From NCBI RefSeq assembly GCF_002797675.1, contig NZ_PGEX01000001.1:2356001-2420000 (forward strand): a stretch of 64,000 bases of DNA. The letters are read 5' to 3'. The notes beneath the pieces were generated by a model. That model was not told the DNA's origin and did no database searches. It was given only the letters and a program-made list of their open reading frames with translations. Below are positions 1 through 64,000 of this stretch, piece by piece; position 1 is the stretch's first letter, and every line of letters starts with the position of its first letter. A program made the position numbers and the translations under genes. Source of the DNA: Hallerella succinigenes (GTDB taxonomy: Bacteria > Fibrobacterota > Fibrobacteria > Fibrobacterales > Fibrobacteraceae).

Positions 1-1
1 C

Positions 2-658
2 AAGGACGATCGCGATCCGGGCTTTACCGAAAAGCCAATCCTTTGTGCGGTCATCGCCGGCCATTGGAAAATGGAAGCTTTGGACGATAAACCGCGTGAT
101 GTCGAATTCGGCGACATCAAGGGTCTTGCGATTTCCTTCTTCAAACGTCTTGGCCTTCCGGTAGAAGTGCGCTCCGCGGAACAGAAGGAAAAATTCCTCC
201 ACCCGGGCAAGCAGGCTGTGATCATGAGCGGGAGTACGGTCTTCGGTTCCATCGGCATGGTGCATCCGGCTGTGTTGAAGGCTTTTGACATCAGCTATGC
301 GACGGCTCTTTTTGAAGTCGATCTGGAAAAGGTTTTGAAGGCTCAGGAAAAGAAGGTTGTCTTTAAGCCGTTCAGCCGTCAGGTGTTCACGACCCGCGAC
401 ATTTCTATGATCGTGGCGGAACGCATGACGAACGAAGCAATCCTTGAAAAGCTCAATTCCTTCAAGGTGAAGAACCTGGTGAAGGTGGAACTCAAGAGCG
501 TTTATCAGGGTGTCGGAATCCTTCCGGGCCAGAAGAACATGGTTTACTCGTTCACGTACCAGTCCATGACGGAAACTCTGACGGATGAAGTGGTGAACAA
601 GGCTCACGATAAGCTTCGCGAAAAACTTTCTGCCGACAGCGAAATCACTCTCCGTTAA
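2..658 (+). CDS. pheT: Phenylalanyl-tRNA synthetase beta subunit, C-terminal part
   Basis: The frame is open from the window edge, so only the last 218 codons are seen. The beta subunit pairs with PheS to charge tRNA-Phe in the cytoplasm. The visible part begins in the core fold (a block around GHWKMEALDD followed by VEFGDIKGLAISFFKRL, typical of the B-domain end of PheT). It ends in an anticodon-binding FDX-ACB domain of about 95 residues starting near KPFSRQVFTTRDIS. An internal ATG at 71 is not the start, because the family signature continues upstream of it. The gene is followed after 14 bases by dnaX on the same strand. The identification rests on family motifs and is secure; the N-terminus lies outside the window. 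Confidence 0.93.
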   Translation, partial: KDDRDPGFTEKPILCAVIAGHWKMEALDDKPRDVEFGDIKGLAISFFKRLGLPVEVRSAEQKEKFLHPGKQAVIMSGSTVFGSIGMVHPAVLKAFDISYATALFEVDLEKVLKAQEKKVVFKPFSRQVFTTRDISMIVAERMTNEAILEKLNSFKVKNLVKVELKSVYQGVGILPGQKNMVYSFTYQSMTETLTDEVVNKAHDKLREKLSADSEITLR

Positions 659-672
659 AGGGTAAGTCGAGT

Positions 673-2601
673 ATGGCTTATATTGCAATGGCGCGCAAAT
701 GGCGACCGGAGTCGTTCAACGATCTGGTCGGCCAGGAGCATATCGCAAAGACGATTGAAAATGCAATCGTCGGTGGTCGTCTGCATCATGCGTTCCTTTT
801 TACGGGAACCCGTGGTGTCGGTAAAACGACTTCTGCACGTATCTTGGCGAAAACGTTGAACTGCACGGGTGGTGATCCGCTGATCCCGTGTGGAAAGTGC
901 AAGAGCTGTCTCGATATCGCGAGCGGTCATCCGATGGACGTGATTGAAATTGATGCGGCTTCGAATACGGGTGTCGACAATATCCGCGATCTTTTGGAAC
1001 AAACCCAGTATACGCCGATGATCGGCAAGTACAAGGTGTTTGTGATCGACGAAGTCCACATGCTTTCGAAAGGCGCTTTCAACGCGCTTCTCAAAACCTT
1101 GGAAGAACCGCCTCCGCATGTGATTTTCATTTTTGCGACGACCGAAGTCAATAAGGTTCCGCAGACGATTCTTTCGCGAGTACAGCGCTTTGACTTTAAG
1201 CGTCTTACGACAAAGCAAATCACGAGCCGTCTCAAATACATCTGTGATCAGGAATCGATTTCGACCGATGCGGAAGCACTCGGCATGATTGCAGAAAAGG
1301 CGGATGGCTCGATGCGTGACGCTCTCACGTTCTTCGATCAGGCTTACGCTTTTACCGGCAACGATATGAATGCGGACTCCGTCCGTTCCGTTCTCGGTGT
1401 CCCTCCGAACGATCTTTATTTTAGCCTTCTTGAATCCATTGAAAAGCACGATCTCAAGGGTACGTTTGCCGTTGTTGATAAGGCTTCGGAAACGGGTGTG
1501 GAATTTGCACCGCTTCTCGAAGGCTTTGCCAAGTTTGTCCGCAACCGCCTGTATGTGAAGGTGGGCGGAATTTCTGCCGAAGAATTGAACATTTCGGAAG
1601 GTCTTTTTAGCAAGCTCAATTCTTGCGCGCCATCTCTTGGCAACGGTGACCTCTTGCGCATTGCGCGTATCCTCACGGACTTGCAGGGGAACATTCGCCG
1701 CAGCACGAATCCGCGTTTGCTCGTGGAATCCGCTTTCGCTCGAATGGCTTATCTCGACAGGGTCGTAGACTTGAAACGTGCCTTGGCCGCGATTAATGAC
1801 CCTGCTTCCCAGGGTTCAAAAAAAAAATTAACTGAACCGCAGGCTCAGGTGTCGATGGCAGCGTTGACTGCTCCGGCGCCTTCCGATTCGCCTTTTACAA
1901 TTGACTTCGACGGCTTTGACGCTCCGAAGTCTTCTCCTGCCACTTCTTCTGCAAACGATTCGTTTGCGATTCCGACGGCGCCTGAAGCGCCTCCGTCTAT
2001 CGATAGGGGAACTCCCGAAATGGATCCTTCCATGATAATCGATTTTGGCGGTGCGCCTGCTTTTGACGATGACCACGGTTTTGACGAAGGGCCAAGCTTT
2101 GCCGAAGCCGGAGATGATTTGGGCGATGTGCAGGCGATTACGCGCTACGACATTTGCAACGCCTGGCAGAATTTGATCCGCAGCAGTTTCTCTCAGGAAA
2201 TGGGATTCTTTGCGACAAGCCTGAACGGTTCGACTCTTGAACACGGAGACTTCCAGGAAAATCCGTTCCGCTTGAAAGTCGTTTATCCGGCCGCATTTAA
2301 GTGGGGCTTCGATCAGATGATGATGCGTGACGATTACCGCGATCGCTTGTTGAATATTCTGGAAGACCGCTTGCAGACAAAAGTCGCTGTGACCTATGAA
2401 CTGTTGGAGCCGAAACCCGGCGAAGATGTTTCCGGAGTGCCGCTCAGCCCTTGGGAAACGGACTTGCAACATGAACCGGGGCTTGCGGAATTCACCCAGA
2501 GATTTATGGCGGAACTCATTGCGACAAGATCCGTGCCGAAAATGGTCGACGAAGAAAATTCGGACGGCGAACAATGTGCAGTGACTCCGGAACAGGAATA
2601 A
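673..2601 (+). CDS. dnaX: DNA polymerase III subunit gamma/tau
   Basis: Clamp-loader ATPase of the replicative polymerase. At 642 aa it is close to the E. coli tau length. The N-terminal AAA+ domain shows a Walker A motif GTRGVGKT (residues 45-52), a four-Cys zinc module (C64, C73, C76, C79), the block IEIDAASNTGVDNIR, and a Walker B-type VIDEVHMLS. Residues about 390-490 are a low-complexity Pro/Ser/Asp linker, followed by a tau-type C-terminal domain. At the ATPase/linker junction the gene has nine consecutive A in frame (codons 383-385, ten A in all). Both alternative frames stop within three codons after it, which suggests a shorter gamma form of about 385-388 aa as in E. coli and Thermus. 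It precedes a YbaB-family gene, the common dnaX-ybaB pairing. Confidence 0.96.
   Translation: MAYIAMARKWRPESFNDLVGQEHIAKTIENAIVGGRLHHAFLFTGTRGVGKTTSARILAKTLNCTGGDPLIPCGKCKSCLDIASGHPMDVIEIDAASNTGVDNIRDLLEQTQYTPMIGKYKVFVIDEVHMLSKGAFNALLKTLEEPPPHVIFIFATTEVNKVPQTILSRVQRFDFKRLTTKQITSRLKYICDQESISTDAEALGMIAEKADGSMRDALTFFDQAYAFTGNDMNADSVRSVLGVPPNDLYFSLLESIEKHDLKGTFAVVDKASETGVEFAPLLEGFAKFVRNRLYVKVGGISAEELNISEGLFSKLNSCAPSLGNGDLLRIARILTDLQGNIRRSTNPRLLVESAFARMAYLDRVVDLKRALAAINDPASQGSKKKLTEPQAQVSMAALTAPAPSDSPFTIDFDGFDAPKSSPATSSANDSFAIPTAPEAPPSIDRGTPEMDPSMIIDFGGAPAFDDDHGFDEGPSFAEAGDDLGDVQAITRYDICNAWQNLIRSSFSQEMGFFATSLNGSTLEHGDFQENPFRLKVVYPAAFKWGFDQMMMRDDYRDRLLNILEDRLQTKVAVTYELLEPKPGEDVSGVPLSPWETDLQHEPGLAEFTQRFMAELIATRSVPKMVDEENSDGEQCAVTPEQE
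1818..1827 (+). promoter_or_regulatory. Putative slippage/frameshift site in dnaX (A10 run)
   Basis: Ten A in a row, read as the last base of TCA plus AAA AAA AAA, followed by TTA ACT GAA. Gaining one A gives ATT AAC TGA and a stop. Losing one A gives AAT TAA and a stop. The position, just after the ATPase and collar domains, matches where E. coli (ribosomal frameshift) and Thermus (transcriptional slippage) make gamma. The mechanism here is an inference. Confidence 0.6.
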
Positions 2602-2639
2602 AATTGTATTTTAATCCCCAAAAAAAAGAGGAAAGCCCT

Positions 2640-2948
2640 ATGAATATGCAGAAAATGTTGAAGGATTTGCAGAAGATGCAGTCCAAGATGGTCAAGGCCC
2701 AGAACGATCTTCAGGCTCAGAGCTTTGAAGCGGAAGCGGGCGGTGGCATGGTGAAGGTTGTGCTCAACGGTCAGGGCATCATGACTTCGATCAAGATCCA
2801 CCCGGATGCTGTCGACAAGGATGATGTCGAAGCTCTTGAAGATTTGATCATGGCTGCCGTGAATTCGGCAACGAAGAAGAAGGATGACACTTCCAAGGCT
2901 AGCATGGAAGAACTCACCGCCGGTATGCGCATCCCGGGACTCATGTAA
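2640..2948 (+). CDS. YbaB/EbfC-family nucleoid-associated protein
   Basis: A 102-aa protein, the usual family length, beginning MNMQKMLKDLQKMQSKM. YbaB/EbfC proteins form dimers that bind DNA. Family signatures are the amphipathic N-terminal helix, the central GGGMVKVVLNGQG strand pair, and the C-terminal stretch ending EELTAGMRIPGLM. The ATG at 2640 is preceded by GAGGAAAG, a good ribosome-binding site. An earlier in-frame ATG at 2574 lies inside dnaX and is not supported by a family match. The gene probably shares its transcript with dnaX and ends at the hairpin just downstream. Confidence 0.9.
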   Translation: MNMQKMLKDLQKMQSKMVKAQNDLQAQSFEAEAGGGMVKVVLNGQGIMTSIKIHPDAVDKDDVEALEDLIMAAVNSATKKKDDTSKASMEELTAGMRIPGLM

Positions 2949-2972
2949 GCCTTTTTCAAAGAAATGAAAATA

Positions 2973-3000
2973 GACCGCTGGATTCAGCGGTCCTTTTTTT
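2973..3000. terminator. Intrinsic terminator between convergent genes
   Basis: Perfect 8-bp stem GACCGCTG/CAGCGGTC with loop GATT, then C and a run of T. It sits between ybaB (+) and a sugar transferase (-). An AAAA stretch on the other side makes weak bidirectional use possible. Confidence 0.85.
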
Positions 3001-3013
3001 CAAAAAGGAAACT

Positions 3014-4237
3014 TTAGTAAGCTCCGTTGCTCTTGAACACCGCCTTGAAGGTCTTTGCCACGAGCTGCAGGTCAATGCCAAAGTTCGAATGACGCACGTA
3101 CTTGTTGTCAAGGCGCATCTGACCTTCGAACGGAATGTCGCTTCGACCGCTGACCTGCCAGAAACAGGTGAGACCCGGTGTCACGGAAAGGCGCATTTTA
3201 TGCCACGGCAAGTATTCTGCAACTTCCGACGGAAGCGGTGGGCGCGGTCCGACGACCGACATGTCTCCGGCAAGAATGTTGAACAGCTGGGGAAGTTCGT
3301 CTAGGCTGAACTTGCGAAGGATATGGCCCATCGGATAAATGCGCGGATCGTTCTTCATTTTGAAGGTCGGACCGCTGGATTCGTTGAACTTTTGAAGTTC
3401 CTTTTTGCGGGATTCCGCATCGATGTACATACTGCGGAATTTGTACATCGTAAAGAGCTTGCCGTTTTTGCCGACGCGGATTTGCTTAAAGATAACGGGT
3501 CCCTTCGGGTCGCTGAACTTGACGATCAAGGCGCAGGCGATGAGAACCGGGGAAAGCAAAACGATGCCGCAGAAGGACGATACCACGTCGAAGGACCGCT
3601 TGATGAATTCCTTGGCGTAAACGGAAAATTTGTTCGTTTGGGTGAGAATGTCACCGTAGAACAGGCGCTTGAGCGAGAAAAAACCGTTGTTGCGCATATT
3701 GAACTTTTCAATCGCTTCGTCGAATTCCTGATCCCGCTTTTCTTGAAGACCGGTGTAAACGCAGACCTGGAAAATCGGCTGCTTGGTCTTTTTACGCAGA
3801 ATGTCGACGAGACCCGCCTTTTTAATATTGACGAGCATTTTGCGACGCAGGCGTTCCAAAACGCGCAGGTCAGAATCGATCAAGATGACGCCTAAACCGT
3901 CAGGATTGTCTAGATAACCAACGACATCGGTAAATTTGGTTTCGGTCAAGACGGTGAGGACCGCAATTTTCCATGCCCGGACATAAGATGAATCGAACTT
4001 GCTGAATCCGACGATGTCGAACTGGCGGGTAATAATCTTAAAGTAGAGGAATGGATGCTGATTGCGGTTTGTACGCAAAAACTCTTCACGCAGGCGAGCC
4101 TTGAAGAAGTTTGCCGGATAAACCGTATTCCCAATATTTTGCGGGGAAAGAAAATCTCCCAGCGTGGATTGTGTAAAATTGTCGTGCACGTCCCAAATAT
4201 AATTCTGATTTTCTAATTTAAAGGCGAAAAATTTCAT
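3014..4237 (-). CDS. Polyprenyl-phosphate sugar phosphotransferase (bacterial sugar transferase family)
   Basis: A 407-aa protein. The C-terminal half (about residues 200-407) is a WbaP/WcaJ-type catalytic domain that moves a sugar-1-phosphate onto undecaprenyl phosphate to start a surface glycan. It has one hydrophobic segment (SSFCGIVLLSPVLIACALI) and the motifs FKQIRVGKNGKLFTMYKFRS, SLDELPQLFNILAGDMSVVG and TPGLTCFWQVSGR. The N-terminal 200 residues lack the usual membrane bundle. They include a soluble alpha/beta region (around DNPDGLGVILIDSD) faintly like a degenerate GGDEF or response-type fold, which I cannot assign. I chose the ATG at 4237 because the frame further upstream only overlaps hom antisense. 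No clear ribosome-binding site precedes it. It lies only 15 bp from the divergent hom start. Confidence 0.85.
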   Translation of the reverse strand: MKFFAFKLENQNYIWDVHDNFTQSTLGDFLSPQNIGNTVYPANFFKARLREEFLRTNRNQHPFLYFKIITRQFDIVGFSKFDSSYVRAWKIAVLTVLTETKFTDVVGYLDNPDGLGVILIDSDLRVLERLRRKMLVNIKKAGLVDILRKKTKQPIFQVCVYTGLQEKRDQEFDEAIEKFNMRNNGFFSLKRLFYGDILTQTNKFSVYAKEFIKRSFDVVSSFCGIVLLSPVLIACALIVKFSDPKGPVIFKQIRVGKNGKLFTMYKFRSMYIDAESRKKELQKFNESSGPTFKMKNDPRIYPMGHILRKFSLDELPQLFNILAGDMSVVGPRPPLPSEVAEYLPWHKMRLSVTPGLTCFWQVSGRSDIPFEGQMRLDNKYVRHSNFGIDLQLVAKTFKAVFKSNGAY

Positions 4238-4252
4238 CCATTGGAGATAATT

Positions 4253-5542
4253 ATGCGCATTGGACTTATTGGTACCGGCACGATCGGTGGCGGTGTCGTG
4301 GAAATCCTCGAAACCAAGGCTGCTCAGTATCGTGAAAAGTTGGGTATTAACCTTGAACTCGCTTGTATCTGCGCCAAGAGTGACGAAGAAGTCGCTCCGT
4401 ACAAGGCAAAGGGCTACAAGACGACTACCGATGCGATGACGATGATTGCCGATCCGACGATCGACGTGGTCGTGGAACTCGCTGGCGGCTATGAAATGCC
4501 GCGCAAGTGGATTACTACCGCTCTCGAAAATAAGAAGCATATTGTGACTGCAAACAAGGCGATGCTTGCCAAGTATGGTCACGAAGTGTTCCCGCTTGCC
4601 GAAAAGAACAATTGCCACGTTCTGTTCGAAGCCGCCGTGGGCGGTGGCATTCCTATCATCCGTAGCATGCAGGAAGGCTTTGTCGGTAGCGAAGTAGAAC
4701 AGCTCAGCTGCATTATCAACGGTACTTGCAACTACATCCTTTCCCGTATGGGCGAAAGCGGCATGTCTTTTGAAGACGCTTTGAAGGAAGCCCAGCTAAA
4801 CGGTTTTGCAGAACGAAACCCGACGTTCGACATCGAAGGTGTTGACTCCGCTCACAAGACGGCCATTCTTTCGAGCCTCTGCAGCGGTAAGTATGTGGAC
4901 TTTGAAAAGATCCACGTCACCGGTGTTGCGAAGATTACCGCCGAAGACATTTCGAATGCGAAGGAACTCGGCTACAAGATCAAGCTTCTCGGCATCTATC
5001 GCCGTGGCGAAGATGGCGCTGTGGACGCTCGCGTCCATCCGTGCCTCGTTCCGAACGACCATCTGCTCGCTAGCGTGGACGGTGTGATCAACGCCGTGTA
5101 CCTCCACTGCGACAACCTCGGCCAGACCCTCCAGACGGGTGCAGGTGCAGGTCGCCTTCCGACGGCAAGCGCTGTGGTCGCTGACCTCGTTTCCCTTGCC
5201 CGTTCCACGGATACCGGCTCTCGCAAGCCGCTCCCGATGGGCTGGTTCAACAAGGAAAATGCAGCAAAGCTTGTCCCGATTTCGGAAACCTCTTCCCGTT
5301 ACTATCTGCGCTTTACGACGAAGGATTCCTTCGGCGTCCTCGCAAGCATCACGGGCATTTTCAGCCAGAACGAAATCTCGATCGAATCCATCATCCAAAA
5401 GGATGTGAAGGATCCGGGCAAGGTCAGCATTGTCGTCATTTCCGAATGCACAAAGGAAAGCAAGATGCTCACGGCACTCGAAGCGATAGACTCTCTCTCT
5501 TCTGTTTCAGAAAAGAGCCAGATGATCCGCTTCCTCAAGTAA
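4253..5542 (+). CDS. hom: Homoserine dehydrogenase
   Basis: A 429-aa enzyme that reduces aspartate semialdehyde to homoserine in Thr/Met synthesis. The N-terminal NAD(P) fold shows IGLIGTGTIGGGVVE. The catalytic region has TANKAMLAKYG, FEAAVGGGIPI and the IINGTCNYILS block. The C-terminal ACT regulatory domain starts near YYLRFTTKDSFGVLASI, suggesting feedback control, probably by threonine. The ATG at 4253 is preceded by GGAGA. A TTG twelve bases earlier is in frame but would place the start on the ribosome-binding site. It is separated by 10 bases from the next sugar-transferase gene. Confidence 0.96.
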   Translation: MRIGLIGTGTIGGGVVEILETKAAQYREKLGINLELACICAKSDEEVAPYKAKGYKTTTDAMTMIADPTIDVVVELAGGYEMPRKWITTALENKKHIVTANKAMLAKYGHEVFPLAEKNNCHVLFEAAVGGGIPIIRSMQEGFVGSEVEQLSCIINGTCNYILSRMGESGMSFEDALKEAQLNGFAERNPTFDIEGVDSAHKTAILSSLCSGKYVDFEKIHVTGVAKITAEDISNAKELGYKIKLLGIYRRGEDGAVDARVHPCLVPNDHLLASVDGVINAVYLHCDNLGQTLQTGAGAGRLPTASAVVADLVSLARSTDTGSRKPLPMGWFNKENAAKLVPISETSSRYYLRFTTKDSFGVLASITGIFSQNEISIESIIQKDVKDPGKVSIVVISECTKESKMLTALEAIDSLSSVSEKSQMIRFLK

Positions 5543-5552
5543 GGCGTCACCC

Positions 5553-7004
5553 ATGCTACGAGGAAATAAGCTCGAACTCCTCTTGCATTTGATCGGCGAC
5601 TATTTGGCGGTGATGATTTGTTTTGTCATCGCCTTCTGGGTCCAATTCCATAGCGGTTGGATCTTGGATAAGTTCGATCCGTCCAAAATGATTTCGGAAT
5701 ATACCCGCGCAAGCTTTTTCCTGGGTGCGGGCTGGGTCTTTTTGTTTGCCGTGACGGGACTTTACCGTTCATGGCTTCTGCTCTCTCGAACACTCCAGGT
5801 TCTGCATGTGGCGCGTGCGGTTATTCTTGGGATTGTGGCGATTCTCCTTGGCCTTTTCGGCTCTGAATTTATCGGGCGTTTGGTCGCAGGTCAGCCGCTT
5901 CTCGGGGATTACGTTTACGGCTCGCGCTTCAAGTGGATTCTCCTTTACGGCGCTGGGGTCTTTTTCCTTGTCGCTTCTGTTCGTATGACGATTGCTGGAT
6001 TTTTGCGCGCTCTGCTTCGCAAGGGCTATGGGGCAAACAACTTGCTCGTGCTCGGTGCGACGGAAGCGGGTAAAAAGATCGCTTTGGCTTTTGCCAAGTC
6101 TCCGGAACGTGGGCAGAAGGTCGTCGGATTTTTGGACGAACATTATCAGGTCATGGATCATGAATTCAATGGTTTCCCGGTTCTTGGAAAGTATTCCGAC
6201 TTGGCGAACTTGGTGAAGAAGTACAAAGTCTCGGGCATCGTGATTTCGCACGACAGCTCCTCCTTGCAAGAAATCACCCGCGTACTCACTTGGGTTTGTG
6301 ACCTGCCACTTCACATTTATGTGATTCCAGGACTTTACAACGTCATCAGCGGACATTACAAGACGAACCTCGTGCACGGCTTTGATCTGCAGGAACTTTT
6401 TGCGTTTAACATGCCGCGTTGGGAAGTCCGCGTGAAGCGCTTGATGGATGTGGTTGTCGCTGCAATCCTTTTGCTTTGCACGTTTCCGATTTCCTTGCTT
6501 GCTGCTCTTGCGATTAAGCTCGATTCAAAGGGCCCGATCTTTTATTCTCAAGAACGTGTGGGCCTTTATGGCAAACGTTTTATGGTGCATAAGTTCCGCA
6601 CGATGCGGACGGATGCGGAAAAGAACGGTGCGCAGTGGGCGACGAAGAACGACCCGCGTATTACGCGTGTGGGGCACTTCCTTCGTAAGACCCGTATCGA
6701 TGAACTGCCGCAGCTTTTGTGCGTGTTGCGTGGCGACATGAGCATGGTCGGTCCGCGTCCGGAACGTGCCGTGTTCATTGAAAAGTTGCGCGAACAGATT
6801 CCGTTCTACATTGGACGTTTGAAAATGAAACCGGGACTTACCGGTTGGGCTCAGGTGCGTCATCATTACGACACGAGCCTCGAAGATGTGCAGAAGAAAC
6901 TCGAATACGACATGTACTACTATGAAAACATGTCTCTGCTTCTCGATTTCCAAATTTTATTCAGAACGATTTACGTGGTACTCACGGGGAAGGGGGCACA
7001 GTAG
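5553..7004 (+). CDS. Exopolysaccharide polyprenyl glycosylphosphotransferase (WbaP/CpsE type)
   Basis: A 483-aa membrane protein with the full architecture of the family. It has four or five N-terminal membrane segments (residues about 10-155), a nucleotide-binding-like domain (LLVLGATEAGKKIALAFAKS), one further membrane segment (VVVAAILLLCTFPISLLAAL), then the catalytic domain. That domain carries FYSQERVGLYGKRFMVHKFR, RIDELPQLLCVLRGDMSMVG, PRPE and MKPGLTGWAQVRHH. It starts lipid-linked glycan synthesis at the inner membrane. Unlike the sugar transferase at 3014-4237 it keeps the membrane bundle, so the two flank hom as dissimilar paralogues. It is probably co-transcribed with hom (10-base gap). 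Confidence 0.92.
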   Translation: MLRGNKLELLLHLIGDYLAVMICFVIAFWVQFHSGWILDKFDPSKMISEYTRASFFLGAGWVFLFAVTGLYRSWLLLSRTLQVLHVARAVILGIVAILLGLFGSEFIGRLVAGQPLLGDYVYGSRFKWILLYGAGVFFLVASVRMTIAGFLRALLRKGYGANNLLVLGATEAGKKIALAFAKSPERGQKVVGFLDEHYQVMDHEFNGFPVLGKYSDLANLVKKYKVSGIVISHDSSSLQEITRVLTWVCDLPLHIYVIPGLYNVISGHYKTNLVHGFDLQELFAFNMPRWEVRVKRLMDVVVAAILLLCTFPISLLAALAIKLDSKGPIFYSQERVGLYGKRFMVHKFRTMRTDAEKNGAQWATKNDPRITRVGHFLRKTRIDELPQLLCVLRGDMSMVGPRPERAVFIEKLREQIPFYIGRLKMKPGLTGWAQVRHHYDTSLEDVQKKLEYDMYYYENMSLLLDFQILFRTIYVVLTGKGAQ

Positions 7005-7120
7005 AGATGAGCGAAAAGAAGTCATTTCTGGAAGGAAAAAAGCCATCCCCTTTCTGGACTTGTTTGCAGGGGCCGGTGGAATTATTTCTAGCCCACAACT
7101 CTTAACTCGGAATAAAACTT

Positions 7121-7984
7121 ATGTACGGTGATAATTCGAAACCTGTATTTCCGGTAGAAGACGCTTTGACCATGATTCGCCTCGCTCTCGCAGAAGATGT
7201 GCGCACGGGCGATGTAACGAGTGCATGGACAATTCCGGCGGATCAAAAGCAGCATGCGCGTTTGATTGCAAAAGAAGACGGTGTGTTGGCGGGTCTTCCG
7301 ATTATTGAACTCGTGTTCAAAGAACTCAAGGCGAAAGCCAAGGTGACGCTCCACAAGCAAGATGGCGACGTGGTGAAGAAGGGCGATTTGATCGCTGAAC
7401 TCGACGGCACGACTCATGAACTTTTGACCGGTGAACGCACCCTTTTGAACTTTATTCAGCAGCTTTCGGGCGTTGCCACGGTGGCGCATACCTTCCAGGA
7501 AGCTTTGAAGGGTGGAAAGACCAAGGTCCTCGATACCCGCAAGACCGTTCCGGGATTCCGTACTTTGCAGAAGTATGCCGTGCGCGTCGGCGGCGGTTCG
7601 AACCATCGTATGGGTCTTTTTGACATGGTCCTTGTCAAGGACAATCATATTGCCGCAGCCGGTGGCGTTCTCGAAGCCCTCGCCGTTGTCAAAAAGCACA
7701 ATACCCAGAACCTGATGGTCGAAATGGAAGTGGAAAATTTCGACCAGCTCCGTGCACTTTTGAACAAGGGCGTGGACGTCATCATGCTCGACAACATGAG
7801 CAACGAAACGATGGCAGAAGCTTTAAGGATTATCAAGGAAAGCGGAGACAAGTGCCTTGTGGAAGGTTCGGGCAATATGACGCTTGAACGTGCGAAGGAA
7901 ATTGCGACGCTTGGACTCGACTTCATTTCGGTAGGCGCTTTGACGCATAGCGTAAAGGCTCTCGATATTTCCATGAGAATTTAA
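7121..7984 (+). CDS. nadC: Nicotinate-nucleotide pyrophosphorylase (quinolinate phosphoribosyltransferase)
   Basis: A 287-aa enzyme that makes nicotinate mononucleotide from quinolinate and PRPP in de novo NAD synthesis. Family blocks are RLALAEDVRTGDVTS near the N-terminus, GERTLLNFIQQLSGVAT, DTRKTVPGFRTLQKYAVRVG with catalytic and phosphate-binding Arg/Lys residues, HRMGLFDMVLVKDNHI, and a C-terminal SVGALTHSVKALDISM. The length is normal. The ATG at 7121 has no strong ribosome-binding site; a later ATG at 7172 would remove conserved sequence. It is followed after 6 bases by coaX, forming a small cofactor operon. Confidence 0.95.
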   Translation: MYGDNSKPVFPVEDALTMIRLALAEDVRTGDVTSAWTIPADQKQHARLIAKEDGVLAGLPIIELVFKELKAKAKVTLHKQDGDVVKKGDLIAELDGTTHELLTGERTLLNFIQQLSGVATVAHTFQEALKGGKTKVLDTRKTVPGFRTLQKYAVRVGGGSNHRMGLFDMVLVKDNHIAAAGGVLEALAVVKKHNTQNLMVEMEVENFDQLRALLNKGVDVIMLDNMSNETMAEALRIIKESGDKCLVEGSGNMTLERAKEIATLGLDFISVGALTHSVKALDISMRI

Positions 7985-7990
7985 GGCTCC

Positions 7991-8836
7991 ATGAAGAACG
8001 CGAAGAAGAAGCCTTCGATCCGTAAAAAAGCACCTTATACCTTTGTCGTGGACGTGGGCAATACGCATACCGTCCTCGGTATTTACAAAGGCGAAAAAAT
8101 TGAAGACCATTGGCGCCTGACGACTCGCAAGGAAACGACGAGCGATGAAGTTTTGAACCGTGTTGGCGGCCTGATTCGCTTTTCCAAAATCAAGCTGGAA
8201 GAAATCTCCTTTGTGGGACTTTCGACAGTGGTGCCGGTTTTGGAACGCCCTTGGGTAAAGGCCCTTCAAAAGCTTTTGAAGAAACCTGTCCAGGTGGTGA
8301 ATTCGAACAACTGCCTTGATTGCCCGATTGCGTATTTGAATCCGGCTTCCTTGGGCGCGGATCGTCTTTGCAACATTATTTCGCTGCGTGATCGCGGCTA
8401 TACCGATGCGATTGTCATCGATATGGGGACGGCGACGACATTTGACGTGATGAAGGATGGCGGTTTTGAAGGAGGCTTGATCATTCCGGGCATCAGCGCT
8501 AGCATGGATGTTTTGACGGAAAAGGCGGCTCGTTTGAAGCCGGTGAGTATTGAATGGGCTGATCGCATAGTGGCGAACAATACCGACGATGCGATTCGTG
8601 CGGGTCTTCTTTACGGCTTTATTGCGGAACTCGAATCCTTGGTGCAAAAAATCAAGAATGAACTCGGTAAAAAGAACGTTCCTGTTTTTGCCACGGGAGG
8701 CTGGGGCCGTATGGTTCTCGGTCACAGCGATGTGATTGATACGTATGATCCGTATTTGACAGTCAATGGGGTGCGCCTCGTTGCGATGTATGGAAATAAG
8801 GCCGTCGAAATCGATCGTGACGGCGATGAAGAGTAG
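7991..8836 (+). CDS. coaX: Type III pantothenate kinase
   Basis: A 281-aa ASKHA-fold kinase phosphorylating pantothenate, the first step of coenzyme A synthesis. The phosphate-1 motif is [14 protein letters not shown], the substrate region shows [14 protein letters not shown], the phosphate-2 motif is [14 protein letters not shown], followed by [10 protein letters not shown] Lys-rich N-terminal extension of about 17 residues precedes the first strand and is longer than usual. Another ATG in a better context was not found, so the extension may be real. It lies directly behind nadC. Confidence 0.94.
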
Positions 8837-8880
8837 CCTTTTATTTATATATATTCTTCAAAGACATTTCTGGAGTTTAT

Positions 8881-9813
8881 ATGCGTTGTTTAGTGACCGG
8901 CGGTGCTGGATTTTTAGGTTCGCATCTTTGTGAACGTTTGTTGGATGATGGTCATGAAGTGATCTGTCTCGACAATTACTTTACAGGCAGAATGAGCAAT
9001 GTGGACCACTTGCGTGACAATCGCCGATTTGAACTTATTCGTCACGATGTGACCGAACCGATTCTGTTGGAAGTTGACCGCATTTTTAATTTGGCTTGCC
9101 CGGCAAGCCCGATCCATTACCAGTATAATCCGGTCAAGACGATTAAAACAAGCGTGATGGGCGCCATCAACATGCTCGGTATGGCAAAGCGCGTCCACGC
9201 TCGAATTCTCCAGGCTTCGACAAGTGAAGTCTACGGCGACCCGGATGTGCATCCGCAGACCGAAGATTACTGGGGAAATGTGAACCCCATCGGTATCCGC
9301 AGCTGCTATGATGAAGGCAAGCGCGTCGCAGAAACGCTCTTCATGGATTATCATCGTCAGAACCGTGTGGACATTCGCATCGTGCGAATCTTCAACACGT
9401 ACGGTCCGCGCATGCTCGCCAATGACGGTCGCGTCGTCAGCAACTTTATCGTGCAGGCTTTGAAGGGTGAAGACATTACCATTTACGGTTCGGGCGAACA
9501 GACCCGCAGCTTCTGTTACGTTTCGGATCTGATCGAAGCGATCGTTCGAATGATGGATCAGAACGATGCGATTGGACCTGTGAATATTGGAAACCCGCAT
9601 GAATTTACGATGCTCGAACTTGCCCAGAAGGTGATTGACCTGACGGGAAGCAAAAGCAAGATTGTTTACCTGAGCCTTCCAGGAGATGATCCGAAGAAGC
9701 GTAAACCGGATATTTCTCGTGCAAAGAAAGTGCTTTCGAATTGGGAACCGGTCGTGCAGCTGGAGGAAGGCTTAAGAAAGACGATTTCCTATTTCGAATG
9801 GACTTTGAAATAG
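8881..9813 (+). CDS. UDP-glucuronate decarboxylase (UDP-xylose synthase-like)
   Basis: A 310-aa extended short-chain dehydrogenase. It shows the NAD motif [15 protein letters not shown] and the YxxxK active site in [10 protein letters not shown]. The block [20 protein letters not shown] separates UDP-xylose synthases from dTDP-glucose dehydratases and epimerases. It probably converts UDP-glucuronate to UDP-xylose for surface glycans, fitting the sugar transferases upstream. The ATG at 8881 follows TGGAG at good spacing. An AT-rich stretch with TTTATTTATATATATT upstream suggests its own promoter. Confidence 0.9.
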
Positions 9814-9865
9814 TTTTTGTTGTATATTGTTGATTAGAAATTTCTTTTAACCGTTCGAGGGTATT

Positions 9866-10852
9866 ATGAGTATGATTGCCGCTATTGCGCTGTTCATTGC
9901 CGCAATTGTCGCTTTGGTCCTGTTGGCTTTCGTTGCCAATTTCTTTAGTCTTTGGCTCCAGGCTTTGTTCTCTAGGGCAAGCGTGAGCATGTTCCAGTTG
10001 ATAGGAATGCGCTTACGCAAGGTTCCGCCAAAGGTAATTGTGGAATCTCGCATTTTAAGCTGCAAGGCAGGCATGCCGGTCGATACGAACCTCCTCGAAG
10101 CTCATTATATGTCGGGTGGTGACGTAATCCGCGTGGTTCAGGCTTTGATCGCGGCGAACAAGGCGAACATCAAGCTCGACTTTAAGCAGGCTGCGGCGAT
10201 TGACCTTGCCGGTCGTAACGTTCTGGAAGCGGTTCAGATGTCGGTGAACCCGAAGGTGATTGAAACGCCGCGTGTGAGCGCTGTGGCTTTGGACGGTATT
10301 CAGCTGCATGCGGTGACCCGTATTACAGTGCGCGCAAGCATTCAGAAGCTCGTCGGCGGTGCTGGCGAAGAAACGGTTGTGGCTCGTGTAGGTGAAGGCA
10401 TAGTGTCTTCGATCGGCGGTGCCGCAAGTCATAAGGATGTGCTTGAAAATCCGAACATGATTTCTCGTAAGGTTTTGGAATCGGGTCTGGATGCAGGAAC
10501 CGCTTTTGAAATTCTATCGATCGATATTGCAGATGTGGATGTCGGTCAGAACATCGGTGCACGCCTTGAAACGGACCGTGCTGAAGCCGATAAGAAGATT
10601 GCCCAGGCGAAGGCAGAAGAACGTCGTGCCATGGCTTACGCTGCCGAACAGGAAATGAAGGCGAAGGTCATGGAAATGCGTGCGAAGCTCGTCGAAAGCG
10701 AAGCCCAGGTTCCGATGGCCATGTCGGACGCTCTTCGCAATGGACGCCTTGGCGTGATGGACTATTACAACATGAAGAACATCCAGGCCGATACGCAAAT
10801 GCGTTCCCAGCTCGGCGGTGTTGATGCCCAGCCGAATCAGCCGAATGCCTAA
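9866..10852 (+). CDS. floA: Flotillin-like protein FloA
   Basis: A 328-aa membrane scaffold protein of the FloA (YqfA) family, which organises membrane microdomains. One N-terminal hydrophobic segment (about residues 3-30) is followed by the SPFH-type domain with [20 protein letters not shown] and the conserved [15 protein letters not shown]. An Ala/Glu-rich coiled-coil region comes next ([19 protein letters not shown]). The tail is short. The length matches the family. The ATG at 9866 follows CGAGGGTA. NfeD proteins often accompany flotillins; here an NfeD gene exists but lies 33 kb away. The next gene follows after 21 bases. Confidence 0.93.
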
Positions 10853-10873
10853 TTCAAACTCTTTGGAATTCTC

Positions 10874-11566
10874 ATGGAAAATCTGGTTGGAATTTTGATT
10901 ACCTTTGCGATTATCGCTTATTCTGCGCATCGCAAGGCGAAACAGCAACGGCAGAATCAGCTGCCGACTGAATCGTCGCGCAAAGCGTCTTGGGAATCAG
11001 AAGATACAGGTGAAGAATGGGAAGAAGATTCCGAAGAGAATTTGGAAGAACCAGAAGAATTTTCTCCGCAAACGCCGGATCCCTTGCAGGATCTGATTCG
11101 CAAGTTCAAAGAAGAACAGGCGAAGGCGATGCGTGGGGAAGTTTCTTCGGCTCCGGTTCCTCAAAAGAAAATCATCGAAGCGGAACAGAAAACGCTTTCG
11201 AACGAGATTCCTTCCGGACATCGGGAATTTGAACACAGGGCGAAGCACTTTGAGTCGACTCCGACTCCGAAGGCGCCTGCACATTCCTATGCTCCGAAAA
11301 AGGATTTTACCCAGGTTCCTGCTCACGAATTTGTAGAGGCAGAACCTGTCTTTACCGCAAAACCGAAATTTGTGGTTTCGCAGGATCCGAGTGCAGACGT
11401 TTCTTTCCACGAGATTTCTTTGGAACAGAAGGCTTCAAAGCGTGCACCGAACCTTAATCTGAATATAAAAGAAGCCCGCAAGGGATTCTTGTGGGCGAAG
11501 GTTTTGGACGATCCGCGTTTTAAGCGCCGTTCACCGTATCCGTTTACTCTGGATCGTTGGGCATAA
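10874..11566 (+). CDS. Membrane-anchored acidic protein, function unknown
   Basis: A 230-aa protein with one N-terminal membrane segment (residues 3-16, NLVGILITFAIIAY) and a long, charged and probably disordered cytoplasmic region. That region has an acidic patch around residues 45-65 (EEWEEDSEENLEEPEE). A conserved-looking C-terminal block reads EARKGFLWAKVLDDPRFKRR. Bacteroidetes have short anchored proteins ending in a similar arginine/isoleucine-rich motif, but I do not know a function. It is probably co-transcribed with floA. Its last 23 bases overlap a convergent PspC gene. Confidence 0.7.
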   Translation: MENLVGILITFAIIAYSAHRKAKQQRQNQLPTESSRKASWESEDTGEEWEEDSEENLEEPEEFSPQTPDPLQDLIRKFKEEQAKAMRGEVSSAPVPQKKIIEAEQKTLSNEIPSGHREFEHRAKHFESTPTPKAPAHSYAPKKDFTQVPAHEFVEAEPVFTAKPKFVVSQDPSADVSFHEISLEQKASKRAPNLNLNIKEARKGFLWAKVLDDPRFKRRSPYPFTLDRWA

Positions 11567-11732
11567 CCGCCCAGCAAATCAAGTAAGCGAGCAATGCCGT
11601 TCCAAACGAAATGAGCGTTGCTAAAATCCAACCGATTCGAACAATCGTCGCGTCTATGCCGAAGTATTCTGCAATACCGCCGCATACGCCGACGATTTTT
11701 TTATTGCTTTCGGAAAGAGTCAGTTTCTTCAT
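11544..11732 (-). CDS. Small PspC-domain membrane protein
   Basis: A 62-aa protein that is almost only a PspC domain: KLTLSESNKKIVGVCGGIAE, then YFGIDATIVRIGW, then a membrane segment ILATLISFGTALLAYLICW. PspC domains occur in phage-shock and envelope-stress proteins. A stand-alone copy is common in Bacteroidetes-like genomes, and its partner is unknown. The ATG at 11732 follows GGGAG at suitable spacing. An ATG six codons upstream precedes that site and is less likely. Confidence 0.85.
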   Translation of the reverse strand: MKKLTLSESNKKIVGVCGGIAEYFGIDATIVRIGWILATLISFGTALLAYLICWAVMPNDPE

Positions 11733-11846
11733 CGTGAAATCTCCCAGCATTCGGGTTAATAAATCTTTTCAAAAATAATGTAGAAATTTAGCGCCGAAAA
11801 GCGTCTAGTATATGGAGCTTCTCTCATTCAACCATAGGAGTCAAAA

Positions 11847-13058
11847 ATGAGAGTTACCCATTTAAAGCGAATTTTCCCCATTGTTACGTTGTCGATGCTT
11901 TCGGCTTTTGAATTTTGGGGCTGCACCCAGGGCGAAAACCCGGAGGTCTCTTCGGGGGAACTTTCCTCGGTGCATTTGGATGTTGCTGCAAAAAGCGTTC
12001 CGCTCTCGGATAGTATCGTGGTAGACTTTGTTGGCCCGGATACGATTCACACGGTTCTTTCGGAGGGAGAAAAAACTTTGGATCAGAGGCTTGATCCGGG
12101 TGACTGGAATTTTTATGCCAAGCATTATGCAAATGGAATGCTCGTGCAACAGGGCGAAGTTTCGGCGAACCTCGTGGCGGGGGAAAATGTTTCCCTTTCG
12201 ATTGCGATGCATGCGGTTGCGGGATTCTTTTACGTGCGCATCCCGCTCGGTCTTGAAAATTCGATGGGGATTTCTTCGGGAACGTTGCAGGTTCGTGGTG
12301 AAGATTTTTCCAAGGATTACGCTTTTTTGGTAGGGGAAATCGAAGCGACTGCGGCGACGGAGATGCTTGTTCTTGGACAGGAATATGATGCGAAGATTCT
12401 TCTTTTTTCGGCGGAAGGGGATACTTTGTTTGAAATCGATTCCCAGGTGACGATCGACGGAGAAAACTTTGTGCTCGACTGGCAGTTGAACTCGTTGCAC
12501 GCGAACGTTTCTCTTTCGATTTCAAACGATTCTATTCGTACGTTAACAGCGGTTGCGCATTTGCCATCCAAGCTTCGGGCTCCGCAAAAGGGAGACTTGC
12601 TGGTTACGGAATTCATGACGGAAGGCAAGGAAGAATTCGTGGAGTATTACAATGCAAGTCTTGATACGTTGAATCTGGAAGGCTGTTCCCTTTGGGCAAC
12701 GAGCACCTCCTCGCTCAAGCAGATGACCGATTCCGCTTTTACGGCAAAGATCGCTCCGAACGCTTATCTGGTCTTTGGAAAGGATTCTCTGGAAGGCCGT
12801 GATGTAACGGTTCCGCTTGCGATGCCCGGAACTAAAGGTTCGATTGTTTTCCGCTGCGCTTCGGGAACGGTGGATTCTCTCTTTTATGCGAGCGCTAAAA
12901 ATGTGGCAAGCGATTCGCTCCTGATTTCGGAGTTCCCGATTGATTCCAAGATGAGTGTGCAGTTGCCGCTTTTCAATTACAAGACGCGCGCCGAGGGAAG
13001 TTCTTGGTGCAATGGGGAATTCTCATTGCATGCGGCGGCAAATTGTGAAGGAATTTAG
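11847..13058 (+). CDS. Probable lipoprotein with lamin-tail-like domain
   Basis: A 403-aa exported protein. The N-terminus is basic then hydrophobic and ends in EFWGC, a weak lipobox; lipidation is likely but not certain. The middle (about residues 40-240) is beta-rich with repeated strand-like segments and no recognised enzyme motif. Around residues 248-300 the sequence GDLLVTEFMTEGKEEFVEYY resembles a lamin-tail domain, often found in secreted or surface proteins. The function is unknown. A ribosome-binding site AGGAG lies just before the ATG. It converges on a Cys-rich lipoprotein 13 bases downstream. Confidence 0.7.
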   Translation: MRVTHLKRIFPIVTLSMLSAFEFWGCTQGENPEVSSGELSSVHLDVAAKSVPLSDSIVVDFVGPDTIHTVLSEGEKTLDQRLDPGDWNFYAKHYANGMLVQQGEVSANLVAGENVSLSIAMHAVAGFFYVRIPLGLENSMGISSGTLQVRGEDFSKDYAFLVGEIEATAATEMLVLGQEYDAKILLFSAEGDTLFEIDSQVTIDGENFVLDWQLNSLHANVSLSISNDSIRTLTAVAHLPSKLRAPQKGDLLVTEFMTEGKEEFVEYYNASLDTLNLEGCSLWATSTSSLKQMTDSAFTAKIAPNAYLVFGKDSLEGRDVTVPLAMPGTKGSIVFRCASGTVDSLFYASAKNVASDSLLISEFPIDSKMSVQLPLFNYKTRAEGSSWCNGEFSLHAAANCEGI

Positions 13059-13071
13059 GACGGTTTGACGT

Positions 13072-13542
13072 TTACCGTTTGCGCCTTGGCGGTGGAGGTT
13101 CTGGGTAGTCATCCGGGCGACCGCGGTGACGCCTTCTGTAGTAAACTGGGGGCGGTGGAGCCGTGTAAACGTGAATGCTCCATTCTGCTCGCGGGTAAGG
13201 TCCACAGGCTGTGTTCCCTGCACTGCAAAGGTTGCACAGGGCTTGTGGACTGCAAACGGAAAGGCGTGGATCTCCGTAGAGGTCTGCGAAATCGCTGAAG
13301 CGGCTTTCATAGCAGGCGTGGCAAGCACGCTCCCATGTTCCGAACGAGCATAGATCGTATGCGGAAATATTGCAGGTGCATTCGCTGCCGTAACAGGTCG
13401 AGCAACGGTAAATCCCGTTGAAGTCGTAATAGCACCATCTTTCCGAATAGACGGTTTCGGCGGAGTCATCGCGAATCGTGACGCAGGACGACAAAAAAAG
13501 CGCCCACAAAAGGATTAGACTTTTGATGAGCGCTTTTTTCAT
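13072..13542 (-). CDS. Small cysteine-rich lipoprotein, function unknown
   Basis: A 156-aa protein with a clear lipoprotein signal (MKKALIKSLILLWALFLSSC). The region after it has thirteen cysteines counting the lipidated one, several as CxxC-type pairs (CSTC, CHAC, CNLC). The tail is rich in Pro and Arg (APPPPVYYRRRHRGRP and a second run ending PPPPRRKR). I do not recognise a family. The Cys pattern could hold disulfides in the periplasm or bind metal. I chose this frame over a slightly shifted 148-aa frame on the same strand because only this one has a signal sequence. It lies 34 bases after gpsA on the same strand. Confidence 0.65.
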   Translation of the reverse strand: MKKALIKSLILLWALFLSSCVTIRDDSAETVYSERWCYYDFNGIYRCSTCYGSECTCNISAYDLCSFGTWERACHACYESRFSDFADLYGDPRLSVCSPQALCNLCSAGNTACGPYPRAEWSIHVYTAPPPPVYYRRRHRGRPDDYPEPPPPRRKR

Positions 13543-13576
13543 GCGAACTTGACTTGTGAATGTTTTACAATGGGAA

Positions 13577-14587
13577 TTAATACTCCGCTTCCGGCTTCAG
13601 ATCGCGGTTCATCAATTCCTGGATGACTTCAGCCGGCTTCTTGTCGTTGAAGAGTACTTCATAGACCGCATTGACGATCGGAAGTTCCACGTGAACAGAA
13701 TCCGCGAGAGCCTTGGCGCTCTTGCAGGTCGGAACGCCTTCGGCGATCATCTTCATGTGGCTCATCACCTGGGAAAGGGTTTCTCCCTTGCCGATGCATT
13801 CGCCCACATAGCGGTTCCGGCTGTGCTGAGAAAGGCAGGTGACGATCAAGTCGCCCATGCCAGCGAGGCCCGCAAAGGTGCTCGGGTTTGCGCCGAGAGC
13901 GCGACCGAGGCGGCAGATTTCTGCCTGACCGCGGGTAATGAGAGCGGCACGGGTGTTGTCGCCAGCACCGATGCCGTACAGAATGCCACTTGCAATCGCG
14001 ATGACGTTCTTCACAGAGCCACAGAGTTCCGTACCGATCTGGTCGGTAGAGGTGTAAATGCGGATGTAGTCGTTGCTGAAAATTTTCTGCACCTGCTTTG
14101 CCGATTCTTCGTTCGGGCACGCGGCGATAATCGCCGTGTAAACGCGGCGGGAAACTTCTTCTGCGTGGGTCGGACCGCTCAGAGTCACCACGTGATCGCT
14201 GTCAAGCCAAGGAACGTTTTCGAGGATGACTTCGCTCATGCGCTGGTCGGTACCTTCGAGAATGCCCTTCGTGGCACAGACGACGGTCGGAATTTTGCCC
14301 TGTGGATTCCACTTGGCAAAGGTCTTGCAGACGTTGCCCATCACCTGGGACGGGACGACGATTAAAACGAGTTCAGCCCCTTCGAGAGCTTTGTTCATGT
14401 CGGTCGTGTAAGTAAACGAATCCGGAAAAATAACGCCAGGAAGCTTGTCCTTGTACTGGTGTTCCGTAGAAAGCAGATTCACTTCTGCCTGTGAGAAAGT
14501 CCAGAAAGAAACCTTGTGTCCATTGTCATTCAAAACTTGGCCGAGGGTAAGTCCCCATCCGCCGGTGCCGAGTACTGTAACGTTCAT
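13577..14587 (-). CDS. gpsA: Glycerol-3-phosphate dehydrogenase [NAD(P)+]
   Basis: A 336-aa cytoplasmic enzyme reducing dihydroxyacetone phosphate to sn-glycerol 3-phosphate for phospholipid synthesis. The N-terminal dinucleotide fold starts VTVLGTGGWGLTLGQVL. The substrate/catalytic region has LSGPTHAEEV and the catalytic Lys in CGSVKNVIAIASGI. Further family blocks are GLAGMGDLIVTC and SRNRYVGE. It is encoded directly behind plsY, which uses its product, so the two steps are linked in one operon. Confidence 0.96.
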   Translation of the reverse strand: MNVTVLGTGGWGLTLGQVLNDNGHKVSFWTFSQAEVNLLSTEHQYKDKLPGVIFPDSFTYTTDMNKALEGAELVLIVVPSQVMGNVCKTFAKWNPQGKIPTVVCATKGILEGTDQRMSEVILENVPWLDSDHVVTLSGPTHAEEVSRRVYTAIIAACPNEESAKQVQKIFSNDYIRIYTSTDQIGTELCGSVKNVIAIASGILYGIGAGDNTRAALITRGQAEICRLGRALGANPSTFAGLAGMGDLIVTCLSQHSRNRYVGECIGKGETLSQVMSHMKMIAEGVPTCKSAKALADSVHVELPIVNAVYEVLFNDKKPAEVIQELMNRDLKPEAEY

Positions 14588-14637
14588 AGTTCTAGTTAGC
14601 CTTTATATTGATACAATTTTGTTTCCTAATAAGGAAA

Positions 14638-15300
14638 TTACACTTTTTTCTTCTTTTTGCCAAAGCCGTTTTCAGTTCCGTTCATCAAACGCTTGATATT
14701 TGCCTTGTGTTTGTAAATGACGAACACGGCGACGATCCAAGCGATGGAGAGGATGCCTTCGTTAATGTGGTCATGCGGATAGATATTCGGGGCGACATAA
14801 CCGAAGGTGGCAAGGCCTGTCAACGTGATGCAGGCGAAGATGCTGCCCACGGAGACATACTTTGTTATGAAGGTCAAGAGGCACCAGACGGCAAATGCGC
14901 CAAGAGCGGTGACCGGAGCGAGGGCAAGGAAAACACCGAAAGCGGTCAAAACGCCTTTACCGCCGCGGAAGCCCGCAAAGCAAGTAAAGCTGTGGCCGAG
15001 AATCGCGAGCAAACCGCAGACAAGCGGAAGCCAGAAGTAATCCGGACCGCCCGAAGCCTTGGAAGCTTCGTTCATCCATAAAGCGATCGTCGGAGCGAAG
15101 AAACCCTTCAAAAGATCCACGAGAACAACAGGCAGAGCCGGCTTAACGCCGAGGACGCGGATTGTGTTCGTGAGACCGGAATTCTTCGAACCGTAATTGC
15201 GGATGTCGTAGTCTTTACCGTTGACGATCTTTGCGACCCATACGGCGGTTGGAATTGACCCGAGGAGATATGCTATCGGAAGCGAGAGTAAACTGTTCAA
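14638..15300 (-). CDS. plsY: Acyl-phosphate:glycerol-3-phosphate acyltransferase PlsY
   Basis: A 220-aa inner-membrane protein with about five membrane segments, the first enzyme of phospholipid assembly from acyl-phosphate. Family signatures are AYLLGSIPTA at the N-terminus, NYGSKNSGLTNTIRVLG, and GHSFTCFAGFRGGKGVLTA. A C-terminal lysine-rich tail is unremarkable. The first membrane segment is needed, so the start cannot be moved far downstream. This forces an 86-base overlap with the end of der, which lies upstream on the same strand. Confidence 0.94.
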   Translation of the reverse strand: MNSLLSLPIAYLLGSIPTAVWVAKIVNGKDYDIRNYGSKNSGLTNTIRVLGVKPALPVVLVDLLKGFFAPTIALWMNEASKASGGPDYFWLPLVCGLLAILGHSFTCFAGFRGGKGVLTAFGVFLALAPVTALGAFAVWCLLTFITKYVSVGSIFACITLTGLATFGYVAPNIYPHDHINEGILSIAWIVAVFVIYKHKANIKRLMNGTENGFGKKKKKV

Positions 15301-16645
15301 GGTCTTCGTCCTTTCTAAGAATGAGTTTGGTATCGAAGTTTAAACGGAGCGGTGCGCCATTTAAATGGAACGCTTCGAAGAAGGTCTTCAGAAGATAACG
15401 CTTGTAAGATTCGTCGACGGCGTCCGGGGTCTTGGTTTCGATGTCGATGACCGGAGGTTCGACCATGATTTGGCAGGCTCGGGTGAGCTTGACCAAGCGT
15501 CCCTGGTGAGCCGGATGCGGATTCTTTTGGCAGGCTTCTGCGAAGACTTCTGCAATGCGTTCACGGCCGATGACTCGGCGACAGTTCGCATAGACGGTCT
15601 TGATTTCCTGCAGAATGCGGTGCACGCGCAAACCTTCCTTGGCGCTGATCGAGAGGATTGGGGTGAATTCGAACAACGGTTCACGTTCACGCATCGCCTT
15701 CACCATGTGGTCAAAGGATTTTTCTGTCTTGTCCGGGAGAATGTCCCATTTGTTCAAGAGAATGATCAGTCCTTTGCCCGCTTGACGGATGCTCTGGATG
15801 ATGCGGAAGTCCTGTTCCGATATGCCGAGAGTTGCGTCGATCATGAGAATGGAAAGATCCGAGCGGCGGATGCTTTCTTCGGTACGCATGTTGCTGAAGA
15901 TTTCGACTTCGTCTTCGACTTTCGCCTTTTTGCGAAGGCCTGCGGTATCGGTCACGACGAACTTTTCACCATCGACGGTGAAGGTGCAGTCGATCGAGTC
16001 GCGGGTCGTGCCCGGAATGTCGGAAACCACGACGCGTTCTTCGCCCATAAGACGGTTGAGGAGCGTAGACTTGCCTGCATTCGGACGTCCGAGGATCGCA
16101 AAGCGGATAGGACGCTTTTCTTCCTTGTCGGACTGACCCTTTTTGGGGAGAAGCGAAATGACTTCATCCAAGAGCGAAAGACAGGCGTAGCCGGTGAGCG
16201 CACTGATGGTGCGGGGTTGGCCCATGCCGAGCGAGAAAAATTCCCAGCTTTCGGCGCGGTCTTCCGGGACTTCGCTCTTGTTTGCTATCAAAAGGCATTG
16301 TTTGTCGAGCTTGCGGATCATTCTTGCGAACTGGTCGTCGAGCTTGGTGATGCCGACACGAGCGTCAACCATGAACAGCACGAGGTCTGCTTCTTGGATT
16401 GCTGTGAAAATCTGGTCGCGCACATTGGCGGCGAGGACGTCAATCGTGTCATCCGGAAGGAATCCGCCAGTGTCGACGACGGTGAATTCACGGCCCTTGT
16501 AAGTTGCCGTTTGATAATGACGGTCGCGGGTCACGCCTTCACGGTCAGAAACGACAGCAGCTCTGCGTCCGAGGATGCGATTGAAAAGAGAGGACTTGCC
16601 CACGTTCGGGCGTCCTACGATACATACGATAGGTAATTTAGCCAC
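15215..16645 (-). CDS. der: Ribosome biogenesis GTPase Der (EngA)
   Basis: A 476-aa protein with two tandem GTPase domains followed by a KH-like domain, needed for 50S assembly. Domain 1 has IVGRPNVGKSSLFN and a DTGG switch. Domain 2 has ILGRPNAGKSTLLN, DTAGLR and the NKWD specificity motif. The C-terminus extends past the usual end by a basic tail of about 35 residues (ending NRRMGRKDRQR), which overlaps plsY. I prefer the GTG at 16645, which begins at the conserved VAKLPIVCIVGRPN. Another GTG at 16693 gives a 16-residue AT-rich extension. Neither has a good ribosome-binding site. Confidence 0.94.
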   Translation of the reverse strand: MAKLPIVCIVGRPNVGKSSLFNRILGRRAAVVSDREGVTRDRHYQTATYKGREFTVVDTGGFLPDDTIDVLAANVRDQIFTAIQEADLVLFMVDARVGITKLDDQFARMIRKLDKQCLLIANKSEVPEDRAESWEFFSLGMGQPRTISALTGYACLSLLDEVISLLPKKGQSDKEEKRPIRFAILGRPNAGKSTLLNRLMGEERVVVSDIPGTTRDSIDCTFTVDGEKFVVTDTAGLRKKAKVEDEVEIFSNMRTEESIRRSDLSILMIDATLGISEQDFRIIQSIRQAGKGLIILLNKWDILPDKTEKSFDHMVKAMREREPLFEFTPILSISAKEGLRVHRILQEIKTVYANCRRVIGRERIAEVFAEACQKNPHPAHQGRLVKLTRACQIMVEPPVIDIETKTPDAVDESYKRYLLKTFFEAFHLNGAPLRLNFDTKLILRKDEDLEQFTLASDSISPRVNSNRRMGRKDRQR

Positions 16646-16778
16646 GGTATAAATATAGTTATATGATTTGTAAAAAAATCGTTGATTAAACACCGTTTAC
16701 ACGAATAGTGGCCAGAAGTGAGAATGAATTGATTATTTTGAGCTTAGTTTACAGAGACAAGGCTGTAGGAGGCTTAAA

Positions 16779-19268
16779 ATGAAATGGAACTTGAAAAAGT
16801 ACTTTTTGCTTGCAAACGCGTCGCTATTTTCTGCTGGCCTTTGGGCGTTTCCTGCAAATCCGACTCCCTACTCGATAGATAACGCGGGCGATTCGCTCAC
16901 CCTTCGGAACGGAGGCGATGAACATTATCGCTATACGCAAACCGTAGATGGTTATCTTGTCATTTCCGATTCCGACGGCGTCTATTACTATGTGGATGAA
17001 GAGGGGGAGGCCAGTTCTGTCAAAGCGAAGAATGCAGATCTGCGAGATACTTTCGACAAGTCTTTTTTGCAAAAACTCGATAAGTTCAAAGTGCGAAAGT
17101 CGCATCAAAAGAAAAATCCGAATAAGCTTGAACGCCCCGACCAAAATCGGGAAGAAAAGAAATCGGATTGGGTGCCGTCTGCGGAAAATACAATTCCTTT
17201 GCTTCGGCTTCCGAGTGCAAATTCCCATGCGACGGGTACCAACCGTTTCCCGGTCTTGTTGGTGGCGTCTCCAAGTGCCTCCAATGCGGATTCCGCAAAA
17301 TATTGGAATCAGCTGAATCAAGTCGGCTATACGGAGAATAACCATTTGGGCTCTGTCAAGGATTATTTCAGAGATCAGTCCAATGGAATTTTTGTTCCGA
17401 CCTTTGACATCTATCTGGTTTCCGTTTCGGATTCTCTTTCAAGCTATACCAATTCGGTTCATACATTAATCGAAGAAGCGATAGCAACCCTGAAGGTCAA
17501 CTATCCGAATTTTGATCCGAGCTTGTATGATTCGGATGGGGATGGCGATATCGATGCGACTGTGGTTCTTTATGCGGGGACGGAATCCGCGGCCAATAAT
17601 TTAGGGGGCTATCAGTACGAATTGCAGTGGGATGGGGGAAAAATCAGTGCAGGAAGTTCGAAAAACTTCAATTCGTATTTTATCATCAGCCAGATGTCCA
17701 GCGCGACGCAACTTTTGCCGATTGCAACTTTTGTGCATGAATTCAGCCATACGATGGGTTTGAAAGATCATTACTGCGTCGCTGCTTCGGATTGCTATGA
17801 CGATTTTTCTAACAATGCTTATCAGGCTCCGGGGGCGCATGCTTGGGATGTGATGTCGACAGGGATGTACAATAACGGTGGCGGTAAACCGGTCGGTTAC
17901 AGTGCGTTTGAAAAGGAATTTATGGGCTGGATGTCTTATACGACTCTGAGTTCCTCTTCCGGAGTAACGGTTCTCGAAAGCTTGAATTCTTCGAATCAGG
18001 CGTACAAGGTTCCGGTAAGCGGGAAAGCCGATGAATGGTACGTGATCGAAAACCGCCAGCAGAGCGGATGGGATGCATCTCTCCCGAATCATGGCCTTTT
18101 GATTTGGCATATTGATTACGATCAGACCGCTTGGAATCAAGATGTTTTGAATGATGTGGTCAGCCATCAGAGAATCGATGTCGTCGAAGCGGGAAATTTA
18201 AAAGTGACGGGGTATCACGATGGTTTTGACTTTACCCACTTGGTCGATGACGTTTTTCCTGGCTCTCAAAATGTGAATTCTTTTACGGCGATGAATTCCT
18301 GGGCTGGAGTGAACCTGGGAGTGAATTTGTACAACATTTTGGAAGAGGATGAAAAAGTCTGCTTTGCAACGCAGGACGGAATTTCGGTGGAAACTTGTGT
18401 CGTGGAAAGTTCGAGTTCTAGCGTGGAACTTTCGAGTTCGAGCGAAATGGATGTTTCGAGTTCTAGCGTGGAACTTTCGAGTTCGAGCGAAATGGATGTT
18501 TCGAGTTCTAGCGTGGAACTTTCGAGTTCGAGCGAAATGGATGTTTCGAGTTCTAGCGTGGAACTATTGACGGAATCGTTTACCTATGCTGTCACGTTGC
18601 AAAAGGATTCCCTGTATACGTCGGTGTCTGTAGATGTGAACGAAGCTTTGGAATCGCTCGGGGTTGTCGGTTCTGCAAGCTCCCTCTTTGCTTCGGGAGA
18701 TCTTCTCTATTATGCAGTGGAATCCGATGGCTCGCTTAATCCGACATCGACCGCATCGGCTTCTGGTCATTGGTTCGATGCTTCCGGAAATGTTTGCAAT
18801 TGGGATTCGGAAGGATCCGTCGCTCGGGTTTTCTCGGAACTGGATCTTTCGGAAGGGGTTGCAAAAATCGCCCAGTTTCCTTTCAAAACGGAAATCGGAG
18901 AATCTTACACGATTAGGCAGGCTCTTGTTTATGGACAAAAACGAGTCGATCTTGAATTTAAAATTACGATTGTATCGGATTCTTCGGACGCGCCATCTGA
19001 AAATTCTTCAGCGATCGCTTTGTTAAATCCGCAAAATGCGGTTTCTTCGCTTCAGGTTCACGGGAATCTTCTTCAGGCGAATACTTCGCTTGTGGGCAAA
19101 AAGGATTTAACTGTGTACGATCTTTCGGGAAAGATCCTTTACCGGGATTCGTTCTATGGATTTTCGAAGACGCTTGAACTGGAAAATATTTCGGTGAAGG
19201 GCGTTTTCTTGGTCAGGCTTTCTCAAAACGGGCGGATTTTGTCGTTAAAGCGCATGGCGGTGCATTAA
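16779..19268 (+). CDS. Secreted M6-type metalloprotease with Ser-rich linker and C-terminal sorting domain
   Basis: An 829-aa exported protein. A signal peptide (to about residue 23, LFSAGLWA) is followed by a propeptide-like stretch. The M6 (immune inhibitor A-like) catalytic region begins near NRFPVLLVASPSA, with the zinc site HEFSH at residues 320-324 and further blocks YDSDGDGDIDATVVLYAG and GLKDHYC. Residues about 545-595 are a serine-rich linker made of three perfect 15-residue repeats. A beta-rich module follows. The last 70 residues (VYDLSGKILYRD to the C-terminus) match the type of C-terminal domain seen on the GH26 and GH5 enzymes in this window, which resembles type IX secretion sorting domains. 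It has its own ribosome-binding site (AGGAGG). Confidence 0.85.
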   Translation: MKWNLKKYFLLANASLFSAGLWAFPANPTPYSIDNAGDSLTLRNGGDEHYRYTQTVDGYLVISDSDGVYYYVDEEGEASSVKAKNADLRDTFDKSFLQKLDKFKVRKSHQKKNPNKLERPDQNREEKKSDWVPSAENTIPLLRLPSANSHATGTNRFPVLLVASPSASNADSAKYWNQLNQVGYTENNHLGSVKDYFRDQSNGIFVPTFDIYLVSVSDSLSSYTNSVHTLIEEAIATLKVNYPNFDPSLYDSDGDGDIDATVVLYAGTESAANNLGGYQYELQWDGGKISAGSSKNFNSYFIISQMSSATQLLPIATFVHEFSHTMGLKDHYCVAASDCYDDFSNNAYQAPGAHAWDVMSTGMYNNGGGKPVGYSAFEKEFMGWMSYTTLSSSSGVTVLESLNSSNQAYKVPVSGKADEWYVIENRQQSGWDASLPNHGLLIWHIDYDQTAWNQDVLNDVVSHQRIDVVEAGNLKVTGYHDGFDFTHLVDDVFPGSQNVNSFTAMNSWAGVNLGVNLYNILEEDEKVCFATQDGISVETCVVESSSSSVELSSSSEMDVSSSSVELSSSSEMDVSSSSVELSSSSEMDVSSSSVELLTESFTYAVTLQKDSLYTSVSVDVNEALESLGVVGSASSLFASGDLLYYAVESDGSLNPTSTASASGHWFDASGNVCNWDSEGSVARVFSELDLSEGVAKIAQFPFKTEIGESYTIRQALVYGQKRVDLEFKITIVSDSSDAPSENSSAIALLNPQNAVSSLQVHGNLLQANTSLVGKKDLTVYDLSGKILYRDSFYGFSKTLELENISVKGVFLVRLSQNGRILSLKRMAVH
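18423..18557 (+). repeat. Three tandem 45-bp coding repeats
   Basis: Three 45-bp units (18423-18467, 18468-18512, 18513-18557) encode VELSSSSEMDVSSSS each time, in the linker of the metalloprotease. The copies look identical at DNA level. A partial unit flanks each side. Copy number could vary by slippage or recombination. Confidence 0.9.
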
Positions 19269-19290
19269 CCCTGTTTTTCGATCAACCAGA

Positions 19291-19322
19291 AAGGGCCGGA
19301 TTTTTTTTCCGGTCCTTTTTTT
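19291..19322. terminator. Intrinsic terminator after the metalloprotease gene
   Basis: Ten-bp stem AAGGGCCGGA/TCCGGTCCTT with one G-T pair and a T7 loop, followed by a T run. It separates the protease gene from alaS. Confidence 0.8.
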
Positions 19323-19359
19323 GTTAACTTTGCCGCCGGATAAATCCAAAGGTAAACTT

Positions 19360-22008
19360 ATGGCAGAAACGATGACTTCCGCGCAGGTGCGCGAATCCTT
19401 TATCAAGTTTTTCGAATCCAAAGGACACTTGTTTGTCCGCAGCTCGCCGGTTGTTCCGCATGACGACCCGACGCTGATGTTCACCAACGCCGGCATGAAC
19501 CAGTTCAAGGCGATTTTCCTCGGAGATAATCCGAAGGGCTGGAAGCGTGTTTGCAACAGTCAGAAGTGCCTTCGCGTTTCGGGGAAGCATAACGACTTGG
19601 ATGTGGTCGGTCGCGATAATTATCATCACACTTTCTTTGAAATGCTCGGCAACTGGTCCTTTGGCGACTATTACAAGAAAGAAGCGATCGCTTGGGCTTG
19701 GGAACTTTTGACCGAAGTCTGGAAGCTCCCGAAGGAACGTCTCTTTGCAACCGTGTACGAAGATGACGACGAAGCTTGGCAAATCTGGAAGGATGTTTCG
19801 GGTCTTCCGGATGATCGCATTATGCGCTTTGGCGCTCACTCGAACTTCTGGGAAATGGGTGACACCGGCCCTTGCGGTCCTTGCTCCGAAATTCACTATG
19901 ACCGTGGTGACATCGCCACGCAGACGGAAACGTTCAAGGACCCGATCAAAGGTGTGAACGGTGAAAATGACCGTTATATCGAAATCTGGAACAACGTGTT
20001 CATGCAGTATGAACGCCTGTCCGACGGATCTCTCGTTCCGCTCAAGGCGAAGAACGTGGATACCGGCATGGGCTTTGAACGTATTTGCGCCATTTTGCAA
20101 GGCAAAACCAGCAACTACGATACGGACGTGTTCACTCCGATCATCAGCAAGGTCGCTGAACTTTCCGGCGTCCCGTACAATGACGGTGTTGAAGGTACTC
20201 CGCACCGCGTGATCGCGGACCACCTCCGCGCACTTTCTTTTGCTATCGCTGACGGTGCACTTCCGTCGAATGAAGGCCGTGGCTATGTGCTTCGCCGCAT
20301 TCTCCGCCGCGCAAGCCGTTTTGCGCGTCTCCTCGGACAGAAGGAAGCCTTTATTTACAAGCTTGTCCAGGTCCTCGCCGATACGATGGGAGACGCCTTC
20401 CCGGAAATCCGCGAACGCAAGGATTTTGTGGCAAACGTCATCAAGAGCGAAGAAGAAAGCTTTATTCGCACTCTCGATGCAGGCCTTGAACGCTTCGAAA
20501 CCATTTCCGCTGACTTGAAGAAGGGCGAAAAAATTCCGGGCGACAAGGTGTTCCTCCTTTACGATACCTATGGATTCCCGCCAGACCTCACCGGAATTCT
20601 CGCTGAAGAAAAAGGTCTTTTGATCGATGAAGAAGGCTACGAAAAGTGCATGCAGGAACAGAAGGACCGCGCACGTGCCAACATGAAGAAGGGCATCAAC
20701 ACGATGGGCTCTGAAGGTTGGACGGAATACGCTGTGGGTTCGACGCAGTTCGTCGGTTACGAAGCGGACACCGCGAAAGTCAAGGTTCTCCGTTTCCGTG
20801 AAGATAAGGGTATTCTTTCGATCGTCCTCGACACGACTCCGTTCTATGCAGAAATGGGCGGTCAGGTCGGCGACAAGGGCCTTCTCCAGGCAGAAGGCTT
20901 GGACATCGCCATTTTCGACACGATCCGCGTGAATGATACGATTGTGCACCGCGGTAAGGTGACCAAGGGCGAAGCGAACAAGGACACGATGTCCGTGGAA
21001 TTTGTCGCCAAGGTCGATATGCGTCTCCGCGACGATATCCGTGCAAACCACTCCGCAACGCATTTGCTCCAGGCAGCTCTCCGTCAGGTCTTGGGCTCGC
21101 ACGTTGCCCAGCAGGGTAGCCGTGTGGAACCGGGATTTCTCCGCTTTGACTTTAGCCACTTCCAGGCGATGACCAAGGAAGAAATCCAGCAGGTCGAAGA
21201 CATTGTGAACGACAAGATCCGTGCAACGCTTCCGGTGAACACCGACGTGATGGACGTGGACGCAGCGAAGGCAAGCGGTGCTATGGCTCTCTTCGGCGAA
21301 AAGTACGGCGAAGAAGTTCGTGTGGTCAAGATGGGTGCCTGTGGCGAAGAATTCTCGAAGGAACTTTGCGGCGGTCTCCATGTGAAGAACACCGGTGCCA
21401 TCGGTATGTTCAAGATCGTTTCGGAAGCGAGCGTGAGCTCGGGCGTGCGCCGTATTGAAGCTCTTACGGGCCGTGGCGCAATGGCTCTCTTCCGCCTGGA
21501 AGACTCCGTTCTCACCGTTTTACGTGACAAGCTCCGCGCCAAGAACGATGCGATTGTCGAACGCTTTGAACTCACTCTTGAAAACGCTCGCAAGCTCGAA
21601 AAGGAACTCGCTGACGCAAAGCTCGAAATCGCGGCTTCCGCCGCTGCAGAACTTTTGAAGAATCCGGAACAGGTCGGTGAAGCGAAGCTCTATATCCGCG
21701 ACACGAAGGCTCCGGATGACGGCTTCAAGACGCTCCTTGACGGCATTGCCCAGAAGATTGCAGACGACGAAGTCGTTGTGCTCGGCAATGTCTGTGGCAA
21801 GGCGGGCAGCATCGCTGTTCTCGTCGGCAAGGCTCTTCAGAAGAAGGGCGTTAAGGCTGGAGACTTGGTGAAGGAACTCGCCGCCTATGCAAACGGCCGT
21901 GGCGGTGGACGTCCGGACCGTGCACAGGCCGGTACCCGTGAAGTGGAAAAGGTTTCTGGTGCCATCCAGCACGCAACCGAAATCGTGAAAACGAAGCTCG
22001 GTGTATAA
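19360..22008 (+). CDS. alaS: Alanyl-tRNA synthetase
   Basis: An 882-aa class II synthetase of normal length. Motifs include SAQVRESFIKFFESKGHLFV at the N-terminus, the catalytic core GRDNYHHTFFEMLGNWSFGD and GPCGPCSEIHYD, the editing-domain HxxxH in RANHSATHLL, and the CGGLH motif around LCGGLHVKNTGAIG. The C-terminal DHHA1-type domain ends the protein, with GRGGGRPDRAQAG. The ATG at 19360 is chosen over a TTG at 19321 because the family starts near MTSAQVRE. A ridA-like gene follows after 16 bases. Confidence 0.97.
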   Translation: MAETMTSAQVRESFIKFFESKGHLFVRSSPVVPHDDPTLMFTNAGMNQFKAIFLGDNPKGWKRVCNSQKCLRVSGKHNDLDVVGRDNYHHTFFEMLGNWSFGDYYKKEAIAWAWELLTEVWKLPKERLFATVYEDDDEAWQIWKDVSGLPDDRIMRFGAHSNFWEMGDTGPCGPCSEIHYDRGDIATQTETFKDPIKGVNGENDRYIEIWNNVFMQYERLSDGSLVPLKAKNVDTGMGFERICAILQGKTSNYDTDVFTPIISKVAELSGVPYNDGVEGTPHRVIADHLRALSFAIADGALPSNEGRGYVLRRILRRASRFARLLGQKEAFIYKLVQVLADTMGDAFPEIRERKDFVANVIKSEEESFIRTLDAGLERFETISADLKKGEKIPGDKVFLLYDTYGFPPDLTGILAEEKGLLIDEEGYEKCMQEQKDRARANMKKGINTMGSEGWTEYAVGSTQFVGYEADTAKVKVLRFREDKGILSIVLDTTPFYAEMGGQVGDKGLLQAEGLDIAIFDTIRVNDTIVHRGKVTKGEANKDTMSVEFVAKVDMRLRDDIRANHSATHLLQAALRQVLGSHVAQQGSRVEPGFLRFDFSHFQAMTKEEIQQVEDIVNDKIRATLPVNTDVMDVDAAKASGAMALFGEKYGEEVRVVKMGACGEEFSKELCGGLHVKNTGAIGMFKIVSEASVSSGVRRIEALTGRGAMALFRLEDSVLTVLRDKLRAKNDAIVERFELTLENARKLEKELADAKLEIAASAAAELLKNPEQVGEAKLYIRDTKAPDDGFKTLLDGIAQKIADDEVVVLGNVCGKAGSIAVLVGKALQKKGVKAGDLVKELAAYANGRGGGRPDRAQAGTREVEKVSGAIQHATEIVKTKLGV

Positions 22009-22024
22009 CCCAAGGGAAAAATCC

Positions 22025-22396
22025 ATGAAGGTCATTCATACAGCAGAAGCTCCGGCGGCAATCGGCCCGTATTCGCAGGCGATTGTGTCCGGTAATTTCA
22101 TCTTTACTTCGGGCCAGATTCCTATCAATCCGGCTTCGGGTAACGTAGAAGGATCGACGATCGAAGAACAGGCCGAACAGGCTTGCAAGAACGTCGAAGC
22201 GATTCTCAAGGCGGCAGGTTCCGACATCTCGAAAGTGGTGAAGACAACTTGCTTCCTCAAGAACCTTGGCGATTTTAACGCGTTCAACGCGGTTTACGAA
22301 AAACATTTCGTAAGCAAGCCGGCGCGTAGTTGCTTCGAAGTTTCTGGACTTCCGAAGGGCTCCCTTGTTGAAATCGAAACGGTGGCAGAACTCTAA
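22025..22396 (+). CDS. RidA-family reactive intermediate/imine deaminase
   Basis: A 123-aa protein of the YjgF/YER057c/UK114 family, which hydrolyses reactive enamines and imines formed by PLP enzymes. Typical blocks are AEAPAAIGPYSQAIVSGNF, FTSGQIPINPASG, the catalytic Arg in SKPARSCFEV, and the ending LVEIETVAEL. I place the start at the ATG at 22025, where the family begins, rather than at 22001. It is probably transcribed with alaS and ends at the hairpin downstream. Confidence 0.93.
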   Translation: MKVIHTAEAPAAIGPYSQAIVSGNFIFTSGQIPINPASGNVEGSTIEEQAEQACKNVEAILKAAGSDISKVVKTTCFLKNLGDFNAFNAVYEKHFVSKPARSCFEVSGLPKGSLVEIETVAEL

Positions 22397-22414
22397 TCGG
22401 AGTTTTTAAAACTA

Positions 22415-22443
22415 AAAAAGCCCGTCTTTTGGACGGGCTTTTT
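22415..22443. terminator. Bidirectional intrinsic terminator
   Basis: Stem AAAAAGCCCGTC/GACGGGCTTTTT with a short loop, between the ridA-type gene (+) and the sigma factor gene (-). A run on one side and T run on the other allow use from both directions. Confidence 0.85.
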
Positions 22444-22459
22444 AAAATTGAAAATAGAA

Positions 22460-23272
22460 TTACTTGTTGATGGCCGCGAGGAACGCGTCCTTCTTTTCTT
22501 GCAAGAATTCACGGCTGTTGTACTTGCGAATACGGCGAAGAGCCTGGTCGCGCAACTGACGAACACGTTCGTGAGAAATGTTCATCGATTCGCCGACTTC
22601 ACGCAAGGTCTGCGGAGCTTCCTGGTTAATGCCGAAGATGCCTTCGATTACCTTCGCTTCACGTTCTGGAAGCTGTTCCATGAGTTCCTTGGAAAGATTT
22701 TCCACGCTCTGAATTTCCGAATCGGATTCCGGGTTCGAAGCACTGCCGTCGGCGAGAACTTCTGCGTAGGTAGCCTTGGAATCTGCCTTGAGCGGGCTGT
22801 CGAACGAAACGCCGCGCTGACCGATCTGGATCAATTCACGAATGTCTTCGCTGATCTCCTTACCGCGGGACTGTTCGTGCAAAGCTTTACGCACGCGCAA
22901 GTGCTGGTTTGCCGGAAGACGTATTAGGTTGCCCTGTTCGTTGATGGCGCGTGTAATGTAAGCCTTAATCCACCATACGCCGTAACTGATGAACTTTAAA
23001 CCACGGGTGTGTTCAAAACTTTCGATAGCACGAACGAGGCCCATAGCGCCTTCGCTCACAAGATCCGGAAGAGGAATCGGACAGCCGCGGTACTGGATCG
23101 CGACTTTCAAAACGAATCGCATGTTCGCAGAAATCAATTTCTGACGAGCGATTTTGTCACCTTCCTTCGCTTTTTGGAACAGAATCTGTTCTTCTTCACG
23201 AGTCAGCGGAGCTGTCTTACGGATGTCGTCCAAGTAGCGTTTCAGAGTGACGTCTGTTGAATCAATATGCAT
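22460..23272 (-). CDS. RNA polymerase sigma factor, primary-like (RpoD/SigA family, short form)
   Basis: A 270-aa sigma-70 factor without region 1.1 or the large spacer, as in Bacteroidetes primary sigma factors. Region 1.2 begins LKRYLDDIRKTAPLTREEE. Region 2 holds PLPDLVSEGAMGLVRAIESF and KFISYGVWWIKAYITRAI. Region 3 begins near LRVRKALHEQ. Region 4 carries LREVGESMNISHERVRQLRD, the -35 recognition helix. It is likely the main or a major sigma factor, but this cannot be proved from one window. The start follows AAAAAGGAC, and a possible promoter (TTGCTC, 16 bp, TATAGG on the minus strand) lies within 60 bases. Confidence 0.9.
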   Translation of the reverse strand: MHIDSTDVTLKRYLDDIRKTAPLTREEEQILFQKAKEGDKIARQKLISANMRFVLKVAIQYRGCPIPLPDLVSEGAMGLVRAIESFEHTRGLKFISYGVWWIKAYITRAINEQGNLIRLPANQHLRVRKALHEQSRGKEISEDIRELIQIGQRGVSFDSPLKADSKATYAEVLADGSASNPESDSEIQSVENLSKELMEQLPEREAKVIEGIFGINQEAPQTLREVGESMNISHERVRQLRDQALRRIRKYNSREFLQEKKDAFLAAINK

Positions 23273-23583
23273 TTATTGTCCTTTTTCCTATAATATCGCT
23301 TTTTTCTAGAGCAAGGAGCGTGCCAAGAGTGTAAAATTTCAAGAGCATAATTTTCGAATCGTTGTTTTTTAAAAAATTAAGGCATGATTGAAATATTTGT
23401 GTGTTTTTTGCAAGATTAAGAAAACAATTTTGCGTGTTGTTAATCCATGTTTCAACAGTAATGTAGTAAATTTAAAATGACTAGTAAAATCAAAATGTCA
23501 TAAAATAATGACATTCAAGAGAGTGCCTTCTTTTGGAGCCTTTTTTTTCGGTTTTTTGCGCAAAATCCTATATTTCCGAAGCT
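23273..23583. other. AT-rich divergent intergenic region
   Basis: These 311 bases separate the sigma factor gene (-) from a methyltransferase gene (+). I see no reading frame with family support. The left end carries the ribosome-binding site and probable promoter of the sigma gene. The right end has a TATATT about 15 bases before the methyltransferase ATG. The middle is very rich in A and T with no clear hairpin. Confidence 0.5.
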
Positions 23584-24375
23584 ATGTCTATTAAAGAACC
23601 TGATCAATCTGTTTGGGACCGTTTCTGGGCTCGTAAGCAGGACCTTTCCAAGGTGTATCCTGCGTCCCCGGCGATCCGTAAGACGATTCATAAATATTTC
23701 CCCAATGTACAGGGATTGAAAATCCTTGAAGTCGGACCTGGTACGGGTCGAGACAGTGCGGAACTTGCAAGGCAAGGCGCGGACGTTTACGTTCTTGATT
23801 TTTCGGCAGAAAGCTTGAAGACTGTCGAGAATTTGCGCATCCGTGAACGTCTCGAAGGAAATCTGCACTGTGTCCGTGGCGATGCTTTCCATTCGCCGTT
23901 CCCGGATAACACTTTCGATTTGATTTTCCATCAGGGTCTCGCAGAACACTTTGTGAATCCGAATCCGCTGATTCAGGAAAATTTCCGCATCATCAAGGAA
24001 GGCGGTTATATTCTTTGTGACGTGCCGCAGACCTTCCACATCTACACGGTGATCAAGCACGTCTTGATTGCGATGGGAAAATGGTTTGCCGGTTGGGAAA
24101 CGCAGTTCTCGATCAAGGGTCTTCGCTCTTTGATCAAGCTTGCCGGTTTCCACATCACGTATGAATACGGTGATTGGATGCGACCGAACCTTTTTTATCG
24201 CATTCTGCGCGAAGCCTGTTTCAAAATCAATGTGGAACTGCCGAAGTATCCGCTGCACGGCACTCTATATCAAAAGGCGAAGGATGCTTTCCTGGATGCC
24301 TTTGACCGTGTACCGCTTGCCCGTTATACGCAGCTTTCCATTGGTATTCTCGCACAGAAACCGAAGAAAAAGTAA
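23584..24375 (+). CDS. Class I SAM-dependent methyltransferase
   Basis: A 263-aa cytoplasmic protein with a Rossmann-type methyltransferase fold. The SAM motif is ILEVGPGTGRDSAELARQGA (about residues 46-65). Motif II is YVLDFSAESL. A catalytic-region block reads DNTFDLIFHQGLAEHF, and a post-core HxxT-like region follows. The substrate is unknown. It overlaps the following glycosyltransferase by one base (TAATG) and leads a three-gene set with a glycosyltransferase and a flippase-like protein. A role in glycan or lipid modification is therefore plausible but inferred. The start at 23584 fits the family; a TTG 17 codons upstream is unlikely. Confidence 0.85.
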   Translation: MSIKEPDQSVWDRFWARKQDLSKVYPASPAIRKTIHKYFPNVQGLKILEVGPGTGRDSAELARQGADVYVLDFSAESLKTVENLRIRERLEGNLHCVRGDAFHSPFPDNTFDLIFHQGLAEHFVNPNPLIQENFRIIKEGGYILCDVPQTFHIYTVIKHVLIAMGKWFAGWETQFSIKGLRSLIKLAGFHITYEYGDWMRPNLFYRILREACFKINVELPKYPLHGTLYQKAKDAFLDAFDRVPLARYTQLSIGILAQKPKKK

Positions 24376-25463
24376 TGAAGCTTCTTGTTCTCCAACGCAG
24401 GGATTCTAAGCATCCGGATTCGGGTGACTTTGAATACTATTCCCAGCGCATCTTTGAGAACATCGCCTCGCAAGGAAACGAGGTTGTGATGCTCGTGTCG
24501 CCTATTCACGGAGCGCCTCCGCGGGAGGTGTTGAATGGTGTGACTGTGGTGCGTTCGGGGGAAAATCCAATTCCGCAGCTGAATAAAGAATTTCATTTTG
24601 ACGTAGCTCTAGAAAATCTGGCCGGACGTCCGCTGAGAATTGAAAAGAAGACGGATCTGCCAACGGTCGTGTTGGTGCATCGGCTATGGCGTACGGCGAT
24701 TTTTAGGCAGAGCATTTCGCTAGCTTCCTTGCTCACGTGGATTTGGGAAATCGCTTTGCCGAGCCTTTACACCAGGTCGTCTTTTATTTCCGTATCTCCA
24801 ACGCTTGTGCAGGGCTTGATCGATTTGGGAATTTCCCGCAATCGCATTGCGCTTGTGTACTGTGGCTCGGATCTCATTCCTGAAGATTTACCTCCTGTTT
24901 CGCAAAAGGAACGCTTCTTTTTGTGGAGTTCTTCGCAGGGTCACGGCAATGGTTTGGTTGCGGCGTTGGATGCGTTTGAAGTCTTTAGCCGTCGCCATCC
25001 CGATGCGGGATTTTTGTTGCGCATGACTCTTTCCGGTTCAAAACTATCGCAGTTGCCGAACGAGATTCGACGCCGAGGCTTAGGCGACCGCGTTCTTGTG
25101 GAATCCAATGCGACTCGGGAACGCAAGGCCGATTTGATGCGCCGCGCGTTTTGCTTGTTGCAGACCGATTACCAGGAAGGCTGGGGCTTTTCGGTAATCT
25201 GTGCGGGTAAGTATGGAACGACTACAATCGCTCCGGATTTTTCGGGATACAAGGATTGTATCCGAGACGGCGTGACGGGCTTGTTGTATCCCAGGTCCAA
25301 GGGCGTGGAAGGCTGTTGTCAGCAGATGGAACGCCTTTATGAAGATGAAAAACTCCGTGAAAATTTGCAGGCCAATGCCAAGCGCTATGCCGATTGTTTC
25401 CACTGGAGTCGTACAGCGAATGAAATTTTAGCGGTCTTGCAAAAGACGATTGAGAATCCATGA
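24375..25463 (+). CDS. Glycosyltransferase, family 4 type (GT-B fold)
   Basis: A 362-aa protein. The C-terminal half has the nucleotide-sugar region typical of GT4: DRVLVESNATRERKADLMRR, then QTDYQEGWGFSVICAGKYGT with the acidic ExGF-like motif, then RDGVTGLLYP. The N-terminal acceptor domain is less conserved. It probably adds a sugar to a lipid or surface glycan; donor and acceptor are unknown. It is coupled by overlaps of one base upstream and four bases downstream, so the three genes are translated together. Confidence 0.87.
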   Translation: MKLLVLQRRDSKHPDSGDFEYYSQRIFENIASQGNEVVMLVSPIHGAPPREVLNGVTVVRSGENPIPQLNKEFHFDVALENLAGRPLRIEKKTDLPTVVLVHRLWRTAIFRQSISLASLLTWIWEIALPSLYTRSSFISVSPTLVQGLIDLGISRNRIALVYCGSDLIPEDLPPVSQKERFFLWSSSQGHGNGLVAALDAFEVFSRRHPDAGFLLRMTLSGSKLSQLPNEIRRRGLGDRVLVESNATRERKADLMRRAFCLLQTDYQEGWGFSVICAGKYGTTTIAPDFSGYKDCIRDGVTGLLYPRSKGVEGCCQQMERLYEDEKLRENLQANAKRYADCFHWSRTANEILAVLQKTIENP

Positions 25464-26494
25464 ACACTCGCGTGAAGTCTTTTTTGATTTTTTGTCTGAA
25501 ACTTTTGGTAACGCTGGTTCCTTGTTACTTTGTGTACAGGGAAATTGTGACCGCTCCGGGCTGGGACACGGGTGACCTATGGAATCTTTTTTCGATATCT
25601 TCGTTATTGCCGCTGTTTGTTGCCATGTTTTGCCTTGCCCTTTCCAATTTTACCGGTTGCCTGCAGTGGAAGCTGTTGCTGGATAAGCAAGAAGTTCACA
25701 TGGGCTATTGGCACCTGGTGAAGCTTTATTTTGTCGGGCTTTTCTTTAACAACTTTATGCCGGGAAACGTGGGTGGAGACGTCAAAAAGGTCTACGACAT
25801 CCGTATGCAGGGAAATCAGCGGACGGTGGGTGGTGGCTTGACCGCGACTTTTTTTGACCGTCTTTTTGGACTCTTCTTTTTGAACGTGCTCGCGCTCGCG
25901 GTCGGCTTGTTGTTCTTTATTCGCGATCCGAATCAGCGCTTGTTCCTGTTGCCTTCGCTGTGGGTGTTTCTCGGTTTTTGCGTTTTGTTTGCCGGACTTT
26001 TCAGCAAGCGGATCGGGCGTGTTCTCGCCTGGTTTTCAAATAAGATTTTTCCTGAGTCGGTACAGACCCGTATTTTGCATTTTCAGAAACGTTTTCAGCA
26101 TTATCGCGATTGGAAGATGTGGGTACATATCGTTGTGCTTTCAGCTCTGACGCAGGGTCTGCGCGTGGTCGTACATTATTTTTGTGGAATTGCGATTGGT
26201 CTCGATATTGATGTCTCGTGGTACTTCTTCTTTATTCCGATGGTTTCGGTGATCAGTGCGCTTCCGATTTCGATTGGCGGTTTTGGCCCGCGTGAACTTT
26301 TGGCGCAGTCTCTCTTTGACCGTATCGGCGTGCCGGGCTTGCAGTCTGTGGTGGTGCAGCTCCTCGCTTACATGGTAAGCCTGGTGGTGAGCCTTGCCGG
26401 TGCTGTGTTCTTTATGACCGAAAAGAAAAAACAGGAGTCGTCCACGTTTTCCGAAGTGGAATCGTTGGATCATGTGAATTCCGAAAATCATTAA
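25460..26494 (+). CDS. Lysylphosphatidylglycerol synthase TM region/UPF0104-like membrane protein
   Basis: A 344-aa inner-membrane protein with about eight hydrophobic segments. Family blocks are KLYFVGLFFNNFMPGNVGGD after the third segment and LPISIGGFGPRELLAQSLF near the sixth. This is the flippase-like integral domain of MprF, without the C-terminal lysyl-transferase part. Similar stand-alone proteins often sit with glycosyltransferases, as here. A role in moving a lipid or glycolipid is an inference. It overlaps the upstream gene by four bases (ATGA). Confidence 0.85.
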   Translation: MNTRVKSFLIFCLKLLVTLVPCYFVYREIVTAPGWDTGDLWNLFSISSLLPLFVAMFCLALSNFTGCLQWKLLLDKQEVHMGYWHLVKLYFVGLFFNNFMPGNVGGDVKKVYDIRMQGNQRTVGGGLTATFFDRLFGLFFLNVLALAVGLLFFIRDPNQRLFLLPSLWVFLGFCVLFAGLFSKRIGRVLAWFSNKIFPESVQTRILHFQKRFQHYRDWKMWVHIVVLSALTQGLRVVVHYFCGIAIGLDIDVSWYFFFIPMVSVISALPISIGGFGPRELLAQSLFDRIGVPGLQSVVVQLLAYMVSLVVSLAGAVFFMTEKKKQESSTFSEVESLDHVNSENH

Positions 26495-26529
26495 AAAACC
26501 TTTCTTTTTCTCTGTTTTGATGTTTCGAG

Positions 26530-26558
26530 CGTCTTCTTATGCAGAAGACGTTTTTTTT
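26530..26558 (+). terminator. Intrinsic terminator
   Basis: Perfect 8-bp stem CGTCTTCT/AGAAGACG, loop TATGC, followed by eight T. It ends the methyltransferase-glycosyltransferase operon before the helicase fusion gene. Confidence 0.88.
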
Positions 26559-26601
26559 GTTCACTAACGAGACGGATAAACCGTGAAAAGGGAGAATTCG
26601 C

Positions 26602-28779
26602 ATGGCGACAAAAGAAGAAATGGAAACGGAAATTTTGAAGGGCTTGAACAGCGATCAAAAAAGGGCCGTTCTTTATGATCATCAAAAGGATGGACCTCTT
26701 TTGATTTTGGCGGCGGCAGGATCGGGCAAGACATCCGTTTTGACGAGGCGTATCCAGTGGCGCGTTCTGCAGGGCGTAAAACCGGAATCGATTCTCGCTC
26801 TGACATTTACCGCTAAGGCGGCTGCCGAAATGCGCGAACGTGTACAAAAGCTTTTTCCCGATGCGGATATTCGACTGAGCACTTTCCATTCGCTCGCGTA
26901 TTCCATTTTACGAGAAAAGTTCAACGGGAAATTCGGCTGGGAACTCGCCGGATTTTTGAAGGCTCCAAAGCCTGGGGAAGGGGAAAGTGAACGGTTCGCC
27001 TGCGCCTTGGTCGATCATCGGATTTCGCCGGATGCGATTTCACGCGATGATCTTTTTAAGCCGAACCTTCCCGGTAATCTTTTGAAAAAACTCGAGGTCA
27101 TTCGCCAAGGCGTTTTAAAAACAGGGAACATCGTCTTTGAAGATCTAATTTACCTCGCCACGGAACTACTTGAAAAAAAATCCGCCGTGCAAAAGGAAAT
27201 CCGCAACCGCTTTAGGGAAGTTCTTGTTGATGAATATCAGGATATCAATCCTTCGCAGTATTTGCTTGTTCGAGCAATCCTCGGACAGAACGAAAACCTT
27301 TTTGCCGTGGGCGATGACGACCAGGCTATCTACGGGTTTCGCGGCGCAGATATTGGGAACGTTTTTCGCTTCTGCAAGGACTTTCCCCATTCCAAACTGT
27401 TGCGCCTTGAATGGAATTACCGCTCCGTTCCCAAGGTGCTGTATTTGGCGAACAATATCTTTGAAGATAAACCGTTGCTTCTTCGCAAAACGCTGCGAGC
27501 GGGGAACAGCTCAAAGAAACCGATCTTTTTGGAAAATCGCGCTCCGGAATTTTGGGTCAGTGAAGATCCGCAAACGGAGCTTTTGCGCATCGTTTCTAAA
27601 ATCAAGGAACTCCGTGAAGCGTATGATCTTGAATTTAAGAACTTTGCCATTCTGGTGCGTTATAATCGACAGCGCCTGTATTACGAAGAGGCGCTTCAAA
27701 ATTTTCGCATTCCCGTTTACCGTGAAGAGGATTCGGAATCTCCCGAAGTTCCCGGTGTGCATGTAGAAACGGTCCACGGTTCCAAAGGTTTACAGTATAC
27801 GGTCGTCTTTTATGCGGGTCTATCTGAACGCTTGACTCCGGGCGAATGCGAAGGTTCGCGAAAACAGAAAAAAATGCAATTAGAAGAAGAAAAACGTCTC
27901 TTTTACGTCGGCGTCACCCGTGCAGAGGCGGTGCTGATTTTGCTATATTGTAAAAAACGTTTTTGGAAGGGCCGTCTTTCTGAATTTAAACCTTCCCGGT
28001 TTTTACGCTATTTAGAAAGACCGCTCTCGGAGAAATCACATATGCCACTGATCCTTTTTAAGATCCGCGTCATCATTTTGGTTTTGGGATATATGATGGT
28101 CGTGATGCCGCCGTTCCTGTTCCGCTGTGTATTCATGCGGAAGTCGGTGCCGGCATGGGTAGAATACCGCGTACAGACGTTTACGAAGTACTGCTTTAAG
28201 GTGCTCCGTGTTCACATCGACATTGAAAATCAGTCGGCGCTTTCCCGTGTCGATTGGAACCGTCCGGTTTTTGTGGTGGGCAATCACCAGTCCTATTTCG
28301 ATATTCCGATCGTCTTTTTGACGCTCGGACGTTCGATTGGCTTTTTTGCAAAGAAGGAACTGACCTATATCCCGTTCCTGAATTTTTGGATGAAGGCTTT
28401 GCACTGCGTGATCGTGGACCGTAAGGATTCCCGTGCATGCGTTGCCATCAAGGACCGCCTCGAATCTTCGAAGGAAACGGTGCGAGCCTTTATCTTCCCG
28501 GAAGGAACGCGTAGCAAGGATGGAACCGTTAAACCGTTCAAGAGCGGGGCTTTCCGCCTCGCAACGGATTTGAACGCCATCATTCTCCCAATCTACATCG
28601 AAGGTTCCCGCACGACATGGGAAACCCGCAAAAGTTCGGACACGGTCGTCGTCCGCTCCACGGTCATGGAACCGATCGACATCAAAGAACTTTCTGCGGA
28701 AAAGCCGATCAATCCGAAAACGGAACTGGTTCCGATGGTTTACGAAAAGTACAAGCAGATCTCTGAACGTACTTTGTAA
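26602..28779 (+). CDS. In-frame fusion: UvrD/Rep-like helicase plus PlsC-like acyltransferase
   Basis: A 725-aa open frame joining two unrelated enzymes. Residues 1-480 are a compact superfamily 1 helicase: Q motif LNSDQKRAVL, Walker A AAAGSGKT (37-44), LTFTAKAAAEMRER, Walker B VDEYQD, VGDDDQAIYGFRGA, LEWNYRS, VETVHGSKGLQYTVVF and LFYVGVTRAE. From residue 481 the protein is a 1-acylglycerol-3-phosphate acyltransferase: a membrane segment (VIILVLGYMMVVMPPFLF), NHQSYFD and FPEGTRSKDG. The second part has its own ATG at 28042 with GGAG nine bases upstream. No stop codon separates the parts. Either a true fusion protein is made, or the acyltransferase is also made separately by internal initiation. 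The helicase part is shorter than UvrD (about 700 aa). Confidence 0.85.
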   Translation: MATKEEMETEILKGLNSDQKRAVLYDHQKDGPLLILAAAGSGKTSVLTRRIQWRVLQGVKPESILALTFTAKAAAEMRERVQKLFPDADIRLSTFHSLAYSILREKFNGKFGWELAGFLKAPKPGEGESERFACALVDHRISPDAISRDDLFKPNLPGNLLKKLEVIRQGVLKTGNIVFEDLIYLATELLEKKSAVQKEIRNRFREVLVDEYQDINPSQYLLVRAILGQNENLFAVGDDDQAIYGFRGADIGNVFRFCKDFPHSKLLRLEWNYRSVPKVLYLANNIFEDKPLLLRKTLRAGNSSKKPIFLENRAPEFWVSEDPQTELLRIVSKIKELREAYDLEFKNFAILVRYNRQRLYYEEALQNFRIPVYREEDSESPEVPGVHVETVHGSKGLQYTVVFYAGLSERLTPGECEGSRKQKKMQLEEEKRLFYVGVTRAEAVLILLYCKKRFWKGRLSEFKPSRFLRYLERPLSEKSHMPLILFKIRVIILVLGYMMVVMPPFLFRCVFMRKSVPAWVEYRVQTFTKYCFKVLRVHIDIENQSALSRVDWNRPVFVVGNHQSYFDIPIVFLTLGRSIGFFAKKELTYIPFLNFWMKALHCVIVDRKDSRACVAIKDRLESSKETVRAFIFPEGTRSKDGTVKPFKSGAFRLATDLNAIILPIYIEGSRTTWETRKSSDTVVVRSTVMEPIDIKELSAEKPINPKTELVPMVYEKYKQISERTL

Positions 28780-29103
28780 AGCCCCAAAGAAGCGGATGTA
28801 TTCCTCGCAATAACATTCCAACCTCCTACTCCTGAATCTCTCAGCAATAGGCTCTAAAATCTGGCAAGGGATTCTTCCGAAAATATCGGTGGATAAATTG
28901 TGACCTTAATTGGGGATATTTTAGGGTTGTATTGCAGACTTAAAAGATGATATTTTGAACAAAAACTGAAATGTTTGAAATTGGCTAAATTTCGGCGATT
29001 TTTAAGATTTTTTGAAAAAAAGTCCCCAAGTTGCAAGTTTTTGTTAAATTACGAAACCGTAAAAAATGGGTATGTAAAACCTTTACCGTTTTCTTTTGGT
29101 TGA
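28780..29103. other. AT-rich region upstream of dnaA
   Basis: These 324 bases have no supported gene. The sequence is AT-rich with several A and T tracts. One DnaA-box-like nonamer, GGTGGATAA at 28888-28896 (one mismatch to TGTGGATAA), is present. I did not find a cluster of boxes, so this is not a clear replication origin. It most likely holds the dnaA promoter. Confidence 0.4.
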
Positions 29104-30582
29104 ATGTTGATAGATAATGTAATTCGGTTGGCAGATGCCTCACAGGGCCTGTGGGATTCTGTCCTTTCTTCTTTGCGGAGCTCGCTTTCGGCGAACTCTT
29201 ACGATATGTGGTTCGGCAAGAAGAACTTGACCTTGGATTGCATTGAAAACGGTTGTGCAAAGCTCATCGCTGCAAACGAACTTGTCGCCTCTTGGATCAA
29301 CGGTCAGTTTAGAAGCGCCCTTTTAGAAGCGTTTAAGCAGGCAGACCCGGAAATCAACGATTATTTGATTTCTGTTTCTGCAAGTAGCAAGGCGTCCCAG
29401 GTGATGATCATGTCCACGGACGCCGCAAGCGAAGCCGCTGTGGAAAAGCCTGTTGTCCGTAAACCGCTGATCAGCCGTGAAGAAAAGACTCTCCTTGCGG
29501 AAAACGCTAAGACTCTCGCTTTGTTCTATTCGAACTATTCCTTCGACACCTTTGTGGAAGGCGACTCGAACCGCATTGCTCTTGCCATGTGCCGCACGAT
29601 CGCCGAAAATCCGATGGAATGTTCTATGAATCCGTTCTTCCTTTTCGGAGGCCCGGGCGTCGGCAAAACGCATTTGTTGCAGTCGATTGGCCGCTATGCG
29701 ATCATGTACAGCACGGCTTCACGCGTTGTCTTCCGCACGGCAGAACAGTTCTTGAAAGATTTCATGCTCACTCAGGACATGAGCGTTTCCCGTGCAGAAC
29801 GTGCGGACGCGCTTGCGAAATTGCGCAGTACTTACGAAGATCCGCAACTTTTGCTGATCGACGATATTCAGGTAATCGCTGGCATTGGACATGGAGCGAC
29901 AGAAAAGGCTCTGTTCCAGGTCCTGCAGAAACGTGTGGCCGCAAAGCGCCAGACCGTATTCTGCGCAGACCGCCGCCCGACCGAAATTCCGAACCTTTAC
30001 GATGGATTTACGCATTTTGACGGCAACAGCATTGCCGTGGATGTTCCGGATTTTTTAACCCGTTTGAACATTCTTCGCAAAAAGGCGAATGCTTTGCAGA
30101 TTCCGGTAGAAGAACGCGACCGTATTTTCCGCTGGGTGGCTCAGCATCAGCGTGGCAATGTGCGTGAAATCGAAGGGGTCGTGACCAAGCTTTTTGCTTA
30201 CCACGATCTTCTCGGAGTCAATTTGACTCTCGATACCTTCAAGGAACTTTGTGAATCTTGCAATGTGATTGATCCGGCAAATGTGGCCGACAAGCCGATT
30301 CCGACGATCTCTTCGATCAAGGAAATGGTGGCGAATGCCTACCACGTTTCCGTGGAATCTTTGCGAGCCAATACCCGAGTAAAATCGGTTTCGGTTCCGC
30401 GTAAGGTGGCGATGTACTTCTGCCGTGAGCTGACCAAGGAATCCTTGTTAAGCATTGGTTTCCAGTTCGGACGTGATTATACGACGGTAATCGCCAGCAT
30501 CAAGGCCGTCGAACGTGATATGCGTCACGATCCGGAGTTTGCTTCGAATATTGAAAATTTGAGAGCATCCTTCGCCATTTAA
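29104..30582 (+). CDS. dnaA: Chromosomal replication initiator protein DnaA
   Basis: A 492-aa initiator. Domain I starts LWDSVLSSLRSSLSANSYDMWF. A variable domain II follows. The AAA+ domain III has Walker A GGPGVGKTHLLQSI, Walker B LLLIDDIQVIAG and the sensor region RRPTEIPNL. Domain IV, which binds DnaA boxes, carries VPRKVAMYFCRELTKESLLS and FGRDYTTVIASIKAVE. Walker B has DD followed by IQ, as in other DnaA proteins. The ATG at 29104 has only a weak ribosome-binding site. It is not next to dnaN or gyrB here, so its location does not by itself mark the origin. Confidence 0.95.
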   Translation: MLIDNVIRLADASQGLWDSVLSSLRSSLSANSYDMWFGKKNLTLDCIENGCAKLIAANELVASWINGQFRSALLEAFKQADPEINDYLISVSASSKASQVMIMSTDAASEAAVEKPVVRKPLISREEKTLLAENAKTLALFYSNYSFDTFVEGDSNRIALAMCRTIAENPMECSMNPFFLFGGPGVGKTHLLQSIGRYAIMYSTASRVVFRTAEQFLKDFMLTQDMSVSRAERADALAKLRSTYEDPQLLLIDDIQVIAGIGHGATEKALFQVLQKRVAAKRQTVFCADRRPTEIPNLYDGFTHFDGNSIAVDVPDFLTRLNILRKKANALQIPVEERDRIFRWVAQHQRGNVREIEGVVTKLFAYHDLLGVNLTLDTFKELCESCNVIDPANVADKPIPTISSIKEMVANAYHVSVESLRANTRVKSVSVPRKVAMYFCRELTKESLLSIGFQFGRDYTTVIASIKAVERDMRHDPEFASNIENLRASFAI

Positions 30583-30680
30583 TGTGGCAAAAAAAATTGC
30601 ATCGCTATTTTGCCCCGTTTTGGGCAGCCCTTTGTATTGTTTTGTTTACGCGATTGCCGTAAATTGTATAGATTTATAAT

Positions 30681-31217
30681 GTGGAAAAGAGTATTCTGAC
30701 AAAGAAGGGTTTTACCCTCATTGAAGTGTTGGTCGTCGTTGCCATCATTGGCATCTTATCTGCGGCCGGTTATTCGAATTTGCGCCAGGCGATTGCCAAC
30801 AATCGCGTGAAAGACGCTGCTTTTAATGTGGCCGCTTTTGCAGAAACGGTAGCGAACAAGGCAAAACAGATCAGTGATACGGTCTGTGTCAAGGCGGATA
30901 ACAATGTGCTTGTGGCTTATAAATCTGCCTGTACGGAAACGGGTACGGCGACGGTGCTCGATCGGCTGGAAATGCCGACCGGTGTGAATCTGGTAGCGAT
31001 GACGGAATCTTCGTTTGATGGAAGCAACTGGCTGACAAATGGCACGGGTGCGCAATTTGTGCCTCGTTTTGGAATTTCTGCCGCTCCGTATGAAGGTTAT
31101 TTCTTGGTGCGGTATTTGGAAACGGATTTGTTCGGTGCAGCCGTTAAGGTGGAAACCCGGAACAGCTTCGTTTCAAAAATCAGTTACGATGGAAGAGAAT
31201 CTTGGGCGGATCTGTAA
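30681..31217 (+). CDS. Type IV pilin-like / prepilin-type protein
   Basis: A 178-aa protein with a class III prepilin leader: MEKSILTKKG followed by FTLIEVLVVVAIIGILSAAG. The peptidase would cut after Gly10 and methylate Phe11; Glu5 of the mature protein is present. The rest is a beta-rich globular head. It is the first of four co-oriented genes encoding pilin-like proteins. The start is a GTG at 30681. A possible promoter (TTGTTT at 30642, 17 bp, TGTATA at 30665) would leave almost no leader before it, and no ribosome-binding site is seen. Major or minor pilin status cannot be decided. Confidence 0.85.
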   Translation: MEKSILTKKGFTLIEVLVVVAIIGILSAAGYSNLRQAIANNRVKDAAFNVAAFAETVANKAKQISDTVCVKADNNVLVAYKSACTETGTATVLDRLEMPTGVNLVAMTESSFDGSNWLTNGTGAQFVPRFGISAAPYEGYFLVRYLETDLFGAAVKVETRNSFVSKISYDGRESWADL

Positions 31218-31229
31218 GGAGCTGGTGGA

Positions 31230-31703
31230 ATGGTGTGGTCTCGTGAAAAAATAGCCAAGGTGGCCAAGAAGGGCTTCGGGATTATTGAAGTCCTGATTGC
31301 GATTGCTGTGCTTGGCTTTTTGTATGTGGCGCTGAACCATTTGCAGACGGGAAACCGGGATACGCTTCTCCGTATTCGCGGCCGTGATGGCGCGATAGAG
31401 GTCGCGCAACAGGTGGTGGATTCTTTGAGCAGTCTCGGCATTTCAAGTTTGACTTCGGGTTCGACGATTACGATTGATACGATCACCCGCACTTGGAAGG
31501 GGAAACCCGGCAGTAACCAGTATGAGATGCAGGTGAAATATTCGACAAAGGTTGAGGTCGGTCCGGACTCTTTTTTTACCCGCAGGGATACGACCGCTTA
31601 CGATACGACTTCGCATGTATATGCCAAGCGTTTAGAAGTGACCGTCTCTTGGAAGTATAAGAATACCGTCCCATTCATCAGCATTTCGAGGATTATTCAA
31701 TGA
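31230..31703 (+). CDS. Prepilin-type minor pilin (PilV-like)
   Basis: A 157-aa protein with leader KKG followed by FGIIEVLIAIAVLGFLYVAL, including the conserved Glu5. It resembles PilV/GspI-type minor pilins, which prime pilus or pseudopilus assembly. It follows the previous pilin by 12 bases with a good ribosome-binding site (AAGGAG) and overlaps the next gene by four bases. Confidence 0.85.
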   Translation: MVWSREKIAKVAKKGFGIIEVLIAIAVLGFLYVALNHLQTGNRDTLLRIRGRDGAIEVAQQVVDSLSSLGISSLTSGSTITIDTITRTWKGKPGSNQYEMQVKYSTKVEVGPDSFFTRRDTTAYDTTSHVYAKRLEVTVSWKYKNTVPFISISRIIQ

Positions 31704-33010
31704 AGAAGAGTGGCTTTACATTGATGGAACTCGTGGTGTATATGGCGATGATTGGCATCGTCGTATTGGTGGCTGGTCAGGCTTTTTCGGACAGCACCAA
31801 GTTCCGCGTGAGAACGCAGAATATGCTGCGCGCTTCGGAAGAAGCGGAAAACGTGGCAAATCTCTTTAAGGATGACGTGGCGCAGATGGGGGCGAAGGCT
31901 TCTCTGGAATACAAGGCTTCTTCGGAAACGGACTCTTTCTACATGGCAAATCTGTCGAGCATTTATATGAATCCGACAGCTGTGAGTCCGGATTCTTCGT
32001 CTTTCAGGATTGGTTCGGCTTCGACGAATGAGAATACGGATACATTGACGCTTCGCCGTATGCGTTTTGATAACAATGGCCATTATGTTTCGATTGAGGA
32101 AATCGAGTGGTTTGTGGTAGACAGTACGCTTTACAGAACCTGTAAGGTGATTGAACAACGGGCGGGTGTAAGTTTTGAAGATAAAGACCCATGTTCGAAT
32201 ACATCGAACCCGACTCCGGTGCAGATTGCGTCAAACGTGGCTCAGTTCTATGTGGAACCGGCAAAGCCTGGAGTTTCTGGCTTGGAAACGACTCAGCTTT
32301 TGCCCTCTACGGATACTTCGGTGCACAATTTCCGTTTGATTTCCCGCGGTGGCACGGAATACTGGAAAACGGTGACGGTTTCGGATCCGTCAGCCTCGGT
32401 TTCTATTTCGGGCTTTACCGCGAACTATGACTTTGATGAAAATCTGGTCGTGGAAGATGGAAAGTTGGCAAGCCAGGTCTTTGTTGGAGCTCCGAATTCG
32501 ACGACGGGTGACTGGCAGAGCCTTTGCCAGCAGGTGACGCTGGAGCCCAATGTGGACTATGAAATTTCGTTCGATATGCCGTATTCCGAAGATGCAACCC
32601 GAATGTTTGTGCCAGGACGTGATCACATGGCGGTGGGTTTCCGCAATGTTTCGACGGGGGATCGCCCGGTTGTGCTGAAGGATTTCCTCTTTTACCCGCC
32701 GGTTTCCTCTTTGTCTGCAGGGGCTCGCCACATGCGTTTTACGGTTCCTACCACGATTGAAAATGTGTGCATGGCGTTTACCTTTGCGAGCTATTCTCCG
32801 ACGGCAGCAACCGGCTACGTTTATATCCGTAATTTGAGATTGGACAAGGTGGCGGCTTCCAACTATACGTTTGAAAATTATTTCCCCAGCACGAATAGAG
32901 ACAAGCAGAATGTGAAGGCGTTCCGTTTGCATTTGACGATTAACCGCAGAGGTGAAACGGGACATACGATGCTTGTTATCCCGACACCGAGCAATGGACC
33001 ACGGAGCTAA
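31700..33010 (+). CDS. Prepilin-type minor pilin (PilW-like)
   Basis: A 436-aa protein with leader MKKSG followed by FTLMELVVYMAMIGIVVLVA, keeping Glu5. The large extracellular part is beta-rich with no enzyme motif. The length and the position after a PilV-like gene fit a PilW/GspJ-type subunit. A region around residues 240-400 (GDWQSLCQQVTLEPNVDYEI and following) resembles a carbohydrate-binding-like jelly roll; this is a guess. The stop codon overlaps an ATG at 33010 of the next frame, but the next gene more likely begins at 33025. Confidence 0.82.
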   Translation: MKKSGFTLMELVVYMAMIGIVVLVAGQAFSDSTKFRVRTQNMLRASEEAENVANLFKDDVAQMGAKASLEYKASSETDSFYMANLSSIYMNPTAVSPDSSSFRIGSASTNENTDTLTLRRMRFDNNGHYVSIEEIEWFVVDSTLYRTCKVIEQRAGVSFEDKDPCSNTSNPTPVQIASNVAQFYVEPAKPGVSGLETTQLLPSTDTSVHNFRLISRGGTEYWKTVTVSDPSASVSISGFTANYDFDENLVVEDGKLASQVFVGAPNSTTGDWQSLCQQVTLEPNVDYEISFDMPYSEDATRMFVPGRDHMAVGFRNVSTGDRPVVLKDFLFYPPVSSLSAGARHMRFTVPTTIENVCMAFTFASYSPTAATGYVYIRNLRLDKVAASNYTFENYFPSTNRDKQNVKAFRLHLTINRRGETGHTMLVIPTPSNGPRS

Positions 33011-33024
33011 TGCGGAGGTTGATT

Positions 33025-36000
33025 ATGCAGAATAGCAAGAAAGGCGTTTCGTTAGTTGTCGTTTTGCTTTTTATGCTCGTTGCGACCATCGCTGCGACGG
33101 CGACTTATCGTTGGTTAACGGCTCAAAGTAAAGCCTCTGCTTCGCGAATGGTTCAGAGTGAAGCCTACCAGTCTGCTGTGGCTGGGATTGAAGCGGCTCG
33201 TTCTTGGATGACCTACCACGGCAATGACCTGGGCGGCATTATTAAGCAGTATTTTGATGATGCTAAAAAGCCGATCCTTTTGGATTCTGTGCTTCAAAAT
33301 ATTAATCGTCGCGGGCAAAGATATGACGTTTGGCTTGTGGGCGTCGATGTGACGTCGACCGAGTACAAATTGAAAATCGTTTCGCAAGGAGTGGCGCGCA
33401 ACGGTTCAAAGCATAGCGAAGTGGCTGTGCTGAATGTGAGCGGCTTGTACCGAGTGCGAGTGCCGAGCGATAATTCGGGCCTTTTGAATTTTGAAGAATC
33501 GTTCTTTGGCAGTGTGAGCGGAACTCAGGCGTATGATGTGAACTCGGGCATTATTAATGGTGACGTGACGATTGGCGGTGGTTACGCAACTTCTGCGGAT
33601 CACTTGATTGTGACGGGAAACTTGACCGTGAATTCGAATACGAATTTGGGTGATGTTTACGTTCAGGGTGATCTTTCTAGCTGTACCAATTTCCAGGTTT
33701 CTGGAAATGCGTTTGTGAAGAATGTGTTGTATGTTGGCGGTGGTCAGAATGGCGTTCGGATTGGCGGGGATTTGTATAATATTGCTTCGATTAATTTGAA
33801 CCCTTCTGGAACTTGCGGTCCTGGTGCATTGACTGTGGGTGGCAACGTGACCACGGAAGGCAACTTGGTGATGCCGCATTACTCTAGTGCTGATACAAAT
33901 ACCATTGCTGGAAATTTGGTGGTTTTGGGACAGATGGATTTCCCGGAACATTCCGAATGTAATCCGTCGCTGGGTTGTAATGTCGCTTATTTGCAGTGGG
34001 TCTTTAACGCCTACGGAAATATTTATGTAAAAAATGGCATGGATGACGGTTCTCACTTCTTGTATCAGACCGCATCGAATTTAGTGTTAGGCAACGCATC
34101 TTCTGATGAAGTTTATTTGGGATCCTCGCCCATGTACCAGGTCTCGGATGCAAACTTGAATCTGTTATATACGCATTGGCTGGATCACCATCTGACGGGG
34201 TCAAATGGAACTTTGACATACACGACGACGGATGAGTGGAATAATGTCCATTCGTCGGACATTACTTATAAGTATTCTAGAAATACATATTGCAATAGCT
34301 CTAATTGTGCACCTTCGTATAATGGGTCCTCTGCCGAGTGGTCGTTCTATCAAGATCGTACGGATTTTTATGGTTCGGAATTAGATTATTATCGAGACGA
34401 TATTTTCTTCCAGGTCAACGGAAATTTGACGACGACGGTTCCGGATACGAATGGCTGGGGAGCGGACCGCATGACGAAATATGCAGAAGCGATCACAGAA
34501 GAATCGGATGGCAATTGCTCGGGTGCGCATATCAAGGATCCGATTCAGTTCAATGCGAATTTACTTCAAGAGTCTACTCTGATTAATTCTAGCAATCCTG
34601 GCGTTTGCACGAATGCAAATGTGCTCTTGACGGCTAGTGGCAATGCTTCGGAATTTTGGGGATCTGAAAATAACGGCTCTCGTTGGGGTGAATTGAATAA
34701 ATGTTACGATCTTGCGAACGCGGCGAATACGCTGTATGAAAATTCTTGGCTGTTGATTGAATTTGGTACGACGACATTTGCAAACATCAATGGTGAAACC
34801 ATTTCCCATAATATGATTGTCATTTTTGATGAATACACGAATGTGATTTTGCCTCCGACGACCTCCTCGGCTTATGTCATCATGTATTTTAGGAATGGTG
34901 GCTCCATTCAGATCAATGATCTGGGTAGCTATCATAACTACTTTATTTACAGCGATGGCGATCTTGCATACAATGACGGTTCTTCGGATGGTATTTCGGG
35001 CTCGATTTTCCTTTCGGATTGCCATTCCATTAAGTCTAATAATAAGGTGACTGCAGAATACAATTCGAGCCTGACCAAAGCTCTTGTGGAAGCGGGGGTG
35101 ATTTGCGATAATGACGGAACGGGCGTTTGCAGTACGGACTCGGAAGAATCCGAGGAAGAAGAGGATGAATCCGTATCCAACGGCTCCTATGACAGCTACT
35201 ATGTTTCGATTGCTCCGCAGCTCGGGATCAGTTTGCTTTCTCAGTATCGCAATAATGAAACTGATGTGGAAGAACTGGAAGAGGGCGACTATACCGAGAT
35301 AGATCCTTCCATTCTTATTTTGCCTCGTATCGTTTATTTGACGCAAGACCCGGTTGGTAAATTGCCGGACTATTATAACGTCATCAATTTGAACGGTGCG
35401 TCGGAAACGAAGACGGCGAGCCGCGTGACCTGTTCCCCGACTCTTCCGACGACAGGGGCTCTTTACGATGGAACTAATGCGTTGGATGAAGGCATTTACA
35501 ACTGTACTTACGCAAGTAATGTGAATGGAAATGCGACCTTCTATGTTGTTGTTTCGGGAACGAGTTCTTCGAATCCGAAGGTGCATTTGGAAAGTGGCTA
35601 TGCGGAAGTTACCGCTGGTGGTTCTGCCGATGTGAACTTGGTTATTCCGGCTTCCACACGATCGGAGGAAATCAGTGTCGATGTCCAGGTTCCGGATATG
35701 CCTACAGGTTGGTCTGTCACTCCGTCGTCTTATGTGACATTGAAGAGCGGAAGTGTTTACACGGCTACGGTAACTCCGTCTTCGACGGAATCGGTTGTGA
35801 CTCTCTTCACGGTGACGCTAGAGTCCAGTACGACTCAGGGAACGGCAACATTCCAGTTGCTGACGCCTTGCGACGGTTGCACCATTACGTCTCCGGATAT
35901 GGAAACCGTTTACATTTCCGGCGTGGCGACGGTAATCCGGTCTGGCCTTGAAGAATATTGTTCTAATCACGAAGAAAATTGCCCGGCAAATAGCGAATAT

Positions 36001-39000
36001 GATCGGGTAAAGAGTCGCCCGAATTGCGATGCTTTGGTCAATAGCAGCGATGTCTGGGTGAAGGCGTCGGGAATGAACTGCCGCACGACGGCTGTGAATC
36101 ATCAGTGGGTTTGCGGATTGAGCAACGCTATTTCGCTCAAATCGGCTTCGGGATATCCGGATGAATATTGCGACCTTTATTTGCCGGCAGAAGATAACTC
36201 GATTGCGGCTCCGCAAAATGATGAAACCTATACCCTGTATGCAGAATTAAAGCGCAAGCCTTATACGTTGCATGTGAATTTGGGCGGAACGAATCCGACT
36301 TCGGTCAATGTCTATACGTCAACGATCAGCGGGGAATTCAAATCGACAGCGGATTATGAATGCTCGGATGAAACAAACGGTTGCGATATTACGGTCTATG
36401 CCGGTTATTACGTAAAGCTCGAAGTGGACGATGACCATGACGAGGAATTCTCCTATTGGAGATGTGCAGGCGATGATTGCACGAATCCGACGGAATCGGG
36501 CAACCCGCTTTACATGCTGATTACTTCAAATAATTCGGTCACCGCTTACTTTGGTGAAAATGATAAGCATTGCTTCTATGATTCTTTCGATACAACGGGA
36601 ACGTCTTGTTCGAGCGGTCAGTATTACTGCGTGGATAATTGCCTAAAGAACGGGTCCAACTGTTCTGTTACGGATGGTGGCCATGCGGCTACGGCCAAGT
36701 GGCTCTTGATGAACCAGGAAGCTTCGGGACACATTGAAGTTGCGGACAGCCGGATTTCTTTGATCGGTGGTTCGGATGTGGATTCCGCAGCGTTCATTAT
36801 GAGCACGAATCAGGCCGGTGCAACGGGCTCGTTAAAAACGATGTTCCAGACCCAGGTAATCGGTGAAAATGAAGATTCCAAATCGGGATTGAATTCCGGC
36901 TTTGTAATCCGCTCCAACGACAATGCCACGAACTACTTTATGCTGAATGTCTTTGGATCTGGAAGCGATGGAATTTTGCATGCCCGCCTTTGCAAATCGA
37001 CTTCTCGCCAATTGACTTCCTTAGGAAATTGCGTAGATCGCGTGATGAAGGATGCAGACAGCAATACGGTTTCGATTTCGACTCAGACGATGATTTTGAT
37101 GACGGTCGAGTTAGCTCAGGCTGCTTCGAAAACAAGCCTGACTTCGACACCGACAAGCTCTGCGCTCAATGTATCCATGGAAGTCGGCTTTGGCGGGTAT
37201 GAAAGTTCGAATACTAAACAGGTGGCGACGAGTTTTGATTTGAGCGATCTCTTCGGCACGACTTGGAACGATCTGGATCATGAATATTTAGGTTTTAAGC
37301 TTGGCGATGAAGCGTTCAAAATCTATGACATCGGTTGGAAGAGCGCGGCCTATGCGGATTCCTGCTGGGAAACATACCCGACGGCGAGTTGTTCCTTTAA
37401 GGCGAACTATCTGGGTGGTATTGTGCCGAAGGATACGGATGTGAAGCCTTGGGTGACGCTTTCTTCTTGGTTTGATAAGCAAAATTGCGAGCCGCTGTAC
37501 TTGTATAACGAATACGTTTCTGTTTATGGTGGACGAAATTCTGCTTCGCTTACAAAGAATGAAGTTTATGGTGCATATTATTATCAGCCTACGAATAATC
37601 GGTATGAATATTACTGGATATATGATGGGTATAATTTTAATACGGAGGGCATGTACGGTTATGAGGCTACAACGGTATATACCTATTATAATTACTGGAC
37701 TGGTAAGTTTGAAACGGTGACTTATACAGGAAAGCATTACGATGCTGCAGTCAAGATCTACTGTCCGAATCAGACGCTTCGTTATCATTCGGAATCGAAA
37801 TATGCATCGTATACAGCGGGAAGAACCAGTTGTGGCTCCTTCTACGTGGGCAAAATGCATGCGTGCTCGGAGAACGCTTTGTTTGATGTAGAAAGTCAGC
37901 AAATCTTTGCCGGCTCGGAAACGACGATTTCTACGAAAAATTCCGCGGTGGTCAACGTTCGCGATGCAAGCCTTTATTTATCGCTCGATAATTCTTACGG
38001 CGCAACGATTACTGTCCGTTTTATAGATGAAAATGGCAACAGGAGCTTGCCTATTTCGACAAGCAAAACGGGCACGGCTACGTTCTCTGCCAATACGATG
38101 CTTGCGACCAATGCGAGTTCTTCGCAAACACAAGAAACCTATCTTGCTGAATCTTTCGATCCACAGAAGGTTGTAGGCATTGTTATTTCGACAACCAATA
38201 CGTTTACCCTCGTCAGCGCGGGAACGACTTGCCCGAACGCGATGAATATTTCAAATTGTTCCGTTTCTTATAACGGTTCGTCTTGGCTCTTTAATGCTTT
38301 GATTACAAACGCTTCGTCTGCCAAAACGAATGGTTGCTCGATCACGGGTGATTTTGGGTCTGGGAATGCGCCTGCAGCGATGGATTGCCCGACGACGAGT
38401 CCGGCGGAATTTGCTGTAGAAGATGCAGGCGTTTATGAAAGTTTGAATACGGAAAAAACTTATTCGTTTGATATCGTCGTGGAAAGTGACAATGACAAGA
38501 TTTCTTGTACGGCAGAAACGACGCTTTACCCAGCGGAACTAACCTGCGATATTTCGACGGGTACAGTGACGGCGGGCTCTGGAACCGTTCCAACTTTAAA
38601 TTATCAGTTTACAAATTGCCCGAACGGTGGCTGTACTTATACCGTTTCGTTGACAGGTCCTGGCGTGAGCGAGAAAACTTCGGGAACGTTCTCGGAATCT
38701 GCGGCTCAGTCTTGGTCTCCGACGAATTTGAACAATTCAGCGTCTAGTCCGTTGCAGCAGGGAACTTATACCTATACGTTGAATTCGATGAATCCTTCGA
38801 ATCGTTTTTGCTCGCAAACTTTTGAAGTGACGGAATCCGTAAATCCGGAAGTAACTAGTTGCAGCGTGACAAGTACGGGCGCGTTTACAGCTGCCGTTTC
38901 GAATGTATCGGATTTGACATATTCCTATACGCTTCAGGTTGCAGATAACTTGGGTAATGTGATTTCGGGAAAAACTTTGAGCGGTTCTTCGAATACGAAA

Positions 39001-40356
39001 AACTTCTCGGGAACGATTACGCCGCCGACAGCTGCGGGGGATTATAACTACGTGTTGAATGTCACCTATGGAGGCGCTTCGAGTACTTGCCAGGCTACGT
39101 TAGAAGTACAAGCGGAAAGTTCAAGTTCTGCGTTCGTATCGAGTTCGAGTGGGGCTGTGACTGCAACTTGTAAGCTGTACAATAACAGCAACGAAGAAAT
39201 TGTATCTGCGTTTACGGGGACGAGTAACTTGTATTTAAGCGTGACTCATGATGCATCTTCGAATACGCAGGCCTATTTCTCGGGGACTGTTGCTGAATGG
39301 AATGGTTCTGCAAATGCAGATGTGGAAAAGACTAGCGAAAGCTTGTGGCTGAACGCTAATCAGAATGCGACTAGACGTTTTACAGCTCCTGTGACAGCGG
39401 GTATATATACTTATTCTGTAAGTTTGAATGGTAGTCAGTTGTGTGCTGCCACGTTAGAACTTACAGACGCCTTGACCTGTGCTGCACCAACAACAGTTAA
39501 TGCAGGGGAATCTTTCGCTCTTACGGGAACTTATTCGGGTACATCTTGTGCAAAAGGTTGGACACATAATCTTTCTGGTACTGGAACTGAGTGGCCTGGT
39601 GAATTGAACTGCACAAGTTTATCTCAGAATTTCACAGCACCTTCGACTCCAGGGAGTTATCAGTATGTAATGTATGTGGAGGGCTCTCCTAATGCTAACT
39701 GTACAAAGACGGTTACGGTGGAACAAGTGCCTCCGACATTTGCATGTCCGTCGAATGCCAAGGCTTCGATTGGGGCCTCGGATAATGTGAAGCTTGCGTT
39801 AACCGGTGTAACCGGATGTGATGAAGGTGGAGATTATTGCAATTATAGCGTCACCGGCGATGGGAATATCAGCGTCTCGGGAAATAGCTATACCGGTGGA
39901 ACTCTCCCGGTGTTTACGGATAATACGGTTACATCGGAAGATTCAAAGTCGTATACCGTCCGTTTGACAAATTCTGCGGGTTCTGTGGAACACGATTGCA
40001 GTGTAGAGTTTACGGAAGGTTCTAGCACGAATTATACAATTTGTTTAGATAAAGCCGATAATGACGGATGGCCACAAATAACTTCGGGAATATCGAATAC
40101 TGGTACATACGAGGTGCTTCATGATTGTCAAGGAACAAATTCTAATAGTTTCTTCTACACCTGCTCGAATGGTGCCGATATTTCATGGAATGGGTCTTCT
40201 CTGACATGCAATGGAGTTGAACAACAATCTTCAACGGCATCAATGCCTGCATCCGGCACTATTCTAACAATTAATTCTGGTACATTAACTAAGATAGGTT
40301 GTGAATATTCATCAGGAACGAGTCCCTGTTCTGGAACTGGGGTTACAAGCAATTAG
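33025..40356 (+). CDS. Giant PilX-like surface protein (about 2,443 aa) with exchangeable C-terminus
   Basis: The N-terminus, MQNSKKG then VSLVVVLLFMLVATIAATAT, is PilX-like and anchors the protein in the pilus assembly machine. Residues about 160-330 are a beta-helix-like series of turns (GNLTVN, GDLSS, GGDLYN, GGNVTTEGNLV). An acidic patch near residue 710 (ESEEEEDES) precedes long Cys-containing domains. From about residue 1730 there are tandem Ig-like modules of 80-95 residues, each with a few Cys, and an SSSS linker near residue 2035. The last 109 residues, after Ser2334, lie in a predicted invertible segment. The ATG at 33025 follows GGAGG at six bases; the ATG at 33010 precedes that site. 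I infer a pilus-tip adhesin, perhaps for plant fibre or a host surface. No enzyme motif is seen. Confidence 0.83.
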   Translation: MQNSKKGVSLVVVLLFMLVATIAATATYRWLTAQSKASASRMVQSEAYQSAVAGIEAARSWMTYHGNDLGGIIKQYFDDAKKPILLDSVLQNINRRGQRYDVWLVGVDVTSTEYKLKIVSQGVARNGSKHSEVAVLNVSGLYRVRVPSDNSGLLNFEESFFGSVSGTQAYDVNSGIINGDVTIGGGYATSADHLIVTGNLTVNSNTNLGDVYVQGDLSSCTNFQVSGNAFVKNVLYVGGGQNGVRIGGDLYNIASINLNPSGTCGPGALTVGGNVTTEGNLVMPHYSSADTNTIAGNLVVLGQMDFPEHSECNPSLGCNVAYLQWVFNAYGNIYVKNGMDDGSHFLYQTASNLVLGNASSDEVYLGSSPMYQVSDANLNLLYTHWLDHHLTGSNGTLTYTTTDEWNNVHSSDITYKYSRNTYCNSSNCAPSYNGSSAEWSFYQDRTDFYGSELDYYRDDIFFQVNGNLTTTVPDTNGWGADRMTKYAEAITEESDGNCSGAHIKDPIQFNANLLQESTLINSSNPGVCTNANVLLTASGNASEFWGSENNGSRWGELNKCYDLANAANTLYENSWLLIEFGTTTFANINGETISHNMIVIFDEYTNVILPPTTSSAYVIMYFRNGGSIQINDLGSYHNYFIYSDGDLAYNDGSSDGISGSIFLSDCHSIKSNNKVTAEYNSSLTKALVEAGVICDNDGTGVCSTDSEESEEEEDESVSNGSYDSYYVSIAPQLGISLLSQYRNNETDVEELEEGDYTEIDPSILILPRIVYLTQDPVGKLPDYYNVINLNGASETKTASRVTCSPTLPTTGALYDGTNALDEGIYNCTYASNVNGNATFYVVVSGTSSSNPKVHLESGYAEVTAGGSADVNLVIPASTRSEEISVDVQVPDMPTGWSVTPSSYVTLKSGSVYTATVTPSSTESVVTLFTVTLESSTTQGTATFQLLTPCDGCTITSPDMETVYISGVATVIRSGLEEYCSNHEENCPANSEYDRVKSRPNCDALVNSSDVWVKASGMNCRTTAVNHQWVCGLSNAISLKSASGYPDEYCDLYLPAEDNSIAAPQNDETYTLYAELKRKPYTLHVNLGGTNPTSVNVYTSTISGEFKSTADYECSDETNGCDITVYAGYYVKLEVDDDHDEEFSYWRCAGDDCTNPTESGNPLYMLITSNNSVTAYFGENDKHCFYDSFDTTGTSCSSGQYYCVDNCLKNGSNCSVTDGGHAATAKWLLMNQEASGHIEVADSRISLIGGSDVDSAAFIMSTNQAGATGSLKTMFQTQVIGENEDSKSGLNSGFVIRSNDNATNYFMLNVFGSGSDGILHARLCKSTSRQLTSLGNCVDRVMKDADSNTVSISTQTMILMTVELAQAASKTSLTSTPTSSALNVSMEVGFGGYESSNTKQVATSFDLSDLFGTTWNDLDHEYLGFKLGDEAFKIYDIGWKSAAYADSCWETYPTASCSFKANYLGGIVPKDTDVKPWVTLSSWFDKQNCEPLYLYNEYVSVYGGRNSASLTKNEVYGAYYYQPTNNRYEYYWIYDGYNFNTEGMYGYEATTVYTYYNYWTGKFETVTYTGKHYDAAVKIYCPNQTLRYHSESKYASYTAGRTSCGSFYVGKMHACSENALFDVESQQIFAGSETTISTKNSAVVNVRDASLYLSLDNSYGATITVRFIDENGNRSLPISTSKTGTATFSANTMLATNASSSQTQETYLAESFDPQKVVGIVISTTNTFTLVSAGTTCPNAMNISNCSVSYNGSSWLFNALITNASSAKTNGCSITGDFGSGNAPAAMDCPTTSPAEFAVEDAGVYESLNTEKTYSFDIVVESDNDKISCTAETTLYPAELTCDISTGTVTAGSGTVPTLNYQFTNCPNGGCTYTVSLTGPGVSEKTSGTFSESAAQSWSPTNLNNSASSPLQQGTYTYTLNSMNPSNRFCSQTFEVTESVNPEVTSCSVTSTGAFTAAVSNVSDLTYSYTLQVADNLGNVISGKTLSGSSNTKNFSGTITPPTAAGDYNYVLNVTYGGASSTCQATLEVQAESSSSAFVSSSSGAVTATCKLYNNSNEEIVSAFTGTSNLYLSVTHDASSNTQAYFSGTVAEWNGSANADVEKTSESLWLNANQNATRRFTAPVTAGIYTYSVSLNGSQLCAATLELTDALTCAAPTTVNAGESFALTGTYSGTSCAKGWTHNLSGTGTEWPGELNCTSLSQNFTAPSTPGSYQYVMYVEGSPNANCTKTVTVEQVPPTFACPSNAKASIGASDNVKLALTGVTGCDEGGDYCNYSVTGDGNISVSGNSYTGGTLPVFTDNTVTSEDSKSYTVRLTNSAGSVEHDCSVEFTEGSSTNYTICLDKADNDGWPQITSGISNTGTYEVLHDCQGTNSNSFFYTCSNGADISWNGSSLTCNGVEQQSSTASMPASGTILTINSGTLTKIGCEYSSGTSPCSGTGVTSN
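40011..40026 (+). repeat. Left inverted repeat of the invertible segment
   Basis: TACGGAAGGTTCTAGC. Read in the gene frame it crosses codons for Thr-Glu-Gly-Ser-Ser. Its reverse complement occurs exactly at 40728-40743. The flank at 40003-40010 (GTAGAGTT) is a degenerate copy of an outer arm. Confidence 0.85.
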
Positions 40357-40382
40357 CAAAACATTTCTATGATACTTGTGAT

Positions 40383-40419
40383 AATGAAAAAATCCCTTTT
40401 CTTTAGGGACTTTTTCATT
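40383..40419. terminator. Symmetric bidirectional terminator inside the invertible segment
   Basis: The outer arms AATGAAAAA and TTTTTCATT and the inner stem TCCCT/AGGGA form a near-perfect palindrome with A and T runs on both sides. It works for either orientation, so transcription would end after whichever tail is in the expressed position. Confidence 0.85.
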
Positions 40420-40484
40420 ATCTCCATTCTTACCAATCTGTGGAACAGGTTAGATCGGATGGGGCGGATTACAGCTAAAAAAGG

Positions 40485-40743
40485 CTACGGAATATCTGCC
40501 CAACAACTTGACCCTGTTAGTTCAATGTAGTATTCCGAAGCATCAGCATAGTCTTTTACAAGGCCGAGTGAAATCGCTACTCCATTGACCTTTATTACGC
40601 ATGAACCCGAAGAATTGATGTAACTTGGTTTTGATGTTCGATAGAAACAATAAGAAGGGCTGCTTTCCCACTTATTATATGTAGCTGTGTTCAAGTTATC
40701 ACAATTTGCATCGCAAGTACAAGTTGAGCTAGAACCTTCCGTA
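40485..40743 (-). pseudogene. Silent alternative C-terminal cassette for the giant pilin-like protein
   Basis: On the minus strand the frame runs through the repeat (Thr-Glu-Gly-Ser-Ser) into 80 further residues and stops at 40485. It has no ATG, ribosome-binding site or promoter; only a TTG at 40694 could start it. The sequence has the same flavour as the expressed tail. A Cys-rich beginning (STCTCDANCDN) is followed by a block SYINSSGSCVIKVNGV that aligns loosely with DISWNGSSLTCNGV in the expressed tail. This supports a stored variant rather than an independent gene. It is intact, not decayed; 'pseudogene' here means silent. Confidence 0.72.
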
Positions 40744-40751
40744 GGTTCTAG
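40728..40751 (-). repeat. Right inverted repeat with dyad-symmetric arms
   Basis: Positions 40728-40743 are the exact reverse complement of 40011-40026. The site has perfect 8-bp arms CTAGAACC (40729-40736) and GGTTCTAG (40744-40751) around a 7-bp centre TTCCGTA. This is the form of a tyrosine-recombinase core site with two binding arms and a crossover spacer. Confidence 0.8.
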
Positions 40752-40810
40752 ATCCCCGAATGCTTAAAATTGATGACAGATTATCTATTTGGATTTCTTA
40801 CTAGGGAAAA

Positions 40811-40837
40811 GAAAGCCTCCCGAAAGGGAGGCTTTTC
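40811..40837. terminator. Intrinsic terminator
   Basis: Ten-bp stem AAAGCCTCCC/GGGAGGCTTT with a GAAA loop and A/T runs. It follows the Rpn-family gene (-) and also shields it from readthrough out of the pilin operon. Confidence 0.85.
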
Positions 40838-40854
40838 TACGGTGATTTTTTCGA

Positions 40855-41835
40855 TTAGGGCTGTTTGGCTTCCAGTTTGGCCTTAAAAATGGAGATTTGC
40901 TCTGGGGTCAAATTCATGCCTTGTAGAATGTCGAGGGCTTCGCTAAGGCTTTGTGCGCGTCCTTCCGCAAGCCCTTCTGCGCGTCCTTCCGCAAGTCCCT
41001 GTGCTTTGGCGCGAATCATTCCACCGGCAAGCCGTGTATCGATTTCATCTTGCGTAATCATGTCTTTAGCCTGCCTTGTTAAAAGTTCATCGTTTGCGTT
41101 TTCAATTCTTATCCGTTCTAGGGCGCTCCCAAGGACTTTATTGCCGAATCGAGGTAGTTCTTTGCCATCACCGGCATGATTTAGCAAATATAGCCAGGCG
41201 TCCATGGTCCCATTGACTTCGCCAATAGATTTTTTGAAGTTGGGGAGACTAATCATAATATACCTATTTTTATTAAAGATAGGTGTCAGGATGCCTGATT
41301 TCAAAGAGTTGCGATTATAGAGAGCCCATTCGTCTATGTACTCTCCTTTGGAAGCCGGAAGGTCGAAGTCGCAGATCCATATGGATATAGTCTCGGGAAG
41401 CTCGTAGCGCTTGCTTTTGCGAGCATCTTTGGGAAGTGCTAAAAATTCTTCGGAACGGTCCATTTCCTGTTTTCCTTTGATGATGAGAAATGCCTTGTAT
41501 AAAACGGCTCTATCAATCAAATAATCGTGTTCCGCTTTCTGCATTTCGATGTCTAGAAAGCGCCCGCTTCCTGTTGTTGCAAAAATGTCTAGGATAACTT
41601 TTTTGCTTTGGGCGGAATACATGGATATGGTCTTGTCGAAAGAAAAGGAGAGATTCTTGATTTTCTCGTCGCCTTCTAATTCGAGAACTCCGTCCAAAAA
41701 ATCTTTGAGAGCCTCTTTGCTATCGAAGAGTTCCTTGAAAGCGGTGTCATATTTAGGGTCCATGTAGATTTGACCCTGTAACTGTTCCGGAATCGGATTC
41801 TTGCGTTTCTGTTTTATTGGCTTTTCTTGTTTCAT
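40855..41835 (-). CDS. Rpn-family PD-(D/E)XK nuclease / putative transposase
   Basis: A 326-aa protein of the recombination-promoting nuclease family. The N-terminus has DPKYDTAFKELFDSKEALKD. The nuclease core shows VILDIFATTGSGRFLDIEMQ, giving the Asp and ExQ residues of the fold. The C-terminal part has Ala-Glu-Gly-Arg repeats (AEGRAEGLAEGRAQ), a common variable tail in this family. Rpn proteins are DNA endonucleases; many copies occur in Fibrobacter-like and Bacteroidetes genomes. It lies directly next to the invertible segment. It is not a known type of inversion recombinase, so the link may be chance. Confidence 0.87.
   Translation of the reverse strand: MKQEKPIKQKRKNPIPEQLQGQIYMDPKYDTAFKELFDSKEALKDFLDGVLELEGDEKIKNLSFSFDKTISMYSAQSKKVILDIFATTGSGRFLDIEMQKAEHDYLIDRAVLYKAFLIIKGKQEMDRSEEFLALPKDARKSKRYELPETISIWICDFDLPASKGEYIDEWALYNRNSLKSGILTPIFNKNRYIMISLPNFKKSIGEVNGTMDAWLYLLNHAGDGKELPRFGNKVLGSALERIRIENANDELLTRQAKDMITQDEIDTRLAGGMIRAKAQGLAEGRAEGLAEGRAQSLSEALDILQGMNLTPEQISIFKAKLEAKQP
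40954..41001 (-). repeat. Two tandem 24-bp coding repeats in the Rpn gene
   Basis: Units at 40954-40977 and 40978-41001 differ at only a few bases and encode the Ala-Glu-Gly-Arg rich 8-residue repeat near the C-terminus. Confidence 0.8.
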
Positions 41836-41993
41836 ACACTTTATAAGACGAAGATAGCGGGGAAAATGAGATGAAAAATTTTGGATACAATTGCGAGCGG
41901 TCTTTTTGTCTACTCTTTCCGGAATCTTTTGGATGGTGAATTGGATGCCTATCTGGAAGTACGTTGAGTGTTGTACTTTTTATATTTGCGTGC

Positions 41994-42242
41994 ATGAAAC
42001 GGGTTTGGCTTTTTGGGCAAGTGATTGCTTTGGGGTTTTGTGGATGCAGTTTGCTTTCGGGACTCAAAAAATCGTCAGTTTACGAAAGCCTTGAAAATCA
42101 AACCTTGTTCCAGACGTCTTCTGGTGATAGCGAAAAAATGGCGGCGGAAAAAGGTCGCAACGAAAAGACTTAGAACATGATGAAAATGGACGCCGGCGAT
42201 GTGGATACTTATGATTCCACCCTTTTCGATTCCATTCCCTAA
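41994..42242 (+). pseudogene. Small lipoprotein-like gene interrupted by an in-frame TAG
   Basis: The ATG at 41994 begins MKRVWLFGQVIALGFCGCSL, a lipoprotein-like signal, and the frame stops at a TAG at 42171-42173 after 59 residues. The same frame then continues for 22 codons to a TAA at 42240. That part (MDAGDVDTYDSTLFDSIP) has the composition expected of a real protein end. So this may be an 82-codon lipoprotein gene broken by an amber mutation, or a 59-aa protein followed by chance open sequence. There is no good ribosome-binding site. The function is unknown. Confidence 0.45.
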
Positions 42243-42274
42243 CAGAATTGCTCCGCTTTTCTAAATTTGCGGAT

Positions 42275-43279
42275 ATGAAAAAGATTTCTCTTACCGGCAT
42301 TAAGCCTACTGGAACGCCGCATCTCGGCAATTATTTGGGTGCAATCCGCCCGGCCCTTGAACTCGCTAAAGATTACGATACAGTCTACTTCATTGCAGAC
42401 TATCATGCTTTGACCACTGTGCATGACGGAAAGGAAATGGCCGAAAACATTCACAAGGTCGCAGCAACATGGCTTGCCTGCGGTCTCGATCCGGAAAAGG
42501 GCCTTTTCTACAAGCAGAGCGATATTCCAGAAATCTTTGAATTGAGCTGGGCTTTGAGTTGCTTCACTCCGAAGGGATTCATGAATCGCGCCCACGCTTA
42601 CAAGGCAAAGGTCGAAGCGAACCGCGCAAACGGCGAAGATCTCGATACGAACGTGAACATGGGACTTTATTGCTATCCGTGCCTGATGGACGCCGATATC
42701 TTGATGTTCAACGCAGATGTGGTTCCTGTCGGTAAAGATCAAAAGCAGCACGTGGAATTCGCCCGTGACGTCGCCATCCGTTTCAACAAGCAGATGGGCA
42801 AGGACGTTTTCGTGGTCCCGGAACCTCTTATTCAGGAAACGACGGATGTGATTCCTGGCCTCGACGGACGCAAAATGAGCAAATCTTACGATAACACGAT
42901 TGAACTTTTCCTCGATGAAAAGGCTCGCAAGAAAAAGGTGAACAAGATCGTGACGAACAGCCTACCGCTGGAAGCTGCAAAGGATCCGGACACTTGCAAC
43001 GTGTTTAATTTGTTCAAGCTTTTTGCAACACCGGAAGAAACGGCAGCTCTCGCTGAAACCTACCGTGCTGGCGGCATGGGTTGGGGCTATGCAAAGGGCG
43101 AACTGCAGCGTGTTCTTGAACGTACGTTCGGCGAAGCCCGTGAAAAGTACAACGATTTGATGGCCCATCCGGACCGTATTGACGAGATCCTTCACGCGGG
43201 TGCGGAAAAGGCTCGCCCGATCGCCCGAGAACACATGGACAAGGTCCGCGAAGTCTTAGGATACGGAAAGTCTTTCTGA
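42275..43279 (+). CDS. trpS: Tryptophanyl-tRNA synthetase
   Basis: A 334-aa class I synthetase. The HIGH-like motif is in GIKPTGTPHLGNYLGAIRP. The KMSKS motif appears as LDGRKMSKSYDNTI. Other family blocks are YFIADYHALTT and LYCYPCLMDADILMF and VVPVGKDQKQHVEFARD. The length is normal. The ATG at 42275 fits the family start; an earlier in-frame start at 42248 is unsupported. Its end overlaps the convergent nfeD-type gene by 24 bases. Confidence 0.96.
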   Translation: MKKISLTGIKPTGTPHLGNYLGAIRPALELAKDYDTVYFIADYHALTTVHDGKEMAENIHKVAATWLACGLDPEKGLFYKQSDIPEIFELSWALSCFTPKGFMNRAHAYKAKVEANRANGEDLDTNVNMGLYCYPCLMDADILMFNADVVPVGKDQKQHVEFARDVAIRFNKQMGKDVFVVPEPLIQETTDVIPGLDGRKMSKSYDNTIELFLDEKARKKKVNKIVTNSLPLEAAKDPDTCNVFNLFKLFATPEETAALAETYRAGGMGWGYAKGELQRVLERTFGEAREKYNDLMAHPDRIDEILHAGAEKARPIAREHMDKVREVLGYGKSF

Positions 43280-44710
43280 TTTTTCGACCCAAATTCTTCC
43301 ATCGATGATTTCGGTAACGCAGACGGTTTCGCCTGCGTTTATCATTTCTCCCTTGGTCTGTACATCAAAGGACTTGTTCTTGAAACGTGCGTGGCCGACC
43401 GGACGGAGAGGCGTTTCTGCCTTGCCGATTTCGCCAACTTCGATGGCGACGATGTCTTCGGTCGGGGACTTCGCTTCTTCCAGATCCGTTTTGAGCATCG
43501 GCGTCCAGCCTTCCGGTAAAAGCGGAATCAAATATTTGGAGGCAGCGATGGGGAAGATGGCCGCAATCAAAGCGCACCCGGTGACGTACAAAATAATCGG
43601 CATGAGCGACGGCTCGGCTTCTTCTACTCCCGGCATGAACGACGGCAGTTGGCTAAAGTCGAACGTAAACGCAATCGCAAGTCCCATGCACACGATACCC
43701 GAAATGCCGAAAATAAAGGTTCCCGGTAAAATCAAGATTTCGACAACAAACAGAAGAATGCCTACCACAAGCAGGATCAGCGGCAGATATTCGCCGATGT
43801 GGTTGGCGTACTGCCCTAGGAATACGGTTGCGAGTAGCACAATGCCAATGATGCCGAAAATGCCGAATCCCGGAGTTTTGAATTCAATGTACAGGGCTCC
43901 GAATCCGAGAATCAATAGGATGCCGGAAATGCCCGCGATGAAGCGCACAAAACGTTCACCCCAGGTGATTTCTACTTCGTGGACTTGTTCAATCGCAAGC
44001 ATCTTTTCGAACTCGGCGCGGTTTTGCGGAGTGCCTTTGGAAAAGTGCAGAGCGACGGCTTCTTCATCGGTCATGGTCAAAAGCTCGCCGGAGTCTACGA
44101 GAACCTTGGGCGTTCCCCAGAAGTCTTTGTCTTCTTTGCTCCATTTGGCGTATTTGGCCGCGTCCACGGCGATGGTCGAATCTTTGTGCGTAAGTTCGTA
44201 TACGGAAAGATCGGGCGAAACCATGGCGGTCGAAAGCAGCTCCGGGTAGCCGTTCTTTTGGGCGAGGTTCCGGAACTTAGCGCGGAGTGGTGACTGTATT
44301 TTTTCGCCGATGATTTGCGGAGTGCCGTCGCTGTTCTGCACGATAGGGGCGCAGTCACCGATGGTCGTGCCGGGGAGCATGTAAAGCTCTTTGCTTGAAA
44401 GGGCTATGAGGGCGCCTGCGCTAATCGCTTTTTTGGAGACGAAGGCGACCGTTTTGGCTTCGCGGATTCCCATGATCGTGTCGACGATATCGAAGGCTGC
44501 GTCGAGGCGTCCGCCGAACGTGTTGATGTCGAAGATGATGTAATCGGGATTCTTTTGCACAGCTTCGCCGATCGCGCGGGCGGTGTAATCGTACATACCG
44601 GGGTCGACGTCACCTTCGAGGGTAATCCAGGCGGCGGTTTTGGCGCTTGCAAAAACGGTGCAGGCAAAAATGGTCAAAAGGAGAATTTGTATGTAATGCT
44701 TGAACTTCAT
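43256..44710 (-). CDS. NfeD-family membrane serine protease
   Basis: A 484-aa protein. A signal-like segment (IQILLLTIFACTVFASA) precedes a ClpP/SppA-like protease domain with DINTFGGRLDAAFDIVD and the catalytic Ser in KKAISAGALIALSS. Several membrane segments follow (about residues 255-390). The C-terminus is an OB-fold NfeD domain (EVGEIGKAETPLRPVGHARF). NfeD proteases work with stomatin- or flotillin-like partners; the only such gene seen here, floA, is 33 kb away. It probably shares a transcript with the GGQ protein 22 bases upstream. Confidence 0.9.
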   Translation of the reverse strand: MKFKHYIQILLLTIFACTVFASAKTAAWITLEGDVDPGMYDYTARAIGEAVQKNPDYIIFDINTFGGRLDAAFDIVDTIMGIREAKTVAFVSKKAISAGALIALSSKELYMLPGTTIGDCAPIVQNSDGTPQIIGEKIQSPLRAKFRNLAQKNGYPELLSTAMVSPDLSVYELTHKDSTIAVDAAKYAKWSKEDKDFWGTPKVLVDSGELLTMTDEEAVALHFSKGTPQNRAEFEKMLAIEQVHEVEITWGERFVRFIAGISGILLILGFGALYIEFKTPGFGIFGIIGIVLLATVFLGQYANHIGEYLPLILLVVGILLFVVEILILPGTFIFGISGIVCMGLAIAFTFDFSQLPSFMPGVEEAEPSLMPIILYVTGCALIAAIFPIAASKYLIPLLPEGWTPMLKTDLEEAKSPTEDIVAIEVGEIGKAETPLRPVGHARFKNKSFDVQTKGEMINAGETVCVTEIIDGRIWVEKSERLSVS

Positions 44711-44732
44711 TTTATCTGTCCTTAAAATGCGG

Positions 44733-45227
44733 CTATCTTCTTAAATCCGGCTTTCCTCCGGCGCGACGCAGTTCCTGGATCTTGGCGAGAATCGCTTTGT
44801 CGGCATGGAGAATTTTGGTGAGTGCTGAGGGCGTAAGGTCAAAGGCTCTAGCCGCTTCCTTGGTGTCGCCTCCGTTGGCGGCGACAAAGTCCAAAACGTC
44901 CGCAATAAACTGCGGATAGGCGGCGTTAGACGGCTGAATGTGTCCCATGCTGCCGGGAAACTTGAGAACGCTCGGGTCTTTGGGGGCTTCTCGCACGTTC
45001 AGAGCGATGGCGAGCCTCAATCGGTGCAGCGCATGCACCTTGTTCTCGTTTGCGCTCCGGCTTTCACAGGATTTGATTGCTAAATTAAAGACGGATAGCC
45101 GAAGATCGACTCCGGAATTCGTCTTGTTGCGGAATTGTCCGCCTGGGCCGCCTCCTTGGAAACCCGAAACTTTGCAGGCTCGGAGGAGTTCGTTTAACGG
45201 CATTTGTAAATAGGTATCGCGATGCAT
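44733..45227 (-). CDS. GGQ-motif release-factor-like protein
   Basis: A 164-aa protein with an RF-1 type catalytic domain: SGFQGGGPGGQFRNKTNSGV carries the GGQ that hydrolyses peptidyl-tRNA. It lacks the codon-recognition domains, as in ArfB/YaeJ or PrfH-like rescue factors. The C-terminal 55 residues (VAANGGDTKEAARAFDLTPS) look like a helix-turn-helix rather than the basic tail that ArfB inserts in the mRNA channel. It may rescue stalled ribosomes, but the different tail makes the exact role open. I prefer the ATG at 45227. It shares the palindrome ATGCAT with the divergent lipoprotein gene start and has no ribosome-binding site. Confidence 0.8.
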   Translation of the reverse strand: MHRDTYLQMPLNELLRACKVSGFQGGGPGGQFRNKTNSGVDLRLSVFNLAIKSCESRSANENKVHALHRLRLAIALNVREAPKDPSVLKFPGSMGHIQPSNAAYPQFIADVLDFVAANGGDTKEAARAFDLTPSALTKILHADKAILAKIQELRRAGGKPDLRR

Positions 45228-45953
45228 CACAAGAAAAATATAACATTCGGCGCAAAGAAGCTCGTTTTTGTTCTTTGCACGCTCTCTCTTGCCCTGCTTT
45301 CCGCATGTGTTGGCCATACAGCCGCTCAGACGTCCGACGCTGTGACTTACGAGCAGACGACGGAACAGAAGCAGCTCATGCTGGAACAGACCTATGCGGA
45401 CTTTATCGCAAAGGTGGAAGCGAATGTTCCCCCGGAATCGCTTCTCGTGTTTTTAACGGATACGTCTGTGTTCTTTGCCGATACGCTTCAGCGCTATGCA
45501 AAGGAAATGCCTGCGGAACAGGTGGAACAGTTGCCGCTCGGTGAAATGCTCGCCGTTTTGGTTTACCGCATTTATGACCGGGAACGTGCCTGGGATCCGA
45601 ATATGAACAAAGATTACCGCATGCTCTCGCTTTTGGCGGGTAAGCAAGGCGTGATCCGCCGTATGACGAATTTGAAGCTTGGACCGTTCGAAATCAAAAA
45701 GGACCGCGGCAGTGTAGGCCTTGCGACGAGCCCGAAGGTTCCGGTCATCATTTTTGCGTGGGACGATATCAGCTGGAAGCTCAATGTGAAGGCGACGCTT
45801 CCGCTTGTGACAAAGGGCCTTGAAAGTATCGGGATGAAGAAGGAATGGTCGACGAAGGAACTTGCCCTGTACCTTCTTGAAAAGGAATTCCATTATACAT
45901 ACACAAATATCCGCTTTGATGATTCGCTTTTCGATCCGTATTCCACGTTCTAA
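45222..45953 (+). CDS. Lipoprotein, function unknown
   Basis: A 243-aa protein with a clear lipoprotein signal ending LALLSAC. The mature part is mainly helical, with no recognised motif. The start ATG at 45222 overlaps the divergent start of the GGQ protein, and no ribosome-binding site is seen. It is followed after 14 bases by a NUDIX gene in the same direction, and an operon down to fabZ is likely (NUDIX, LpxC-like, FabZ). Confidence 0.72.
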   Translation: MHHKKNITFGAKKLVFVLCTLSLALLSACVGHTAAQTSDAVTYEQTTEQKQLMLEQTYADFIAKVEANVPPESLLVFLTDTSVFFADTLQRYAKEMPAEQVEQLPLGEMLAVLVYRIYDRERAWDPNMNKDYRMLSLLAGKQGVIRRMTNLKLGPFEIKKDRGSVGLATSPKVPVIIFAWDDISWKLNVKATLPLVTKGLESIGMKKEWSTKELALYLLEKEFHYTYTNIRFDDSLFDPYSTF

Positions 45954-45967
45954 CCGGTTGAAGTTGG

Positions 45968-46534
45968 ATGCCTAAAAATTTGAAGTCTTGGAAAACGATT
46001 TCTTCAAAGTCGCTGCTTGATACGCGCTTTTTGAAAGTCGAAGAGGAAGTCTGTGAACTTCCGAATGGAAAAGTCATCCCGGATTTTTATACGCTCTGGC
46101 AACCGGACTGGGTGCTGATCCTTGCGCAGACGAAAAATGGCGAATGGATTATGGAACATCAGTACCGCCACGGCACAGGAAAGATAGCGTTAGAATTCCC
46201 GGCAGGAATTGTGGATGCGGGAGAGTCTCCGCTTGAAGCGGCCAAGCGTGAATTGCAAGAAGAATGTGCTTATGCAGGCGGGAAGTTTGAATATCTTGCA
46301 GAACTTCCGATGAATCCGGACCGTCACCGAGGACGTTTTTTTGTGGTGCGTGCGACGGGTGTCGAACCGCAGGGCAATACGCATTTTGATATGGGCGAAG
46401 AAATAGAAACGCTCTTGTATTCGACGGAAACGGTCGTCGAAAAAATGCGTTCCGGGGAAATTCACCATCCGCATCAGATTGCGGCCTTTATGCTCTACGG
46501 AATCGATCCGTTGCAGGGGACTTTGCACAAATGA
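45968..46534 (+). CDS. NUDIX hydrolase (ADP-ribose pyrophosphatase-like)
   Basis: A 188-aa protein. The Nudix box reads GIVDAGESPLEAAKRELQEE, with the Gly, Glu, and REL.EE residues that bind metal, though the Gly after EE is replaced by Ala. The preceding beta strand EHQYRHGTGKIALEFPAG is typical of ADP-sugar pyrophosphatases. The substrate is unproven. It overlaps the LpxC-like gene by four bases (ATGA). Confidence 0.87.
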   Translation: MPKNLKSWKTISSKSLLDTRFLKVEEEVCELPNGKVIPDFYTLWQPDWVLILAQTKNGEWIMEHQYRHGTGKIALEFPAGIVDAGESPLEAAKRELQEECAYAGGKFEYLAELPMNPDRHRGRFFVVRATGVEPQGNTHFDMGEEIETLLYSTETVVEKMRSGEIHHPHQIAAFMLYGIDPLQGTLHK

Positions 46535-47388
46535 AAAAGACAATCTTTGAAACGGAAGTGCAGGGACCTTCCTTGTCGAGTGAATGTGCCGCTGTAAAAA
46601 TCCTGTGCGACCGTGCACGCCATCCGAAAATGGAATGGTTTGCCAGTTCGGGCGAAAGCCTTTGGACGACGGTGGATTTGGATTCGTTCAAACGTTTGGA
46701 ATTCTTTTCGGAACGTTCGACCGGTCTCCGTAAAAATGCGGATTCTTCGCTTGCGACTTTTGAACATTTGACGCCAGTCCTTTTGATGTATCCGCAGTCG
46801 TACTTTGAAATTCGGGCGCTGTCAAAGGAACTTCCGATTTTGGATGGAAGTGCGTATCCGTGGTATGAAGCGGTTCGAAAGATTGCTGGGCTTCCGCAGG
46901 ATCTTGTATTTTATGACGCTCCGATCCGCGAACGTTTTGACTGGGGCTACGGCTTTATGGAAGTGAGCCCGGCGGATTCCTTGGAAATAGAATATTCGAT
47001 TTCACATGGTTCCTATGCGGATGATGCCTATGTGGAAATCTACGAAGCGGAAGACCTGGTGAAACTTTTCCCGGCGCGCACTTTTATTTTTGAAGACGAT
47101 TTTGAAAAGGCTCGTGCCGAAGGGCTTCTTGCCGGTGTCGATGGCAGTTGTGGACTTTTGCTTCGCGAAGAAAACGGCAAGGCTTCAGTGGTGGCTGGAG
47201 AAAAGTTCCGGATGCCGAATGAACCGGTAATGCATAAAATCCTCGATTTGATTGGGGATATCGCCCTTCCAGCGCCTTTTTTACCTAGATTACGAATTAG
47301 GATTCACAATGGTGGGCATCTTGCCCACCGCAAAATGCTAGAGAGGATTCTAGAATATGCTTACAGATACACTCCCCAAGTCGACTAA
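46531..47388 (+). CDS. Divergent LpxC-like UDP-3-O-acyl-GlcNAc deacetylase
   Basis: A 285-aa protein with the two-domain LpxC fold. The key residues are kept: the Glu-His pair in ATFEHLTPVL, PILDGSAYPW, the zinc ligands His and Asp in EPVMHKILDLIGDIALP, and the catalytic His in HNGGHLAHRKM. Domain I is strongly diverged from ordinary LpxC. LpxC does the committed step of lipid A synthesis. Together with fabZ this matches the lpxC-fabZ order. Whether this is the cell's main LpxC or a paralogue cannot be told. It ends 32 bases inside fabZ. Confidence 0.8.
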   Translation: MKKTIFETEVQGPSLSSECAAVKILCDRARHPKMEWFASSGESLWTTVDLDSFKRLEFFSERSTGLRKNADSSLATFEHLTPVLLMYPQSYFEIRALSKELPILDGSAYPWYEAVRKIAGLPQDLVFYDAPIRERFDWGYGFMEVSPADSLEIEYSISHGSYADDAYVEIYEAEDLVKLFPARTFIFEDDFEKARAEGLLAGVDGSCGLLLREENGKASVVAGEKFRMPNEPVMHKILDLIGDIALPAPFLPRLRIRIHNGGHLAHRKMLERILEYAYRYTPQVD

Positions 47389-47836
47389 GCCGGGCGTTCT
47401 TTACGATTATGCGGCGATTCTTCAGATCTTGCCGCACCGCTATCCGTTCCTGTATATTGACCAGGTCCTTTCGATGGATCTTGAAGCGGAAGTGCCGACG
47501 ATTGTGGCTCAGAAGAATGTGTCTTTTAACGAACCGTTCTTTCAGGGACATTTCCCGGGAGAACCGGTGATGCCTGGCGTGATCCAGATTGAGACGATGG
47601 CTCAGGCGGGTGCGATTCTTGCCGGTCTTCGCTACGAGACGGAATGCGCGGGGAAGCGCCCGGCGTTTATGGGCGTGGATGCTTGCCGTTTCCGTCGTCC
47701 GGTGCGTCCAGGTGATACTCTCGATGTGCGTGTCTCTCTCGATAAGATGCGTCGCGGTATTTTGTTCTTTACGGGCGAAATTCGCTGTGGTGATCAGGTC
47801 GTTTGCAATGCGACCTTCAGTGCGACGATGATCTAA
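47357..47836 (+). CDS. fabZ: 3-hydroxyacyl-[acyl-carrier-protein] dehydratase
   Basis: A 159-aa hot-dog fold dehydratase of fatty acid synthesis. Family motifs are ILPHRYPFLYIDQVL with the catalytic His, FFQGHFPGEPVMPGVIQIE with the catalytic Glu, and MGVDACRFRRPVRPGD. The ATG at 47357 follows GAGAGGA at nine bases, inside the end of the LpxC-like gene, giving a 32-base overlap. A hairpin terminator lies 110 bases downstream. Confidence 0.95.
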   Translation: MLTDTLPKSTKPGVLYDYAAILQILPHRYPFLYIDQVLSMDLEAEVPTIVAQKNVSFNEPFFQGHFPGEPVMPGVIQIETMAQAGAILAGLRYETECAGKRPAFMGVDACRFRRPVRPGDTLDVRVSLDKMRRGILFFTGEIRCGDQVVCNATFSATMI

Positions 47837-47946
47837 AGTTCTAGTTCAAAGCGGGACTCTACCGCGCAGGTCGCGCAAGGCATCCGCCTTTCCACTTGGC
47901 TCGCGGCGGCTTTCGTTTGCGAAGCGTGCCGTTTACTGTAAAAGCA

Positions 47947-47973
47947 AAAGGCTCCCGTGGGGGAGCCTTTTTT
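47947..47973. terminator. Bidirectional intrinsic terminator
   Basis: Stem AAAAGGCTCCC/GGGAGCCTTTT with loop GTGG and flanking A and T runs, between fabZ (+) and the GH26 gene (-). Confidence 0.87.
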
Positions 47974-47995
47974 GTGTAACGCTTGGACGTTCGGA

Positions 47996-49858
47996 TTAGC
48001 GGATGAGAATCTTTTGAGTAGCGCTAAAGTTTGCACCGTTTACGCGGACAATGTAAACGCCTTGCGGAATTTTAGAAAGCTGGACTGTGTGCGTTCCGGC
48101 AGAAAGGTTCGTGCCGATGTTCTGCACGAGCTTTCCTTGCAACGAGAAGAGGCTTGCGTTCGAACGGGACGGGACTGTGAGCTGTAAGGAACGTCCTTGC
48201 TGCGAAAGCGTGACTGCAGAACTGCGGACTTTGCTTGCCGGGGAAATGCTGACGTCATAATCTGCCCAACCTGGCATGTCGTCAAGCGCGATAATGCGTT
48301 CGTCGTCCAAATTCTTTTTCCACATGTCGGTAGGCGTCTTGTCGAGGAAGTTTCCGCTCCAGGTCTGGCTCCAGGTCATCCAATAGCTCCAATAAGCCTT
48401 ATCTTCAGCAATGCTATCGATATCTGGAATTGCACCGTTTTCACTCAACGCGATTAATTTGTTTGTTCCGACTTCGCTAATGATCTTGTTGTAATAATTG
48501 GCACCAGAGTTGTGGTTGAGCAGGGGATCGTAAATATCGACTGCGACAATGTCGACATATTCGTCGCCGGGATACCATGCCCCGTTGAGAGCGCTGTAAT
48601 CGTAACCATAAGTCGGATCCGTGTTGATGTTCCAGACCCAGAGCAAATTTTTTACGCCATTCGTATTCACCATGCGGTCAAAGACCAAGCGGTAAAGCTG
48701 GACGTAGCATTCTGCGCTGGCGACGCCCCACCAGAACCATCCGCCGCTTGCTTCGTGGAGCGGACGCCATACAACGGCGATGTCTTTTTCTTGCAGTTGC
48801 AGGAAATAGTTAGAAACGATATCCACGTCGCTGACGATATTCTGGTAGACTTCGGAAGAAGTGTTGATTTCTTTACAGGTGCTGTCGGTGAATGCAAGCG
48901 TGTAATTGAAACAAGTGTTGTTGTCGGCTGTCTTTGTGACGCCTTCCGTGCAACCTGCATTCTTGTAACCGTTTGCCTGGGTGTAGAAGATGGTGTCTTC
49001 GCCGACCTTCCAGTGCCATGTGAATGTCGGGATGCCGCCCTTGTTCCACAGTTCTTCGGTCATGACGAGGTTGTTTTCGGTGTAGCCTTTAAACCAGCCT
49101 TCTTCATGGCGACCGCCTGCTGCAAAGAGCATGTCGAAACCGCCGATGGCGGGGTAATGGCCGCTACGGTTGTAAAATTCGGCAATATCCGTTTGGCCTG
49201 TCCAAGCGACTTCTGCATCGCTGTATTTGCAGGAATCTGCCGGAGTGCATTCGCCGGCTTTCAACAGCTTCATATTGCCGTAGTCATAATTGAAAACTTG
49301 ATCGCTGATCATCATGCCGCTGATGGTCTTGGTTCCAAAGTTGTCCTTCAGAAAATCCAGGACTTTGTATGCGGCTTCTGTGGCGCCTGGGGTGACTGGC
49401 GTAGATGAAATATTGAATACGGGGTCTGGGTGACGTTCGACGGAAAGATAGTCGACGCCGATGGCTCCGTTGCCGACTGTAATCGTATTTTCACCGGCCT
49501 TCATTTTTGCAGATGCGGTGATGGTATATACGGAGTCGCAGGTGCGCGGGGTGGTAAGCATGGAACCTGCTTCAACGCCATTCACGAGAATGACGGAAGT
49601 TGTCCAATCATACTGGTGAATGAGTACCTGGGTGGCGATGTCGTACATGGCCGTTTCGTCTACTTTGACAGTAAATGTCATGGCTTTGCTGACTTGGACG
49701 TATTTTCCACCAGAATAAGAATAGGTGGCGTCTGAAGTAATGGCGGATGCGTCTACACCAGATTGTTCTTCGGCTTCGTAAACGGTAGGGGTTGCATGGG
49801 CTGAGGTAATCCAGGCAGCCGCAGCAAAAACGGTTAGGGGTAAAGTTTTGAGTTTCAT
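47996..49858 (-). CDS. Secreted GH26 beta-mannanase with CBM35-like and C-terminal sorting domains
   Basis: A 620-aa exported enzyme. After the signal peptide (LTVFAAAAWITSAHA), residues about 25-140 look like a CBM35-type carbohydrate-binding module (VYEAEEQSGVDASA to VGNGAIGVDYLSVER). The GH26 domain follows, with the acid/base Glu in VWRPLHEASGGWFWWG, the nucleophile Glu in LIALSENGAIPDID, and WVWNINTDP. The C-terminal 60 residues are a sorting-type domain (LFSLQGKLVQNIG to the end). It likely cuts mannan backbones. The ATG at 49858 follows AGGAG at seven bases; a GTG two codons earlier is less likely. Confidence 0.92.
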   Translation of the reverse strand: MKLKTLPLTVFAAAAWITSAHATPTVYEAEEQSGVDASAITSDATYSYSGGKYVQVSKAMTFTVKVDETAMYDIATQVLIHQYDWTTSVILVNGVEAGSMLTTPRTCDSVYTITASAKMKAGENTITVGNGAIGVDYLSVERHPDPVFNISSTPVTPGATEAAYKVLDFLKDNFGTKTISGMMISDQVFNYDYGNMKLLKAGECTPADSCKYSDAEVAWTGQTDIAEFYNRSGHYPAIGGFDMLFAAGGRHEEGWFKGYTENNLVMTEELWNKGGIPTFTWHWKVGEDTIFYTQANGYKNAGCTEGVTKTADNNTCFNYTLAFTDSTCKEINTSSEVYQNIVSDVDIVSNYFLQLQEKDIAVVWRPLHEASGGWFWWGVASAECYVQLYRLVFDRMVNTNGVKNLLWVWNINTDPTYGYDYSALNGAWYPGDEYVDIVAVDIYDPLLNHNSGANYYNKIISEVGTNKLIALSENGAIPDIDSIAEDKAYWSYWMTWSQTWSGNFLDKTPTDMWKKNLDDERIIALDDMPGWADYDVSISPASKVRSSAVTLSQQGRSLQLTVPSRSNASLFSLQGKLVQNIGTNLSAGTHTVQLSKIPQGVYIVRVNGANFSATQKILIR

Positions 49859-50118
49859 GAACACACTCCTTTAGGTTTATACAATATAAGTTTATGAAGA
49901 GTTTTTTCAAAAGGTTGAAAAACTTATGTATGCGATAATCCAGGCGGATGCCATTGCGAGCGGAGCGAAGCAATCTTTAGCCCGCATTTTATATATTTGA
50001 AAACGACATAGCCTGTGGTGTGAAAATCATAGGCGCTGAGTTTAACGCTGAGTTAGCTCTTATTCTCGTTATCGAAATCTGGTAAATTTTGAAAATTCCC
50101 GAGAATAAGGTGAACACT

Positions 50119-50216
50119 CACGTCCCGTATGGGGCGTGGGTCGTTTGTACTTGTTGGGAATAGGTTTACCAGAGCCTCGATAACATAAGTGCATCCGACT
50201 CCACGCCTTTTTTGTT
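50119..50216 (+). ncRNA. Putative attenuator/structured leader RNA upstream of the restriction operon
   Basis: Hairpin A: CACGTCCC (50119-50126) pairs with GGGGCGTG (50131-50138). Stem B: GGCGTGGGTCG (50133-50143) pairs with CGAC (50196-50199) plus CCACGCC (50201-50207), with one bulged T. A T-rich tract follows immediately. A and B share 50133-50138, so they exclude each other. Stem B plus the T tract is a terminator-like structure 70 bases before hsdM. The 52-base loop of B may fold further. The family is not recognised; this could also be an ordinary long-loop terminator. Confidence 0.5.
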
Positions 50217-50291
50217 TTTCCGACATCTTGGGCCAAGGTCTCCGTGCACAAGGGATGACTCGTTCATTTTTACATGGAGCATGCCCCGATT

Positions 50292-51899
50292 ATGGCAAAG
50301 AAAAAAGCGGTCGAGACCACACTGAACCTCGAAAACATTCTCTTTAACTGTCGCGATATTTTGCGGGCTGCCCGAAATTCGGGTTCGTTCTTCGAAAAAC
50401 GCGACATGATGCTCACGCTCGTGTTTTTGCGCTTTATTGGCGAAAAATTTGACGACGGTGTCGCCAAGTTGCGCAATGTGCTGATAGAACATGGACTCGA
50501 TCCTGACGATGAAGGTGTCCGCTCTGCATTTTTTGAAGATATCTCTTTTACAGACGGAACATACTATTTGCCTCCTGAAGCCCGATGGTCGAATATCATT
50601 GACACTCCTGCTCCAAAACTGAATTCCGCGCTTGATGGTGCCTTGCACAGTATTGCTACCGACTCGAAAGACCTCAAGGGCTGCTTTGTCGAAGGCACGT
50701 TCATGACGCGAAACCTTGCCCCCAACGACATCAAGAAACTGGTGGACGAGGTGAACAAGATAAGCCATAAAAAGTTCGGCGAAGAAAAGGACTTGATCGG
50801 CCGCGTCTATGAATATTTCTTGAAAGAATTTGCCGTAAACGCCACGAAGGAAGAAGGAGAATTCTATACGCCACACGATGTGGTGCAGCTGATAGCCTCG
50901 ATGATTGAGCCTTACGATGGAACGCTCTACGACCCGTGTTGCGGGTCGGGCGGCATGTTCATCCAGAGTGCGGAACTGGTCAAATCTAAGCAGGGTGACG
51001 TCAACCGCATCAACATTTACGGTCAAGAAAAAGAGGCCGCTACTTACCGCCTTGCAAAAATGAACCTCGCCTTGCGCGGACTCAGTCACCATTTGGGCGA
51101 GACGAACGATTCCACATTTAGGAACGACTTGCACAGGGGACTCTATTTCGATTACATCATGGCGAATCCGCCGTTCAATCTCAAGGGTTGGTATGATAGC
51201 GATTTGAAAGATGATGCACGTTGGGCCGATTACGAAACCCCGCCAGATAGTAACGCAAATTATGCATGGATTTTGCACATGCTTTCGCACCTAAAGCCGT
51301 TTGATGGTGTAGCGGGTTTCTTACTTGCAAACGGTGCGTTAAACGATGATGACACGATTAATATTCGAAAGAAACTTATCCAAAATGACAAGGTCGAAGC
51401 GATTGTCGTACTGCCGCGGGAACTATTCATTACTACCGATATCAGCGTGACGCTTTGGATACTGAACCAGAACAAAAAAGGCGGAAAATACAATGGTCGT
51501 AAACTCCGCAACCGCACGCACGAAATTCTCTTTATGGATTTGCGTCAATGGACGGAGAACCCCGTGAAGAACGAACAGAAGAAAAAGGTGTGTCTTGTCA
51601 CGGAGCAGATTGAGCGGGCTGCAAGCATTTATCACACTTGGCAGAACGAAGGAACCGACGGCACGAATTATGCAGTGCCGGAACTTTACCGCAGTGTAGG
51701 AATCAAGGAAATCGAAGAAAAGGGTTGGGCGCTTACGCCGAGCAAGTATATCGAATTCATTGACCACGACTTGGATATCGATTACAAGAAAGAAATGAAA
51801 CGTATTCAGGACGAGATGAAGGCCTTGCTAGCGACAGAAAAACAAAGTCAGGAAATGTTGGTAAAAGCCTTCAAGGGCATTGGCTTTGATATCGAATAG
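50292..51899 (+). CDS. hsdM: Type I restriction-modification system, methyltransferase subunit HsdM
   Basis: A 535-aa N6-adenine methyltransferase subunit. The N-terminal helical domain begins LENILFNCRDILRAARNSG. The SAM motif is DPCCGSGGMFIQSA and the catalytic motif is IMANPPFNLKGW (NPPF). It methylates host DNA with HsdS and is the core of the restriction complex with HsdR. The ATG at 50292 follows GGAG at 12 bases; an ATG at 50274 overlaps that site. The three hsd genes follow one another with gaps of 12 and 3 bases, so they form an operon, preceded by a possible attenuator. Confidence 0.95.
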   Translation: MAKKKAVETTLNLENILFNCRDILRAARNSGSFFEKRDMMLTLVFLRFIGEKFDDGVAKLRNVLIEHGLDPDDEGVRSAFFEDISFTDGTYYLPPEARWSNIIDTPAPKLNSALDGALHSIATDSKDLKGCFVEGTFMTRNLAPNDIKKLVDEVNKISHKKFGEEKDLIGRVYEYFLKEFAVNATKEEGEFYTPHDVVQLIASMIEPYDGTLYDPCCGSGGMFIQSAELVKSKQGDVNRINIYGQEKEAATYRLAKMNLALRGLSHHLGETNDSTFRNDLHRGLYFDYIMANPPFNLKGWYDSDLKDDARWADYETPPDSNANYAWILHMLSHLKPFDGVAGFLLANGALNDDDTINIRKKLIQNDKVEAIVVLPRELFITTDISVTLWILNQNKKGGKYNGRKLRNRTHEILFMDLRQWTENPVKNEQKKKVCLVTEQIERAASIYHTWQNEGTDGTNYAVPELYRSVGIKEIEEKGWALTPSKYIEFIDHDLDIDYKKEMKRIQDEMKALLATEKQSQEMLVKAFKGIGFDIE

Positions 51900-51911
51900 C
51901 GGGGATGGATT

Positions 51912-53018
51912 ATGGCTTTGAAAACGTATAAATTAGGTGAGTTGATATCTGTTGTTGATGAGAGAAATTTGGAAAGAATAAAAAAATTTTATGGCATTAA
52001 TATAAATAAAGAATTTATGCCAACAGTTGCTAATACAAATGAGCTAGACGAATCAAAATATAAAGTTGTTAGAAAGAATAGATTTGTATTTAGCGGCATG
52101 CAAACGGGTCGAGATGAATGCATTAGAATCAGCATGTATTTAAATGAGAATCCTATCATCGTTTCGCCTGCATATGTGACTTTTGAAATTTCTAGGACAG
52201 ATATTGTTTTACCAATGTTTTTCTTTATGCTATTCTTATCAAAAGAAAAGGATCGATTAGGTTGGTTTTATAGTGATGGCAGCATTCGCTCTAATTTAGA
52301 TTGGCCCGTTTTTTGTGATATTTCTATCACACTTCCTGATATAACAATCCAACAGAAGTATGTGGATATTTACGAGTCAATGGTCGCTAACCAAAAAGCT
52401 TACGAAAAAGGCCTTGACGACCTAAAGCTTACCTGCGATGCCTTTTTAGACAAATTGAAAAAAGAATGTCCTAAAAAAGAAATTGGAAAATTACTCACCG
52501 AAGTTGATAGAAGAAATTTAGATGGCCAGATTACTTCTGTAAAGGGAATCAACATAGATAAAAAATTTATTGATTCTGTAGCAGACACGAATGGTGTTGA
52601 TTTAAAGAAATACAAATTGGTATTAAAAAATGAGCTTGCATATAGTGGAATGCAAACTGGACGAGACAGGTGTGTTAGAATAGCGCTCCAAGATACAAAT
52701 AAATCAATTATTATTTCTCCCGCTTACTCGGTATTTCAAGTTGAGGAATCGAAGATATTACCTGAATATGTAATGATGTGGTTTTCTAGAACCGAAATCG
52801 ATCGTTTGGGATGGTTCTATAGCGATGCTAGCATTCGGGCCAATTTAGATAATGACAGATTGTTTGAGATGCAAATTCCCATTCCCAATATTTCCGTACA
52901 ACGTTCAATCGCAGATATCTATAAAGTCTATACAGAACGCAAACGCATCAACGAACAGCTAAAGCAACAGATAAAGGATATCTGTCCCATTCTCATCAAG
53001 GGTTCGCTGGAGGAGTAA
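51912..53018 (+). CDS. hsdS: Type I restriction-modification specificity subunit HsdS with duplicated target-recognition domains
   Basis: A 368-aa subunit that sets the DNA target. It has two target-recognition domains (about 1-150 and 192-345) that resemble each other closely: GMQTGRDECIRI versus GMQTGRDRCVRI, RLGWFYSDGSIRSNLD versus RLGWFYSDASIRANLD. Helical spacers follow each one (YEKGLDDLKLTCDAFLDKLK and RINEQLKQQIKDICP). In type I systems the two domains read the two halves of a split target in opposite orientation, so similar domains predict a nearly palindromic target. The gene is AT-richer than hsdM and hsdR, as often found for exchangeable hsdS genes. Confidence 0.92.
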   Translation: MALKTYKLGELISVVDERNLERIKKFYGININKEFMPTVANTNELDESKYKVVRKNRFVFSGMQTGRDECIRISMYLNENPIIVSPAYVTFEISRTDIVLPMFFFMLFLSKEKDRLGWFYSDGSIRSNLDWPVFCDISITLPDITIQQKYVDIYESMVANQKAYEKGLDDLKLTCDAFLDKLKKECPKKEIGKLLTEVDRRNLDGQITSVKGINIDKKFIDSVADTNGVDLKKYKLVLKNELAYSGMQTGRDRCVRIALQDTNKSIIISPAYSVFQVEESKILPEYVMMWFSRTEIDRLGWFYSDASIRANLDNDRLFEMQIPIPNISVQRSIADIYKVYTERKRINEQLKQQIKDICPILIKGSLEE

Positions 53019-53021
53019 ACC

Positions 53022-56000
53022 ATGGCGAAATTGATAAACTTCAACGGTCGCTTCTGCGAATCGGATTACGAATTTGCCTTTATCTCATATCTTGAAACGG
53101 AAGGCTGGCAGTATTTGCCGGGCAACAAACTTGCCCGAGAAGAAATCAAGGAAGTCCTTCACTCCGATGACATCAAGGAATATCTGACCACAAATAATCC
53201 AGACCTGTCGAAGGACGATGTCGAAAAACTGTTCGACACCATTCGCCTCGTGGGTGCCGAAAGCGATTTTGCAACACTTCACAAGTTCTACAACTGGCTT
53301 ATAGACGGCATCAAGTTCACTCCGCAAGACGGGAAACCAAGAACAATTCAACTGATAGATTTTGAACGCCCTGAAAATAATATTTTCCGCGTCGTGAACC
53401 AGTTGACGGTTGAATATGTCAACAACGGCAAAAAAGAAAACCGCCGTCCCGATGTGATGCTGTATGTAAATGGGTTCCCGCTTTGCGTTATAGAATTGAA
53501 GAACCCCGCCGATGCAAACGCCACTATTTATGACGCTTGGGAGCAAATCAATATTCGCTACTGGCGCGATATTCCGCATCTTTTGCATTATTGCCCATTG
53601 GCCTGTATTTCCGACGGCGTAAAGACCCGTCTTGGAACAGTCCGCACGCCTTACGAACATTTCTATGCATGGCGACGAATCAATGAAGGCGACAAAATTT
53701 CAACGATGCCGTTTGCCGAAACCGAGGCGATGATAAAAGGCGTCTATAATCCTGTCCGTTTCCTAGAAATTTTCCGCGACTATGTTTATTTTCAGGACAG
53801 CGAATACGACCACGATGAAAAAGAAATCGTCTGCCGTTATCCGCAGTTTTTTGCCTCCCGCTTGCTCAAACAGAGCATTGTCAAGTCCGTCATTGAAAAA
53901 AGCGGCAAGGGCGGCACCTACTTTGGTGCGACAGGCTGTGGTAAAACTTACACGATGGCGTTTCTTGCCCGTCAATTGGCACTTCGCTGTTCCGATATTC
54001 CCGAAATCGGGTCTCCTACAATTGTAATGATTGTGGACCGCGAAGAATTGCAAAAGCAGGGGGCAAAACTTTTCAAGAAAAGCACGGAGTTCCTGAATCT
54101 TGGGAGCGTCGAAGTCGTAAAGAACCGTAAGCAACTTCGCGAAGAACTTGGTGCGCGTGAAAGCGGAGGGTTCTACATTTGCACCATTCAAAAATTCTGC
54201 GACCGCGAAGACGATAAAATCGGCCTAATCAACAACCGTGCAAATATCATCTGCTTTTCGGACGAGGCACACCGCACGCAACTGGAACATTCCAAGAAAA
54301 TCCAGTTCAGCAAAGATGTGGACGAAAACATGAAGGCGATGATTTCGAAGCCTTATGCGAAAGTTCTGCGCGAAGCGTTCCCCCATGCGACTTTCGTCGG
54401 TTTTACGGGCACGCCAATTGCAGAAACATACCAGACCTTCGGTGACGAAATCGACCGCTATACCATGGACCAAGCGGTTGCCGATGGCTTGACGGTTCCT
54501 ATCAAGTATCATCCGCGTATTGCAAAGGTATTGCTTGACAAAGAAAAAGTCAAGGAAATTGAAGATTACTACAAGAAGTGCGCCGAAGATGGTGCAACAG
54601 TTGACGATATTCAGGCCAGCAAAAAAGCGATGAGCTCCATGGAGGTGATTCTTGGGGACCCCGCCCGCTTGGAACGTCTTGCAGTCGATATTCACGACCA
54701 TTATGTTTCCAGTTGCGCAGGCGAACCGGACCGCGTGCAAAAAGCGATGATCGTGTGCTCTTCTCGCCCAATTGCATACGACCTGCTGAAGAAATTCCAG
54801 GAGAAATATCCTGAATGGTTTGTCGAAAAGAAAACACCTGATGGTGTTATAGCAACTGAAGAAGAATTGAAGAAAATGCAGCCCGTGCCTTTTATGGCGA
54901 TGGTCGCAAGCGTTGGGAGTAACGCCCGCAAGGAAATGTACGATTATCTTGGTGGAGTCAAAAACGATTCCCGTTCCGAAGAATTAGATATTGCCTTCAA
55001 GAACGAAAAGTCAAATTTCCGAATCGTCATTGTCGTGGATATGTGGATTACAGGTTTTGATGTTCCTTGCCTTACATACATGTATAACGACAAACCCCTA
55101 AAAAAGCACATGCTGATTCAGACAATAAGCCGAGTCAACCGTAAAGATACGGGCAAGGAATATGGCTTGATTGTGGATTACATCGGCATTCGCGATAACA
55201 TGCGCGAAGCGATGAAACTTTATGGCGGCGATACATCCGTTGCCCCGACGGTAGATGATGTGGAGCAGGCAACAGCCGTATTCAGGGGCGAATTGGAAAT
55301 TCTAAAACGCCTATTTGCCGGGTATGATATCGCTCCGTTCCTGGATCCGGAATGCGAACCAGGAAGGCGGTACATGCTGCTTGCAAAAGCCGCTGAATAC
55401 GTGTTTACCTCAACGCAAGAACTCAATTCGGAAAAAAAGAACGGAGCAAAGGCGCCGCAAAAGGTTTCCTTCAAGAATTACTTCTTGCAAGTCGTGAAGC
55501 GAATGCGCGTGGCGTTTGATATCTGCTCGCCTTCGGGAAACTTGACCGAAGAAGAATCGGCTTTAGCCCAGTGTTTTATGGCGATTGCGGGCTTTGTGCG
55601 TAAAATGAGTGGTACAAGCGATATTGATACCGATACGATGAATCGCAATGTCGCTAAAATGGTAGAAGAAGCGCTCAAGTATAGTAAAGTAGAAAGCGTT
55701 CTTGAAAGCGGCGATGAAGAGAATATTTTCAGCCCGGAATTCTACGAGAAACTTTCCGATGTGAAGATGCCCGCAACTAAGCTTGAACTTCTGGTGAAAA
55801 TGCTCCGCAAGCAAATCAAGGAATTCGGAAAGATTAACCAAATTGCTGCAAAATCGTTCTTGGAAATGCTCGAAAGGACAATCGAGGAATATCACGAACG
55901 CCGCAAGGCTTTGACCGCTGAAGAAGCGGGTGAAACACAGGAACATGCGACGGACGAAATCATCAAGAGCGCGACAGAACAAGCTCTTGAGATTTTGCGC

Positions 56001-56354
56001 CAGATGAACGAAAATCGTGAAAGTTTCCGCAAAATGGGCTTAACCTTCGAAGAAAAGGCTTTCTACGATATTCTGCTTGCTCTCCGCGATCAATACAACT
56101 TTGAATATGGCGAAGACAAGAACGTTGACGGCGTAGTCATTAACGAAAAATGCAAGGCCTTGGCGAAGAAGGTGAAGGAAATCATCGATACGAAATCTTC
56201 ATTTGCCGACTGGCTCAACAATCAGAATGTGCGCAACGCCCTCAAAGTGGACATCAAAATCTGCCTTGTAAAAAACGGATACCCGCCGCAGTACAGCCCC
56301 GAAGTATTCAGCAAGGTTATGGAACAAGTTGAAAACTTTGAGGAAAATCAATAA
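53022..56354 (+). CDS. hsdR: Type I restriction endonuclease subunit HsdR
   Basis: A 1110-aa motor and nuclease subunit. The N-terminal PD-(D/E)XK nuclease region has RRPDVMLYVNGFPLCVIELK. The helicase domain shows Walker A GATGCGKTYTMAFLAR, DEAH box FSDEAHRT, and the FTGTPI motif, then the second RecA domain with ITGFDVPCL and ISRVNR. The C-terminal region is helical. The length is normal for the family. No frameshift is visible, so the system looks intact. It ends 7 bases before a sigma-70-type promoter for the small gene pair. Confidence 0.95.
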   Translation: MAKLINFNGRFCESDYEFAFISYLETEGWQYLPGNKLAREEIKEVLHSDDIKEYLTTNNPDLSKDDVEKLFDTIRLVGAESDFATLHKFYNWLIDGIKFTPQDGKPRTIQLIDFERPENNIFRVVNQLTVEYVNNGKKENRRPDVMLYVNGFPLCVIELKNPADANATIYDAWEQINIRYWRDIPHLLHYCPLACISDGVKTRLGTVRTPYEHFYAWRRINEGDKISTMPFAETEAMIKGVYNPVRFLEIFRDYVYFQDSEYDHDEKEIVCRYPQFFASRLLKQSIVKSVIEKSGKGGTYFGATGCGKTYTMAFLARQLALRCSDIPEIGSPTIVMIVDREELQKQGAKLFKKSTEFLNLGSVEVVKNRKQLREELGARESGGFYICTIQKFCDREDDKIGLINNRANIICFSDEAHRTQLEHSKKIQFSKDVDENMKAMISKPYAKVLREAFPHATFVGFTGTPIAETYQTFGDEIDRYTMDQAVADGLTVPIKYHPRIAKVLLDKEKVKEIEDYYKKCAEDGATVDDIQASKKAMSSMEVILGDPARLERLAVDIHDHYVSSCAGEPDRVQKAMIVCSSRPIAYDLLKKFQEKYPEWFVEKKTPDGVIATEEELKKMQPVPFMAMVASVGSNARKEMYDYLGGVKNDSRSEELDIAFKNEKSNFRIVIVVDMWITGFDVPCLTYMYNDKPLKKHMLIQTISRVNRKDTGKEYGLIVDYIGIRDNMREAMKLYGGDTSVAPTVDDVEQATAVFRGELEILKRLFAGYDIAPFLDPECEPGRRYMLLAKAAEYVFTSTQELNSEKKNGAKAPQKVSFKNYFLQVVKRMRVAFDICSPSGNLTEEESALAQCFMAIAGFVRKMSGTSDIDTDTMNRNVAKMVEEALKYSKVESVLESGDEENIFSPEFYEKLSDVKMPATKLELLVKMLRKQIKEFGKINQIAAKSFLEMLERTIEEYHERRKALTAEEAGETQEHATDEIIKSATEQALEILRQMNENRESFRKMGLTFEEKAFYDILLALRDQYNFEYGEDKNVDGVVINEKCKALAKKVKEIIDTKSSFADWLNNQNVRNALKVDIKICLVKNGYPPQYSPEVFSKVMEQVENFEENQ

Positions 56355-56360
56355 ACGCTC

Positions 56361-56389
56361 TTGACAGTCGCCTTCTAGTAATTTATATT
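56361..56389 (+). promoter_or_regulatory. Sigma-70-type promoter for the DUF4160 pair
   Basis: TTGACA at 56361-56366, a 17-base spacer, and TATATT at 56384-56389. It sits about 90 bases before the first gene of the small pair. Confidence 0.7.
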
Positions 56390-56481
56390 TAGTGCACAAG
56401 AGTGCAGAATTGTGCTTTTCGCGCACGGTGTAAAATAATCAAAGCCCCGCCTTTTTATGCATGTAGGCGGAGGGAGGAAAG

Positions 56482-56805
56482 ATGAAAACTAGCCCAACAA
56501 GGCCTGAAAATGTTATATTGCCATCAAGCAATATGATGTACCCCTTCATGACACTTGACGATAACGCGGAAATTGTCCATTCCGAAATGGGCAAGGACGG
56601 CCGCGTTAAGGTGTACATCGAAAAGCCCGACGCAAAAGACGGCTTCCATCGGGCGACATGCTATCTACCCTCCTATACATGGGAAGATATATTCGGTTTT
56701 TCAGATGAGGAAATCAATCGCTATAAGAAGGTGATTGAATCTACGGCTCATTTGATAATGGAATTTTCTCAGAAAGGTGGGTTCAGCAATGCCGCAAATC
56801 TTTAA
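56482..56805 (+). CDS. Small protein, partner of the DUF4160 gene
   Basis: A 107-aa protein, start at 56482 after GGAGGAAAG. It has no signal or membrane segment. I do not recognise its family. The second half (YTWEDIFGFSDEEINRYKKV) looks helical. It overlaps the following DUF4160 gene by 17 bases, which implies translational coupling. DUF4160 genes are commonly paired with a small DUF2442-type partner and look like toxin-antitoxin or mobile accessory modules. This partner does not look like DUF2442 and precedes rather than follows, so its role is uncertain. Confidence 0.6.
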   Translation: MKTSPTRPENVILPSSNMMYPFMTLDDNAEIVHSEMGKDGRVKVYIEKPDAKDGFHRATCYLPSYTWEDIFGFSDEEINRYKKVIESTAHLIMEFSQKGGFSNAANL

Positions 56806-57067
56806 GATAGGATCTTTCTGGGTTTATTTCTGGTCCAATGAGGGTGTTCCTCTGGAACCGGTACATGTTCATGTATCGGAAGGTGTACCTGCTGCCAATG
56901 CCACTAAAATCTGGATAACTCGGGCTAGAAAATGTTTCTTGGCAAATAACAATTCGCGTATTAATCCGCATGTCTTGCAAAATATTCTTCGGATTATTGA
57001 AGCACGTCATGAGGATGTTGTTGCGAAATGGATTGCTCATTTCAACGAAATATCGTATTTCTGCTAA
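56789..57067 (+). CDS. DUF4160-family protein
   Basis: A 92-aa protein. The family pattern is clear: MPQIFKIGSFWVYFWSNEG, then PVHVHVSEG with the conserved HVHV, then a C-terminal helix with LRIIEARHEDVVAKWIAHF. The biochemical function of the family is not known. Such genes often lie in defence or mobile islands. The ATG at 56789 follows AAAGGTGG at eight bases. Confidence 0.82.
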   Translation: MPQIFKIGSFWVYFWSNEGVPLEPVHVHVSEGVPAANATKIWITRARKCFLANNNSRINPHVLQNILRIIEARHEDVVAKWIAHFNEISYFC

Positions 57068-57081
57068 GAAAAATTAAAATG

Positions 57082-57226
57082 ATATTGTAAGCTTCCCCAC
57101 GCGTCAAATACTTCCTGTAGCGTTCTCCGCCAGATTCCGTGCTGATCCTAAGGACTTCGTCCCTGTCGAGGTACTTGCAGAGTTCGCGAAGACCGGCTGT
57201 CCGGTAAAAAATGTACTTTTGGCCAT
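57082..57226 (-). pseudogene. Remnant of a transposase N-terminus
   Basis: Reading from 57226, MAKSTFFTGQPV is followed by a one-base loss; in the next frame LRELCKYLDRDEVLRISTES continues to GGERYRKYLT. Joined, this resembles the start of IS4-type transposases with an N-terminal DUF4372-like domain. The rest is absent. The frame break and truncation make it non-functional. The family assignment is tentative. Confidence 0.5.
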
Positions 57227-57258
57227 AGCGTTTTGTTTGGCTATAATTTTACCGGACA
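57198..57258. repeat. 12-bp inverted repeat around the transposase start
   Basis: TGTCCGGTAAAA at 57198-57209 and its exact complement TTTTACCGGACA at 57247-57258. The outer arm may be the old terminal repeat of the insertion sequence. It may also be a hairpin controlling the transposase. Confidence 0.6.
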
Positions 57259-57325
57259 CGAATAATAGAAAATCTCCTTTTCCGCATCATCACAGTCAGT
57301 CTTGAAACCATAAAAATGGGAAAGC

Positions 57326-57415
57326 ATTAGTTTCGTCAATTTCTTTGCATGGTTCGCTCTTGAATGCATTGGTGTAATTGAAGCAGGTGTTGCTTTCGCT
57401 GGTGACCTTGACGCC
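57326..57415 (-). pseudogene. Fragment of a GH26 mannanase gene (pre-catalytic part)
   Basis: Thirty codons on the minus strand read GVKVTSESNTCFNYTNAF, then KSEPCKEIDETN. They align with GVTKTADNNTCFNYTLAF and TDSTCKEINTSS of the GH26 gene at 47996-49858. Nothing similar continues on either side, so this is a scrap of a lost gene. Confidence 0.75.
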
Positions 57416-57444
57416 TTTTATAAAAAAAGTTATATTGAAATATA
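57408..57444 (+). promoter_or_regulatory. Promoter and dyad operator of the ArsR cassette
   Basis: TTGACG at 57408-57413, 17 bases, then TATATT at 57431-57436. The -10 box is the left arm of the perfect dyad TATATTGAAATATA (57431-57444), a plausible ArsR operator that would block polymerase when bound. The -35 box lies inside the GH26 scrap. Confidence 0.6.
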
Positions 57445-57455
57445 GAAAAATTTCT

Positions 57456-57785
57456 ATGAGTAAGATGAGACGAAAGGAACAGATTTACATGAGTACGGCG
57501 AAGATGCTCAAAGCGATTTCCGATCCGAAACGTCTTCGGATTGTGGATATGCTTTCGTGTGGAGAGCTGTGCGCCTGTGAGATATTGGAAGAATTTCATA
57601 TTACACAGCCTACGCTGTCTCACGATATGAGGGTGTTGGTAGAGGCCGGTCTCGTAATAGACAGGAGAGAGGGCAAGAACATATACTATAAGTTGGATAA
57701 GGAAGCTCTTGACCGAATGCTTCAGACTCTTGGAAGGGTATTTGAGGATAAGCCCGACTGCATCTGCCATAAATGGAAGAGATAA
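57456..57785 (+). CDS. ArsR/SmtB-family transcriptional repressor
   Basis: A 109-aa winged-helix regulator. AISDPKRLRIVDMLS leads to the metal site ELCACEILEEF (Cys-x-Cys in the ArsR position) and the recognition helix TQPTLSHDMRVLVEAGLV. The wing is REGKNIYYKL. It probably senses arsenite or antimonite and represses its own cassette. Starts at 57456, 57465 or 57489 are possible; the last has AAAGGA upstream. AGG, AGA and ATA codons are more frequent than in nearby Fibrobacter-type genes, suggesting acquisition from a Firmicute. Confidence 0.88.
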   Translation: MSKMRRKEQIYMSTAKMLKAISDPKRLRIVDMLSCGELCACEILEEFHITQPTLSHDMRVLVEAGLVIDRREGKNIYYKLDKEALDRMLQTLGRVFEDKPDCICHKWKR

Positions 57786-57821
57786 AGATGCAAAATATCT
57801 ATAAGAAAGAAGGGCGTAAAA

Positions 57822-58820
57822 ATGTGGACATTCATACAGAATCAGATAATTGGAATGAAGTGGCTGAATGGACTGATAGGCCAGCTTCTGTCTGCCTCCG
57901 GCTTGGATACCGGCGATAGAATCGGTGGAAGTGTACAGTTTTTTCTCTATGATGTAATCAAGATTACGATGCTGCTGTGTATGCTGATATTCCTGATTTC
58001 ATTTATCCAGAGTTTTTTTCCACCAGAGCGTAGCAGAAAGATTATGGGCAAATTTCAGGGTGTGGGGGCGAATATCGTTGGTGCTCTGCTTGGTACAGTA
58101 ACGCCTTTTTGCTCTTGTTCTTCTATACCGATATTCATGGGGTTTACCAGTGCGGGAATTCCTATTGGGGTGTCATTTTCATTCTTGATATCATCCCCAA
58201 TGGTAGATCTGGGGAGCTTGGTAATTCTGATGAGTATCTTTGGTGCAAAGATTGCAATCGTCTATGTGGTGTTGGGACTGGTGATTGCCGTCATCGGCGG
58301 AATAGTGATTGAAAAATTGCATCTGGAAAATCAGATAGCTGACTTTATCAGGAACAGCAAGAGCAGCGTGGATATAGAAGCTTCGGGACTGACCGTAAAA
58401 GAAAGGATTGTTTATTCCAAAGACCAAGTGTTTGCGACATTGAAGAAAGTGTTCCCGTACATTCTGATCGGTGTTGGTATAGGCGCTATGATCCACAATT
58501 GGATTCCGGAGAGTTGGATACAGATAGTGCTGGGGAGCGATAATCCATTTGGCGTGATTATCGCAACGATTGTAGGGGTTCCGATGTACGCAGATATTTT
58601 TGGGATGATTCCTGTAGCGGAAGCACTCCTTGCAAAAGGCGCGCTTCTGGGAACGATTCTCAGCTTGATGATGGCGGTTACGACACTTAGCCTGCCGTCG
58701 CTCATCATGCTGAAAAAAGTGATCAAACCAAAACTCCTAGGAACATTTATAGCTATCTGTTCAGTGGGGATCATCATTGTCGGATACGTCTTCAATGCCA
58801 TTGCTTATTTATTGGTATGA
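57822..58820 (+). CDS. Permease of the YraQ/ArsP (DUF318) family
   Basis: A 332-aa inner-membrane protein with about eight membrane segments. The family core is GTVTPFCSCSSIPIFMGFT (conserved Cys pair) and the second repeat IIATIVGVPMYADIFGMIPV. Relatives export arsenicals or other metal compounds. With ArsR, an ArsC-like gene and a small thioredoxin alongside, an arsenic-type efflux role is likely. It follows arsR by 36 bases. Confidence 0.87.
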   Translation: MWTFIQNQIIGMKWLNGLIGQLLSASGLDTGDRIGGSVQFFLYDVIKITMLLCMLIFLISFIQSFFPPERSRKIMGKFQGVGANIVGALLGTVTPFCSCSSIPIFMGFTSAGIPIGVSFSFLISSPMVDLGSLVILMSIFGAKIAIVYVVLGLVIAVIGGIVIEKLHLENQIADFIRNSKSSVDIEASGLTVKERIVYSKDQVFATLKKVFPYILIGVGIGAMIHNWIPESWIQIVLGSDNPFGVIIATIVGVPMYADIFGMIPVAEALLAKGALLGTILSLMMAVTTLSLPSLIMLKKVIKPKLLGTFIAICSVGIIIVGYVFNAIAYLLV

Positions 58821-58833
58821 AAGAGGAGATTCG

Positions 58834-59149
58834 ATGTATAAACCGAAAGTCGCATTTATCTGTGTTCATAACTCATGCCGCAGCCAAATTGCCGAAGCAT
58901 TAGGCAAACACCTTGCATCTGATGTATTTGAAAGTTATTCTGCCGGAACGGAAACAAAGCCTCAAATAAATCAGGACGCCGTGCGCTTGATGAAGCGGAT
59001 CTGTCAAATGCCCATTTCTTCCCTGTAATGAAAGATTTGATTGGGGGTTAGAAGATCCAACGGGAGCCTGTGATGACGTGTTTATCGAGACAATCCGTGA
59101 AATTCACAAAAAGATTGTAGAGCTTTCGCATCACCTGGCAGGGACATAA
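58834..59149 (+). pseudogene. ArsC-type arsenate reductase gene, internally deleted and frameshifted
   Basis: The ATG at 58834 follows GAGGAG. The first 55 residues are intact, with the active-site loop CVHNSCRSQIAEALGKH. After AVRLMK the frame breaks and stops at 59028. A different frame resumes near 59003 with VKCPFLPCNERFDWGLEDPT and runs to a TAA at 59149. The second pair of reactive Cys (CPFLPC) survives there, but the segment between is missing (about 20-30 residues by comparison with the low-molecular-weight phosphatase type of ArsC). The protein is very likely inactive. Confidence 0.85.
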
Positions 59150-59174
59150 AAATTCACTTAAGGAGTATAGCAAT

Positions 59175-59405
59175 ATGAACATTAAGGTATTAGGAGCAGG
59201 ATGCAAGAGATGTGAAGCTCTTTTGAATGCGACAAAAGAGGCTGTGTCATCCGAGGGAGTTGATGCAGAGGTGGAGTACATTACAGACTTGGAAAAGGTC
59301 GCAAGCTACGGTGTAATGAGCATGCCTGCGCTGGTGATTGAAGGCAAGGTGGTTTCTGCCGGAAAGGTTCTGAAAGCGAAAGAGGTGGAAAAATTCCTCC
59401 ACTAG
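59175..59405 (+). CDS. Small thioredoxin-family redox protein
   Basis: A 76-aa protein with a thioredoxin-like fold. VLGAGCKRCEALL holds the CxxC (CKRC), and a cis-Pro site appears in VMSMPALVIEGKVVSAG. It belongs to the 'redox-active disulfide protein 2' group often found with ArsR and YraQ-type permeases. It could supply electrons to the reductase or permease of the cassette. Start ATG at 59175 follows AAGGAG. The stop TAG overlaps the edge of the next GH26 fragment. Confidence 0.85.
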   Translation: MNIKVLGAGCKRCEALLNATKEAVSSEGVDAEVEYITDLEKVASYGVMSMPALVIEGKVVSAGKVLKAKEVEKFLH

Positions 59406-59473
59406 AACCACTTGCCGCTGGCTTCGTGCAGCGTGCGCCAAAGAATCGCGACGCCTGCTTTTTGCACGTGAAC
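59405..59473 (-). pseudogene. Fragment of a GH26 mannanase gene (catalytic part)
   Basis: Twenty-three codons read VHVQKAGVAILWRTLHEASG then KWF. They align with GLQEAGVAAIFRPLHEASG and KWF of the GH26 gene at 61691-63640, including the acid/base Glu. The fragment ends where the thioredoxin gene ends. It encodes a part downstream of the fragment at 57326-57415, yet lies upstream of it on the minus strand. Confidence 0.8.
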
Positions 59474-59480
59474 ATGAAAA

Positions 59481-59502
59481 AGTCCCGCTTTTGCGCGGGA
59501 CT
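59481..59502 (-). terminator. Intrinsic terminator of the GH5 gene
   Basis: Stem AGTCCCGC/GCGGGACT with a six-base loop. In minus-strand reading it is followed by a T run. Confidence 0.8.
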
Positions 59503-59514
59503 CTTGAAGCGTTT

Positions 59515-61407
59515 TTACTTCACAATCACGGGTCGCGTTGTTGTTATTCCAGCATCCTTCATACGAACGATGTACTGACCCTTCGGCATGTCGGCAAGGC
59601 TGAATTCGTAATTGCCTACACCAAGCATTCCGTTAAAGAGCGTGGCGACGAGTCTTCCGTTCATGCCGAATACGTCGATGCGGACCTTCCCTTTTGCTTT
59701 TGTGTTGAGCATAATTTTGTTGCCGTAGATGGAGAACTTCGAAGTGGCCATCTTGCTCATTGTCAAAGATGAGGATTGGCCGTAAACATAGTTCTCGTCG
59801 AACACAATCTTGATTTCAGGAATCATTTCTTCGGTGTTCTCGTAACCGCGCTTGAAGGCGTCGTACTTGTCCGTGTTGAAATCGAAAAGCATCAAGTCGC
59901 CGGCCTGGATGTCATCGTAGATGACCGTGCCGGTGTAACCTGCGGCGTAGTTTGCCAACGTGATGCTGAGTGTCTTGTTGCGATCGGCCAAGCTAGAAAT
60001 GTTGATGGAGCAAGTGACCTTTGTGCCTGCCGGAACTTTACAACTGCCGTCGGTTTCAGTCCACATCCAAGAATCCGTGAGCTTGAAGATAAGGTAAATG
60101 TCTGCGTCAGATGTTCCGTTGTTCTTTGCCGTCCAGGTGAACGTGGTTGCCTTGGACAAGTCCCAGCCGCCTTTGTTCTGGTATTCCACCTGTCCATTGT
60201 CGGCGCCATAAGTCACAGCCATCATGCCGTTTCCTCCGTCGCCACCTTCAATGTTCACATCCTTGATTTTGATGCTCGCTTCTTCTTTTGCGGCGAGTGC
60301 CGTCATTGCCTTGAGCGCCGGATCAATCGTGTAGCTGTAACCACCGAATTTCGGGTCGGTCTTGTCACCGATGTACTGCCAAGCGAGAGCGCCTGCGTAG
60401 CCACCATCAAAGGCCTTGCGGTAGCATTCTTCCGTTGTAATTTCCGTCTTTGCGGCCATGTTTGCGTTATAGGTGTCGCCTGCCCAACCGCTAGCCGGGA
60501 ATTCTCCAATAATCATCGGCTTGCTGTCGTAACCATACGTGCTCGCCATTTGGGCCGCTGTATTTATGAACGGAGATACCGCATCGTTCTGGTAATACGG
60601 ATAGTAATGCGTCTGGAAAAAGTCGAGCGTGCCGTTTGCTTCGCCACCGGCAGCGATGAGGGCCTCATCGTTCCAGTATTTCTGATACTGGATGTTCACG
60701 CTACCTGTAGAAACGAGAAGTTCCGGGTTCTCGGTGTGGATGGCTGCCGCTACCTTGTTTGTAAACGCCTGAATCTTGGAAAGCGCCATCTTCCTAGTGG
60801 TCCAGCCGCTGCATTCGCTCGTCATGCCTTCGGGTTCGTTAAAGACTTCCCAAGTCATGAGCGCATTATGGTTTCCGATTGCCTTTACCACCGGAATGAG
60901 GACGTTGTCAATAAAAGCCTTGGTGCCTGCTTCTTCAAAAAGCAATTCGTTTGCCGTGATGTCGAGCTTTTCGTTGTAAATGCCCCACTGGTCCGGTTCC
61001 ATCAAGTTGTGGCTAAAAAGGCACATCGAAACCATCACGCCGTATTCCTCGGCAATGTCCAGGGCCTTCTTCATGTTGTTGATGGTGTTTTCCTTGAGGC
61101 CCGATACCAGGTGTGTCGTCTGGTCGATTTCGGGGCTCTGGCTCATGTTGTTGAAAAGCCACCAGCGAATTGCATTGCCGCCCGCAGCGCGCGTGCCTTC
61201 GACTGCCTTGCGCCATGCGTTTTCGTCAAGCGGACTTGCGCCCACGTCGGAGTTGTAGTCGCTCCAGGCGAGGTTCGTGCCCGAAAAGAAAATCTTCTTA
61301 CCGTTATAGAGCAGGTCGGTGCCGCTCACCGTAAGGCCCGGGGCCGCAAAAGCTGTTCCTCCAAGCAAAAAGGCTCCGCAAAGAGCTGCAAAACTCAATT
61401 TTTTCAT
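59515..61407 (-). CDS. Secreted GH5 endo-beta-mannanase or related glycanase
   Basis: A 630-aa exported enzyme. The signal peptide ends near GTAFAA. The GH5 barrel (about residues 25-370) has the acid/base Glu in LMTWEVFNEPEG, the nucleophile Glu in PMIIGEFPASG, and RWWLFNN in the substrate cleft. This arrangement is seen in GH5 mannanases (subfamily 7-like), but the subfamily is inferred. Residues about 380-540 form a beta-sandwich that may bind carbohydrate. The last 65 residues are a sorting-type domain (VFGMNGRLVATLFNG to the end). The ATG at 61407 follows AAGGAG at good spacing. It sits between GH26 genes, fitting joint mannan breakdown. Confidence 0.9.
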   Translation of the reverse strand: MKKLSFAALCGAFLLGGTAFAAPGLTVSGTDLLYNGKKIFFSGTNLAWSDYNSDVGASPLDENAWRKAVEGTRAAGGNAIRWWLFNNMSQSPEIDQTTHLVSGLKENTINNMKKALDIAEEYGVMVSMCLFSHNLMEPDQWGIYNEKLDITANELLFEEAGTKAFIDNVLIPVVKAIGNHNALMTWEVFNEPEGMTSECSGWTTRKMALSKIQAFTNKVAAAIHTENPELLVSTGSVNIQYQKYWNDEALIAAGGEANGTLDFFQTHYYPYYQNDAVSPFINTAAQMASTYGYDSKPMIIGEFPASGWAGDTYNANMAAKTEITTEECYRKAFDGGYAGALAWQYIGDKTDPKFGGYSYTIDPALKAMTALAAKEEASIKIKDVNIEGGDGGNGMMAVTYGADNGQVEYQNKGGWDLSKATTFTWTAKNNGTSDADIYLIFKLTDSWMWTETDGSCKVPAGTKVTCSINISSLADRNKTLSITLANYAAGYTGTVIYDDIQAGDLMLFDFNTDKYDAFKRGYENTEEMIPEIKIVFDENYVYGQSSSLTMSKMATSKFSIYGNKIMLNTKAKGKVRIDVFGMNGRLVATLFNGMLGVGNYEFSLADMPKGQYIVRMKDAGITTTRPVIVK

Positions 61408-61637
61408 AAGACTCCTTGAAATGCCCATCAGGGGCGTTTATTGAAAAAATAAACAAATAGACGCAAAAGCGACGCATTTTATTTAAGGGTGCTGACATAA
61501 ATCCCTTTTTTTTGCCTACACCAATTTAAGCCTCGTTGGCGCCGGTTTAGCGAACAACGCTAGCTGGGCGGATAGGCAGATATCGTACGCGTTTTGTACT
61601 GTAAAGTTCCGCCCTGAACAAAGAACCTTTTATGCAA

Positions 61638-61670
61638 AAAAAGAGCCTCTCCACTCGGAGAAGCTCTTTT
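61638..61670 (-). terminator. Intrinsic terminator of the second GH26 gene
   Basis: Arms AAAAGAGCCTCTCC and GGAGAAGCTCTTTT with loop ACTC and one internal mismatch. It lies 21 bases after the GH26 stop in minus-strand reading. Confidence 0.82.
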
Positions 61671-61690
61671 CGAAAGTCTTGCAATCAAAC

Positions 61691-63640
61691 TTACTGGATG
61701 CGAATCGACTTAGTCGAAGAGAAGCCTACGCCCTTCACCTGAAGAATGTAGTTGCCCTGCGGAATACCGGAAAGGTTGAACTGATGTTCGCCAGCAGAGA
61801 GAGAACCTTGGTTGAAGCTCTTCACCTGATGTCCCGTCACGTCGAAGAGAGCGATGTTTGCCTTGCCAGACTTTGGAACGGAAATCGAAAGCGTACGGTT
61901 CTGTACGCTCATTTTCACTGCGTTAGCGACGGATGCAACCTTTTCAATTGCCAAACCCTTGCCTAAACCGATGATTTGTGCAGACAGATTCTGTGCCTGT
62001 TCCACTTCGATTTTTTCAGCGGTATTGTCAAAGTCGTTGATGGTAACGCCTGTATTCGTCTTCACTGCGTCATAGTACACATCACCATTGAAGCCTACTG
62101 CGAAGATTTCAATGTAGACCTTGGAAATGTGGCTCATGAAGCTCGTGTAATCCGTACCGGTCAAGACAACCTGATCCTTGGCGGTCGTCGAAAGATCGAT
62201 CGTGCAAGTCGTCGAGTCGCCCGCATCGATCCAGCAACCGTCCGGCTGTGCCCATGCCCAGCTGGTGCTTGCGTTGCCGAGGAATGCGATGGTGAACCAA
62301 ATGCCGGAAAGCTTGTTCGTGTTGTAAACGTTGAAGGTAATCGTGCTGGCAGTCGAAAGATCGATAGCGCTTCCGCTCTGGATAATCACGTTACCCTTGG
62401 CGGTATCGCTTGTGGCAGAAGTCGAAATCGAAGCGCGGAGCCAGCCGTTCGTTGCGGTATCGCCCGGAACGACGACTTCAACAGCGCGAGCGGTATCCAG
62501 ATCGCCGAGAGCATAACCGGCTTCGCAGGCAGCCACTTTAGAAGTGCTGAGCGTATAGCTATTCCAACCCGGCATGTTTTCGAGGCTGATCGTGCAAGCG
62601 CTTTCGAGGTTTGCCTTCCAAACGGCGTCCACCGTCTGGTCGAGGAATTTACCGTCCCAGGTCTGGTACCACGGCATCCACCAAGACCATGCGATGTTGT
62701 TTGCCTTCATCACGGAAATATCCGGAATGGAACCGTTTTCGGAAACGGCAAGGATTTTGTCCGAACCGAAATTGGTCAAGAGTTCCGAATAGGCCTTGGT
62801 GTACTTGGTCGAATAGTCCCAAGCTTCATAGATGTCAAGGCTAATGACGTCGTACTTCGAAGCTCCTGGATTCCAACCGATATCATTTGAATATTCCGGG
62901 TTCCAAACCCAGACCAGGTTGTTCACGCCCTTGACGGAGACCATTTCGTCATAGACGAGATTGTAAAGAGCCTGAAAAGCGGCTCCGCCTTTGGAGCCCC
63001 ACCAGAACCACTTGCCGCTTGCTTCGTGAAGCGGACGGAAAATCGCGGCGACGCCGGCTTCTTGCAAGCCGAGGAACATATCGGCGATTTCGTCGATGTC
63101 GTTTACGAGCTGCTGATAAGTTTCAGAGCTTGTATTCCAAGTGCAATTTACGGTGCAGGAAGGATCGGTAAAGCCTTGGGTGAAATCAAATTCCGTATAT
63201 TCGTTTGCATTGCCGGATTTGGTATAGAAAGCGTCAATTTGATCGCTCGGGTCTTTCCAGTGCCAAGTGAAGGCCGGAATACCGCCCTGGTTCCACAGGT
63301 CCTTGGCGGCTTCGAGAGCCATCTGCGTGTAGCTCTGGTACCAGTCATCGCTTGCCTTCACGCCGGTAGCGAACAGGAAGTCGAATCCCACGAGAGCCGG
63401 ATATTTGCCGGTCTTTTTGTAGAATTCGGTCACATCGGGAAGTTCTTTCAGCGTCGAGCTAGAAACGTCGCCAGTCATCATACCGGAAACGGTTTTGACT
63501 CCGTAGTTTGTGGCGAGGAAGTTGTAAAGTTTCTGGGCTCCTTCGGTCGCGTTGGCGTTGACCGGGGTGTAGCTCACGTCTGCCTGTGCAGTCAAGGCGC
63601 AGAAGCCGGCTGCCAGGAGGGATTTTTTCAAAAGGTTCAT
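61691..63640 (-). CDS. Secreted GH26 beta-mannanase with carbohydrate-binding-like and C-terminal sorting domains
   Basis: A 649-aa exported enzyme. After the signal peptide (LLAAGFCALTAQA) the GH26 domain begins directly (residues about 25-350), without the CBM35-like module of its paralogue at 47996. Key blocks are FTWHWKDPSD, AIFRPLHEASGKWFWWG with the acid/base Glu, and ILAVSENGSIPDI with the nucleophile. Residues about 380-560 are a beta-sandwich. The C-terminal 60 residues (LFDVTGHQVKSFNQG to the end) are a sorting-type domain. The ATG at 63640 follows AGGAG at six to seven bases. It probably works with the GH5 and other GH26 enzymes on mannan. Confidence 0.93.
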   Translation of the reverse strand: MNLLKKSLLAAGFCALTAQADVSYTPVNANATEGAQKLYNFLATNYGVKTVSGMMTGDVSSSTLKELPDVTEFYKKTGKYPALVGFDFLFATGVKASDDWYQSYTQMALEAAKDLWNQGGIPAFTWHWKDPSDQIDAFYTKSGNANEYTEFDFTQGFTDPSCTVNCTWNTSSETYQQLVNDIDEIADMFLGLQEAGVAAIFRPLHEASGKWFWWGSKGGAAFQALYNLVYDEMVSVKGVNNLVWVWNPEYSNDIGWNPGASKYDVISLDIYEAWDYSTKYTKAYSELLTNFGSDKILAVSENGSIPDISVMKANNIAWSWWMPWYQTWDGKFLDQTVDAVWKANLESACTISLENMPGWNSYTLSTSKVAACEAGYALGDLDTARAVEVVVPGDTATNGWLRASISTSATSDTAKGNVIIQSGSAIDLSTASTITFNVYNTNKLSGIWFTIAFLGNASTSWAWAQPDGCWIDAGDSTTCTIDLSTTAKDQVVLTGTDYTSFMSHISKVYIEIFAVGFNGDVYYDAVKTNTGVTINDFDNTAEKIEVEQAQNLSAQIIGLGKGLAIEKVASVANAVKMSVQNRTLSISVPKSGKANIALFDVTGHQVKSFNQGSLSAGEHQFNLSGIPQGNYILQVKGVGFSSTKSIRIQ

Positions 63641-63787
63641 TTCACACTCCTAAAGAATTATTTTGAAAGAAAAATAAACTTTTATCCTGATATGCGGAAA
63701 TGAAAAATCCCTGCATTGGATGTTTTACAAAAGTTGTGTAACTCGTGTTTTTCGATAGTGAGTTTTGAACCCAACTGGGTAAAAAAG

Positions 63788-64000
63788 TTACACGTTGAAG
63801 AGGTAGTACATGATGTCGCCATCCTTCACCACGTATTCCTTACCTTCGGTACGGACGACGCCTGCTTCTTTCGCCGCATTCCAGGAACCGTACTTGCGGA
63901 AGTCTTCAAAGGCAAGAGTTTCTGCACGGATGAAGCCTTTTTCGAAGTCGGAGTGGATAACGCCAGCACACCGCGGAGCCTTGGAACCTTTTTCGAATGT
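63788..64000 (-). CDS. ychF: Redox-regulated ATPase/GTPase YchF, C-terminal end
   Basis: Only the last 70 codons are in the window; the gene continues beyond the right edge. The sequence is the TGS-domain end of Ych[21 protein letters not shown], then [20 protein letters not shown] and [14 protein letters not shown]. YchF (Ola1) binds ribosomes and hydrolyses ATP. One substitution is visible: the usual AHT/GxIH stretch has CAG before VIH. The identification is secure. Confidence 0.92.

Follow-up and report, generated by a model that had tools for sequence, protein, structure and literature searches.

In this study, we report a putative DNA-inversion switch at the 3' end of a giant minor-pilin-like gene of Hallerella succinigenes, carried on a 64,000-nucleotide stretch of DNA that was analysed in full and is referred to below as the window. 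We consider it very likely that the locus is a two-state, shufflon-like switch operated by site-specific recombination on the giant minor pilin, inversion within a clone being inferred. According to the proposed mechanism, a 0.73-kb segment would invert between two inverted tyrosine-recombinase sites (core TACGGAA, right arm GGTTCTAGC), such that the giant minor pilin would end in tail A in one state and in tail B in the other, and a central bidirectional terminator would end the transcript in both states. The recombinase would act in trans and is inferred to be, probably, the 326-aa enzyme of a pilin array; the less likely enzyme, also inferred, would be a relative of a recombinase located between the minor-pilin operons of other species. 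The anatomy of the locus, the intact in-frame alternative, the same architecture with other cores in other genera, and the expression by one species of a tail that another keeps silent have been established. There is good support for the locus working like a two-state PilV shufflon but not for its being an Rci shufflon; no homology to Rci was established.

The putative switch locus and its alternative tails

The giant gene is the last gene of the minor-pilin operon (Table 1). Its product, 2448 aa long from the first ATG and 2443 aa from the next, the latter matching the earlier count, has a body of repeated Ig-like and Ser-rich sequence followed by the switchable C-terminal tail A. Homologues of the protein are present in 95 of the 111 family genomes, and no Pfam or NCBIfam model names either the protein or the tails. 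From the pilin-like start, the operon and the analogy with PilV, the giant pilin is inferred to be located, probably, at the pilus tip, and on the same grounds the tails may represent alternative binding or antigenic tips.

Table 1. Features of the switch locus, with positions in the window
Feature	Position	Strand	Description
Minor-pilin operon	30681..33010	+	three genes with prepilin N-methylation motifs; upstream of giant gene
Giant minor-pilin-like gene	33010..40356	+	2448 aa; type IV pilin-like N-terminus KKGVSLVVVLLFMLVATIAATATYRW
In-gene recombination site	40003..40026	+	degenerate left arm GTAGAGTT, 7-bp core TACGGAA, right arm GGTTCTAGC
Tail A (currently expressed)	40027..40356	+	109 residues after TEGSS plus stop
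Palindrome/bidirectional terminator between the two tails	40380..40422		predicted to serve either orientation
Tail B (silent)	40485..40727	-	80 residues after TEGSS plus stop; no own start codon
Distal recombination site	40728..40751	-	palindrome CTAGAACC-TACGGAA-GGTTCTAGC as read on the minus strand
Terminator of neighbouring PDDEXK_2 gene	40812..40835	-	just outside invertible segment
PDDEXK_2 (Rpn-like) gene	40855..41835	-	convergent; adjoins distal site

The preliminary description of this DNA had proposed that a 16-mer, TACGGAAGGTTCTAGC, recurs as its exact reverse complement on either side of the segment. The pair was recovered at 40011-40026 (plus strand) and 40728-40743 (minus strand), contained in a 34-nt repeat that is 79% complementary, and no further copy was found at up to two mismatches in the 3,127,022-bp single-contig genome. 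Because 8 of 300 windows simulated with a first-order Markov model (about 3%) have a 16-bp inverted pair as close (100-1500 bp), the bare repeat is only moderately unusual and constitutes weak evidence. The repeat alone is unconvincing, and the case for the switch is carried by the reading frame, the extended similarity and the relatives.

As had been described, the left copy lies within the giant ORF, and the right copy forms the head of a minus-strand frame without ATG, which opens only a few codons ahead of the repeat and stops at 40485. The left copy is translated within V-E-F-T-E-G-S-S and the right copy, on the minus strand, within L-E-P-T-E-G-S-S, followed by 80 residues and a stop. The claim that inversion would exchange the tails in frame was borne out in silico, where it yields a protein of 2419 aa ending in the 80-residue tail STCTCDANCD...SSCWADIP after TEGSS. 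Perfect 8-bp arms around a 7-bp centre, which had been claimed for the right repeat, are indeed present at 40729-40751 (CTAGAACC-TTCCGTA-GGTTCTAG). The palindrome between the tails, previously suggested to act as a terminator in both orientations, has a strong predicted fold on either strand (z -6.7 and -7.1), with T runs on its flanks; the same inter-tail arrangement exists in a relative, G112 (L144 4610-4660).

On the evidence of sequence comparison, the tails are real domains, and homologues of the silent tail B form genuine C-termini in other genomes. Tail A shares 70% identity with the tail of the G002 gene and 71% with a segment of a silent inverted cassette in G068, which belongs to another genus. 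Tail B matches the C-terminus of a 1948-aa giant pilin in G087 (L089) and that of a 477-aa lipoprotein-like frame in G096 (L088, E 6e-11), the latter alignment reaching the last residues (...TGSSCYWDIK in G096, ...TGSSCWADIP in the window). AlphaFold models of the tails were poor, with mean pLDDT of 46 and 63.

Related loci and their sites

The 3' ends of 127 giant-like ORFs with a stop were screened for inverted pairs joining the gene to a new tail, and two loci cut by contig ends were also taken in from outside this set. Reversed downstream sequence served as the control and gave short chance matches only, none equal to the complete switches; the survey itself yielded similar short matches, above which the window, G112 and G068 stood out. 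Comparison of related genomes revealed an equivalent layout in four of them, G112, G068, G008 and G129, which share the order giant gene, site, tail, inverted tail, site and convergent PDDEXK_2 gene; the switch, first described at this locus, is not confined to it. Most giant genes in the survey of 127 giant-like ORFs were without a switch.

Two further complete switches were identified in the survey. That of G112 has the repeat TACCGCAGGTTCCAGC, with TACCGCA-GGTTCCAGC as core and arm, and a 100-residue spare tail; that of G068 has a perfect 61-bp inverted repeat (L111 8711-8771 and 12471-12531) containing CAGGAACC-TGCGTCT-AGTTCCAG. Inversion in G068 would replace about 650 C-terminal residues of the giant pilin with a 515-residue silent cassette. 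The switch of G008 is split over two contigs, one of which terminates about 14 bases past the in-gene core, and the other of which carries the distal site ACCGGATTC-TATTGAA-GGTTCCGGT and the spare tail and breaks off about 140 bases beyond that site. These contig ends could plausibly stem from a mixed population, because a repeat of about 21 bp alone should not break assembly; this is an inference made without read data. G129 has a distal site with yet another silent tail, the third one. In a palindrome scan of the 111 genomes, G129 provided the only true site beyond the known loci; the other matches were rejected as mostly unrelated, being a recurrent CCGGAACCGGATCCGGGTTCTTG-type sequence without partner copies. 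In the nearest relative, G002 (65% identity), tail A is present, the site is changed to TTTGTGGAAGGGTCGG and the contig stops short of any distal site.

The distal sites read CTAGAACC-TACGGAA-GGTTCTAGC in the window, CAGGAACC-TACCGCA-GGTTCCAGC in G112, CCGGATTC-TATTGAA-GGTTCCGGT in G008 and CAGGAACC-TGCGTCT-AGTTCCAGC in G068, where both site copies are identical. The left arms of the in-gene sites are degenerate (GTAGAGTT, GTGGAGTT, GTAGGGTT). At the loci where both sites can be compared, the 7-bp core is the same within the pair and different between loci, and the arms are conserved; matching cores within a locus together with conserved arms fit what strand exchange by a tyrosine recombinase requires. 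The layout of a tyrosine-recombinase inverton, with dyad arms and a 6-8-bp core identical within the pair, is met in the window and in G112, and on two contigs in G008. The shufflon-type layout is also met, the core and right arm being conserved and the left arm variable in the in-gene sites. The distal sites are near-palindromic, unlike sfx, and a whole-genome search found only two sites at the switch locus, so the shufflon feature of more than two sites and multiple segments is not met.

Recombinases and the pilin cassette array

A genome-wide search for a recombinase, which had been named as a check on the proposal, identified five tyrosine recombinases, two of them Xer-like and the others encoded near 1.01, 1.24 and 2.56 Mb of G000:C1. 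No serine resolvase was found in the genome, and a serine invertase was rejected as the driver here. There is no PF00589 match inside the window, and the shufflon feature of an adjacent Rci-family recombinase is not met. The candidate recombinases match only general XerC/D/XerA models, below cut-off.

One of them, L008 (326 aa, G000:C1:~1,241,300-1,242,300), is located about 1.15 Mb from the switch, inside a pilin cassette array. This array (L078, G000:C1:1,233,000-1,250,000) includes the pilin gene at 11475-12020 on the minus strand and the recombinase gene at 8295-9275 on the plus strand. The type IV pilin (MKKQGFTLIELMVVVVIIGILAAVAVPKL...GPAAGT-YVKLQQAY...) is accompanied by seven silent tails, six of them intact (104-121 residues) and one interrupted by a stop within its site; all tails start at the eight sites TACGTGAAG, which occur in both orientations. 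Flipping the nearest tail in silico produced an intact alternative pilin. The array is probably a multi-state pilin shufflon and is arguably more important than the tip-protein switch. Recombinases of the L008 type lie next to the pilin gene in G005 and in G022, the latter with a single silent tail, and are also present in G112, G068 and G001.

A site matrix was built from the pilin-array sites and used to rank positions. The distal site of the window ranked 9th of 127,952 positions, the distal site of G112 4th, the G068 pair 2nd and 3rd, and the distal site of G008 26th of about 11,000; the in-gene site of the window ranked only 161st, a moderate result. The AACC-TA...-RGTT pattern shared by pilin and switch falls in a different reading frame in each, so the likeness of the sites is not due to protein sequence. 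On balance, we lean towards L008 as the switch recombinase.

It is also possible, and we hold this tentatively, that the inversion is real and the work of another enzyme, namely a recombinase of the minor-pilin clusters, XerC/XerD or the PDDEXK_2 protein. A second, distinct recombinase (327-338 aa, 87-98% identical) lies in or beside the minor-pilin clusters of G112, G068, G031, G106 and G129, all of which except G106 carry a site, and is situated between divergent minor-pilin operons where both lie on the contig. The loci are L271 7362-8345, L272 1951-2934, L275 6362-7378, L276 5103-6119 and L274 3483-4463. This recombinase type is only a second choice after L008, and an unlikely one. Its relative in the present genome, L007, is 31% identical, has ParB- and SSB-like neighbours beside a dnaG-like gene, and looks like a mobile-element integrase. 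The Xer enzymes draw support from G008 (98% complete), in which neither the L008 nor the L007 type was found and only two Xer-like recombinases are present; the absence of both types is unexplained, and cassette arrays assemble poorly. As for the third candidate, the four switch loci whose flank is intact (window, G112, G068 and G008) all have a PDDEXK_2 gene on the far side of the distal site, but one is also found downstream of 28 of the 104 giant genes that lack a switch. A switch-specific partnership is suggestive only, because 31 of 107 giant genes have a PDDEXK_2 gene downstream, and the cases are not independent, because the downstream genes are common to G112 and G068. To our knowledge, Rpn-type proteins are not known as site-specific invertases. 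The resemblance of the window site to the pilin-array sites speaks against all of these enzymes and for L008.

Elsewhere in the genome, four tandem, near-identical small lipoprotein-like genes (FTDSRDGQTYRTVQIGNQTWMAENLNY...; L076 11037-14114, G000:C1 about 1,012,000-1,015,100) were noted near the integrase L006; they resemble the Fib_succ_major family.

Tail exchange, known systems and biological meaning

The tail that G112 carries silent and inverted is expressed in G096, where the orthologous gene has it in frame at the same junction, VEFAAGSS-GTTIASDVW. G096 lacks the spare tail and distal site, and its gene is followed at once by the outer flank seen in G112. In G031 this junction recurs, joined to a fourth tail and again without a spare. 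The alternative in-frame C-termini that a shufflon carries on its invertible segment are in this way met both in silico and across species, inversion itself being unobserved. As far as sequences can tell, both tails are used within the lineage; switching within one clone is not thereby shown. The coding parts of the G112 and G096 tails are 98.6% identical, versus about 79% for the adjacent body, which indicates that tails also move between species as cassettes. The cassettes compared were L129 3643-4018 and L144 4622-4997, a case of recent cassette exchange. The silent G112 tail and the expressed G096 tail have four differences, too few to show selection on the silent copy.

Such exchange could explain part of the pattern, and the whole of it might be ascribed to tails passing between species and paralogues by gene conversion or homologous recombination, as with pilE/pilS or orphan Rhs/CdiA tips, the repeats being by-products. 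The modular movement of the tails would agree with this, and the 61-bp repeats of G068 are long enough for RecA. However, repeats of 16 bp are too short for efficient RecA exchange, and gene conversion needs neither inverted silent tails nor palindromic arms nor locus-specific cores; we regard it as improbable. Least credible is that the locus is a fossil, either a piece of a gene tail in inverted position or an inverton that was active in the past but has stopped flipping in this strain: the complete genome has the segment in a single orientation, G031 and G096 have the body, the in-gene site and one tail without a distal copy (locked or decayed forms exist) and G002 has lost the site, but the tail B frame is intact and ends at the same place as its G096 homologue, the 16-mers are identical, the distal arms form a perfect palindrome and recombinases of a fitting kind are in the genome.

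Site-specific inversion, the preferred reading, has its closest parallel in the PilV shufflon and Rci of the IncI plasmids R64 and TP114, in which a minor type IV pilin has its C-terminus exchanged by inversion at short sites. The sites are alike as well: the sfx sites of R64 combine a conserved 7-bp core and right arm with a variable left arm (PMC11852207). The window switch differs in being chromosomal, with one spare tail instead of several and a giant 2448-aa protein, in having no adjacent recombinase and no identified Rci homologue, and in its symmetric distal site with arms of about 8-9 bp. In Moraxella, Piv inversion at tfpQ/tfpI is likewise a chromosomal two-state system, joining one of two tails to the pilin start; Piv belongs to the DEDD recombinases rather than the tyrosine recombinases, and the pilin switched is the major one, so that both the enzyme class and the target differ from those proposed here. 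Intragenic invertons of gut bacteria, a class covered by recent surveys, recode a protein end by inversion within a coding region, whereas here one protein family across genera is involved, with homologous spare tails. In hsdS inverting systems with PsrA, tyrosine-recombinase inversion swaps protein parts with silent partners (PMC7096588); the target there is the specificity subunit of a DNA methyltransferase, and in the window it is a surface fibre.

Pili are thought to aid the attachment of rumen and gut fibre degraders to plant fibre (PMC3079729, PMC4704652), and searches of an open-access library turned up no account of phase variation, shufflons or inversion in the pili of Fibrobacter. 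We are evenly divided on whether a single tyrosine recombinase shuffles the main pilin through the 8-site array and flips the tip tail in trans, such that fibre and tip would vary together and spare tails would spread as cassettes across Fibrobacteraceae genera. The two-state tails and their homologous C-termini elsewhere would provide a ready set of domains for binding tests, binding being inferred. If the switch is true, cells of one clone would differ in adhesion specificity, or in their exposure to phages or host immunity, and half of the tips expressed would be missing from view in published assemblies. It is probable that this lineage uses DNA inversion to reshuffle its attachment fibres.
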